Shown one piece after another: positions 1-35,516 of a stretch of 35,516 bases of DNA. The first letter of the stretch is position 1. The number at the start of each line of letters is the position of its first letter. Position numbers and translations under genes: made by a program. The DNA lies in assembly GCA_021827605.1 (NCBI GenBank), contig JAKAVF010000040.1, forward strand, positions 1 to 35,516. Direction: 5' to 3'. The notes under the pieces are model-generated. The model was not told the DNA's origin and did not search any database. It saw only the letters and a list, made by a program, of their open reading frames with translations. This DNA is from Microcaldota archaeon. Its GTDB lineage: Archaea; Micrarchaeota; Micrarchaeia; Micrarchaeales; Micrarchaeaceae.

Positions 1-2
1 TA

Positions 3-599
3 GACCGGAAGATGCGGGCTGGATTGAGGCACAGGCGCCTGGACGATATCTTCGGCGCAACCGAACAGTTCATGTATGATGCGATTGCTGACTTAAAGGC
101 GAACAAAAATACCGCTTTAATAAGGCAACTTCAATTGAGTTACGAAACACTCAGCTCAAAGAAGATTGACTTCACAGAAAAGAGCGACCTTATACACTCT
201 GATATTGCACTGGAGAACATAATCCAGAACAGTCGGGGGATTTTCCTGATAGATTGGGAGACTGCCGCAATAGGCGATCCATGCATCGACATCGCAACGA
301 CAGTTGATAGGCTGGCGCTGAACAGCAGGCAGGAAAAGCTCCTGGTAAAAGAATATCTTAAATTAGTGGATGACGAGAACTTCGCTAAGAGATACCCTGT
401 TTTCCTTAAGGCTAGAGTGTTCAATAGGCTGTGCTGGGTTCTCAGACAGACGTTCGGGGTAAAATATGGCAGGACGAGCAAGTACTTCCCTAAAGAGAGA
501 AGCTGGCGCGAATATGAGAAGTTTTCAATAAAGGAATTTGGGAAATGCAGAAGATATGGAGCAATACCCAGAACAGCCAAGTGGAAAAACCCTTTCTAG
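3..599 (+). CDS. Phosphotransferase (APH/choline kinase-like), 3' part
   Basis: The reading frame is open to the window edge, so the N-terminal lobe is off-window; the first internal ATG is at 12. Counting from that Met, the catalytic loop reads IHSDIALEN (D64, N69), a variant of the Brenner motif HxDxxxxN. It is followed by LIDWETAAIGDP (D81), the metal-binding D[FW]E equivalent. This order and spacing are those of the aminoglycoside phosphotransferase/choline kinase fold, which uses ATP to phosphorylate a small-molecule hydroxyl. Ser replaces the usual Gly in HGD. The C-terminus is basic and rich in Arg and Trp. The substrate cannot be told from sequence. The fold is fairly certain, the function not. 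Confidence 0.72.
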   Translation, partial: DRKMRAGLRHRRLDDIFGATEQFMYDAIADLKANKNTALIRQLQLSYETLSSKKIDFTEKSDLIHSDIALENIIQNSRGIFLIDWETAAIGDPCIDIATTVDRLALNSRQEKLLVKEYLKLVDDENFAKRYPVFLKARVFNRLCWVLRQTFGVKYGRTSKYFPKERSWREYEKFSIKEFGKCRRYGAIPRTAKWKNPF

Positions 600-627
600 A
601 CGCTCAACCATATTTTTTAGCAATGAG

Positions 628-660
628 CTAAAAGAGTTATGATGGTATAAACTCTTTTAG
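628..660 (+). terminator. Perfect 11-bp hairpin after the phosphotransferase
   Basis: CTAAAAGAGTT (628-638) and AACTCTTTTAG (650-660) are exact inverted repeats around an 11-nt loop, 29 nt after the stop codon at 599. There is no T-run directly after the 3' arm, so it may be a terminator, an RNA processing site or an operator. The 3' arm runs into the first 25-bp repeat at 657. Confidence 0.4.
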
Positions 661-681
661 AACTTTCATGAGAGTGTTGGT
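657..681 (+). repeat. 25-bp dispersed repeat, copy 1
   Basis: Consensus of the three copies is TTAGAATTTCCATGAAAG followed by TGTTGGT. Copy 1 has 3 differences. It contains a mini-ORF (ATG at 668) encoding MRVLVR whose TGA overlaps the ATG of the next gene as ATGA at 685-688, an arrangement typical of translational coupling. Confidence 0.6.
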
Positions 682-684
682 ACG

Positions 685-1209
685 ATGAAAGTCCTTATAA
701 TAGGTATTCCAGGAACAGGCAAGAGTCATTTAGCGGAGAAGATGAGAAGGAAAAACATTACTGCTGTGGATGCTGATTTATTCTCGGGCATAGTAAAATT
801 GGTCGACAAGTATGGCAGACCGTTGGGATATAATTCGAAAGATAAGGCAATCAGGGCCGAGGGAGACGGAATTGATGTATTCAATTTGCGGACGTTGGCG
901 TCCTTATTAAAAGAGAATGACCCTCTATACGTTTTTACATTCACAGTAGAGGGCCAGAAGGGCAGGAAAAACGGAGTCCTCGATATAATGAAACTGTTTG
1001 ATAAGGTATATTACCTAAAAGCATCTGCCTCTGTAATCAAGCACAGATTAAAGACAAGATCGAGCAATGGTTACGGTAAGAAGCCTTCCGAAGTAAAACA
1101 AGTGATGTGGAGCAAAAGAGAATGGGACGCAAAAGCGGAAAAGTTAGGTCTGAAGGCCGTAAGTGCCACTTTGCCTGCAGAAGAGATAATAAAAATAATA
1201 ACAAGTTAG
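685..1209 (+). CDS. P-loop nucleotide kinase-like protein
   Basis: This is a 174-aa soluble protein beginning MKVLIIGIPGTGKS, a Walker A motif at residues 7-14 directly at the N-terminus, as in adenylate/shikimate-kinase-type small P-loop kinases. An acidic pair (DAD, about residue 29) follows strand 2. A late segment, HRLKTRSSNGYGKKPSE, is Arg/Lys rich and could form the lid. A Walker B-like stretch (LYVFTF) lacks a clear acidic end, so catalysis is not assured. Family members phosphorylate nucleotides or small metabolites; the substrate here is unknown. Its ATG overlaps the stop of the mini-ORF in repeat copy 1. The stop codon lies inside repeat copy 2. Confidence 0.75.
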   Translation: MKVLIIGIPGTGKSHLAEKMRRKNITAVDADLFSGIVKLVDKYGRPLGYNSKDKAIRAEGDGIDVFNLRTLASLLKENDPLYVFTFTVEGQKGRKNGVLDIMKLFDKVYYLKASASVIKHRLKTRSSNGYGKKPSEVKQVMWSKREWDAKAEKLGLKAVSATLPAEEIIKIITS

Positions 1210-1230
1210 AATTTCTATGAAAGTGTTAGT
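1206..1230 (+). repeat. 25-bp dispersed repeat, copy 2
   Basis: Two differences from consensus. It begins on the TAG stop of the P-loop gene and carries the mini-ORF MKVLV (ATG at 1217, TGA at 1232). Confidence 0.6.
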
Positions 1231-1245
1231 CTGACTAACATTTTT
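1224..1245 (+). terminator. Hairpin plus T5, possible terminator of the P-loop gene
   Basis: TGTTAGTC-T-GACTAACA (1224-1240) is a perfect 8-bp inverted repeat with a 1-nt spacer, followed by five T residues (1241-1245). The T-run merges with TTTATAAA (1243-1250), a TATA box placed about 25 nt before the ATG at 1270, so the same bases could end one transcript and start the next. Confidence 0.4.
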
Positions 1246-1269
1246 ATAAAATCACTTCTATTTCTTCTT

Positions 1270-1425
1270 ATGGATTACAAAAAATTCATGCAACTTGCAA
1301 TCGACAAAGCCATGGAAGGCAAAATACCTTTTGCAGCCTGCATAATAAAAAACAACAAAGTGCTCGCTTGTGAGTATAGCGGTGTGTTTCGTCATGCGCA
1401 AGGAATGTCTGGTGCTTTTCGATGA
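1270..1425 (+). pseudogene. Truncated cytidine/guanine deaminase-like fragment
   Basis: A 51-codon frame starts MDYKKFMQLAIDKAMEG and continues KIPFAACIIKNNKVLACE. This matches the N-terminal helix and first two strands of the nucleoside/tRNA-adenosine deaminase fold, where 'PFGACIVKDGKVIA' is usual. The protein stops before the zinc-binding HAE and PCxxC motifs, so no catalytic site remains. Family members are about 150-160 aa. A TATA box at 1243-1250 would give a leaderless transcript starting on the ATG. The last residues no longer resemble the family, suggesting a deletion junction near 1385-1400. Most likely a gene remnant; a short new protein is possible. Confidence 0.6.
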
Positions 1426-1440
1426 TTATTCATTAAAGTC

Positions 1441-1465
1441 TTAGAATTTCCATGAAAGTATTGGT
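1441..1465 (+). repeat. 25-bp dispersed repeat, copy 3
   Basis: One difference from consensus. The mini-ORF MKVLVNR (ATG 1452) ends in a TGA that overlaps the next ATG as ATGA (1472-1475), the same geometry as copy 1. Confidence 0.6.
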
Positions 1466-1471
1466 GAATAG

Positions 1472-1963
1472 ATGAATTTTTTTGATTCAATGAGATCAAA
1501 TTTTGAAAAATTAATTTTCCACAATATATTTTGTGCTAAATGTAATATAAGTTTAGATAAAAAGAAGGCAAAAAAATGTAAATGGTGCAACAAATACTAT
1601 TGTAAAAAACACTTGCCAGCTAAAAATCATAGTAAGAAATGTCAAAAAAAATATTTGGATTACAAAAGTTTGGTGGAAAGGAGGAAAGCAGAGGTTAGAG
1701 CAATAACGAAAAAGGAGAAAGAAGAACAAAAAGAAAAAGAAGAATATGAGAAAAATCAAGCATTTTGGGAGATTCATTGCGCAAAATGCAAGAAGGAATT
1801 CATAGATTGGAGGAACTCACATAAATGTAGATACTGTGGAAAATATTTTTGTACCGATCATTGGGTTCCTGAGAGCCATGATTGCTCTGGGCATCCTGAA
1901 AGGCCCCCGGGCGGTTTTAGAGAAGTACATAGCGGAGGAACAATAAAAGCCTATGGAAAATAG
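1472..1963 (+). CDS. Double AN1-type zinc finger protein
   Basis: The 163-aa protein has two complete AN1 fingers. Finger 1 uses C21, C24, C36, C39, C44, H47, H53 and C57. Finger 2 uses C103, C106, C119, C122, C127, H130, H136 and C138. Both follow the C-x2-C-x(11-12)-C-x2-C-x4-C-x2-H-x5-H-x-C pattern. A 40-residue Lys/Glu-rich stretch between them is probably a helix or coiled coil. AN1 fingers mediate protein-protein contacts, in eukaryotes often with ubiquitin/proteasome factors; the archaeal role is unknown. The gene is much more AT-rich than the 9-19 kb genes, suggesting different ancestry. Its ATG is coupled to a mini-ORF in repeat copy 3. Confidence 0.85.
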   Translation: MNFFDSMRSNFEKLIFHNIFCAKCNISLDKKKAKKCKWCNKYYCKKHLPAKNHSKKCQKKYLDYKSLVERRKAEVRAITKKEKEEQKEKEEYEKNQAFWEIHCAKCKKEFIDWRNSHKCRYCGKYFCTDHWVPESHDCSGHPERPPGGFREVHSGGTIKAYGK

Positions 1964-2360
1964 TTTTTCCATTAATTTAGAACATCAGCTCTTAATTGTT
2001 TAAAATTTTATTATTCCATCCAAGCGAAATAAAAATACAATCTTCAAAACCTGCTTACTCCGCAAAAATGGAAAACATGCCATTTTGGTTAACCCATCCC
2101 GATTATTGCAAAAGTAAGCCAAAAGAAAATGGATTTACTCGTGAGGCACTATTTCGGCTCAGAATTTTGGAATGGTGCATGCCGAAAATCATAAATATGA
2201 AAACGTACTTTTAAGCCAGCTAAAACACGTCTGTAACTGGTTTTCGACGGAAAAAACACGCGCTGATTTGCGTTCTGCTGCACGATGTATTTGCTCATTA
2301 GTATTTACATAGGGTCAATATGCGATGCTGCTTGACGCAAATAACGAACAAAAGCATTTC
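1964..2360. other. About 400 bp without a supported gene
   Basis: AT-rich at first, then mixed. A TTG-initiated 72-codon frame at 1996-2214 is open but has no ribosome binding site or recognisable motif. It may be a decayed gene, because its composition is protein-like after residue 18. From 2215 to 2360 nothing was recognised. Confidence 0.4.
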
Positions 2361-2385
2361 TACTAAGAGAGATTGAGAAAAACTA
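2361..2385 (-). terminator. T-rich 3' tail motif after the 237-aa gene
   Basis: On the minus strand the stop codon TAG is followed at once by TTTTTCTCAATCTCTCTTAG. The same pyrimidine-rich tail occurs after the stop codons at 3246 and 4854 and, more diverged, near 5667-5690 and 6340-6363. U-rich tracts are the known signal for archaeal RNA polymerase termination, so this is inferred to be the terminator of each unit. Confidence 0.5.
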
Positions 2386-3096
2386 GGAGCTTTCTGGTGA
2401 AGGGCGAAGCAGTAGACTCTCGTCTATGGAAAGCTCATCCCATGGAAGTTCGAATCGCCCTTTTTCCGCAGCCTGCGCAGCCTGCCTTAGTTTATCTGCA
2501 TAACGGCTGTATATCACTGCCTTTTTAGGGTCGCTATCTTCTAGACGTAAGGAAGCTACCTCATATTTTGAACTTGCCTCAAACAGATAGGTGCGCATTT
2601 TTGCAAGATGGCCATCTCTACTCTGCTTCATGGCGCTTGAAACTGTCTTGTCACTGCTTATAGCTGCAAGTGTTGTATGTGGATCAGTCACGGTTGATGC
2701 GACGAATTCCTGTTGAGCAGACCATAAGCTGCGAATTGCACCAAGTATATCTTGCCTGTCTTCGGAACAATCTACCCTCACTGTTAGAGAAATGATGTAG
2801 TACTGTGGGCGCGTAATTAGTTCTACTGAAAGCGCTTTCCCGCAACTCAGATTAAACTGTGAAGTAAGTATCCAGTAGTCAGCGCTTTTGTTAAGAAGGT
2901 CTATTGCTTCAACGGTTATTCCATATTTTGCTGCTTCTTCCGCGTCGCGGGCGTACCCTCTTGCCAGTGCTTCAGCAAGCACAGCACATGCGGACGGTGG
3001 TGCACCGCCTTTAACCAGCATCTCAAGCCTTTCCTCAAGCTTTGATAATATAGGCTTATTTGTCCTCTCTTCAGACTTCGCTGTAGTCTCAACCAT
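2383..3096 (-). CDS. Island protein 1, helical, unknown function
   Basis: The start is set at MVETTAKSEE (237 aa). A TATA box at 3127-3137 rules out the longer frame, and GTGG precedes the ATG. It is soluble and mostly helical, without Cys-metal motifs or a signal peptide. Around residues 35-80 the pattern ALARGYARDAEEAA...LLNKSADYW matches AYERGYNEPAY...LQKAAEFW in the island gene at 5700-6209. I read this as distant paralogy: a helical pair with conserved R-G-Y, L, A and W. A second half, with helices rich in Ala, Arg and Asp, has no counterpart. It lies alone behind one of the shared island promoters. Function unknown. Confidence 0.7.
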   Translation of the reverse strand: MVETTAKSEERTNKPILSKLEERLEMLVKGGAPPSACAVLAEALARGYARDAEEAAKYGITVEAIDLLNKSADYWILTSQFNLSCGKALSVELITRPQYYIISLTVRVDCSEDRQDILGAIRSLWSAQQEFVASTVTDPHTTLAAISSDKTVSSAMKQSRDGHLAKMRTYLFEASSKYEVASLRLEDSDPKKAVIYSRYADKLRQAAQAAEKGRFELPWDELSIDESLLLRPSPESS

Positions 3097-3122
3097 TTTA
3101 CCACTATGATAAATTGCGTTAT

Positions 3123-3253
3123 TTCTGATATTTAAAGACAGCAAATTCTTGCAGATTTGGCAAGAGTTCTTACGCTTTTGGACCACGCTCCCTCGATTTG
3201 CGGGAACTTATGTGATGCTCTCATGCTAGGAGAAAGTGAGAAAAACTAATAAG
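3123..3253 (-). repeat. 131-bp intergenic duplicate, copy 1
   Basis: Matches 4731-4861 with only 4 mismatches and no gap. It covers the promoter block, the intergenic stretch, the T-rich tail and the last codons (Tyr, TAG) of the preceding gene. Confidence 0.9.
3127..3180 (-). promoter_or_regulatory. Island promoter P1 (TATA plus upstream box)
   Basis: The TATA box CTTTAAATATC is at 3127-3137 and the upstream box CAAAAGCGTAAGAA at 3167-3180. The CGC core lies 46 nt from the outer TATA edge, identical in the island promoters at 4735, 6242, 6726 and 8697 and one nt longer at 5574. The predicted start of transcription is close to the ATG at 3096. Confidence 0.65.
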
Positions 3254-3601
3254 TTATATACCACATGCTCCAGTCCATGTCTTTAACTGGAAGCTGCGCC
3301 TCTTTCACAACTGACTCCTGCTTAACGCCTGCTATTTTCTGGTCAGGCTCGACACAGGTTCTATCTCCAAGTGCTTTATCTGCAACACAGTCTGCAACAC
3401 AGCTTTAGAGTGATCAGGCTTTTCTGATCTAAGCGCAACTGGCAATATGGGTGAACGTTTCAAGTATGCATCAGGCCCGGATGATCTCAGCCTGAGTAGC
3501 GCCTCTAGGCCGATTAATATCGCTTCTTGCTCACAGAACACGCCGGATTGTAGTGGGGCAATAAAATTTGTGCAGTCAAAGTTTATTGGGTCTGCAGTCA
3601 T
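3246..3601 (-). pseudogene. Island gene with a probable frameshift
   Basis: From the ATG at 3601 (MTADPINFDCTNFIAP) the frame is open for 89 codons to a TAG at 3332. A second frame, open from 3404 to 3246, reads naturally to its end (for example DQKIAGVKQESVVKEAQ, then DMDWSMWYITY). It stops at a TAG placed exactly as in the sister intergenic copy at 4854. The overlap of the two frames holds a 12-bp tandem duplication (3379-3402). Either a single-base indel broke the gene or ribosomes shift frame here. The ATG overlaps the previous stop as ATGA, so it is coupled to 3598-3912, or both are parts of one original gene of about 220 codons. Confidence 0.6.
3379..3402. repeat. 12-bp perfect tandem duplication
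   Basis: TCTGCAACACAG occurs twice head to tail (3379-3390, 3391-3402). It sits where the upstream and downstream reading frames of the broken island gene overlap, a plausible slippage site. Confidence 0.85.
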
Positions 3602-3912
3602 GTTCTGATTCCATTGGCCCCTGTAAAATAGCATGTCTGCGCATGGTTTCCCACCATATAGCTGTATAGAAACGCCAGCCCAAACCTGTATTCCTTGCCG
3701 TTCACAATGGCATCAGCAAGGTGCCGTTCGAGAGGCTTTCCATCTATGCTCACTTTCGGGTTCTTTGCAAGATCGGCCAGATATGAGAGCGGATTGCGTC
3801 CTAAACTTTCAAAGCTGTCTAAAACGTATACCTTCAACATTATCGTAGTTTTTTGCATATTAAGCGGAGCTGCAAAACGATCCACCACGAGGGGTATAGA
3901 TTTTGTCGTCAT
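3598..3912 (-). CDS. Island protein, 104 aa, unknown
   Basis: Starts MTTKSIPLVVDRFAAP, with a TATA box at 3942-3951 about 30 nt upstream. No family recognised. It contains a central charged segment (DLAKNPKVSIDGKPLERH) and a C-terminal aromatic segment (RFGLAFLYSYM). The last residues (GNHAQTCYFTGANGIRT) overlap the next frame by ATGA. They may be a frameshifted end if this and the downstream fragment were once one gene. Confidence 0.5.
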   Translation of the reverse strand: MTTKSIPLVVDRFAAPLNMQKTTIMLKVYVLDSFESLGRNPLSYLADLAKNPKVSIDGKPLERHLADAIVNGKEYRFGLAFLYSYMVGNHAQTCYFTGANGIRT

Positions 3913-3941
3913 TTAACCGCATAATGTTATGCACCATTTCA

Positions 3942-4000
3942 GATATTTAAGTCTTAGGAGACCTTACAAAATATGAGCGAAACTTTGCTATTTTGCAACC
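3942..4000 (-). promoter_or_regulatory. Island promoter P2, degenerate copy
   Basis: The minus-strand TATA box CTTAAATATC (3942-3951) is preceded by GGTTGCAAAATAGC (3987-4000), alignable with GGTTGCAAAAGCG of promoter P6 with one inserted base and nearly the same spacing. Confidence 0.45.
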
Positions 4001-4011
4001 ACTCTTTTTCT

Positions 4012-4131
4012 TCAAAAAAGATTGATGAACGAAAGCTGTATCAGGTCTCTGATTTGCTCGGTTGGCCTTAGCGCAGAGATCTCTGCCACCCTCACTCCAT
4101 TAAAAGTTGGGGCTGTGCTTGCGCTGCTCAT
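4012..4131 (-). CDS. Possible 39-aa peptide or gene remnant
   Basis: The frame MSSASTAPTFNGVRVAEISA continues to LIQLSFINLF and stop. There is no ribosome binding site, and the frame is open a further 11 codons upstream without a better start (ending ...FYYLASS). It lies between a T-rich tail motif (4172-4196) and promoter P2, exactly where a complete gene sits in the other island units, so I favour a truncated island gene over a functional peptide. Confidence 0.25.
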   Translation of the reverse strand: MSSASTAPTFNGVRVAEISALRPTEQIRDLIQLSFINLF

Positions 4132-4214
4132 GCTGGAAGCTAAGTAGTAGAAGGCATTTAGCCCTTATCAACGGCTAGGAGACGTATTGAGAAAAATAAA
4201 ATGATAAGGAAAAG

Positions 4215-4703
4215 TTATAGGGTCCTCGCGAGCCTTTCTGCTCTTATTTCTGCTATTACGTCTCCAGGCAGACGGAAGCCTGCTTCACGCCTCTTCTCTG
4301 GCGATAGGCTCCTCATGTATTCAAGCTCGTCGCTGTACTTGTTAGACACTGTGCCGACGAAATCATCGGTTAACCTAAAGGCCAATGCGCTCTTTGGGGT
4401 AATGGTAATCTGACTAAAGTCCTCACACATCTCAACACGCAATTGCCTCTGGACACGCGGTGGCAATGCTTCATACCAGTCTCTTACGTCTTCCCATGCT
4501 TCCCTAAGGTGCTCCTGCTTTACAACTGGCGACAATGAGGTGGTGCTCATGTACGCAAATGGGTTTACCCTTCTTGCAAGCGCAGTAATGGGAGATGACT
4601 CTCTCGGTGTCAAAATTGTCGATTCCCTGGAAGGAGAAAAGTCTCTCTGTGTTAAGCCCGGCGCAGGATTGGTCACTATGACTCTTGGTTGTTCGATTGA
4701 CAT
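4215..4703 (-). CDS. Island protein, 162 aa, unknown
   Basis: MSIEQPRVIV is preceded by GGTGA seven bases before the ATG, and the TATA box at 4735-4745 fits a short leader. The first 60 residues are rich in Pro, Ser, Thr and Arg and probably disordered. A folded part follows with Trp/Tyr (AWEDVRDWYEALPPRVQ), a strand-like stretch and a basic C-terminal helix (ERLARTL). No catalytic motif or membrane segment was seen. It is the only gene behind its own island promoter. Function unknown; the disordered head and acidic helix suggest a partner-binding protein, but that is conjecture. Confidence 0.65.
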   Translation of the reverse strand: MSIEQPRVIVTNPAPGLTQRDFSPSRESTILTPRESSPITALARRVNPFAYMSTTSLSPVVKQEHLREAWEDVRDWYEALPPRVQRQLRVEMCEDFSQITITPKSALAFRLTDDFVGTVSNKYSDELEYMRSLSPEKRREAGFRLPGDVIAEIRAERLARTL

Positions 4704-4730
4704 TGATTCACCTGCAAATTAATTTATTTT

Positions 4731-4861
4731 TTCTGATATTTAAAGAGAGCGAATTCTTGCAGATTTGGCAAGAGTTCTTACGCTTTTGGACCACGCTCCC
4801 TCGATTTGTGGAAACTTATGTGATGCTCTCATGCTAGGAGAAAGTGAGAAAAACTAATAAG
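4731..4861 (-). repeat. 131-bp intergenic duplicate, copy 2
   Basis: Partner of 3123-3253 (4 mismatches). The match ends inside the last codons of the transglutaminase-like gene. Confidence 0.9.
4735..4788 (-). promoter_or_regulatory. Island promoter P3
   Basis: TATA box at 4735-4745; upstream box CAAAAGCGTAAGAA at 4775-4788; core-to-TATA spacing 46 nt. Nearly identical to P1. Confidence 0.65.
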
Positions 4862-5543
4862 GTTTGGTACCCTCCGACAATGGGCACTCGCTGCTTTGAA
4901 TGTTTTGGTCTGCCATTACCACGAGCTTTGCCCTTTTTGAGCCAGGATAATATTCTAAACCTAACTTAACCCAATACGCAGTAATTTTTAGATGGCTCAA
5001 TTCAGAGATGACCATCAATGCACAATTTATATAGTGACATCCTACTGTCTCTCTTTCGCTTAACGGTTTAATATTCTCTAGGTTTTCTCTGCCATATTTG
5101 GCGTCATAGATCCCTCTCCCCGGATCAATAAAAATATAGTCGTTCCCCGTTTTGATGCGAACGCAGGCGTGGTCTGAGACCTGGCCATTAATTTTGAGTG
5201 GAAATGCTTCGCAGTACTGTGCTTCGTAGCCAAGATATCTTAAGCACGCAGTAAGGAACATGCTTAGTTCAAAACAGTGTCCGGATTTCGTACGCCATAC
5301 CTCATCAGGTAATTTGCACGCTTCGTATAGATCACGTGACTCCATACTGTAATCTATAATCTTCCCTTTTCCTCTAAACATTTCTAGTGTCTTCTCTAAA
5401 TCTTTTCCTCTAAATTCTTTATCTAAGTAGGCCTTACATTGATCGGGCAAGGACATTAACCTTTCATAATCAATCCTAGTTTCACCGAGCGCAAATGTCT
5501 CCCTAACCTGGTCGCCTATGTGCGCTACTGATACTGCAACCAT
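4854..5543 (-). CDS. Transglutaminase-like cysteine enzyme
   Basis: The start is MVAVSVAHIG (229 aa), because a TATA box at 5574-5584 overlaps the longer TTG frame and GAGAT lies 3 nt before this ATG. The triad of the transglutaminase-like fold is visible in order: Cys90 in TKSGHCFELS, His125 in VSDHACVRI and Asp140 in YIFIDPGRG. Family members are cysteine proteases, amide hydrolases or cross-linking enzymes acting on peptides. No signal peptide or membrane segment, so it is probably cytoplasmic. The helical N-terminal 85 residues resemble those of other archaeal stand-alone members. It is the clearest enzyme of the shared-promoter island. The substrate could be another island protein, which is conjecture. 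Confidence 0.75.
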   Translation of the reverse strand: MVAVSVAHIGDQVRETFALGETRIDYERLMSLPDQCKAYLDKEFRGKDLEKTLEMFRGKGKIIDYSMESRDLYEACKLPDEVWRTKSGHCFELSMFLTACLRYLGYEAQYCEAFPLKINGQVSDHACVRIKTGNDYIFIDPGRGIYDAKYGRENLENIKPLSERETVGCHYINCALMVISELSHLKITAYWVKLGLEYYPGSKRAKLVVMADQNIQSSECPLSEGTKPY

Positions 5544-5573
5544 AAAATCTCTATAAATTATCGTGTCTTCCAA

Positions 5574-5628
5574 GATACTTAAAGCTTTATTAATCTCTAT
5601 AAAATTAGCAGAAGCCTTTACGCTTTTG
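5574..5628 (-). promoter_or_regulatory. Island promoter P4
   Basis: TATA-like CTTTAAGTATC at 5574-5584; upstream box CAAAAGCGTAAAG at 5616-5628. The CGC core is 47 nt from the outer TATA edge, one more than in the sister promoters. Confidence 0.55.
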
Positions 5629-5699
5629 TGGCTCTCCCTTGAGTTGTGGGAACAGAGTGGTCCTAGCTCTAAAAGAGATTGAGAAGAAACAAGACGTTC

Positions 5700-6209
5700 T
5701 TACATGCTCATTCCCATACTCTGGCCCTGGGATTGCCTCTGCTCTTCTTCCTGCCTTAGTCTCTTCCTTGCCGCCTCTTCCCGCTCTCTTTGCTCGCCTT
5801 CGTCTGTTTTAAGCAACGCTCTAAGTCTTTCTTCTTCAGCGGGATTCCCAAAGCCTGGCTCCTGCTTCTGCTCCATCACTGGATGCCTGTGCTGTGCAGT
5901 AGGTTCAAATTTGTCCCAGTCTATTATGCGATCATCTTGCATCGCAGTAATCAGGCCGTTTAATATCCCTATCCATTCATTTCTGGAGTATTTTGCATCC
6001 GGTATCTCTATCGTTGGTTTTAACATTTCCCAAAATTCTGCCGCTTTCTGTAGCTGTGCAATCGCGACATCGTTGTAGGCAGGTTCATTGTACCCTCTTT
6101 CGTACGCTTCCTGCGCTATCGCTACTCTGAGTTCTGCACCTTTCCAGCCACCTGTTGCGTCGGCTCTCTCTACGGCACTCTCTATTGATTCCTTAAAGCC
6201 CCTCGTCAT
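5700..6209 (-). CDS. Island protein, helical paralogue, 169 aa
   Basis: The TATA box (6242-6252) lies within the longest frame, so the start is placed at MTRGFKESIESA; ATG 6227 is an alternative but close to the TATA. Residues about 5-75 form a helical region, KGAELRVAIAQEAYERG...VAIAQLQKAAEFWEML, and then IDWDKFEP. The same order (AELRLRIARSACEIG...AVAQLEEARRIL, then VDWDAYKIPP) is found in the gene at 7447-7959, and a related helix pair in 2383-3096. The C-terminal 60 residues are a highly charged Glu/Arg/Gln helix ending in Met-rich QSMGMSM. No catalytic residues are evident. A scaffold or binding protein is likely. Confidence 0.7.
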   Translation of the reverse strand: MTRGFKESIESAVERADATGGWKGAELRVAIAQEAYERGYNEPAYNDVAIAQLQKAAEFWEMLKPTIEIPDAKYSRNEWIGILNGLITAMQDDRIIDWDKFEPTAQHRHPVMEQKQEPGFGNPAEEERLRALLKTDEGEQREREEAARKRLRQEEEQRQSQGQSMGMSM

Positions 6210-6241
6210 TCCAAAACCCTTAAACATACTTTGGACTTTTT

Positions 6242-6295
6242 CATATTTAAAGGAAACTAATCCTTGCAAATTTAGGACAATTCTTTACACTTTTG
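6242..6295 (-). promoter_or_regulatory. Island promoter P5
   Basis: TATA box CTTTAAATATG at 6242-6252; upstream box CAAAAGTGTAAAGAA at 6281-6295 (one core base changed); spacing 46 nt. Confidence 0.6.
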
Positions 6296-6413
6296 AACCC
6301 AGCTCCCTCGATTTGCGGAAACAGAGTGTGTCCCTGCCTTCTAAGAGCGATTGAGAAAACTAAAAGATTTTTACTCGGGACTATCAAGTGCTCTAAACCG
6401 CTTTCGACATTTC

Positions 6414-6695
6414 TCAAGTTCTCAATGCTGATTTCGTCACTTCAATCGCTACATCATATGGGAAAATAGTCGTGTGTCCATTGACGACTAAAGGCTTGTC
6501 CTTACGCAAAATTATAATAATGCGTTCTTCTGTAGGAACCCCATTTTCTATGATTTGCTTACCTGGTGGAACTTCAAGTCTGAGTACAGTAGGAACCTGA
6601 GTTGCGTTTGGGATTTTGACTTTGATTTCTGCAGGCGCCTGAGCTGGTGGCGCACTTTCGCCTCTTGATTTCAAACTCGTTTGAGTTTCAGTCAT
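6414..6695 (-). CDS. Island protein, 93 aa, beta-rich, unknown
   Basis: MTETQTSLKS is preceded by GTGGTTGA; the TATA box is at 6726-6736. A 25-residue low-complexity head (Pro, Ala, Glu) is followed by alternating strands: IKVKIPNATQVPTVLRLEVP, then ERIIIILRKDKPLVVNG, then DVAIEVTKSALRT. This resembles a small beta-sandwich or barrel. No family recognised. Fifty-odd bases separate its stop from the T-rich tail at 6340-6363, unlike the other island genes where the tail abuts the stop, so the C-terminus may have been shortened by a frameshift. Confidence 0.6.
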   Translation of the reverse strand: MTETQTSLKSRGESAPPAQAPAEIKVKIPNATQVPTVLRLEVPPGKQIIENGVPTEERIIIILRKDKPLVVNGHTTIFPYDVAIEVTKSALRT

Positions 6696-6725
6696 TCAAC
6701 CACTAAGATAATTAACGCGCTTCCA

Positions 6726-6779
6726 AATATTTAAAGCTCTTGAATTCCTGAAAAATTAGCATTTTTCCCTACGCTTTTG
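6726..6779 (-). promoter_or_regulatory. Island promoter P6
   Basis: TATA box CTTTAAATATT at 6726-6736; box CAAAAGCGTAGGGA at 6766-6779; spacing 46 nt. Confidence 0.6.
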
Positions 6780-6865
6780 CAACCCGCTCTCTCGAATTTT
6801 AGAACGGAGACGGCGCTCCTCCTTCAGGTTGTCATGCTCCAATTCATAGACTGCGCCTCCTTCTG

Positions 6866-7444
6866 CTAGTCCGCTCTCTTCCAGACGCCCCATGCCAGTT
6901 CCTCATCATAGTTTGGCACGAGAAATTCTTGTCTGTGTTTCTGGCATATTTTTGCGGTGCCGCGCGAAAGCAATGATTCGACAAAAATGAATGTGGGAAG
7001 AGCAGAACGTGCGCGTCCTGCGGCCGGCATCTCATCAAGCGCACACAAGACACTGCTCGTCGGATTGTATCCCAGAGGCGTCAGGAGGAAACCACCCTTT
7101 GCTACAATAGAAAATATCGCAGGGATGATGTAATATGGGGGTCGTCGCGCAATCACGCAGTCTGCACTGCCGTGGCGGATAAGTTCCAGGCCGCCATCGA
7201 CAGCGATGCCGCCTCTTCCCTTCAAAAGCTCAATCGCATCGCGATCCGGATCAAGGAACATAATTTTGCTGAAAACCCTCGATGGGGTAGCGTCAGCACC
7301 GCATGCTGGGTAGATTGCACGCTCAGGGTCTCGCATTTGCACTCCGAACCTATTCTTGAACCGGCTGTAAATCTCCGTTTCGTTAACGTAAATGTATGGT
7401 TTCGCAGATGGCGTCCTCGCTGCTCCTCCTTTTGAACGGTACAT
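6866..7444 (-). CDS. SAM-methyltransferase-like protein
   Basis: Start at MYRSKGGAAR (192 aa): GAGG lies 10 nt upstream and the preceding gene ends 2 nt before, whereas a longer frame would overlap it by 52 nt. A Rossmann-like order is visible: AIYPACGADATPSR (motif I position, residues 44-56), IMFLDPDRDAIELL (acidic end of strand 2, D65), GSADCVIARRPPYY (strand 4, 92-105), then IVAKGGFLLTP (strand 5). This is the class I methyltransferase plan, but motif I lacks the usual GxGxG. It could be a diverged methyltransferase or a non-catalytic relative. Last gene of the four-gene island unit behind P7. Confidence 0.6.
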   Translation of the reverse strand: MYRSKGGAARTPSAKPYIYVNETEIYSRFKNRFGVQMRDPERAIYPACGADATPSRVFSKIMFLDPDRDAIELLKGRGGIAVDGGLELIRHGSADCVIARRPPYYIIPAIFSIVAKGGFLLTPLGYNPTSSVLCALDEMPAAGRARSALPTFIFVESLLSRGTAKICQKHRQEFLVPNYDEELAWGVWKRAD

Positions 7445-7446
7445 TT

Positions 7447-7959
7447 TTAACAATCCTCGCTTCTGCGCCTGTGGAACATCCCAATTCCGCTCACCCATAC
7501 GCCATCAAGCGTCGGATGCGGCACTGCAATCCTGACATCATCTTCCTGAAGCGGCGGAATCTTGTATGCATCCCAATCGACGTCCCTGCCTTCTCTTATA
7601 AAAATGATTATCTCATCTATGTTTCCAATCCTCACTGTTGCTCTCATCTCCTGGAGCAGTACTGCAAACGATGCAGGATACGGCGCGTCCATCTCCGGCG
7701 CCTTTGGATGCTCATATTTCTCTTTTTCCCTATCGTGATGATCCTCCAGAATCCTCCTGGCTTCCTCAAGCTGCGCCACTGCTGTTGCTTTCATTTCCGC
7801 GGTTCCGATCTCGCAGGCAGACCTTGCTATCCGGAGCCTGAGCTCGGCACTCGCATACTGCTCGTCCGTCCCGCTCTCGAACACAGCAGCTTTTGCCTTT
7901 GCAATCGCTACCGCAACATTCACCCTTGTAGGGCTTTCAACTGTTCTTTCATCTCCCAT
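7447..7959 (-). CDS. Island protein, helical paralogue, 170 aa
   Basis: MGDERTVESP is preceded by GGTAAT. Residues 15-72 form Ala-rich helices (VAVAIAKAKAAVFESG, AELRLRIARSACEIG, AVAQLEEARRILEDHH). A charged linker and LLQEMRATVRIGNIDEIIIF then lead into REGRDVDWDAYKIPPL. The helix-plus-DWD arrangement repeats that of 5700-6209, which I read as paralogy. It differs in the tail: the other protein ends in a charged helix, this one in a compact HPTLDGVWVSGIGMF segment. No catalytic motif. The methyltransferase-like gene follows after 2 nt, so the two are probably translated together. Confidence 0.7.
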   Translation of the reverse strand: MGDERTVESPTRVNVAVAIAKAKAAVFESGTDEQYASAELRLRIARSACEIGTAEMKATAVAQLEEARRILEDHHDREKEKYEHPKAPEMDAPYPASFAVLLQEMRATVRIGNIDEIIIFIREGRDVDWDAYKIPPLQEDDVRIAVPHPTLDGVWVSGIGMFHRRRSEDC

Positions 7960-8043
7960 TCATATTACCTAATTAAATCCATCAGCAATCACGAGTAAAG
8001 CTCCTGGTTGGAAGGGCTCGCCCTAAGCATCGAATGCATGCTG

Positions 8044-8250
8044 TCAAGTAGCTGCGCCTCGAAATAGTCTGCTCCCGCTCTGCGAATATTCCATCCTGGC
8101 TGCAAGCCCGAGAGTGGCTGAGCCGTCCACCATCCTCGGCATGTCCATTATCAGGCCATTGACCATGGAGTCCTTCCCCTCTATCGTAGCTGCGGCGAAG
8201 GTGGAAAGCCTGCTCGTCAGCTCCTGCGCATTTTTTGAAAAATCCGGCAT
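8044..8250 (-). CDS. Island protein, 68 aa, unknown
   Basis: MPDFSKNAQE has an ideal ribosome binding site (GTGAT, 3 nt, ATG). It is a helical small protein with Met-rich segments (MVNGLIMDMPRMVDG). No family recognised. It lies 32 nt after its upstream neighbour in the P7 unit. The small size and strong start signal argue for a real partner protein of the unit rather than a chance frame. Confidence 0.55.
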   Translation of the reverse strand: MPDFSKNAQELTSRLSTFAAATIEGKDSMVNGLIMDMPRMVDGSATLGLAARMEYSQSGSRLFRGAAT

Positions 8251-8282
8251 AAAATCACATCTGTGTGCACTAGTCCATATAT

Positions 8283-8660
8283 TCAGCCGTACCCCTGAAT
8301 ATCCTGCCTGCTGTAAGTCTCCGGGTCTACCTTGTACTGCTGTGCCTCGTTGGGCACGGTTTCTGTTGCGGGCGCCTCTTTCTTCGGTTTTGGCGAGCTT
8401 CTCCTGAGTTTCGCCGCCCTCACTATCTTCTCTAGCCTTTCCCCTTCCAGTCTCAGAATTTCATTCGCTCTCTGCAGCCCGCTATCTGTGGATCCCCTGC
8501 AAAGTGCCCTGATCACTCTTGTCAATGGAGCGTCGGCGCCCTTTGCGATAAGAAGGCTTGCGCCCGCCACTATGCCGAGCTCAAGCCCCGCCCTATCAAC
8601 ACCAGTCTCGTTCCCTTCTGTGGTTGATTTTGCCCCATGCTTTCCTCTTGTTTCAGCCAT
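8283..8660 (-). CDS. Island protein, 125 aa, unknown
   Basis: Start at MAETRGKHGA, preceded by GGTGTG; a GTG two codons upstream is less likely. The first 25 residues are polar. A helical core follows (AGLELGIVAGASLLIAKG, VIRALCRGSTDSGLQRANEI), then a basic Lys/Arg/Pro stretch (RRSSPKPKKE) and a Gln/Tyr-rich tail. The hydrophobic part of the core is too polar for a sure membrane helix. First gene behind promoter P7, followed by 8044-8250, 7447-7959 and 6866-7444 in the same direction. Function unknown; the basic stretch could bind nucleic acid. Confidence 0.6.
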   Translation of the reverse strand: MAETRGKHGAKSTTEGNETGVDRAGLELGIVAGASLLIAKGADAPLTRVIRALCRGSTDSGLQRANEILRLEGERLEKIVRAAKLRRSSPKPKKEAPATETVPNEAQQYKVDPETYSRQDIQGYG

Positions 8661-8696
8661 AAACACACCTTTAGCAAATAGGGTAGCGCGTTCCCA

Positions 8697-8750
8697 GATA
8701 TTTAAAGAGCTTGGATTCCTGCAAAATGTGAGCGCGTTCTTACGCTTTTG
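8697..8750 (-). promoter_or_regulatory. Island promoter P7
   Basis: TATA box CTTTAAATATC at 8697-8707; box CAAAAGCGTAAGAA at 8737-8750, identical to P1 and P3; spacing 46 nt. It drives the only multi-gene unit of the island. Confidence 0.65.
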
Positions 8751-8805
8751 GACGCTGCTCCCACCTGCCTTTTTCTGATTTTCAGGATAAGCTCATGTCC
8801 CGGCT

Positions 8806-9243
8806 TCAGCGGAGCTCCTTTGCTATCTCGCCTGCAGCAGCCTTTAGCTCATCCGGAGTGTAATGCTTTGGCCTCTCCTTCGGATTGCTGTGGAAGTCTG
8901 CGCTTCCAGGTATTATGTGGTAGTGGAAATGCGGGATGACAGAGCCTGCTCCCGCGCCACCTAGGACTATCAGCTTGTGGCTCCCGTCAAGGCCTTTTGA
9001 TTTGTAGTATTCGATTATCTTCTCTATGGCTGTTTGCATAGTCCTTGTTTCGTCCGGGGAAAGCTCGTGGATGTATTCCCTGTGCTGCTTCGGCATTATC
9101 AGGAAGTGCAGGCCAGCGGAATCCGAATCCATGCAGAGCGCGACCCTTACGTTCCCGACCGTGAATATCGTCGATCCGCCTATTATCTTCTCGTTGCAGA
9201 ATATGTCCTTCGGAGCGTCAGCCGTTTTCTCTGCCATGGCCAT
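8806..9243 (-). CDS. HIT-family nucleotide hydrolase/transferase
   Basis: 145 aa with the histidine triad HFHYHIIP (H105, H107, H109) near the C-terminus and the family's helix-strand segment LHFLIMPKQHREYIHEL. HIT proteins (Hint/Fhit/GalT-like) cleave or transfer nucleoside monophosphates through a His-AMP intermediate. The single short domain is closest to Hint-type hydrolases of AMP-lysine or dinucleoside polyphosphates. The start ATG has GTGAT 3 nt upstream; a second ATG two codons later is possible. TATA box at 9273-9283. It does not carry the island box, so it lies outside that regulon. Confidence 0.88.
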   Translation of the reverse strand: MAMAEKTADAPKDIFCNEKIIGGSTIFTVGNVRVALCMDSDSAGLHFLIMPKQHREYIHELSPDETRTMQTAIEKIIEYYKSKGLDGSHKLIVLGGAGAGSVIPHFHYHIIPGSADFHSNPKERPKHYTPDELKAAAGEIAKELR

Positions 9244-9272
9244 AAAATCACTATGCAGTAATGGCGCTTCCA

Positions 9273-9326
9273 GATATTTATAGATTTGTCGGATAAAATC
9301 CGGTCTTGACGAGAAAGTATAAAAGC
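9273..9326. promoter_or_regulatory. Divergent TATA boxes, HIT gene and membrane gene
   Basis: A minus-strand box CTATAAATATC at 9273-9283 serves the HIT gene. A plus-strand box AAGTATAAAAGC at 9315-9326 points to a leaderless start at 9347. Confidence 0.5.
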
Positions 9327-9346
9327 TTCATTTGAGAAGCCTGCTC

Positions 9347-9832
9347 ATGAAGGCGCAGGCATTTCCAGGATTCGTCAGGATAGGCTGGCCGATCATACTG
9401 GCTGCGATAATAGTCCTCGTGCTGTTCATTGTGCTTGTACCTTTCATACTGGTAGCCGCGTTCAACACCATCTTCGGGCTGTCCATACAATTCAGCTTCC
9501 TGACCTGGCTCGCTGCACTGCTGCTCATAATAACAATAGGATCCCATGGCGGGGCAGCGCACAGCTTCAGGGCGGGGATAAGCGGCAGGCTGCTTGGCTT
9601 TGTCGCGGCCTTCGTGCTTATCAGCATAATCGTCTTCCCGCTCATGCTGCTGTGGTCCCTCAACACGCTCTTCCCGGTAAGCATACACTACACCTTCTTC
9701 ACGTGGCTCGCAGCACTCGCCATAGAGCTCATATTAGGGTCGTTCAGCTGGGGCAGCGCAGTGCGCGTGCGCTATATGCCTGGACCGCCGGCTGCCGTCG
9801 GAAACCAGAAGCACAGAACATTCAAGACCTGA
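9347..9832 (+). CDS. Four-helix membrane protein with internal duplication
   Basis: Start at MKAQAFPGFV (161 aa), placed by the TATA box about 27 nt upstream; a TTG 15 nt earlier would precede the transcript start. Four membrane segments are visible. Segments 1-2 and 3-4 are two copies of one unit: FNTIFGLSIQFSFLTWLAAL and LNTLFPVSIHYTFFTWLAAL align without gaps, each after a Val/Leu-rich helix. A basic loop (HSFRAGISGR) separates the halves. The C-terminal tail (RVRYMPGPPAAVGNQKHR) is polar and basic. Function unknown; duplicated two-helix units suggest a small transporter, channel or membrane organiser, but nothing points to a substrate. Confidence 0.75.
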   Translation: MKAQAFPGFVRIGWPIILAAIIVLVLFIVLVPFILVAAFNTIFGLSIQFSFLTWLAALLLIITIGSHGGAAHSFRAGISGRLLGFVAAFVLISIIVFPLMLLWSLNTLFPVSIHYTFFTWLAALAIELILGSFSWGSAVRVRYMPGPPAAVGNQKHRTFKT

Positions 9833-9843
9833 GGCTCATAGGC

Positions 9844-10329
9844 TCAGGCGATCGCTACTTCTGGAAGAGCTATCCTCCTGAGAGTGTCAGAAGGTGACTC
9901 GACTATCGTCGCATCCCTCATGTTCTGCCTCAGTATGCTCAAGGTAGTGAGCAGCTGCTCCGAATCGAGCTCCGGCATCTCTCCACCTATCACCTGACGC
10001 TCTATGCTGAAGGACATCGAGTCCAGAAGGAACACATATGCATCGGCAAAGTCGCCGTTCTCGACAAGCTCGAGGAACTCACGGGCGTCGCTGCTGGCCA
10101 GCTCGAAGCTGCCGGCTTCCTTCCCGGACTGCCTGCACTCTATGTGCTTATCTCTGACTACTATGCTGCTGAACTGGCCGAATACGTCCTCCACATACCC
10201 ATCGCAGAGAGCCCTGTATTCAACGCTGTTCCTCCTCACCGTCGCCTCCACAGATACCCCGACACCCTCTATCCTGGCCCTGCTGATTGGCCTGGCTATC
10301 GCCTCTAATACACCCACTTTCTCACCCAA
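9844..10329 (-). CDS. Unknown soluble protein, about 160 aa
   Basis: The longest frame starts at TTG 10329 (MGEKVGVLEA). A GTG at 10317 with GGTGA just upstream is an equally good start, given a TATA box at 10347-10357. The N-terminal half is strand-rich (RARIEGVGVSVEATVRRN); the C-terminal half is helical with acidic patches. In style (small, acidic, stand-alone, single promoter) it resembles the island proteins, but the upstream island box is missing, since that DNA is the coding end of the next gene. No family recognised. Confidence 0.55.
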   Translation of the reverse strand: MGEKVGVLEAIARPISRARIEGVGVSVEATVRRNSVEYRALCDGYVEDVFGQFSSIVVRDKHIECRQSGKEAGSFELASSDAREFLELVENGDFADAYVFLLDSMSFSIERQVIGGEMPELDSEQLLTTLSILRQNMRDATIVESPSDTLRRIALPEVAIA

Positions 10330-10353
10330 TATATATTTTCTCTTCGGAAATAT

Positions 10354-11349
10354 TTAAAGGTTGTGAATTGCTTTTTCTATTGCTGCTGATTTCTCCCTGA
10401 GGTCTGCGCTCCTGCTGTTGCTGCGGATGAAGACAGAGTCAAACCACTTCGCACTTGTGCTGGCGCTCCCCGCATCTACGGTGAGCATGGAGAACGCCCG
10501 CACGCCGCGCCTCCTCAGCTCGAGCTGGTCCCTCTTCAGATACGCTGTTATGTAGGAATAGTATTTTCTGTTTGCGTCGAAGGCATCGATACCGGATCTC
10601 TCCATGGCCTGCGCAGCCCGCGCGCTCTCGCTGTTGTAGAGGAAAACGAAGAACAGCGACCTCCTGTTCTTCCCTATCGTTGAAAGCGCCTCCCCATTCA
10701 GCTGCCAGTCTATGAGGTGCTTCAGCTTTCCCGTGCTGATTATCTTTGCTGCTCCGCCACGCGAGAAGCTTGGGCGCGCCCTGTGCGATGAGAGGGTCCT
10801 TAGGACGAAGCTGTCGAGGAGAGCGAAATCTCCGCCTGCAGAAAGGTGCAGAAGCTTCTCAAGCACATATATGTTCTGGACGAAATAGTAGAGGAACGCA
10901 ACGTTCGGGTTCCTGCTATAATCAACTATCGCAGCCTTGTATTCCTTCGGCAGCCCGAATATGCCATGGAACAGGAAGCCGGACTGGTTGACTATGTATG
11001 CGCTGTCCATGTCTTTCCCAAGATGCCTCGTTAAGGACGTCTTTCCAGTTGCGTCGCCCCCCTCGACGACCACCAGAGTCGTGCCCCTCTTCCCAAACTT
11101 ATGAAGATAGCTGCCCATAGCCTCGAAGAGGCGGTGCCTCTTTATGAAGGATGCGATGTCGCTGGCGGTGGGGGCTGCGCTCCAATTCAATGAGCTGCGG
11201 TACTTCTTCAGGAAGAGGAAAAGCTCGCGCCGCATCTTGGTAGATGGCAGATGCGCTGCTTTTGGGAGAGAGCTCCGGCTTAGCAGCATTTCCTTCAGCT
11301 CGGAGAAAACCGAGCTGTCAATGCGGCCTGCGCTCTGCTGTCTCATCAT
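10354..11349 (-). CDS. Thymidylate kinase-like P-loop protein
   Basis: 331 aa. A helical N-terminal extension of about 90 residues, unusual for the family, precedes the P-loop TLVVVEGGDATGKTS (GGDATGKT 97-104), which closely resembles the thymidylate kinase motif 'EGxDGxGKST'. Downstream are an FLYYFVQN segment, FALLDSFVLRT (the DR-like motif position), a segment rich in Arg and Ser that could be the lid, and LFFVFLYN (strand before the base-binding part). Family members phosphorylate dTMP or related nucleotides, but the long extension and tail suggest another substrate or a polyphosphate-kinase-like role. The first ATG overlaps the previous stop (ATGA), coupling it to the surface protein gene. 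Confidence 0.65.
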   Translation of the reverse strand: MMRQQSAGRIDSSVFSELKEMLLSRSSLPKAAHLPSTKMRRELFLFLKKYRSSLNWSAAPTASDIASFIKRHRLFEAMGSYLHKFGKRGTTLVVVEGGDATGKTSLTRHLGKDMDSAYIVNQSGFLFHGIFGLPKEYKAAIVDYSRNPNVAFLYYFVQNIYVLEKLLHLSAGGDFALLDSFVLRTLSSHRARPSFSRGGAAKIISTGKLKHLIDWQLNGEALSTIGKNRRSLFFVFLYNSESARAAQAMERSGIDAFDANRKYYSYITAYLKRDQLELRRRGVRAFSMLTVDAGSASTSAKWFDSVFIRSNSRSADLREKSAAIEKAIHNL

Positions 11350-12281
11350 CCAGGGTTGAATATCGGTCCCGGCAACGTTGCCACCGCAGCCTGGCTGGCG
11401 GGCGCGCCAATAGAAACCTCGTAGAAGCTAACAGCATAGTGCGAAGATGAAGTCGCGTTCACTCCTGAGGTGCCAACGAATGTGAAGTTGAGGGGCACCG
11501 AATAGCTTCCGGAAAGGCACATGCTAAGCGTGTAGGATGTGTTGAGAGTCTTGCTGCCGACGGTCTTTGACACAGAGCTGCCCGACCCTTCCACGAACAG
11601 GCACGGTTGCGTGTTGAAATAGCGCGTGCCGTAGCTCTTCATGGAAACATTGAAAGCTGTGCTGAAGCCGTTGCCGCCGGACAGCGAACCGCTGGATGAG
11701 CTGCTGTTCTGCGTTTCCAAAGCCTGCACTAGGCTCGACACTCCCTGCAGCTGCATGCACTGGTAAGTGCGGGCTGATTGCGATGACGAGTTAGAGAGGT
11801 TGCTAAGGCTGCTGAACTTTGCGCATGTATAGGTGCTGGTGTTGTTCACCCTTACGTAGACTTCGCTCATGTTCCCGACGAGCGGGACCTTGGTGATGTT
11901 CACGGTGAGGCGCGAGCTGGAGTTGTCGTGCTCGTACGTCAGGTTGAGCGGCACGGTGTAGCTGAACAGGGACACACCGATCTGCGCAGACCCTTTGTAG
12001 TCTATCGAGAATGGCTGTGCACCCGCTATGTTGTGCCCTACTCCTGAAAGCACTCCTGTGAAGCTGCTTGTCTGATTTGGAGGCAGTATGGCTAGCACTT
12101 CCGGGGATACGTTGCCGGTTCCATGGAGCCCGCTGCTCGAGCTGGGCGCCATAACAAATATAAACAGAGCGACTACGACCACTATCACAAGGATTATTAT
12201 CCCAAGGATCATGAATATGTTAATTCCGCCACCAGCGCCGGCTGGGGCTGCGGTTCCAGCTACTACACCAGGATTAGCCAT
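11346..12281 (-). CDS. Membrane-anchored surface protein, Ser/Asn-rich
   Basis: 311 aa. A short Gly/Ala head is followed by one hydrophobic segment (INIFMILGIIILVIVVVVAL, about 20-45) and a 265-residue outer domain. That domain is rich in Ser, Asn, Thr and Val with more than ten N-x-S/T sites (for example NQTS, NLTY, NNTS, NVSM, NFTF), as in glycosylated archaeal surface proteins. Four Cys (YTCAKF, YQCMQL, QPCLFV, SMCLSG) could pair. The beta-rich, low-charge composition suggests a sandwich fold. GGTG precedes the ATG; the TATA box is near 12316-12327. No known domain recognised; an attachment or cell-wall role is inferred. Confidence 0.7.
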   Translation of the reverse strand: MANPGVVAGTAAPAGAGGGINIFMILGIIILVIVVVVALFIFVMAPSSSSGLHGTGNVSPEVLAILPPNQTSSFTGVLSGVGHNIAGAQPFSIDYKGSAQIGVSLFSYTVPLNLTYEHDNSSSRLTVNITKVPLVGNMSEVYVRVNNTSTYTCAKFSSLSNLSNSSSQSARTYQCMQLQGVSSLVQALETQNSSSSSGSLSGGNGFSTAFNVSMKSYGTRYFNTQPCLFVEGSGSSVSKTVGSKTLNTSYTLSMCLSGSYSVPLNFTFVGTSGVNATSSSHYAVSFYEVSIGAPASQAAVATLPGPIFNPG

Positions 12282-12331
12282 TTTGACACCAAGTTTACTG
12301 AAGTATAACGGCGTTAAGCTTTTTAAACCCG

Positions 12332-14878
12332 CTAGTCCCTGTTCGCCTCAACGAACTGAACGTTCGCGTCTATCTTCTCGAGCACCTGCTCCAGCTCCCT
12401 CTTTATGTCGTCGCGCATGTTTTCCTTCTTCCTGAAGAACGTATCTATCTCCTTCCTTGACTGCCTGTCCGCGTACACCTCTAGGTCGTCGAGCGCATAG
12501 ACGAGCATGCGACCAGCAGACTCGTATGTCGACATCAGCCTCTTCCAGTTCTTCTTCATCCACTGGAGGAGTATTGCGCGGGCCTTGATGTTTGACCCGA
12601 CCGAGTTGATTAGTATTATCGAATCCTGGAGGCGGACCTTGTCTTGCATCAGGCTGGTCTCCAGGGCGCGTACCATCAGCTCTGGATTCGTCATGAGCCC
12701 AATTGACTGCAGCGCCTTTATCTTTTCCTCAGGAAGCGGCTGCTCCTTGTACATCTTGAGGAACCGGTCGAAGAGCTCGTTCGAGCCACTTGACCGCGCA
12801 ACTATCCCATAGATGGCGGCCTTTAGGTTTGTGTCGATTTCTCCCTTGCCTGCGACGAATGCGTTGAACATTGCGTTGGCCTTCTCGACTGTCTCGCGAT
12901 CGTCCGCGAAGCCGAGGGACGATATGGCCATCGCGCGCGTCCTTATGTCGAGCATGCTCTCGTTCTCCTTCTTTTCCCATCCGAGCTTGGAGAGGATGCC
13001 TTTGTTGAACTCTATGCAAGCGAGGCGCGCGGATTCATGGTATGGAAGGCCTTCCGTCATCATGTAGATGAAGGAGAGATGCCCTGAAACTGAAACGTTC
13101 GCGGGATATGCGCAATCCATCATGTAGCTCTTCACGAAGTCTACGTACCGCTTTGCCGGAATCCTTCCGCTGCGGGCGAGTGCGAAGAGGTCGTTGTCCA
13201 CGCCCCATGCGTCTATGTCCCCAAGCCTCTTCTCCATTATCAGCCGCCCTATCCTGTCCAGCATCTCCTGCTCATACCTGACCCTGTACAGCCCACATTG
13301 CCCGTAGTTGAGCTTAATCCACTGGCTCCCGTCCTTTATCGTGAACCTCTTGTCGTCGAGGAGAATCCTCTTCTCGTTCATCTCGCTCTTGTAGTGAACG
13401 GGTATCCTCCATTCCTCCGGCGTGTCAAAGTCGAGAAGCGTGAACCTCTTCTGCTCTACGAGATATCCTCCCTCTTCCTTGTTCTCGGAGAGGCTGATAA
13501 TCGGGTAGCCAGGCTGGTCTACCCAGTCGCTCATCACCTCGCTGACAGGAAGGTCAAGGCCCTGTTCCTTGGCAGCGTCCTGGATTGAATTCCAGAGGTC
13601 GAACTTTGTTGCATTGTTGTACGCGTTTTTCTTGAGGTATTTCTGCAGGCCTTTCCTAAATATCTCGCGGCCGACGTAATCCTCAAGCATGAACAGCACG
13701 CTCCCTCCCTTGTCGTAGCTGACGTGGTCGAACGCGCTGCTTATCTCGCCTGGCGTATTGACGACCAAATTGATTGGATGGGTGGACTTTAGCGCATCGT
13801 CGGAGAGTGCTGTGGCGACTGTGTCGCGATAGTAGTTGACCATCATCTTGTACTCTGGGAACACCTCGTCTGAAATCCGCGATGCCATGAATGTAGCGAA
13901 GCTCTCGTTGAGCCATATGTCGTCCCACCACTTCATGGTGACAAGATCGCCGAACCACTGGTGGACCATCTCATGCGCAATCACCTCGATTATGTGCATC
14001 TTGACGACGACTGCGGTGAGCTTCTCGTCGCCGAGAAGGTAGGTCTCCCTGAATGTGATTGCCCCCCAGTTCTCCATCGCGCCTGCGGAGAAGTCTGGTA
14101 TTGCGATAAGGTCGAGCTTTGGAAGCGGGAACTTTATGCCGAAGTACTGCTCTTCTGCATCGAGGATCTTCCTTGCGAACTGCAGAGCCATCTGCGCGTA
14201 CTTCTTCTTGCCCGGAGTGGTAACGACGCGCAGCTTCACGCGGCCGTTGTTGTCTTCGAGATAGTCGTACTTTCCGACACCCAGATAGAGGAGGTAGCTT
14301 GACATAAGGGGTGTTTTCTGGAATGTAACCTGCTTCCTCTTCGCATCGAACTTCTTTTCGCTCTTTACAGGCATGTTCGATATGGCGTCGAGGCCTTTGT
14401 CTATTACTAAGGTGAGATCATAGGTCGCCTTGAACTCCGGCTCATCGAAGCACGGGAAGGCGGCTCTTGCGCTCGGCGCCTCAAACTGTGAGGTTAGTAT
14501 GTAATGGTCCTTGCCGTTGGCGGTGTACTTGCTCCTGTAGAACCCCTCGAGCTTGTCGCCGCATGTACCAGAGAACTCGATGACTACCTCGGCATCGCCC
14601 ATAACAGCCTCCTTGACCCTGATTGTCAGCTCCTCGTTCTTTTCGTCGAGGGAAAAGTCGCCTTGCTGCTCCATCTTGCCCTTCTTGACAACTACGCTCT
14701 TGATGGCGAGGCCCTTCGAGTTCAGCTTTATTATCTTCGTCCTCTTCCTTGCCTTGACCGAGATCCGCTCATGGGCGACATAGGTAAAGTTGTCCATGTC
14801 CGGCTCGATAACCAGGTTGTAGTTGGAAGGCCTTACAATGTCGCCTAGGGTTTGATGCTTTACCGCTTTTACCGCCAT
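12332..14878 (-). CDS. M1 aminopeptidase, tricorn-interacting-factor type
   Basis: 848 aa, full length for the gluzincin M1 family. Exopeptidase motif GAMEN at 266-270; zinc site HEMVH (H302, E303, H306) with E325 in NESFA; the transition-state Tyr is Y388 in VSYDKGG. An N-terminal beta saddle (1-200), a thermolysin-like domain (200-450) and a helical ERAP-type C-terminal domain follow in the usual order. Archaeal relatives (tricorn factors F2/F3) trim peptides released by the proteasome or tricorn to free amino acids in the cytoplasm. GTGAT lies 3 nt before the ATG. An inverted repeat lies between TATA box and start. Confidence 0.95.
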   Translation of the reverse strand: MAVKAVKHQTLGDIVRPSNYNLVIEPDMDNFTYVAHERISVKARKRTKIIKLNSKGLAIKSVVVKKGKMEQQGDFSLDEKNEELTIRVKEAVMGDAEVVIEFSGTCGDKLEGFYRSKYTANGKDHYILTSQFEAPSARAAFPCFDEPEFKATYDLTLVIDKGLDAISNMPVKSEKKFDAKRKQVTFQKTPLMSSYLLYLGVGKYDYLEDNNGRVKLRVVTTPGKKKYAQMALQFARKILDAEEQYFGIKFPLPKLDLIAIPDFSAGAMENWGAITFRETYLLGDEKLTAVVVKMHIIEVIAHEMVHQWFGDLVTMKWWDDIWLNESFATFMASRISDEVFPEYKMMVNYYRDTVATALSDDALKSTHPINLVVNTPGEISSAFDHVSYDKGGSVLFMLEDYVGREIFRKGLQKYLKKNAYNNATKFDLWNSIQDAAKEQGLDLPVSEVMSDWVDQPGYPIISLSENKEEGGYLVEQKRFTLLDFDTPEEWRIPVHYKSEMNEKRILLDDKRFTIKDGSQWIKLNYGQCGLYRVRYEQEMLDRIGRLIMEKRLGDIDAWGVDNDLFALARSGRIPAKRYVDFVKSYMMDCAYPANVSVSGHLSFIYMMTEGLPYHESARLACIEFNKGILSKLGWEKKENESMLDIRTRAMAISSLGFADDRETVEKANAMFNAFVAGKGEIDTNLKAAIYGIVARSSGSNELFDRFLKMYKEQPLPEEKIKALQSIGLMTNPELMVRALETSLMQDKVRLQDSIILINSVGSNIKARAILLQWMKKNWKRLMSTYESAGRMLVYALDDLEVYADRQSRKEIDTFFRKKENMRDDIKRELEQVLEKIDANVQFVEANRD

Positions 14879-14889
14879 GGAATCACAAT

Positions 14890-14911
14890 TAGCAGTCTAT
14901 TTTGTCTGCTA
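14890..14911 (-). promoter_or_regulatory. Inverted repeat in the aminopeptidase leader
   Basis: TAGCAG (14890-14895) and CTGCTA (14906-14911), 10-nt spacer, lie between the TATA-like TTTTTAAATTC (about 14910-14921, minus strand) and the start codon; possible operator. Confidence 0.35.
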
Positions 14912-14967
14912 GAATTTAAAAAGGTTTAGACGATTGAAAGGAAGAGGGAAAGGGCCGAGCCGCTTGC

Positions 14968-15091
14968 TTTAAATATCTGAAAAGAGAAAATGGTATATAG
15001 GGTGAATGGTGCAAGAGGCGATGTGCGAAAATTTAGAGATGCAGGAAAGCGACTTCCTATTAGATGACCCCGCTTTCCCATCTCTATTTTT
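14968..15091 (+). ncRNA. Candidate small RNA with promoter and hairpin terminator
   Basis: A strong plus-strand TATA box, TTTAAATATC (14968-14977), predicts a start near 15000. From 15034 a long hairpin follows: TAGAGATG (15034-15041) pairs with CATCTCTA (15079-15086), and after a 2-nt bulge GGAAAGCG (15044-15051) pairs with CGCTTTCC (15071-15078), leaving a 19-nt loop. Five T residues follow directly (15087-15091). This gives a transcript of about 90 nt with an intrinsic-terminator-like end in a gene-free gap. A 44-codon frame from ATG 15006 is also open, so a small mRNA remains possible. The hairpin could instead end the opposing minus-strand operon. Confidence 0.4.
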
Positions 15092-15124
15092 GCTTATCAC
15101 AGTTCCTTATCCGATTTTCACTTC

Positions 15125-15397
15125 TTATTTCCTGTACTGATAATAGCTGTCGAGAGTGCCGAACCTGCTGCCTATCTTCCTCGTTATAAAATCCACCACA
15201 TTGGACGGTTCCATTCCAGTCTGGAATCTGACCTTGACGACAAGACCATAATTTCCATCTGCGATGAGCACCTCTTCAACTGGCTTCAGGCTGATCAGGC
15301 CGTCAGCCACCTCATCCAGATCTACATTCTCCTTCGGTTCAATAAGGTAGAACCGATGGAGCACTCCGCGTTTCCTGTTTCCATTCCTTGTTCTCAT
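15125..15397 (-). CDS. Stand-alone Lrp/AsnC ligand-binding (RAM) domain
   Basis: The start is set at MRTRNGNRKR (90 aa): GGTGA sits 5 nt upstream; an ATG 18 nt earlier lacks a binding site. After a basic head of about 10 residues the fold pattern is beta (GVLHRFYLIEP), alpha (DEVADGLISL), beta (EEVLIADGNYGLVVKVRF), alpha (NVVDFITRKIG), beta (GTLDSYYQY). This is the ligand-binding/oligomerisation domain of Lrp regulators without its DNA-binding part. Such solo domains bind amino acids or act as partners of full-length regulators. It overlaps the zinc ribbon gene by 59 nt. The larger Lrp-like gene at 16015, divergent, is an obvious possible partner. Confidence 0.65.
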   Translation of the reverse strand: MRTRNGNRKRGVLHRFYLIEPKENVDLDEVADGLISLKPVEEVLIADGNYGLVVKVRFQTGMEPSNVVDFITRKIGSRFGTLDSYYQYRK

Positions 15398-15497
15398 TCT
15401 TCTCACCCACGCCATAATCGCAACCGAGACAGATCATCCGTATTGTCCCATCTGCAGCGCTCCTTCGAAGGCACTTGCTGCATCTGGGGCACTTCAT
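15339..15497 (-). CDS. Small zinc ribbon protein, 52 aa
   Basis: MKCPRCSKCLRRSAADGTIR continues to MICLGCDYG and a polar tail. CPRC (C3, C6) and CLGC (C23, C26) form a four-Cys zinc ribbon like that at the N-terminus of RpoM/TFS. GTGAT four bases before the ATG is a strong binding site. Its 3' end overlaps the RAM-domain gene by 59 nt in another frame; the overlapping tail (EWKQETRSAPSVLPY) is probably disordered. Being only 52 codons it is easily missed. The role is unknown; with the RAM gene it could form a small transcription-related pair. Confidence 0.6.
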   Translation of the reverse strand: MKCPRCSKCLRRSAADGTIRMICLGCDYGVGEKNENKEWKQETRSAPSVLPY

Positions 15498-15502
15498 TAA
15501 TA

Positions 15503-15592
15503 TCACAAAAGAACAAGAGCGAAGTAGATGAAAACAGAGACCAGCGTCGCAATGGAGAGGCGCTGGAAAAATAGTTCCATTCTGTCGCTCAT
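15503..15592 (-). CDS. Possible 29-aa single-pass membrane peptide
   Basis: MSDRMELFFQ leads into LSIATLVSVFIYFALVLL, a membrane helix that ends at the stop. The TGA stop lies within the ribosome binding site of the zinc ribbon gene, a spacing seen in real operons. No good binding site of its own. The frame is open further upstream, so the start is uncertain. Confidence 0.3.
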   Translation of the reverse strand: MSDRMELFFQRLSIATLVSVFIYFALVLL

Positions 15593-15599
15593 AGAATCA

Positions 15600-15785
15600 T
15601 TATTTGGGTGAAATGGTGGGCGATGCAGTGGTAAAGAAGAATACAAGGTAAACCTTGTACTTTGAGGTGCTTCCTTTGGGGTGACTTTCTGACGCATTAG
15701 AGGCTGCGCGCCACAGACCTGCAGAATCAGAATCCTGACAGTCTGGAGAAGCACTTTCTTCACCCATTGCATTGCTGTTATCCAA
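15600..15785 (-). CDS. Doubtful 61-aa frame, first of the mini-operon
   Basis: TTG start with GGTG upstream and TATA-like sequence near 15822-15832. The segment SAGLWRAAS recalls the conserved GL[MW]R motif of archaeal Sec61beta/SecG, and a short ISPK occurs before the stop. The expected C-terminal membrane helix is missing from this frame but present in the next small frame (15503-15592). A broken or frameshifted Sec61beta is thus conceivable. It contains an 8-bp inverted repeat, TACAAGGT-AA-ACCTTGTA (15642-15659). Low confidence. Confidence 0.2.
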   Translation of the reverse strand: MDNSNAMGEESASPDCQDSDSAGLWRAASNASESHPKGSTSKYKVYLVFFFTTASPTISPK

Positions 15786-15827
15786 CCCGCACCGCCCTGT
15801 ATAGTATTATGAACTTTGGAGTATATA

Positions 15828-15856
15828 GAGCTAGCTCAGCGAGAAGTGCATGCACT
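15828..15856. promoter_or_regulatory. Two perfect palindromes in the divergent region
   Basis: GAGCTAGCTC (15828-15837) and AGTGCATGCACT (15845-15856) are exact palindromes 7 nt apart, between the minus-strand mini-operon and the Lrp-like gene, next to TATA-like GTATATAG (15821-15828). Candidate regulator sites. Confidence 0.4.
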
Positions 15857-15905
15857 ATTGTGATTGTCAATATAAATCTAAGCTTAATTCATAGATTTTT
15901 AAATA

Positions 15906-16005
15906 TATATAGCAATAAAATGGGATTTCCCTAGAATACTATTATATTACAAAATTCAATAAATAGCAACATATAAATATTTTTATCACTATATATTGCT
16001 ATATA
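15906..16005. promoter_or_regulatory. Paired operators and promoter of the Lrp-like gene
   Basis: TATATAGCAATA (15906-15917) and its exact reverse complement TATTGCTATATA (15994-16005) flank the TATA box ATATAAATAT (15971-15980). A partial third copy, AATAGCAACATATA, lies at 15962-15975. The downstream arm sits at the expected transcription start and would block it when bound. Lrp proteins commonly bind such spaced sites and repress their own gene. Confidence 0.5.
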
Positions 16006-16014
16006 GGTTAGAAA

Positions 16015-17397
16015 ATGGGCAAATTACCAAAATATGTACAAGAAATATTGAAAGAGCTAAAACTGCGCTATAAACACCATTTAGAAGCAAGGCTCGTTGG
16101 CAATACCTATTACGTTTCTGAGGCGACTACGCGATGGGACAAAGAGCGTAAGAAAGTAATAAATGTTAAAAAATATCTTGGTAGGATAAAACCAAACCAG
16201 CTGTTCATTGAGGGAAAACACAGAGTGCAATCTAATGCGTCAACAGTTAATGAGTCACTCCAAGAAGCGCCAATAACTCCGGAGAAAAATGATATGCTGA
16301 TCCTAAAAGGATTAAGTATGAATTCGAGAATCACTTTAGGCCATCTAAAAAAATTAATTAACGCACCACAGTCTACTCTTTATAGCAGAATAAAGCGATT
16401 AGAAGAATCTTATAAAATTAGATACACGCTAGATATCGACGTTGAGAAATTAGGATATATGCGTTATATGGCATTCATCAAGTTTGAAGGAGAAAAGCCT
16501 GACATAAATATAATCAAAGAGTCATTGAATATACCGGAAATCCAGCTTGTGCTGTTGACAAAGGGTGACTATGATTTAATAGTTTACGCACTGGCAGAGA
16601 ACAATGTTGAAGCCTCAGAATTAATTTATCGCATAAGAAAAGAAACGCGGCTCGGTAGTCACGCCTCCATGTGGTATCTTTTTCCAATCGAAGAAACTTA
16701 TGGTTTCGTGCCGCTTAGAAATGATTTCTTCAAATTGCTTGAAAAACGGATAATAAAAAAACAACGATGGAGATCAAGGGATTACAAGAGAGAGATTGCA
16801 AAATCTACATTTGCCGTTCTTACGAATTTAAACATAAATAGCAAAAAGGAATTCATTGATATTGACAAAGAAAATGGACTCCGGGAAGGTGCATCGGATT
16901 ACGAATATTATAAATTAAGAAAAGACGGGATAATCAAAAATCCTACAATCACTTTGATGCCGAGAGTACGATACAATATAGCGATTATAGTTGGCATAAA
17001 GGATAATGTCAAATTCCGCAAAACACAAGAAAAATTACTCATGGACATAATAGAAGAAGGCACTGCCAACATCAACAAATACACACTAGTTGAAGATATA
17101 AACATGCCGGATGGAGGTTTGTTCATAGCGCCAGTCCTGGAAGAAGGAGAATCAGAGACCATAGTTAAAGAGCTAAGGGAAAAAATTGATGGCATAACCA
17201 TTAACACGCTGGTTATAACCGAAGTAGCTTTGGGGAACCTAGCCTTCAGAAAATTCGATAACATATATTCACAGCAATTTAGCGCACTGGTGAGGCTTTT
17301 TGGCCATAAGGATCTGGAAAGGATTGATTATGAGGGTTTAGCAAAAGATACCAAGAAAAGTAGATTTGGAATGAGAGGAGAAGAATTAAACGCTTGA
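16015..17397 (+). CDS. Large Lrp/AsnC-like regulator with extra N-domain
   Basis: 460 aa; typical Lrp proteins are about 150. Residues 1-65 (LEARLVGNTYYVSEATTRWD, then KYLGRI) resemble the N-terminal part of IS1634/IS4-like transposases. Residues 92-140 are a winged helix (NSRITLGHLKKLINAPQSTL, then RIKRLEE). Residues 145-230 are a RAM domain (MRYMAFIKFEG...VLLTKGDYDLIVYALA...SMWYLFPIEE). A second, more diverged half (250-400) repeats the plan (RYNIAIIVGIKD...GGLFIAPVLEE). The gene is AT-rich. Likely a DNA-binding, perhaps ligand-responsive regulator. AGGTTAG precedes the ATG. It may be autoregulated through the flanking operators and may pair with the solo RAM protein. Confidence 0.7.
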   Translation: MGKLPKYVQEILKELKLRYKHHLEARLVGNTYYVSEATTRWDKERKKVINVKKYLGRIKPNQLFIEGKHRVQSNASTVNESLQEAPITPEKNDMLILKGLSMNSRITLGHLKKLINAPQSTLYSRIKRLEESYKIRYTLDIDVEKLGYMRYMAFIKFEGEKPDINIIKESLNIPEIQLVLLTKGDYDLIVYALAENNVEASELIYRIRKETRLGSHASMWYLFPIEETYGFVPLRNDFFKLLEKRIIKKQRWRSRDYKREIAKSTFAVLTNLNINSKKEFIDIDKENGLREGASDYEYYKLRKDGIIKNPTITLMPRVRYNIAIIVGIKDNVKFRKTQEKLLMDIIEEGTANINKYTLVEDINMPDGGLFIAPVLEEGESETIVKELREKIDGITINTLVITEVALGNLAFRKFDNIYSQQFSALVRLFGHKDLERIDYEGLAKDTKKSRFGMRGEELNA

Positions 17398-17633
17398 CGG
17401 CACAACTACAATTAAAATATGTCCGAATAAACAGCCTAATCGACACTGTTCACAATCATTTCCTACTTAACCATTTGTGTCTCCTTCCATCTGTATCACT
17501 AATCCAAACTGGGTTAAAAAGGTTTAAATACCCTTCGCACGGCTGTGGCAGGTATATACAACTGACGAACATGCTGTAGCCGCTCCAAGAGAAATGCATT
17601 TAATTCTCATCTTCCTGAATCTAGTGTGTGTCT
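17398..17633. other. 236-bp gap before DNA ligase
   Basis: No gene recognised. Contains a clear TATA box (GGTTTAAATACC, 17521-17532) with no obvious frame behind it, a second TATA-like GGTATATACAAC (17551-17562), a 10-bp palindrome AAATGCATTT (17592-17601), and the likely ligase promoter near 17596-17606. A short RNA starting about 17553 cannot be excluded. Confidence 0.4.
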
Positions 17634-19409
17634 ATGCTGTTCAAGGAGCTTGCAAGTTATTACGAGAAACTGGAGGCGGTCTCCTCGCGCCTCACCATGA
17701 TAGACATAATGTCTGAACTCCTCAAGAAGGCAAAGCCGGACGAGATAAGGAACGTAGTCTACATAACGCAGGGCATCCTCGCCCCACCCTCAGAGGGCGT
17801 GGAGTTTGGCATGGCGGAGAAGATGGTGGAGGAGTCGATAGCGATATCCACAGGCTTCACTAAGGAGGAGGTGGAGAAGGAGTACAAGAAGACGGGAGAC
17901 ATGGGCATAGCCGCGCAGAACATAAAGGTAAAGTCAAGGCTCAAGCGCATCTCATCAAAGGAGTTTACCGTCAACGAGGTTTACGACACCATGCGCAAGA
18001 TAGCCGCGACCTCAGGTTCAGGCAGCAAGGACATAAAGGTAAAGCTGCTCGCCAGCCTCATCACAGCGTCAACCCCTCTCGAGACAAAGTACATAGTCAA
18101 GTATCCGCTTGACGAGCTCAGGCTCGGGGTCGGCGATGCAACTGTCATAGAGGCGCTCTCGATAGTCGCTACCGGCGACAGGAAGCTGAAGGCGGCGCTG
18201 GAGCATGCCTACAACCTCAACACGGATCTCGGCGCAATCGCAGAGGCAGCGGCGAAGGGCGGGGAGAAAGTGGTTTCCAGCGGTTTCGGGCTGACGCTTT
18301 TCAAGCCGGTAAGGCCAGAGCTCGCAGAGCGGTTGCCGACCGCCGAGGAGATACTCGAGAAAATGGGAGGAAAGGCAGCGGTCGACCAGAAGTACGATGG
18401 CTTCAGGGTGCAGGTGCACAAGAAGGGGGACAAGGTAAAGCTGTTCTCGCGCAGGCTTGAGGACACAACCTCGATGTACCCGGACCTCGTGGAGGCGGTC
18501 CAGAAGGAGATCCATGCGGATAGCGCGATACTCGATGGCGAGGCGCTCGCATACAACGAGGCTACAAACGAGTTCCTGCCTTTCCAGGCTACCATCCAGA
18601 GGAAGAGGAAGCATGGCCTTGAGAAGAAGATAGAGGAGATGCCGCTCAAGCTTTTCGCGTTCGACCTGATGTACCTTGACGGGAAGGACATGATGAACGA
18701 GCCCTATCATAAGAGGAGGGAGGAGCTCGAGAAGCTGCTGAAGAACGGGAAGACCATAGTGACGGCCGGCTCGATAATAGCAAAGACGCCAAAGGAGCTG
18801 GAGGACTACTTCCAGAGCTCGATAGAGGCTGGGCTTGAGGGCATAATAGCGAAGGACCTCAACTCCACCTACGTGGCTGGAGCCAGGAAGTTCTCATGGA
18901 TTAAGCTCAAGAGGAGCTACAGGGGCGAGCTCTCAGACACGCTCGACCTGGTGATAGTCGGCTTCTACCTAGGAAGGGGCATGAGGAGGGAGTTCGGTTT
19001 TGGAGGGCTTCTCTGCGCTACCTACAACGAGAAGAGGGATATGTTCGAGACGGTTTCAAGGATAGGCAGCGGCTTCACCGAGAAGCAGATGGTGGAGCTC
19101 GAGAGCGTTCTCGGGAAGATAAAGTCGAAGAGCAAACCCGCACGCGTGGACGCTCTGGTGGAGCCAGACTTCTGGGTAACCCCAAGATACGTTGTGACGA
19201 TAAGGGCTGATGAGATAACCAAGTCGCCTATGCACACCTGCGGCAGGGAGGGCGACGTAGGGTACGCCCTCAGGTTCCCAAGGCTGGTCGGCGAGAACGG
19301 CGCGATCAGGAAGGACAAGAGCGTGGAGGAGGCCACCACCACGAAGGAAGTTATTGAGATGTACAGGCAGCAGAAGCGGGTCAGCCTGGGGAATGCTGCC
19401 GAAAAGTAG
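17634..19409 (+). CDS. lig: ATP-dependent DNA ligase
   Basis: Start at MLFKELASYY (591 aa), the usual N-terminus of archaeal ligases; GTG two codons upstream is possible. An N-terminal DNA-binding domain (1-220) is followed by the nucleotidyltransferase domain with the AMP-accepting lysine K253 in KYDGFR. Later come ILDGEALAYN (motif III region), EGIIAKDL (motif IV), WIKLKRSY (motif V) and an OB-fold with TSPMHTCG-like closure. It seals nicks using ATP in replication, Okazaki fragment joining and repair. Length and domain order are normal. GC-rich and strongly codon-biased relative to the AT-rich Lrp-like gene upstream. It ends 3 nt before a convergent gene. Confidence 0.97.
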   Translation: MLFKELASYYEKLEAVSSRLTMIDIMSELLKKAKPDEIRNVVYITQGILAPPSEGVEFGMAEKMVEESIAISTGFTKEEVEKEYKKTGDMGIAAQNIKVKSRLKRISSKEFTVNEVYDTMRKIAATSGSGSKDIKVKLLASLITASTPLETKYIVKYPLDELRLGVGDATVIEALSIVATGDRKLKAALEHAYNLNTDLGAIAEAAAKGGEKVVSSGFGLTLFKPVRPELAERLPTAEEILEKMGGKAAVDQKYDGFRVQVHKKGDKVKLFSRRLEDTTSMYPDLVEAVQKEIHADSAILDGEALAYNEATNEFLPFQATIQRKRKHGLEKKIEEMPLKLFAFDLMYLDGKDMMNEPYHKRREELEKLLKNGKTIVTAGSIIAKTPKELEDYFQSSIEAGLEGIIAKDLNSTYVAGARKFSWIKLKRSYRGELSDTLDLVIVGFYLGRGMRREFGFGGLLCATYNEKRDMFETVSRIGSGFTEKQMVELESVLGKIKSKSKPARVDALVEPDFWVTPRYVVTIRADEITKSPMHTCGREGDVGYALRFPRLVGENGAIRKDKSVEEATTTKEVIEMYRQQKRVSLGNAAEK

Positions 19410-19412
19410 CGA

Positions 19413-19835
19413 TCAGGCGGGAGACTCTCCGGTTTTTTCCCCGCGTAGCCCTGGGCCATTCAGCTCATGCCTTATCGCAGGGTCCTTCATTTTCCTCATC
19501 TGCATGACCAGCTTTAGGATTGACTCATACATTCCTGCGTAGCAGCCATCGCTGTTATCTTGGCACTGCATGGCAAGCTCCTCAAGATTGCGGCCAGTCC
19601 TGTCCCTCACGTTCGGGTCTATCCCCTCAAGGTGCTGCCGTAGCACGGTGAGCGCAGCATCGGGTCTGCTCATCTTCATAAGAGTGAGCACCAGCCCTGT
19701 AACAGAGGAGATCTGGCCGGTCTTTATCATCAGCTTTATGTGATCTGGCTCCCATCCTCTGCCGCTAAAATGTGAAAACCTAAGCGATTCAATTATCCCG
19801 TCAATCGGGCCGTTGGCTAAACTTCTGTTTTCCAT
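19413..19835 (-). CDS. Unknown protein, possible ankyrin-like helices
   Basis: 140 aa from MENRSLANGP; no TATA box or good binding site was spotted. It is helical (DHIKLMIKTGQISSVTGLVL, MYESILKLVMQMRKM). The turn GIDPNVRDRTGRNLEELAMQ is reminiscent of an ankyrin repeat (D-P-N-x-R-D-x-x-G-x-x-x-L-x-x-A). There is only one such unit, so the call is weak. It is soluble. It ends 3 nt from the ligase stop, convergent. In size and composition it resembles the island proteins at 2-9 kb, without a shared promoter box. Confidence 0.5.
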   Translation of the reverse strand: MENRSLANGPIDGIIESLRFSHFSGRGWEPDHIKLMIKTGQISSVTGLVLTLMKMSRPDAALTVLRQHLEGIDPNVRDRTGRNLEELAMQCQDNSDGCYAGMYESILKLVMQMRKMKDPAIRHELNGPGLRGEKTGESPA

Positions 19836-19866
19836 AAAACACCCTACAGATTGTGCTGCGAAAGCA

Positions 19867-20199
19867 CTACTTTGATACGTTCCTTATCCCATCAAGGATT
19901 TTTGCGAACTTTTGTACTCCCTTTATAACCGGCTTTATCTTGGGGTTCAGCCTATATCCTAGACCATATCCCTTCTCGGTCCTTATGTGCGTGGGCTGTA
20001 TTATATTCAGGTCTAAAGAGAGCTCCCTGAGCGTTATTATAAGCGTCTTTCGCGTGAACTTCTTCTCAAGGATAGAATAGAGCTCCCTAGTTGTGCGCGG
20101 AGACTTCTGTAGCAACAGCAGCATCACAGCATAGTTTGGTCTGCTGAGCGCCTTTCTAAGAAGCCAAATCTCATCTTTGGCCTTTTCCTTCTCCGCCAT
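19867..20199 (-). CDS. Winged-helix transcription regulator, likely of the pilus operon
   Basis: Start at MAEKEKAKDE (110 aa): a TATA box, ATATTTATAAACC (about 20219-20231), predicts a leaderless transcript starting on this ATG, so longer frames are unlikely. The core is a winged helix: PNYAVMLLLLQKSPRTTREL, SILEKKFTRKTLIITLRELS (recognition helix), then a wing (THIRTEKGYGLGYRL) and a C-terminal helix. Divergent from, and about 145 bp away from, the pilus ATPase gene, whose promoter is covered by a 22-bp palindrome. By position it is the probable repressor or switch of the pilus operon. The effector is unknown. Confidence 0.7.
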   Translation of the reverse strand: MAEKEKAKDEIWLLRKALSRPNYAVMLLLLQKSPRTTRELYSILEKKFTRKTLIITLRELSLDLNIIQPTHIRTEKGYGLGYRLNPKIKPVIKGVQKFAKILDGIRNVSK

Positions 20200-20277
20200 G
20201 ATTGTATATTGCATATAAAGGTTTATAAATATTAGCAAAGGACACAAAGTTGGAGTTGATTCCCTGCTTAGACAAAG

Positions 20278-20326
20278 GTATATATATTTTACTTGAGTAA
20301 AATATCTTGTAGTTAAGTAAAAATAT
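20278..20326 (+). promoter_or_regulatory. Pilus operon promoter with palindromic operator
   Basis: ATATTTTACT-TG-AGTAAAATAT (20284-20305) is a perfect 10-bp inverted repeat overlapping the TATA-like TATATATATTT. A second half-site, TTAAGTAAAAATAT (20313-20326), repeats the right arm downstream of the predicted start. Binding would cover promoter and leader. Confidence 0.55.
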
Positions 20327-20344
20327 ATTTCCCTGGTGGGTAAA

Positions 20345-21883
20345 GTGTTATTCAAGTTTGGCAGTCTTTCATGGAAAAATCGCATAAGAGGTCAAGAGGC
20401 AGGTCTGGAAAAACCGGACCCAATCGAGACTACGGACCTCACCTTTTCCGTCACGTATGACTATCCGGATAAGGTGCTCAGTGCCAACGAAGGTCTGCAC
20501 AGGGCAATAGGCACTAAGGGGAGAACGACGCTTTATTCGATCTTGGCTATGAATCTTAATGGCAATGACACAGCTATCGCGCGAAAGGTAAAGGCGAAGG
20601 TGATAAGCGACCTTGTTGACCTGCAGGTTTGCGAGGGAACTCAGAATCTGATAAGGAAAGCGTTCGAGCTATGCTTAGAACGTTTAATGGACTTTAAGAC
20701 GAACGAACGGAAGGATGTAATTGCATATCTTGTCGCGCATGATATAATCGGCCATGGTCCAATAAGCATATTGCTAGAGGATGCGTCAAACATAGAAGAA
20801 ATAGAGATAAACTCGCCCGATTCGAACATATCCGTCTTCCATACCTTATACGGAAGATGCGTTACAAATCTAAGGTTCAACAGTGAAAACAGTTTTCGGC
20901 TTGTGGTGAATAGGTTGATATCGGCAGCTGAAAAGGAGCTCAATTCAACCTTCCCCATAATAGATGCGCAACTGGCCGATGGGTCCAGAGTTCATGCGCA
21001 ACTCAAGCCGTACTCGATAAAGGGAGCTGCAGCATCTATCAGGCTAAACACCGGAAAGGGAATTGATATAAGGAGGCTGATAGAGACAAAGACCGCTTCT
21101 CCAATCGCGCTTGCTTATCTTTGGCTCGCAATAGAGGCGAAAAAGAATATAATCATCTCTGGCGCGCCCGCGTCTGGGAAAACATCATTACTTCTCGCAA
21201 TCAATGCCCTTGTTGGAAGGAGACAGCGCATCGTCACTATAGAGGAAGACATCAATGAACTAAAGTTCTTCCCAAACTTTACCAATGTAATACCGCTCCA
21301 GGGTTCATCAAGAAGCGGTGATATCGGTCTAAGGGATCAGGTAATCAATGCGCTGCATATGAGGCCTGAGCGTTTGATAATAGGCGAGATAAGAGGGAGC
21401 GAGGCAAAAGAGGCATTCTCCGGAGCAAACCTTGGCATTCCCTTCATGACCACAATGCATACCAGCGGCAATGGCCTCTCGATAATTAATAGGCTGGTGT
21501 CAGCCCCGATGCTGGTCGAGCAAAGCACGCTCAATATGCTTGATCTATCCCTTTTCATGATGCAGAACGCGGGCGGGAACCGCTATCTTGAGAGCATAGT
21601 GGAATACAACTGGCACAGCAGGGGGGAAGTAGAGACCGATGCATGCATGCAGGATTGGCCCGGCTTAAAGCTAAATACTATTATGAAAAACGGCGTTTTT
21701 GATGAGGAGACACTGAAAGCCTCCAAGGTTGTAAAGGCATTTTCAGAGTACAAAGGAGAGACCGCAGCAGAGACGCTAAAGGAGCTTAAGAGGCGCGCGC
21801 GCTTCCTGAGTTCGATGATCCTCGATAAGAATCATGTAAAAGCGAGCTATGAGTATATAGCGGCGTACAATGAGGGCGTTTGA
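20345..21883 (+). CDS. Type IV pilus/archaellum-type secretion ATPase
   Basis: 512 aa from GTG 20345, preceded by GGTG; GTG 20336 overlaps that site. Walker A GAPASGKT (273-280), Asp box TIEED (298-302), Walker B RLIIGEIRG (343-351) and His box TTMHT (369-373) are all present, as in the GspE/FlaI/TadA family. An N-terminal domain of about 240 residues precedes them. These hexameric ATPases power pilus assembly or rotation at the cytoplasmic side of the membrane. First gene of a plus-strand operon of at least nine genes with platform proteins and pilins. No FlaB-type archaellum accessory genes are present, so an adhesion or DNA-uptake pilus is more likely than an archaellum. Confidence 0.92.
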   Translation: MLFKFGSLSWKNRIRGQEAGLEKPDPIETTDLTFSVTYDYPDKVLSANEGLHRAIGTKGRTTLYSILAMNLNGNDTAIARKVKAKVISDLVDLQVCEGTQNLIRKAFELCLERLMDFKTNERKDVIAYLVAHDIIGHGPISILLEDASNIEEIEINSPDSNISVFHTLYGRCVTNLRFNSENSFRLVVNRLISAAEKELNSTFPIIDAQLADGSRVHAQLKPYSIKGAAASIRLNTGKGIDIRRLIETKTASPIALAYLWLAIEAKKNIIISGAPASGKTSLLLAINALVGRRQRIVTIEEDINELKFFPNFTNVIPLQGSSRSGDIGLRDQVINALHMRPERLIIGEIRGSEAKEAFSGANLGIPFMTTMHTSGNGLSIINRLVSAPMLVEQSTLNMLDLSLFMMQNAGGNRYLESIVEYNWHSRGEVETDACMQDWPGLKLNTIMKNGVFDEETLKASKVVKAFSEYKGETAAETLKELKRRARFLSSMILDKNHVKASYEYIAAYNEGV

Positions 21884-22595
21884 AATGCTTGCAGTGCCAA
21901 GGGATTTCCTGCTTTCCGTGATTGTGCCGTCTGCAATGGCTCTTTCCGCCATAATCATAGCAAACGGGTACAATGCGATTTTTGCAGCACCGATAGTAAT
22001 TGCGGTTTCCCTTTTTGCTGGCACGTACTACAGTGTGATGTCGAGAAGGCGCAGGAAGGACACGGAAATAAAAGAGCTTTCAAGTGCCATAGGCCTTTTA
22101 GGCAGCAGGATGAAGAGCGCAAAGATCCCTCTATTTTCAGGGATGAGCGAGGTTGCACACAGGAGCAATAGGGACACCGCAGTCTCAAAAGCGTTTTTAA
22201 GATTGCGGGAGCGGATGCATTTTGGCCAGGATCTTAAAAGTGCGATCTGTTCGGATAGTAGCCTTAGCCGGGAGGCCAGCGATATCCTAAAGCCTATCGG
22301 ATACGAATATTCGAAGACTGGAAACATCCTGAATCCGCTTAGGGCTGCGCATGACCGGCTTTCTAGGGAGTTTCTGATAAAGAGGGAGCGTGCGATTGGG
22401 TCCACTCAGAGATACCTTGTAATAAGCATGGTATTGAGCACCATACTTCCCTCTCTTACTGTTTTTGCCTTTGTCGGCTACTCTATTCTCTCCTATTCAG
22501 AATCGCAATTTCTGCTGTTTTCGACTGTGCTCCTTTCTGTGCTGCCTGGAGCTTCTAGCATCATAAGGATGAGATTAAATGAGAGCAATCAGTAA
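21870..22595 (+). CDS. Pilus platform membrane protein, N-half (TadB-like)
   Basis: 241 aa, overlapping the ATPase gene by 14 nt; ATG 21885 with GAGGG upstream is an alternative start. Two membrane segments near the N-terminus (LLSVIVPSAMALSAIIIANG, IFAAPIVIAVSLFAGTYY), a cytoplasmic helical domain (80-175: RERMHFGQDLKSAICSDSSL), then two membrane segments at the C-terminus (YLVISMVLSTILPSLTVFAF, FLLFSTVLLSVLPG). This is the T2SF/GspF half-unit. Archaeal FlaJ/UpsF normally carries two such units in one chain of about 500 aa; here the second is encoded by the next gene. Confidence 0.8.
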   Translation: MRAFEMLAVPRDFLLSVIVPSAMALSAIIIANGYNAIFAAPIVIAVSLFAGTYYSVMSRRRRKDTEIKELSSAIGLLGSRMKSAKIPLFSGMSEVAHRSNRDTAVSKAFLRLRERMHFGQDLKSAICSDSSLSREASDILKPIGYEYSKTGNILNPLRAAHDRLSREFLIKRERAIGSTQRYLVISMVLSTILPSLTVFAFVGYSILSYSESQFLLFSTVLLSVLPGASSIIRMRLNESNQ

Positions 22596-23376
22596 AATAG
22601 GTAGGTGGAACCTCCTTTGCAGCCTTTTATTCATTGCGAGCGCAGCCTTTTCAATAACGGGATACTTCGCCGTTTCTATTGCTTCACTTTGCTTAGGCTT
22701 TGTTATCTTCAAAAAGCGGCTGGCAAGCGGGAAAAGCATTAGCCAGCCCGATTCGGACACCATAAGCTTCCTCAATGTCCTCATAAGCGAATATTCAAAA
22801 TCGAAGAATCTCATCTTATCGCTGGAGACCGCATCGAAAGGCGGCTATGTTTTCTCTGGCAATCTTATGAAGGCAATCGCAAGGTTAAGAGACGGGATGC
22901 CGGCCGGACCCGCTCTCTCGGGATTGAAAATTTACAATTCGGTTTACCTGAATGAAATGATTGATGTGATTGGTATCGGGCTAGAAACCGGCTGTGACAT
23001 CGAACCGGCACTTGATGCGATAAGGGAAAGCGCAAAGGAGCGGGACAGCTACAGGCTGAAAACCCTGGGCGCCATGGAGAACGCGATTACCATAAGTCAG
23101 ATGGGCGGAGCCGTATTCTTTCCATTATTCGCCGGAATAAGCCTTGATATAATAAGATTTACAAATACTATGAATAATCAGGTTCAGAATGCTGGCATAA
23201 CAAGCCTGTTTGCGGTATTTGCTGGCTATCTCATAATAACTAATTATTCCAACTCCATTTCTAGCAAAGCGCATAGCGGCAGGCACGTCTTGACGATGGC
23301 CTCTTTATTAACGGCTGTTGGCATGTTTCTTTTCACTTTAACCTCAAATCTTGCATTTACGCTGATAGGTGGATAG
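22579..23376 (+). CDS. Pilus platform membrane protein, C-half (TadC-like)
   Basis: 265 aa, overlapping the previous gene by 17 nt. Same plan as its neighbour: two membrane helices at 10-45, a cytoplasmic T2SF domain (FLNVLISEYSKSKNLILSLE; GMPAGPALSGL; MIDVIGIGLETGCDIEPALD), then three C-terminal helices. The conserved E-x-G-x-(D)-hydrophobic-L turn (GLETGCDIEPAL) is characteristic of T2SF proteins. With the preceding protein it would form the membrane platform for the ATPase, as TadB and TadC do in bacterial tad systems. The domain assignment is strong. The split, compared with single-chain archaeal homologues, is inferred from general knowledge of the family. Confidence 0.82.
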   Translation: MRAISKIGRWNLLCSLLFIASAAFSITGYFAVSIASLCLGFVIFKKRLASGKSISQPDSDTISFLNVLISEYSKSKNLILSLETASKGGYVFSGNLMKAIARLRDGMPAGPALSGLKIYNSVYLNEMIDVIGIGLETGCDIEPALDAIRESAKERDSYRLKTLGAMENAITISQMGGAVFFPLFAGISLDIIRFTNTMNNQVQNAGITSLFAVFAGYLIITNYSNSISSKAHSGRHVLTMASLLTAVGMFLFTLTSNLAFTLIGG

Positions 23377-23616
23377 ATGATAGACATAGTCATAACCTGG
23401 TCAAGGGCCCTGCTACTGCCAATAAAGTCTAAGAAGGGGCAAGGCTCGCTGGAGTACATAATGATGCTCTCTGCGGTGAGCATAATCATTGTCATAGCTC
23501 TGGCGATGATAATGCAGCTAAAGGGAACAGCTCTGCACTCTTTCGGGGGAGGGAACCAGAGCGTAGGGTCGCAGCTGGCAAACGAGCTTGCAAACTTGAG
23601 CAACAGCATAAAATAG
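23377..23616 (+). CDS. Pilin, class III signal peptide (likely major)
   Basis: 79 aa, ATG directly after the platform stop. KSKKGQGSLEYIMMLSA is the textbook class III signal: basic residues, cleavage after Gly, then QGSLEY with Glu at +5 and a hydrophobic helix (SIIIVIALAMIMQL). The mature protein would be about 55 aa: the polymerising helix and a short Ser/Gly/Asn-rich head. It has the best-matching signal of the operon and no Cys. Its position right behind the platform makes it the likely main subunit, cut by a prepilin peptidase not in this window. Confidence 0.82.
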   Translation: MIDIVITWSRALLLPIKSKKGQGSLEYIMMLSAVSIIIVIALAMIMQLKGTALHSFGGGNQSVGSQLANELANLSNSIK

Positions 23617-23623
23617 TGATTTT

Positions 23624-24010
23624 GTGAGGTCACAGATTTCGTTAGAGTTCCTGATCTACATTGCAGTGTCGGCTGCATCATTAGTCATCGTGCTCTCCCT
23701 TTACATGAAGGGAAGCGTCATCACATCAAGCATTGGCGGGAAAGCCTCATTGGAGGAGATGGTGGCGTCGATAAATGCGAATATGGGCTACCAAGAAGCG
23801 AGCTTCATCACCTATATCCCACAAGCAGTATGCGATTCAAGATTTACAGGCAGGAGTGTAGCGTTCTCAAATACCAGCTACTATTTCGACAGCAATGTCA
23901 GTATTAACCAAAGCTCCGCTTGCGCTTATGGTGGTGAAATCGCAGAAATTCAAATGCTACAATACCCAAACCAAACATTTCTTGTCGACTTTTCAGGTGC
24001 TAGACCATGA
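23624..24010 (+). CDS. Pilin-like protein, 128 aa
   Basis: GTG start with GTGAT exactly 3 nt upstream. MRSQISLEFLIYIAVSAASL has the class III arrangement (short basic head, QISLEF with Glu, then a hydrophobic helix), although no Gly precedes the expected cut. The outer part contains two Cys (AVCDSRF, SACAYGG), several N-x-S/T sites and aromatic residues. Its stop overlaps the next ATG (ATGA). Minor pilin by size and order. Confidence 0.7.
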   Translation: MRSQISLEFLIYIAVSAASLVIVLSLYMKGSVITSSIGGKASLEEMVASINANMGYQEASFITYIPQAVCDSRFTGRSVAFSNTSYYFDSNVSINQSSACAYGGEIAEIQMLQYPNQTFLVDFSGARP

Positions 24011-24213
24011 GGGCGCAGATTCTTTTTGAGTTCCTTATAATGCTTGCAGTAGCGGTGGCGTTTTCTCTCCTAGTGCTTTCTATCAGCATAGCCTACGAAG
24101 CCCACTTATCAAACGAATCCGGAATGCTTTCTAATTCGATTTCTAAGTCTTCGTTGATTTTAAATGGCACGCTTCCGCAAAGCGGGAATCTTAGGGTGAT
24201 TGTATCGGGTTAG
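24007..24213 (+). CDS. Pilin-like protein, 68 aa
   Basis: ATG overlaps the previous stop. MRAQILFEFLIMLAVAVAFS resembles the class III signal (QILFEF, Glu conserved, Phe for Ser), followed by a hydrophobic helix and about 40 outer residues with NES and NGT sequons. Its last codons contain GGTGAT, the binding site for the next frame. Confidence 0.65.
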   Translation: MRAQILFEFLIMLAVAVAFSLLVLSISIAYEAHLSNESGMLSNSISKSSLILNGTLPQSGNLRVIVSG

Positions 24214-24584
24214 GGTCCATCAAAGGGGCGGTTTTAAGCCTGGAAGTCCTGATTGCGATTACCCTATTCTCAGCCTTCTTTGCTTTATTCATCGTGAGAC
24301 TTTCGATAGCAAGTGACACTTCGATCACCAAGGGGATAAGCGTAAGCTCAATGTTGTCTTTAGAGGCGCAGGTCCAGCGTGTGGTATCAATAATCGAATC
24401 ACCCGGCATGACGCTTCCGCTAGCAATAGAGATATTGAACGGGGATTTCGGTGGTAGATATTCCTTATCCAAATTCCCTTCTATAAATGGGACTAGACCG
24501 GACAATTATGTGATAAAAAGAATTGTGACAATAGCCGGAAATCAATATTATTTAGCGGTTGATGCCAATGAAACTACAAACTAG
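24204..24584 (+). CDS. Pilin-like protein with probable ATC start
   Basis: The frame is open from 24195 and encodes SIKGAVLSLEVLIAITLFSA, a good class III signal (Lys-Gly, then AVLSLE, hydrophobic helix). It contains no ATG, GTG or TTG before the signal; the first is GTG 24294, which lies after the signal helix and would delete it. GGTGAT at 24195-24200 is followed after 3 nt by ATC 24204, the exact spacing used by ordinary starts here, so ATC is proposed (126 aa). Non-standard initiation, a frameshift from the preceding gene, or a sequence error are the options. The mature part includes NGDFGGRYSL and ends ANETTN. Confidence 0.55.
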   Translation: MGLGSIKGAVLSLEVLIAITLFSAFFALFIVRLSIASDTSITKGISVSSMLSLEAQVQRVVSIIESPGMTLPLAIEILNGDFGGRYSLSKFPSINGTRPDNYVIKRIVTIAGNQYYLAVDANETTN

Positions 24585-25893
24585 CCTTGAGTTCATAGTG
24601 TTGCTGTCCGCAGTGGCGCTTTTCAGCGTTTTTGTATTAAGCCAATACCTGCATTTGCAGAGTGCGCAGAAAGCGGCATATGAGACGCTGGACAATCAGA
24701 CCTTATACGATGTGCATAGTTCAAATGCGATAATAGGCTACTCTGACAGTATAAACCTTATCCCTGTAGTCGCTAACGTGAGTTATATAAATAAAAGTGG
24801 GAGCCTAGAGGTGGTTGTCGCCTACCCACAATCTTATAACTTAGAGCGCATTCGTGTAAGTTCGATACCAAATATTTCGATTCTTCCGCCGGAACTTGTG
24901 GATATTCCATATTCCTCAATAGATGCGCTTACTTTTTCCTATTTGCCGAAAGTGTTAGGCTCAACCAAATTTAGTATAGTCGGCACCTTCAGCAATACCA
25001 ACGGCTCTATTCTGAATGTAACTGCGAACGCTTATACCTATGTGCTCAGGCAGAGCGCAATTGGAAATATAAGCGCGGGAAATAATTTCATCGCCACCAT
25101 AGGCGACAGGAACGAAAGTGTATTTTTCCCAATAGCACAACAGAATAATGTAGAATCCATTTACTCGTGGTCACATTGTGCGTATCATAACGCCAGTGGG
25201 AGAGAGCGAGAACCATGGCAGTGCGGAAGCAACACATGGGGATTCGTAGTTTCAGATAACACATGCAACAGATTTTGGTGGGATGGACAAGATCGCTATT
25301 ACTGCTTTGCAGAAAACAAAACAGCGAGTAAAGCAGGGGCTCTGACGCCACAGCAGAGCTATGTCTACAGTGCTGCTGTAAGTCTAGTGAACGCCAGTTA
25401 TGCCTTGGAAGCCAACTTTACGAGCCAGTCAAGAAGTACGGGCTTGTATTTTAAGAACAGCACGCCAGCGGGAATTGTCTATATTAACAGCACTTATGCC
25501 GGCGAAGTTCTTCCACCCCCATATCTGACATACGCTGTACTTGATAATTCAGGAAACTATACAGCAATTAATTACACGTATTATGGAAACTATTCAAATA
25601 CAGAGACATCGCTTATAAATCTCTTAAATATAAACAACAATACGTGGGTTGGGGGCGATACGTTGAACTATATCCAGAAGACGCTCGCCAATCTTCTGAG
25701 CTCCGAAAAGGCACTTCTTAGTGCAAAACCAATCCAGTCAGGAGATTGCTTATTCTATCCGTTGCAATTACCGGCATTCTATTCGTGCAGGCCAACAATG
25801 CCATTCAGCTATGAAATAACGGTGTTTATCGATGGTTATAATGGGCTAAACCAATCCGTTCAATACCAGGGTTCATCAATAGAGCTTCGGTAG
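24568..25893 (+). CDS. Large pilin-like surface protein (possible tip adhesin)
   Basis: Start at ATG 24568, preceded by GGTTGAT (441 aa); ATG 24562 and TTG 24559 lie just upstream. The signal MKLQTSLEFIVLLSAVALFS is of class III type. The outer domain of over 400 residues is rich in Asn, Ser, Thr and Tyr with many N-x-S/T sites. It also has a Cys/Trp-rich module (WSHCAYHN, PWQCGSNTWG, NTCNRFWWDG, YYCFAENK) and a distal Cys pair (GDCLFYPL, YSCRPTM). Pilins of this size usually sit at the tip and bind surfaces or sugars, which is inference from size and position. Confidence 0.72.
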   Translation: MKLQTSLEFIVLLSAVALFSVFVLSQYLHLQSAQKAAYETLDNQTLYDVHSSNAIIGYSDSINLIPVVANVSYINKSGSLEVVVAYPQSYNLERIRVSSIPNISILPPELVDIPYSSIDALTFSYLPKVLGSTKFSIVGTFSNTNGSILNVTANAYTYVLRQSAIGNISAGNNFIATIGDRNESVFFPIAQQNNVESIYSWSHCAYHNASGREREPWQCGSNTWGFVVSDNTCNRFWWDGQDRYYCFAENKTASKAGALTPQQSYVYSAAVSLVNASYALEANFTSQSRSTGLYFKNSTPAGIVYINSTYAGEVLPPPYLTYAVLDNSGNYTAINYTYYGNYSNTETSLINLLNINNNTWVGGDTLNYIQKTLANLLSSEKALLSAKPIQSGDCLFYPLQLPAFYSCRPTMPFSYEITVFIDGYNGLNQSVQYQGSSIELR

Positions 25894-25897
25894 TTTT

Positions 25898-26290
25898 ATG
25901 AAAGCGCAAATAGCAATGATAGAAGTTTTCCTCTCGTCGTTGGCACTGTCAGTCGTAGCTGGCACAGCCATATCAATATCCTACTCGGCATCAGTAGCTC
26001 AGCGCGGAATTGATTTCGGCATGCAGAACGTATTTTATGATTTTACCGGAATCCTCTATAGAAATGTTTCTTATGAATCTTGTATTCTTTCCTCAAACAA
26101 GGAATGCATTTCGGCATTATTGGCAGATATTAATTCAGAATACTCATTCGACGGCTCACTGCTTGCTATCAATAATAAAAGCACCGAAGTTGGAAGCTTT
26201 GCCGCGTGTATGGCGGAAAAGACAGAGTGTTTTCCTGTTAGCGCAAACGGTACCTTTGTACAGGTTTGTCTTACTGTCTGTGGTGGATGA
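25898..26290 (+). CDS. Pilin-like protein, 130 aa, Cys-rich
   Basis: MKAQIAMIEVFLSSLALSVV keeps the basic head, the Glu and the hydrophobic helix of class III signals, with IAMIE in place of xxSxE. The outer part has six Cys in pairs (ESCILSSNKEC, AACMAEKTEC, QVCLTVC) that could form three disulfides. It begins 4 nt after the preceding stop. Minor pilin-like component. Confidence 0.6.
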   Translation: MKAQIAMIEVFLSSLALSVVAGTAISISYSASVAQRGIDFGMQNVFYDFTGILYRNVSYESCILSSNKECISALLADINSEYSFDGSLLAINNKSTEVGSFAACMAEKTECFPVSANGTFVQVCLTVCGG

Positions 26291-26291
26291 T

Positions 26292-26612
26292 GTGGGTTTC
26301 TTCGGCCTTCTTATCGCAATAACGTCGATAAGCTCTGCGGCGTGCCTCATTGCAATAACAAGCCAGGTGTCAAATGGCAATATTGAACAAGCAAGCCAGC
26401 TTTCTGAATATTCAAACTTAGTAGCGATAGAAACGTTCTACAATATTATAGACGATACCAGTCAAAATCTAAGCGCGTCGCAATCTTTTCAAAGTTGGGT
26501 TTCGGCTATTACAACTAGCGCCAGGACCAATCAAATCAGCATAAGTGTGAATAATCAGAGCATATTGATTAGCACGACGCGAAACCCAATAGTCACCGGG
26601 GTTATAAGTTAG
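26292..26612 (+). CDS. Single-pass pilin-like protein, 106 aa
   Basis: GTG start with GGTGGA upstream; begins 1 nt after the previous stop. MGFFGLLIAITSISSAACLI is a hydrophobic helix without the Glu, so it is not a clear class III substrate. A polar, Ser/Asn/Thr/Ile-rich outer region of about 80 aa follows. Last gene of the pilus operon. Its stop overlaps the convergent nuclease stop by 3 bases. Confidence 0.55.
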   Translation: MGFFGLLIAITSISSAACLIAITSQVSNGNIEQASQLSEYSNLVAIETFYNIIDDTSQNLSASQSFQSWVSAITTSARTNQISISVNNQSILISTTRNPIVTGVIS

Positions 26613-27592
26613 GAGATCTTGTTTAGATCTATTTTTGTAATGCTATTCAATGCCGTTTCAATCCCCCTATAAGGCAATGCAGAATACCCTGCTTTTTCCA
26701 GACTGTGCGCCAATAGTGGTGCATTCTGTCCGTACGTGAAGACGTGTTTTGCGCCTGTTGCATTTATATAGTCAATTACCTGAGAGAAATCAGCATGGTC
26801 GCTCAATGCAAACTGGACGTCTGTATTGAAGTTCATCATTGTGGACATGCCTGTCGCAACAGCTGTGAATACCCGTTTTCCATATCTGGAGTTGAGCCCT
26901 GCACCTATCGATCTCATAGAGTTATTCTCGATAATTCCAACAAAATTTCCGCCTATAAGCTGCTCATAGTCATCTCGTTTGTGAGTTGTTGATGCATAAT
27001 CAAGGCGTATGCCATTCTTTATATAGACTTCGCTTGCAGCGCTTATCTTTTTGCTGACAAGCGGCACAATCCCCCGTTCGTTGAGGATTGCAATCAATTC
27101 CTGCGCCTTCCCTACGGAGTAGGTGCCAAAAAGCACAATTCCATTCATTAGTTTTAGTTCGGTCCAGAACTGTATTGCGGATTCCGTCTCTTCTCTCGGC
27201 TCGAATTTTATATCTGGATCAAAATAAGTTGAATCCACAATCACAGTATCAGCATCTTCAATCTCTATGCTGTTGCATGCGCGCGACTTCTGAAGCTGGA
27301 AATCGCCGGTATAAATAATCTTCTCTCCAATATTTTCGTCTTCGATTGCAACCTGCTTTGAACCGAGTATGTGTCCTGCGTCAAGCAGCTTTACCGATTT
27401 TGGCAATTGGATCCGGTTTATCCTGATGCCTCTGAATTCCTCGAGCAATTCAATAGTTTCCTTACTGGCTATAACATTCTTTGAAGACTTCGCAGATGCG
27501 ATATGGTCGGTGTGGGCATGCGAAATGAAATCTACGGTTGCTCCCTTCTCCTTTCTGTCAAGAGATAACGCTAACCCACTCGAACGTATCAT
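26609..27592 (-). CDS. MBL-fold beta-CASP nuclease
   Basis: Start at MIRSSGLALS (327 aa); the longer frame contains the promoter (TATA CGTATAAAATAG, about 27628-27639). Metal motifs are in order: HAHTDH (H25, H27, D29, H30), LDAGHILGS (His of motif 3), YTGDF (Asp), and a late ALSDHADF with the beta-CASP His. The family includes the archaeal 'mRNA 3'-end processing factor' group, RNase J/CPSF73 relatives and the ligase-associated exonucleases. The short length and missing KH domains favour the latter group or a small RNA/DNA exonuclease. It faces the thioredoxin reductase gene from a shared divergent promoter. Confidence 0.82.
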   Translation of the reverse strand: MIRSSGLALSLDRKEKGATVDFISHAHTDHIASAKSSKNVIASKETIELLEEFRGIRINRIQLPKSVKLLDAGHILGSKQVAIEDENIGEKIIYTGDFQLQKSRACNSIEIEDADTVIVDSTYFDPDIKFEPREETESAIQFWTELKLMNGIVLFGTYSVGKAQELIAILNERGIVPLVSKKISAASEVYIKNGIRLDYASTTHKRDDYEQLIGGNFVGIIENNSMRSIGAGLNSRYGKRVFTAVATGMSTMMNFNTDVQFALSDHADFSQVIDYINATGAKHVFTYGQNAPLLAHSLEKAGYSALPYRGIETALNSITKIDLNKIS

Positions 27593-27619
27593 CCAGTCGC
27601 CTGCCAGTATAACGAAAGA

Positions 27620-27639
27620 AACTATTTTATACGTTAACA
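27620..27639. promoter_or_regulatory. Shared divergent TATA region, nuclease and trxB
   Basis: CTATTTTATACG can serve as TATA box in both directions. On the plus strand it predicts a start near 27654, with GGTG 8 nt before the trxB ATG; on the minus strand it precedes ATG 27592. Confidence 0.45.
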
Positions 27640-27679
27640 TCCTTTCAATAACAAGACAAGTACAATCGGTGCTCTTTTT

Positions 27680-28612
27680 ATGGTAGAAAATGTGATAATA
27701 ATAGGATCGGGTCCAGCCGGGCTTTCTGCAGCGATATACACAGCAAGGGAGGATTTCAAGCCTCTTATGATTACTGGTTCAATCGCTGGCGGCCAGCTGC
27801 TGCTTACAACTGCTGTTGAGAACTATCCTGGTTTCCCAGAAGGGGTCCAAGGGCCGGAGCTCATCGACAATATGACAAAGCAAGCACAGAAGTTCGGCAC
27901 CAGAATGATTAACGATGACGTTGTAGATGTTGACTTCAGTACAAGACCTTTCAAGGTAAAGACTGCGGAGAAGGTTTATGAGGCGCATACTGTAATAATC
28001 GCTACCGGTGCAAACGCGAGGATGCTTGGCATACCTTCTGAGATGGAGCATATGGGGAAAGGTGTCAGTACCTGCGCCACATGCGATGGCGCTTTCTTTA
28101 GGGGCAAAGATAACGTCGTCGTAATAGGAGGCGGTGATACTGCGATGGAGGACTCCAATTTTCTGACGAGGTTTGTAAAGCAGGTCACAATAATCCATAG
28201 AAAGGACAGCTTCAGGGCGAGCAAGATAATGCAGCAGCATGTATTTTCAAATCCAAAGATAAAAGTGATATGGAACAGCACAGTTGAAGAGATACTGGGA
28301 AAAGACGTAACCGGAGTCGAAGGCGTAAGGATAAAGGACGTAAACACCAGCAAGGAGTCTACTGTACCATGCCAAGGGGTATTCATAGCTATCGGATATG
28401 TTCCGAGCACTGCATTCCTGAAGGGCAAGTTGCAGCTGGACGAGCAGGGCTACATTATCACGAAGGAGGACGTGCTTACTGACATACCCGGCGTATTCGT
28501 CGCCGGCGACAACTCTGACAGATTCTACAGGCAGGCCGGCACAGCGGCTGCAAGCGGGATAAAGGCTGCTCTCAGGGTAAGGGAATTCATGCAGAACATG
28601 CAGCAGCCGTGA
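27680..28612 (+). CDS. trxB: Thioredoxin reductase
   Basis: 310 aa, normal length. FAD-binding GSGPAG (9-14), GGQLLLTTAVENYPGF segment, redox pair C132-A-T-C135 followed by DGAFF, NAD(P)-binding GGGDTAMED (150-158), and the C-terminal GVFVAGD FAD motif are present. It transfers electrons from NAD(P)H through FAD to thioredoxin or a glutaredoxin-like partner, keeping cytoplasmic thiols reduced. HRKDSFRA after the second nucleotide fold resembles the HRRxxxR motif that selects NADPH. The GGTG site lies 8 nt before the ATG. The stop codon abuts that of the polymerase gene without a spare base. Confidence 0.95.
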   Translation: MVENVIIIGSGPAGLSAAIYTAREDFKPLMITGSIAGGQLLLTTAVENYPGFPEGVQGPELIDNMTKQAQKFGTRMINDDVVDVDFSTRPFKVKTAEKVYEAHTVIIATGANARMLGIPSEMEHMGKGVSTCATCDGAFFRGKDNVVVIGGGDTAMEDSNFLTRFVKQVTIIHRKDSFRASKIMQQHVFSNPKIKVIWNSTVEEILGKDVTGVEGVRIKDVNTSKESTVPCQGVFIAIGYVPSTAFLKGKLQLDEQGYIITKEDVLTDIPGVFVAGDNSDRFYRQAGTAAASGIKAALRVREFMQNMQQP

Positions 28613-29662
28613 TCAGAATAGACTCTTTTGCCCTTTCCGTTCTGTCAGCGACGATACCTTCACGCCGACCTTCCTGAAAGGCTTGTCCGAGACAAGATCT
28701 TTTATCAACAAATGCGCATTTGATATCAGCGGCTCTATGGAATCCGTATAGTTCGCAAGGCTCTTGCTCCTTATCCTGTCCGTAAAGTCAGAGTACTTCG
28801 CCTTTACAGTTATCGTTTTATAGCTCATTCCCCTGGCTAAAAGATCGGCGATAACCTCTTCAGCAAGCTTGTCCAACACCATATCGACCGCCTTAAGATC
28901 CTTCGTCTTGCTTTCGAGGGTCCTCTCCCTTCCTATAGAGAGGACTTTCAAAAAATCTATTATCTTGCTGCTGTCTATGCCGTTGGCGAGCTGCATAAGC
29001 TCTGTGCTGAAAGAGCCAACGGTGTCGTTTAGCATATGGAAGTCTGCCTTTGCCAGGTCGCCGATTGTCTTAATCCCGATGCCAGCAAGCTTCTCTGCAG
29101 TCTTTGGTCCGACTCCTGGTATCCTGTCAACCTCCTTGTCTTTCAAGAATTCTATTATCTGATCGTCTTTAACCAGCTTTAGCCCATCCGGCTTGGCGCT
29201 ATCGCATACTATCTTGGCAAGAACTTTCCCCCTGCAAATGCCAAGCGTGCACGGCAATCCCAGCTCCATATTTATCTCCTTTTTTATCCTCTTTGCAATG
29301 TTCTCCGCTTCTTGGTAACCCATCTCGCCAAGGTCAAGCGCAGCCTCATCTATGCTTAGCGTTTCCATCCTATAGCCGTAGGATTTCAGAAGCGACATCA
29401 CCTTAACCGACATGCTATCATAGTAATCGTGGTCCGATGGAACATAGATGATGCCCTTTACCTTCATCGCATTGCTCACCGGCATCGCGCTGCGCACTCC
29501 AAGCTTCTTCGCAGCATAGCTTGCGGTTTCCACAACGCCTCTGAACTTGTTTTCCTCTTCTGCGCTTCCAACTATGAAAGGTTTGCCTTTGAGTTCTGGA
29601 TGCCTAAGCTCCTCACAAGACGCATAGAATGAATCCATATCTACAAATAGGACCAGATTCAG
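28613..29662 (-). CDS. dinB: Y-family DNA polymerase (Dpo4/DinB) with probable CTG start
   Basis: From ATG 29638 the protein would begin MDSFYASCEE and lack the first metal-binding Asp of all Y-family polymerases. Upstream in frame lies NLVLFVDMDSFY, the conserved N-terminus, with no ATG, GTG or TTG before a stop. CTG 29662 is preceded by GGTGTT with a 3-nt gap, matching local start geometry. Starting there (349 aa) gives D8, D105 and E106 (SIDEA), close to Dpo4's D7, D105, E106. A helix-hairpin-helix (GVGPKTAEKLAGIGI) and little-finger domain follow. The C-terminal KGQKSLF resembles a PCNA-binding box. It copies past damaged bases. Last gene of the cysD-cysN operon. Confidence 0.88.
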   Translation of the reverse strand: MNLVLFVDMDSFYASCEELRHPELKGKPFIVGSAEEENKFRGVVETASYAAKKLGVRSAMPVSNAMKVKGIIYVPSDHDYYDSMSVKVMSLLKSYGYRMETLSIDEAALDLGEMGYQEAENIAKRIKKEINMELGLPCTLGICRGKVLAKIVCDSAKPDGLKLVKDDQIIEFLKDKEVDRIPGVGPKTAEKLAGIGIKTIGDLAKADFHMLNDTVGSFSTELMQLANGIDSSKIIDFLKVLSIGRERTLESKTKDLKAVDMVLDKLAEEVIADLLARGMSYKTITVKAKYSDFTDRIRSKSLANYTDSIEPLISNAHLLIKDLVSDKPFRKVGVKVSSLTERKGQKSLF

Positions 29663-29695
29663 GGCAACACCGATAAGAATATGCTTTCAGATTTA

Positions 29696-30403
29696 TTATC
29701 GTTTTGCCCGTTTTGGTTTCCTTGCGGTAAAAATGAATGCGGTGCCGAAGGTGAGGTTCTTGATCTTCGGGTTGATGAAGCCGACGCTTTTGGCCATCTG
29801 CGGCAGCTTGCCCTTATCGAAGCGCCATGCCGTAGTGATAAGGTGCACATACGCGTCTTTGCTGTATTTTGCGCCCATGAGGGGGACGATATTGAAATAA
29901 TACTTCTCAAATATCTTGTTGAAGATGCTGTCAGGTTTTGCGACGTCGAGGAACACAATCTTTCCTCCAGGAGAGAGCACCCTATACGACTCACGGATGA
30001 ACTGCTGCAGGTCGTCAAAATTCCTTAGCGCAAAGCCGGAGGTGACGATATCGAACTCATTGCTCCCAAGATCCAATGCAAGCGCATCACCCATTGCAAA
30101 TTCAATGTTCTTCATGCCTTTCTTTGCAATCTTCTCTCTTGCTATCTTGAGCATATCCTTGTTGAAATCAAGGCCGAGGATATAAGCCTCTTTGTCCTCC
30201 TTTGCCATCTGCCTGGCTATGGCTATAGCGAGCTCTCCTGTCCCGGTAGCCACATCGAGCACCCTTACCGCCTTTTTATTTGTGACGCATTCTTTGGCCG
30301 CGACCTTTCTCCAGCCTGAATCTGCGCCAAGGCTGATCAGCCTGTTCGTCTTGTCATAGTTCTTCGCAATAAGCGAAAACATCCTCTTGTTCTCGTCGCT
30401 CAC
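29696..30403 (-). CDS. UbiE/MenG-like C-methyltransferase
   Basis: 235 aa, family length. MFSLIAKNYDKTNRLISLG is the characteristic UbiE N-terminus. VLDVATGTGELA is SAM motif I, LGLDFNKDML motif II, and FDIVTSGFALRNFDD and VLSPGGKIVFLDV are the post-I segments; the F-x-x-RN-x-D signature is specific for UbiE/COQ5/MenG. Family enzymes methylate the ring of ubiquinone or menaquinone precursors at the membrane. Whether this organism makes a quinone cannot be told here, and no other quinone genes are near, so another acceptor is possible. It lies 4 nt after cysN and 33 nt before dinB. Confidence 0.85.
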   Translation of the reverse strand: MSDENKRMFSLIAKNYDKTNRLISLGADSGWRKVAAKECVTNKKAVRVLDVATGTGELAIAIARQMAKEDKEAYILGLDFNKDMLKIAREKIAKKGMKNIEFAMGDALALDLGSNEFDIVTSGFALRNFDDLQQFIRESYRVLSPGGKIVFLDVAKPDSIFNKIFEKYYFNIVPLMGAKYSKDAYVHLITTAWRFDKGKLPQMAKSVGFINPKIKNLTFGTAFIFTARKPKRAKR

Positions 30404-30407
30404 ATAC

Positions 30408-31625
30408 TCAACTTATGATGGTCCCTATTCCCATGAATTCTTTGCCGCTGTAAAGCACAAACCGGCCGAGCTCCTTTGTAGTTTCGAATTCCTCAACTGG
30501 AAGCTTTTTATCAAGCTGAATCTCCGCCTCCACCGCATTCAACACTTCCATCTTTGCCGGCCCCTTCTTCCCATTTACGGTGTTGATGCTGTTCAATATC
30601 TTCATGCCCCCGCATTCAAGGTCTATGCCGTTGAACTTTATCCTGAGAGTCTTCCCGGGTTTGCTGACAATAAATATTTTTGCCTTTAGCTTGTCGGTGA
30701 GCCTTGGCTTCTCTTCAGCATTTGAGATCACCGAACCCCTGACCTCAAAATCAACCTTTTTGTCAAGCCTTATTGCTACGTTTTCTCCTGTTGTTGCTAT
30801 TTTGACCTTATTGCCTTTCACAACTATATCCTTGACGGTCGCATGCTGATCTTGCGGAAGGATTGCAATCCTTTCGCCGATCTTCATATCACCGTTTACT
30901 ATCTTCCCCCCGATTATCCCTTCATCCGCGTCTATCATGCCCTGGACTATAAGCCTGAGCGCGCCGTGCCTCTGCCTTTTTTCCTTTTTCGCGCTTTCAT
31001 AAATTGCATCTATGAGCGGCTCTCCATTGTACCATTTCATCTTGCTGCTCTTCTTTACAAGATTCTCTCCGGAATAAGCGGAAATCGGCACAAATGACAC
31101 TCTCTTTTGGTCAAAACCTATGCGTTCGATAAAGCCAGAGAGCTCTTTCTTCACAGCAAGGAAGGCGTCCTCATCAAAGTCCCGTGTATCCATCTTGTTG
31201 ACGGCGACGACCAAGTCCTCTATGCCGAACATCCTGGACAGGAATAGATGTCTTTTTGTCTGATCCTTTATTCCCTCATCCCGCTTTGCGGAAACGAGAA
31301 GCAACGCAACTTCCCCATAAGACGCGCCGCTAATCATGTTCTTTATTAGCTCCTCATGCCCCGGCACATCGATGAGCGCAAAAGCGAGATCCTTATATTT
31401 AATCTCTGCTCTCGTGGTGTCTATTGTCATCTCACCCGTTCTCTCTTCGGCAAAGCTGTCGAGGATAAACGCCGGCTCAAATGTTTTCCCCAACCTCTTG
31501 CTGTACTCTTCTGCCTCCTTTATCCTAACTTTTGTCGCCGCGCCTGTCTGCATCAACAGACTGCCTATGAGCGTTGACTTTCCATGATCTTTGTGCCCAA
31601 GTAGTGTTACACTCTTGACCTGCAT
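30408..31625 (-). CDS. cysN: EF-Tu-like GTPase, sulfate adenylyltransferase large subunit (CysN-like)
   Basis: Start at MQVKSVTLLG (405 aa): GTGAT lies 3 nt upstream, better than GTG 31634. G-motifs: GHKDHGKST (10-18), TIDTTRAEI (switch I), DVPGHEE, NKMD, and two following beta-barrel domains. On its own this could be any EF-1A-like GTPase. Placement 5 nt behind cysD makes the CysN role most likely: GTP hydrolysis drives formation of APS from sulfate and ATP. It is shorter than bacterial CysN (about 475 aa). The switch I sequence differs from the common GITID, here GEMTID. No APS kinase or reductase gene is visible in the window. Confidence 0.75.
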   Translation of the reverse strand: MQVKSVTLLGHKDHGKSTLIGSLLMQTGAATKVRIKEAEEYSKRLGKTFEPAFILDSFAEERTGEMTIDTTRAEIKYKDLAFALIDVPGHEELIKNMISGASYGEVALLLVSAKRDEGIKDQTKRHLFLSRMFGIEDLVVAVNKMDTRDFDEDAFLAVKKELSGFIERIGFDQKRVSFVPISAYSGENLVKKSSKMKWYNGEPLIDAIYESAKKEKRQRHGALRLIVQGMIDADEGIIGGKIVNGDMKIGERIAILPQDQHATVKDIVVKGNKVKIATTGENVAIRLDKKVDFEVRGSVISNAEEKPRLTDKLKAKIFIVSKPGKTLRIKFNGIDLECGGMKILNSINTVNGKKGPAKMEVLNAVEAEIQLDKKLPVEEFETTKELGRFVLYSGKEFMGIGTIIS

Positions 31626-31630
31626 TGAAA

Positions 31631-32419
31631 TCACATATATCCAAATTGCCTGAGCCTCTGCATGACGTATTCATTTTCCTTGTCCATGCTTCTCCCAGAT
31701 CTCTCCTCTATTTTCGTGGTCTCAAGCTCCTTTATTATGTCATCGACATTCTTGGCATTCGATTTTACTGCGACTGTACAGTGTGTACAGCCAAGGCTCC
31801 TGTACCTGAATCCGTTTCTTGAGAAGTATAGTGGATTTATAGGGACTTTTTCCCTCTTTATATAATTCCAGATATCAATCTCGTTCCAGTCCAACAGGGG
31901 GTGCACTCTTATGTGCCCCTTTGTATCAAGCTTTGAAGTATAATCATCCCATAACTCTGCAGGCTGGTCCTTGTAGTTCCACCTGAACTTTTCGTCTCTC
32001 GGAGACATATACCTCTCCTTTGCCCTTATCCCGTGTTCGTCCCTTCTTATAGAAACGATGAGCGCGTCAAAGCCGTATTCAGCCATGATCTTCTTTAGCG
32101 TTTCCGGCTTATTCTTCCCGCAGCATGCGGATCCTACGAGGTCCGGCTTGATTTCGCTGTGGCCGACTATCACCTTGAAGTTCCATTTCTTTGCCAGCGA
32201 TTCCCTGAATTCATATGTTTCTGGGAAGTCAATCCCGTTGTCTATGTGAATCACTGGGAATGGAATCTTTCCCATGAACGCCTTCCGTGTCAACGCCAGC
32301 ATTGTTGTAGAGTCCTTACCCATGCTCCACAGCGCCGCTATGTTCTTGAACTTCAGTTTTGCTTCTCTTATTATGTAGATGCTCTTCTCTTCTAAGGTGC
32401 TCAAATCTTGTTTTATCAT
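31631..32419 (-). CDS. cysD: Sulfate adenylyltransferase small subunit (CysD-like)
   Basis: 262 aa with the PP-loop SMGKDST (32-38), then HIDNGIDFPETYEF, ACCGKNKPETLKKI, SIRRDEHGIRAKERYMSPRD and HPLLDWNEIDIWNYIKRE, the hallmark order of CysD and PAPS reductases. RRDE and the ERYMSPRDE segment favour CysD over the reductase (CysH), which ends in ECGLH. It adenylylates sulfate to APS with CysN. A C-x2-C pair, LGCTHCTVAV, near the C-terminus is unusual for bacterial CysD and may bind metal. Overlaps the preceding stop (ATGA) and is followed by cysN. Confidence 0.8.
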   Translation of the reverse strand: MIKQDLSTLEEKSIYIIREAKLKFKNIAALWSMGKDSTTMLALTRKAFMGKIPFPVIHIDNGIDFPETYEFRESLAKKWNFKVIVGHSEIKPDLVGSACCGKNKPETLKKIMAEYGFDALIVSIRRDEHGIRAKERYMSPRDEKFRWNYKDQPAELWDDYTSKLDTKGHIRVHPLLDWNEIDIWNYIKREKVPINPLYFSRNGFRYRSLGCTHCTVAVKSNAKNVDDIIKELETTKIEERSGRSMDKENEYVMQRLRQFGYM

Positions 32420-32721
32420 TTAACCCACTCCGCAACCTTGTTTATTGTCAGAAGACCTTTCATGTAGTATGTGGCACCCTCTATCTTCTTGCCCTTCTTT
32501 TCAAATATCGGTATCTTTGTCACAAGTTTCTCCTTTGCATCGTACAATTCGGCATAGGATTTTGTCAGATCCTGCGCTTTCTTAAGTTTTTCTCCCTTCA
32601 GAAAAACGACTCTATAATACTTGATTCCACTCTCTGGCAATGCTTTCACAAATTCCTTCCAATTCCTATCACTCTCATCCCTCCAGAGTGCCTCCGCAAT
32701 ATCCAATATCTTGTTGCTCAT
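32416..32721 (-). CDS. Unknown 101-aa protein upstream of cysD
   Basis: Start at MSNKILDIAE, with GTGAAT 3 nt before the ATG. Soluble, Lys-rich and mixed alpha/beta (NWKEFVKALPESGIKYYRVV, LYDAKEKLVTKIPIFEKKG). No motif recognised. The ATGA overlap with cysD and the 13-nt gap from the RHH gene place it firmly in the operon. It could be a toxin-like partner of the RHH protein or an accessory of sulfate activation; the fusion of both ideas in one operon is not resolved by sequence. Confidence 0.6.
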   Translation of the reverse strand: MSNKILDIAEALWRDESDRNWKEFVKALPESGIKYYRVVFLKGEKLKKAQDLTKSYAELYDAKEKLVTKIPIFEKKGKKIEGATYYMKGLLTINKVAEWVK

Positions 32722-32734
32722 GTAATTCACGTTT

Positions 32735-32974
32735 TCAGACGTAACCCAAAGCTCGAAGCTTCTTGATTACCTCTCCCTCTGCCCTACTGCCCCTAGCGCT
32801 CTGTTTCTTGCTCGCCTGCACTTCAGAAACCATCTCCCTCATTATATAGGTAACGTAGTCGGAAGCCGAGGAGAAGCCGGTGTCCTTTATTATCTCCTGT
32901 ATCTTCGCAAAGAGCGGGGTAGGTATGGTAATAGTTGTGTACTTCCTTTTTATAGCTGGGTCTGCCCTCTTCAT
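32735..32974 (-). CDS. Ribbon-helix-helix (CopG-like) regulator
   Basis: Start at MKRADPAIKR (79 aa), leaderless by the TATA box ATTTAAATAGG (about 32998-33008). KYTTITIPTPLFAKIQEII is the strand and first helix; SSASDYVTYIMREMVSEV is the second helix, with the usual G-F-S-S turn. The C-terminal tail is basic, then EGEVIKKLRALGYV. RHH dimers bind short palindromes in the major groove and commonly repress their own operon; a 6-bp inverted repeat lies right between TATA box and ATG. First gene of the cysD-cysN-dinB operon. Confidence 0.78.
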   Translation of the reverse strand: MKRADPAIKRKYTTITIPTPLFAKIQEIIKDTGFSSASDYVTYIMREMVSEVQASKKQSARGSRAEGEVIKKLRALGYV

Positions 32975-32980
32975 ATAATA

Positions 32981-32996
32981 TAATGTTATCACATTA
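32981..32996. promoter_or_regulatory. Palindromic operator before the RHH gene
   Basis: TAATGT-TATC-ACATTA, perfect 6-bp arms, lies between the minus-strand TATA box (32998-33008) and the ATG at 32974. The size fits an RHH dimer site. Confidence 0.5.
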
Positions 32997-33067
32997 ACCT
33001 ATTTAAATGTATCGCTTCTGAAGGAAAGTTTTTTAATGCGCAGTTCCAGATAATAATTGGTGACTGA

Positions 33068-34291
33068 TTGAAGAAGTTCAACATAGCGCTCATCGTAGTT
33101 GATACCCTGCGGCAGGAGATGGCCAAGAAGCTGATTGGCAAGGTGGGGCTGGACTCTGGGCTCTTTTCCGATGCACTCGTTTTCAAGAACTGCATAGCTC
33201 CAGCACCTTGGACGCTCCCCTCCCACGTCTCAATGATAACAGGGAAGTACCCGAGTGAGCACGGTTCGCACGAAACAAAAGAGGTAAAGTCTCTTGACAT
33301 AGCGAAGATGAGGATCAAGGTCCCCACAATAGCGGGAGCATTGAATTCCATCGGCTATTCCACTTACTTGATATCGTCAAACCCTTACATACATCCGGTC
33401 TACGGATTTGATGAATTCCAGCACTTTATTGAAGAGACATATTTCACCGACCTGCAGGGCCATGCGATAGAGGTGCCAAAGAGGCTAAAGCCAATGCTTG
33501 CAAAGTATAGGGCAAAGTTTGGTGGCAGCTTTTTCAAGATAGGGTTCGCGATGCTTAAGGATGACCCTGCCCTGATAACAGAAGTAAGGGGCCTCCCAAA
33601 AACAGCTCTCCTCACCTTTAGGAATCTGCTCAAGAAGCTCAATGCAAAGATGATTGAAGGCTGGCCACTTGAGAAAGGAGGCAAAGAGACGACGACTAAG
33701 ATAAGGGCGCAGAAAATAAAAACGCCATTTTTCTATTTTGTTAACCTCATGGAAGCGCACGAGCCCTATATAGGCAAGAGAGGCAAGGACTTTGATCTGC
33801 TGACCCCGTATTTCAAGAAACAACCGGACGAAGCGCTCATAGGTGAGTGGAAGCGGCGATATATGACTGCTTCGACAATGGGATTGAAATACGCGAAGCA
33901 GATAGCCACAGACCTGATTGAGCGGTTTGGCGAAGACAATACGATTGTGATGATAACTTCAGACCACGGACAGAGCTTTGGCGAAGGAGGCGATGGCTTT
34001 ATAGGACATGGTCCGTGTCTGATAGACGAGATAGTTAGGGTGCCGTTCATACTTAAGATGCCAAAATACTTCAAGAAAATAGGGACAGATGGCTATGTGT
34101 CGCACGTCAACATAAACAGCTTCATAGAAGCTGCGATAAACGGCGACAAGAATGCTGCCGCAAAACTAATCGGTGAGAAGGTTTACTCCGAAACCTTTGG
34201 AATCCAGTCGAACTTCAAGGGCAATCCTGAAGTTGACATGAAAAGGGCAAGGAAGTACGATAAGTATCAAAAGAGGGTATTTGGGAAGTGA
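33068..34291 (+). CDS. Sulfatase/phosphotransferase-superfamily enzyme
   Basis: 407 aa from TTG with GGTGAC 3 nt upstream. The alkaline phosphatase superfamily plan is clear: first metal Asp in LIVVDTLRQ (D12), nucleophile segment APWTLPSHVSMITG (43-59), and late metal residues in TSDHGQSFGEGG and GHGP. The nucleophile position is Thr49 in T-L-P-S-H, not the C/S-x-P-x-R of formylglycine sulfatases, so it probably uses Thr, as phosphoethanolamine and phosphoglycerol transferases do, or is a diverged hydrolase. No signal peptide or membrane segment seen. The stop is followed 4 nt later by a glycosyltransferase gene, so a surface-glycan role is likely. Confidence 0.78.
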   Translation: MKKFNIALIVVDTLRQEMAKKLIGKVGLDSGLFSDALVFKNCIAPAPWTLPSHVSMITGKYPSEHGSHETKEVKSLDIAKMRIKVPTIAGALNSIGYSTYLISSNPYIHPVYGFDEFQHFIEETYFTDLQGHAIEVPKRLKPMLAKYRAKFGGSFFKIGFAMLKDDPALITEVRGLPKTALLTFRNLLKKLNAKMIEGWPLEKGGKETTTKIRAQKIKTPFFYFVNLMEAHEPYIGKRGKDFDLLTPYFKKQPDEALIGEWKRRYMTASTMGLKYAKQIATDLIERFGEDNTIVMITSDHGQSFGEGGDGFIGHGPCLIDEIVRVPFILKMPKYFKKIGTDGYVSHVNINSFIEAAINGDKNAAAKLIGEKVYSETFGIQSNFKGNPEVDMKRARKYDKYQKRVFGK

Positions 34292-34295
34292 AAAC

Positions 34296-35369
34296 GTGAG
34301 AATAGCGCTACTGGCACCAAAAGGAGACTTTGACAAGGCGCAGGGGGAGGGGACGCTTCGCTATATGTATGAGATATACCGAAATATGAAAAAGATTGAG
34401 TCTGAATACTCGTCCCACGTAGAAAAGGTAGAGCTCCCTATAAAGAAATATCTCAACAAGAGGCTCTCATTTGCGCTCGGCAATTTCTTTGCAAACCTCA
34501 GCGAGTTTGATATCGCACACAGCCTGACGCTCATGCCGATGCAGAATCTGAGGTCTAGAAACACGATAAAATTCATGACAATCCATGATTTCCAGTTCCT
34601 CCTTGAGCCAGAGCTGAGTTCTGACATGAAAAAGAGCTGGACGAGGAGGATATGGTGGTCGAGGACCTTCCTCAGGATCCCAATGAAGATATCGCTCCAA
34701 TCTGTTGACTACATAATGGTGAACTCTACGCAGACAAAGGATGAGACTATTGCAATGGGATTCCCCGAGGAGAGGATTTTCGTCGCAAACCACGGCATGG
34801 ATGAGAGGTTCATAAACACACCTTTGCCAAAAAGGAGCAGGCGCGGGAAGTTCAGAGTAGGCTATATTGGCGCGTTTAGGAAGAGGAAGAACGTCTGGTT
34901 TGCTGTAGATGCTTTTATGGGTGTTCCGGATAAGGACATAACATTTGAGCTCTGGGGTCCGCCAAAGTTCGAATATAATAATATAAAGGAAAGGGCGAAA
35001 AGCGATAAGAGGATAGCATTCAAGGGATTCGCGCCTGAAGAGAACCTGGTAAAGACTTACGACAGCTTCGACCTCTTCGTCTTCCCCAGCATGTATGAAG
35101 GAGAAGGGCTTGCAATACTCGAAGCGCAGGCGCGCGGGCTTCCTGTCATAATTTATAAGCATGGGAAGATCCCAAAGGAGATAAGGCGCTACTGTTTCGA
35201 AGCGGAAGACAGCAGGAAGATGGCTGAGATAATAGGGATGATAAAAAAGAGGGGCTACGACAAGAAGAGGCGTGCGCAGGCAATGAGGTATGCAAGGACT
35301 TTTACCTGGGAGAGAACCGCCAGGGAAACACTAAAAGTTTACAAGTTTGCGATGGAACAGAGGAAGTAA
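34296..35369 (+). CDS. GT4-family glycosyltransferase
   Basis: Start at GTG 34296 (MRIALLAPKG, 357 aa), preceded by AAGTGA; a TTG 15 nt earlier overlaps the previous gene. GT-B fold: an N-terminal acceptor domain with an early Gly-rich turn (QGEGTLRYMYEI), then FRVGYIGAFRKRKN opening the donor domain, AFKGFAPEENLVKTYDSFD, and the donor-site motif FVFPSMYEGEGLAILEAQARG containing the E-x7-E pair of GT4 enzymes. These retaining enzymes transfer sugars from nucleotide-sugars to glycan or lipid acceptors at the inner membrane face. Paired with the preceding enzyme, probably for lipid-linked or N-glycan assembly. Sugar unknown. Confidence 0.88.
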   Translation: MRIALLAPKGDFDKAQGEGTLRYMYEIYRNMKKIESEYSSHVEKVELPIKKYLNKRLSFALGNFFANLSEFDIAHSLTLMPMQNLRSRNTIKFMTIHDFQFLLEPELSSDMKKSWTRRIWWSRTFLRIPMKISLQSVDYIMVNSTQTKDETIAMGFPEERIFVANHGMDERFINTPLPKRSRRGKFRVGYIGAFRKRKNVWFAVDAFMGVPDKDITFELWGPPKFEYNNIKERAKSDKRIAFKGFAPEENLVKTYDSFDLFVFPSMYEGEGLAILEAQARGLPVIIYKHGKIPKEIRRYCFEAEDSRKMAEIIGMIKKRGYDKKRRAQAMRYARTFTWERTARETLKVYKFAMEQRK

Positions 35370-35429
35370 TCCTCTGCACTGTCTCTGCCGCGGGTGACAG
35401 AGGCCGCAAAATAGATATTCGCTTTCTCA

Positions 35430-35516
35430 CTACTTCTTCAGGTATTCTAGGACCGCAGCAGCGTGGCCAATGGCGCTGACCTTCCCAAAGTCCTTGACTA
35501 TCTTTCCTTTCCTGAT
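35430..35516 (-). CDS. 3' end of an unidentified minus-strand gene
   Basis: Twenty-eight codons run off the window edge and end with GHAAAVLEYLKK and TAG at 35430. The visible part (KGKIVKDFGKVSAIGHAAA) is not enough to name a family. It is convergent to the glycosyltransferase gene, 60 bp away. Confidence 0.5.
   Translation of the reverse strand: MRKGKIVKDFGKVSAIGHAAAVLEYLKK

Follow-up and report, generated by a model that had tools for sequence, protein, structure and literature searches.

Known archaeal activators touch TBP/TFB from upstream of the BRE (PMC5512572; PMC4158304). In Methanococcales, EarA/Ptr2 use several sites just upstream of the BRE and help recruit TBP or TFB (PMC5512572), and in Thermococcales the glycolytic motif (TGM; TrmBL1/Tgr) activates when located upstream of BRE/TATA (PMC4158304). 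In Sulfolobus acidocaldarius, UV-inducible genes carry the hexanucleotide A(N)TTTC between positions -39 and -44 relative to the transcription start; its binding factor was not known in that study, and tfb3 is among the targets (PMC5817253). The Sulfolobus ARA box is cited as an activating element directly upstream of BRE/TATA with an unidentified factor (cited in PMC5817253 and PMC5512572). In a non-exhaustive search of the open-licence literature, we found no report of a promoter-element regulon from Micrarchaeota or any other DPANN archaea.

Here, we analyzed a window of 35,516 nt from a Microcaldota archaeon with a genome of 971 kb in 52 contigs (~50% GC in the 877 kb examined); whole-genome counts and matrix scans cover 877 of the 971 kb. 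Our analysis indicates that seven units in this window are members of a genome-wide promoter class, which probably constitutes one regulon under a single fixed-phase regulator, likely an activator.

Seven promoters in a gene island

The initial annotation proposed that seven minus-strand units, starting at 3096, 3912, 4703, 5543, 6209, 6695, and 8660, share a box upstream of a TATA element at fixed spacing. All seven start with ATG at these positions and have the common box. Offsets run from the initial C of CAAAA to the base at which TTTAAATAT (or its variant) begins, and promoters were scored with a matrix made from 33 class sites, none from the island (hereafter, the outside-only matrix). 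The exact CAAAA...TTTAAATAT arrangement, read 5' to 3' on the minus strand, occurs at offset 44 in five units: 3096 (3128..3180; CAAAAGCGTAAGAA box to TTTAAATAT; 50.3 bits), 4703 (4736..4788; 49.9 bits), 6209 (6243..6295; 45.8 bits), 6695 (6727..6779; 47.2 bits), and 8660 (8698..8750; 39.2 bits). Unit 3912, described earlier as the degenerate one, does not deviate in spacing, since its promoter (3943..3995, minus strand; CAAAATAGCAAAG to CTTAAATAT; 45.4 bits) also has offset 44. The spacing is thus constant in six units and one base longer in unit 5543 (5575..5628, minus strand; CAAAAGCGTAAAG to the TATA variant TTTAAGTAT; offset 45), which scores 18.0 bits in an ungapped scan. The remainder of the block is partly kept, as had been noted, and the likeness covers most of the intergenic region, with 96% identity over 135 nt between units 3096 and 4703 and 65-77% over 78 nt in three further units.

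The island promoters carry additional elements. The stretch GAGGGAGCG is part of a longer upstream element, GTTTCCRCAAATCGAGGGAG, which is clear in four units (all minus strand: TTCCCGCAAATCGAGGGA, a local type, at 3189..3206; TTTCCACAAATCGAGGGA at 4797..4814; TTCCCACAACTCAAGGGA at 5635..5652; and TTTCCGCAAATCGAGGGA at 6304..6321), partial in 6695, and absent from 3912 and 8660. Its four matches genome-wide are all in the island, with zero control matches (the main control being the reversed sequence). The earlier statement that there is no copy elsewhere is therefore true of this element across the genome and false of the box and TATA, which recur about 30 times outside the island. Among 58 relatives, the element was found only in G006, twice and in the syntenic place. 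In G011, G013, and G072, looser forms of it stand ahead of class promoters within clusters; the genes that follow are mostly unrelated, but one homologous gene carries the element in both G006 and G072. Across species, the upstream element is better kept than the CAAAAGCG letters of the box. In addition, a T-rich unit end of repeat family D4 (TTTTTCTCAATCTCTCTTAG on the minus strand) lies at 2363..2385, with copies at 3226-3248, 4834-4856, 5669-5691, and 6341-6363; it resembles a terminator and may act as one, and is also present in clusters of sister species. A search for structured RNA returned no Rfam match in the window or at two sister loci.

Just three features are local to the island: the second upstream element, the common unit end, and the arrangement in tandem. 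The two elements look like a duplicated promoter-terminator spacer, which may add further input. Such a spacer, duplicated in tandem and recently copied or homogenized by gene conversion, might by itself account for most of the island likeness through common ancestry, with no special regulator. The 96% identity of units 3096 and 4703 includes the unit end, and the island genes lie in tandem on one strand; the island also accounts for the same-strand clustering of class sites across the genome, with two same-strand pairs outside it against 1.0 expected (not significant). For the box-TATA part, however, this explanation is refuted by recurrence: the same spacing is found at about 30 dispersed genes whose sequence is otherwise different, and in other species. 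Nor are the island proteins paralogues, save for a weak similarity between u5 and u7. We consider common ancestry a very unlikely main cause.

Most island genes encode proteins of no known family (gene calls were mechanical), and NCBIfam models gave nothing over the cut-off. The first, u1 (2383..3096), encodes a 237 amino acid protein predicted to be all-helical, with a G006 orthologue under the same promoter; its AlphaFold2 model (two sequences; mean pLDDT 75; mostly helical) had no PDB match at E <= 0.001. Two overlapping frames form u2 (3332..3912) and together match one 185 amino acid gene in G009; u2 is frameshifted here. No known family was assigned to u3 (4215..4703; 162 amino acids), u5 (5700..6209; 169 amino acids), or u6 (6414..6695; 93 amino acids), and u4 (4854..5543; 229 amino acids) has a transglutaminase-like core (PF01841, E 4.4e-6 to 5e-6). 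Finally, u8 (8283-8660) heads a probable operon (6866..8660) with the genes at 7447-7959 and 6866-7498, as judged from spacing; these two genes have no class promoter of their own. All of these genes are on the minus strand.

A promoter class across the genome

The motif TTTAAATAT occurs 67 times in 877 kb, and in an unbiased count CAAAA lies exactly 44 nt upstream of 17 of these sites, other offsets holding about 0.3 each. A matrix seeded by those 17 found 39 sites of at least 20 bits against none in the reversed genome (31 against 0 in the first round, before refitting). With the outside-only matrix, six island promoters scored 39.2-50.3 bits and the 45-nt one 18.0, the reversed-genome maximum being 18.9. 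The 33 outside sites themselves scored mostly 20-51 bits when left out in turn; the three weakest (13.7-17.7 bits) are doubtful, and the class is therefore put at about 35-40 promoters. Two sequence models, whose E-values are rough, were also run. R1, a sequence-only model of the shared block, matched the seven island promoters and then about 15 further places in the genome, mainly via the box-to-TATA half. R2, made from 23 class sites outside the island, recovered all seven island promoters (E 3e-9 to 5e-4; 4.9e-4 for unit 5543).

The box is placed at one offset from TATA, genome-wide and genus-wide, and not at random. The proposal of a local regulon did not survive these searches: R1, the CAAAA count, and the outside-only matrix all place the box and TATA across the genome, and both the outside-only matrix and R2 recover the island promoters as ordinary class members. 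The island nevertheless holds the class at its greatest density. The class is a promoter subclass and not the organism's general promoter, since CAAAA lies 41-47 nt away in only 16 of the 97 genes with a recognizable TATA (0-3 genes in each of the other 7-nt bins). Its sites are dispersed over many units, directly upstream of genes, with a TATA-to-ATG distance of mostly 38-42 nt, consistent with short leaders.

The outer box, which lies 44 nt upstream of TTTAAATAT, has the consensus CAAAAnnGnAA. Outside the island, the conserved positions are C-44 (84%), AAAA at -43 to -40, G-37 (69%), and AA at -35/-34, followed on the TATA-proximal side by TTT at -30 to -28, A at -21, TT at -17/-16, TTT near -9, and then TTTAAATATCA. 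Up to the TATA, A/T trimers recur with a period of 10.5 bp (power 4.7, against 0.5 for the 81 other promoters with a TATA), a figure to which the partial matrix selection of sites at those positions may contribute, although the seeds fixed only CAAAA and TATA.

Phased A/T tracts in register with TATA could also be intrinsically curved DNA or the site of an abundant chromatin protein, making a stronger promoter with no specific regulon or signal, and it fits this explanation that the A tracts stay while the box letters vary across species. It does not account for the conservation of C-44 and G-37, which are not A/T, for the presence of the box in only a minority of TATA promoters, or for the strong bias of the gene set toward soluble proteins lacking known domains (see below). 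We regard curvature or chromatin binding alone as unlikely.

Conservation and gene content of the class

In 13 other members of the genus (own genome excluded), the distance between CAAAA and TTTAAATAT peaks at 44 nt, with 43 of 102 pairs (next highest, 7), and ten of the 13 contribute to this peak. R2 sites number 11-21 in eight genus members and 2-7 in the other five. Beyond the genus, genomes of genus g3 hold up to 14 and those of g40 up to 13, and most others in the order have 0-2; the weak R1 and R2 matches in genomes that are AT-rich or distant, which outside g1, g3, and g40 mostly number 0-2 per genome, were counted as background. The g40 pattern is sharper (TTTACAAAAnnnCAAAnTTCC...CAAAnTG...AAAA...TATAAATATCT). 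When a sister class gene has a homologue here, that homologue is in most cases a class gene too, as for TFE (two species), the orphan families L098, L089, and L101, L127, u1, and u2. Exceptions are a 45-nt pair in G004, which is AT-rich, and weak paralogues of a single gene. At L089, the promoter is 82% identical against 26% in the flanks, and for C8/G008-C37 the values are 88% and 30%. Many other sister class genes are without a homologue among the genes called here, so that the set of genes changes while the promoter stays constant. The box letters also drift between species (CAAAATTAC in G006), and specificity may therefore rest on shape as much as on sequence.

Only 5 of 36 class proteins have a Pfam hit, versus 15 of 20 random genes used as control (Fisher P 8e-6), and 2 of 36 have a hydrophobic segment, versus 219 of 779 (P 0.002), so that they are mostly soluble. 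Among the few members assigned to a family are TFE, which is a core transcription factor and carries the class promoter in three species, an SPFH/band-7 protein, a SAM methyltransferase, an aldose-epimerase-like protein, and a transglutaminase-like protein. No obvious function is common to the class proteins.

The orphan genes, the variable cluster content between species, and an island GC content below that of the next 6 kb would suit a mobile element or a viral or plasmid cassette array, the block then serving as a recombination or packaging sequence. Yet only one of the 36 class proteins matched a PHROG family and three PADLOC models matched weakly, on which grounds a phage or defence island was rejected. 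Moreover, class sites are dispersed and include TFE in three species, and each block sits immediately before a start codon and comes with a TATA box. A mobile or viral origin is thus highly improbable.

Taken as one regulon, the class would be bound by a single sequence-specific DNA-binding protein, holding the box at a fixed helical phase to TBP/TFB. This protein would probably be an oligomer lying along one helix face for about four helical turns, where the A/T tracts of the promoter form a ladder in register with TATA; we infer its contact with TBP/TFB because known archaeal activators act in this way upstream of the BRE. It would activate (repression being less likely) and co-express about 35-40 promoters, mostly of soluble, domainless proteins. 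In the island, GTTTCCRCAAATCGAGGGAG and the shared transcript end are added on top, as a possible further input. Of the earlier proposal of one activator or repressor acting at constant helical phase, the common regulator thus remains the best reading, with the fixed offset upheld and the local extent not.

A more speculative and rather doubtful suggestion is that the promoter marks a coordinately switched set of fast-turnover, soluble, domainless proteins in a probable ectosymbiont, such as a host-contact programme, lineage-specific genes being recruited to the constant promoter. If so, the promoter alone could list candidate symbiosis genes in uncultured Micrarchaeota.

Comparison with described archaeal systems

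The class shows three features of an archaeal upstream-element regulon: a fixed distance to TATA, a dispersed distribution directly upstream of genes, and retention at orthologues. It amounts to a sequence-defined set of about 35-40 genes that is predictable in uncultured relatives and places many unexplained orphan genes under a single likely control input. The box position, together with the 10.5-bp phasing, offers a concrete handle for finding the regulator, and co-culture transcriptomes could test whether the genes relate to host contact, stress, or growth phase.

The UV hexanucleotide of S. acidocaldarius is, like the box described here, short, non-palindromic, and fixed in position upstream of BRE/TATA in many dispersed genes, and both sets include a general-factor gene (tfb3 in S. 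acidocaldarius, TFE here). However, the class does not have A(N)TTTC at -39 to -44: its outer box, CAAAAnnGnAA, has the TATA itself as the reference point of its 44 nt, and conservation extends over about four helical turns. The two also differ in sequence, in lineage, and in the genes they precede, and the Sulfolobus signal is UV. The ARA box is semi-palindromic, adjoins the BRE, belongs to arabinose genes, and has another sequence. The TGM resembles the class in that a single conserved element defines a genome-wide archaeal regulon, but it is an inverted repeat (TATCAC-N5-GTGATA) of metabolic genes. That repeat is not in the class consensus, in which the box has no clear inverted repeat, and the class genes are mostly orphans. 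Finally, EarA/Ptr2 share with the class several repeated contacts per promoter; EarA has four 6-bp sites at one operon and Ptr2 has sites at a few genes, whereas the putative protein described here would read a phased array at about 35-40 promoters.

Genes behind the class promoter

The promoter class, defined by a CAAAA-type box 44 nt upstream of TATA, precedes the gene encoding the general transcription factor TFE in three species (L121 18719-19441; L180; L182), and the core transcription factor TFE may therefore itself be under the control of this class. Near position 9118 of L133, a stretch of the related genome G013, an extended-type class promoter lies in front of a gene for a 168 amino acid protein, whose zinc ribbon motif is TFB-like and which, by eye, apparently has no cyclin repeats.

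The class promoters at L078 5106 and L169 1441, on two further stretches, are 88% identical and their flanks 30%, and no similarity was seen between the genes behind them. As judged from this comparison, such a combination of similar promoters, divergent flanks and dissimilar genes suggests that a gene was replaced behind a retained promoter or that the promoter was relocated.

Composition of the island and its second unit

Over most of the island of seven minus-strand units (window 2001-7000) the GC content is 43-45%, against 51-57% in the next 6 kb (8001-14000). The second unit (window 3332-3912) consists of two overlapping frames. Since these jointly match a single 185 amino acid gene of G009 (L185 from about 1275), either the unit is frameshifted here or the assembly is in error.

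Sequences flanking the first unit

Adjoining the first unit is a stretch of ~350 bp with no obvious gene (window 1995-2345; L013 9880-10229) and ~79% identity to the related genome G006, the alignment with which contains long runs of invariant positions. This stretch has no Rfam match; it may encode an RNA that has yet to be described, or be the remnant of a gene. A short frame at window 1271-1424 resembles, by eye, the start of a nucleoside/cytidine deaminase, and has a syntenic counterpart in G006.

We also observed a 24-25-bp repeat, TTAGAATTTCYATGAAAGTGTTRG, located directly 5' of small genes (window 657-681, 1206-1230 and 1441-1465; L013 11360 and 11661; L014 11903). Within the 877 kb examined of its own genome, the repeat was found only at the window locus, and one copy is identical in G015, which belongs to another genus.
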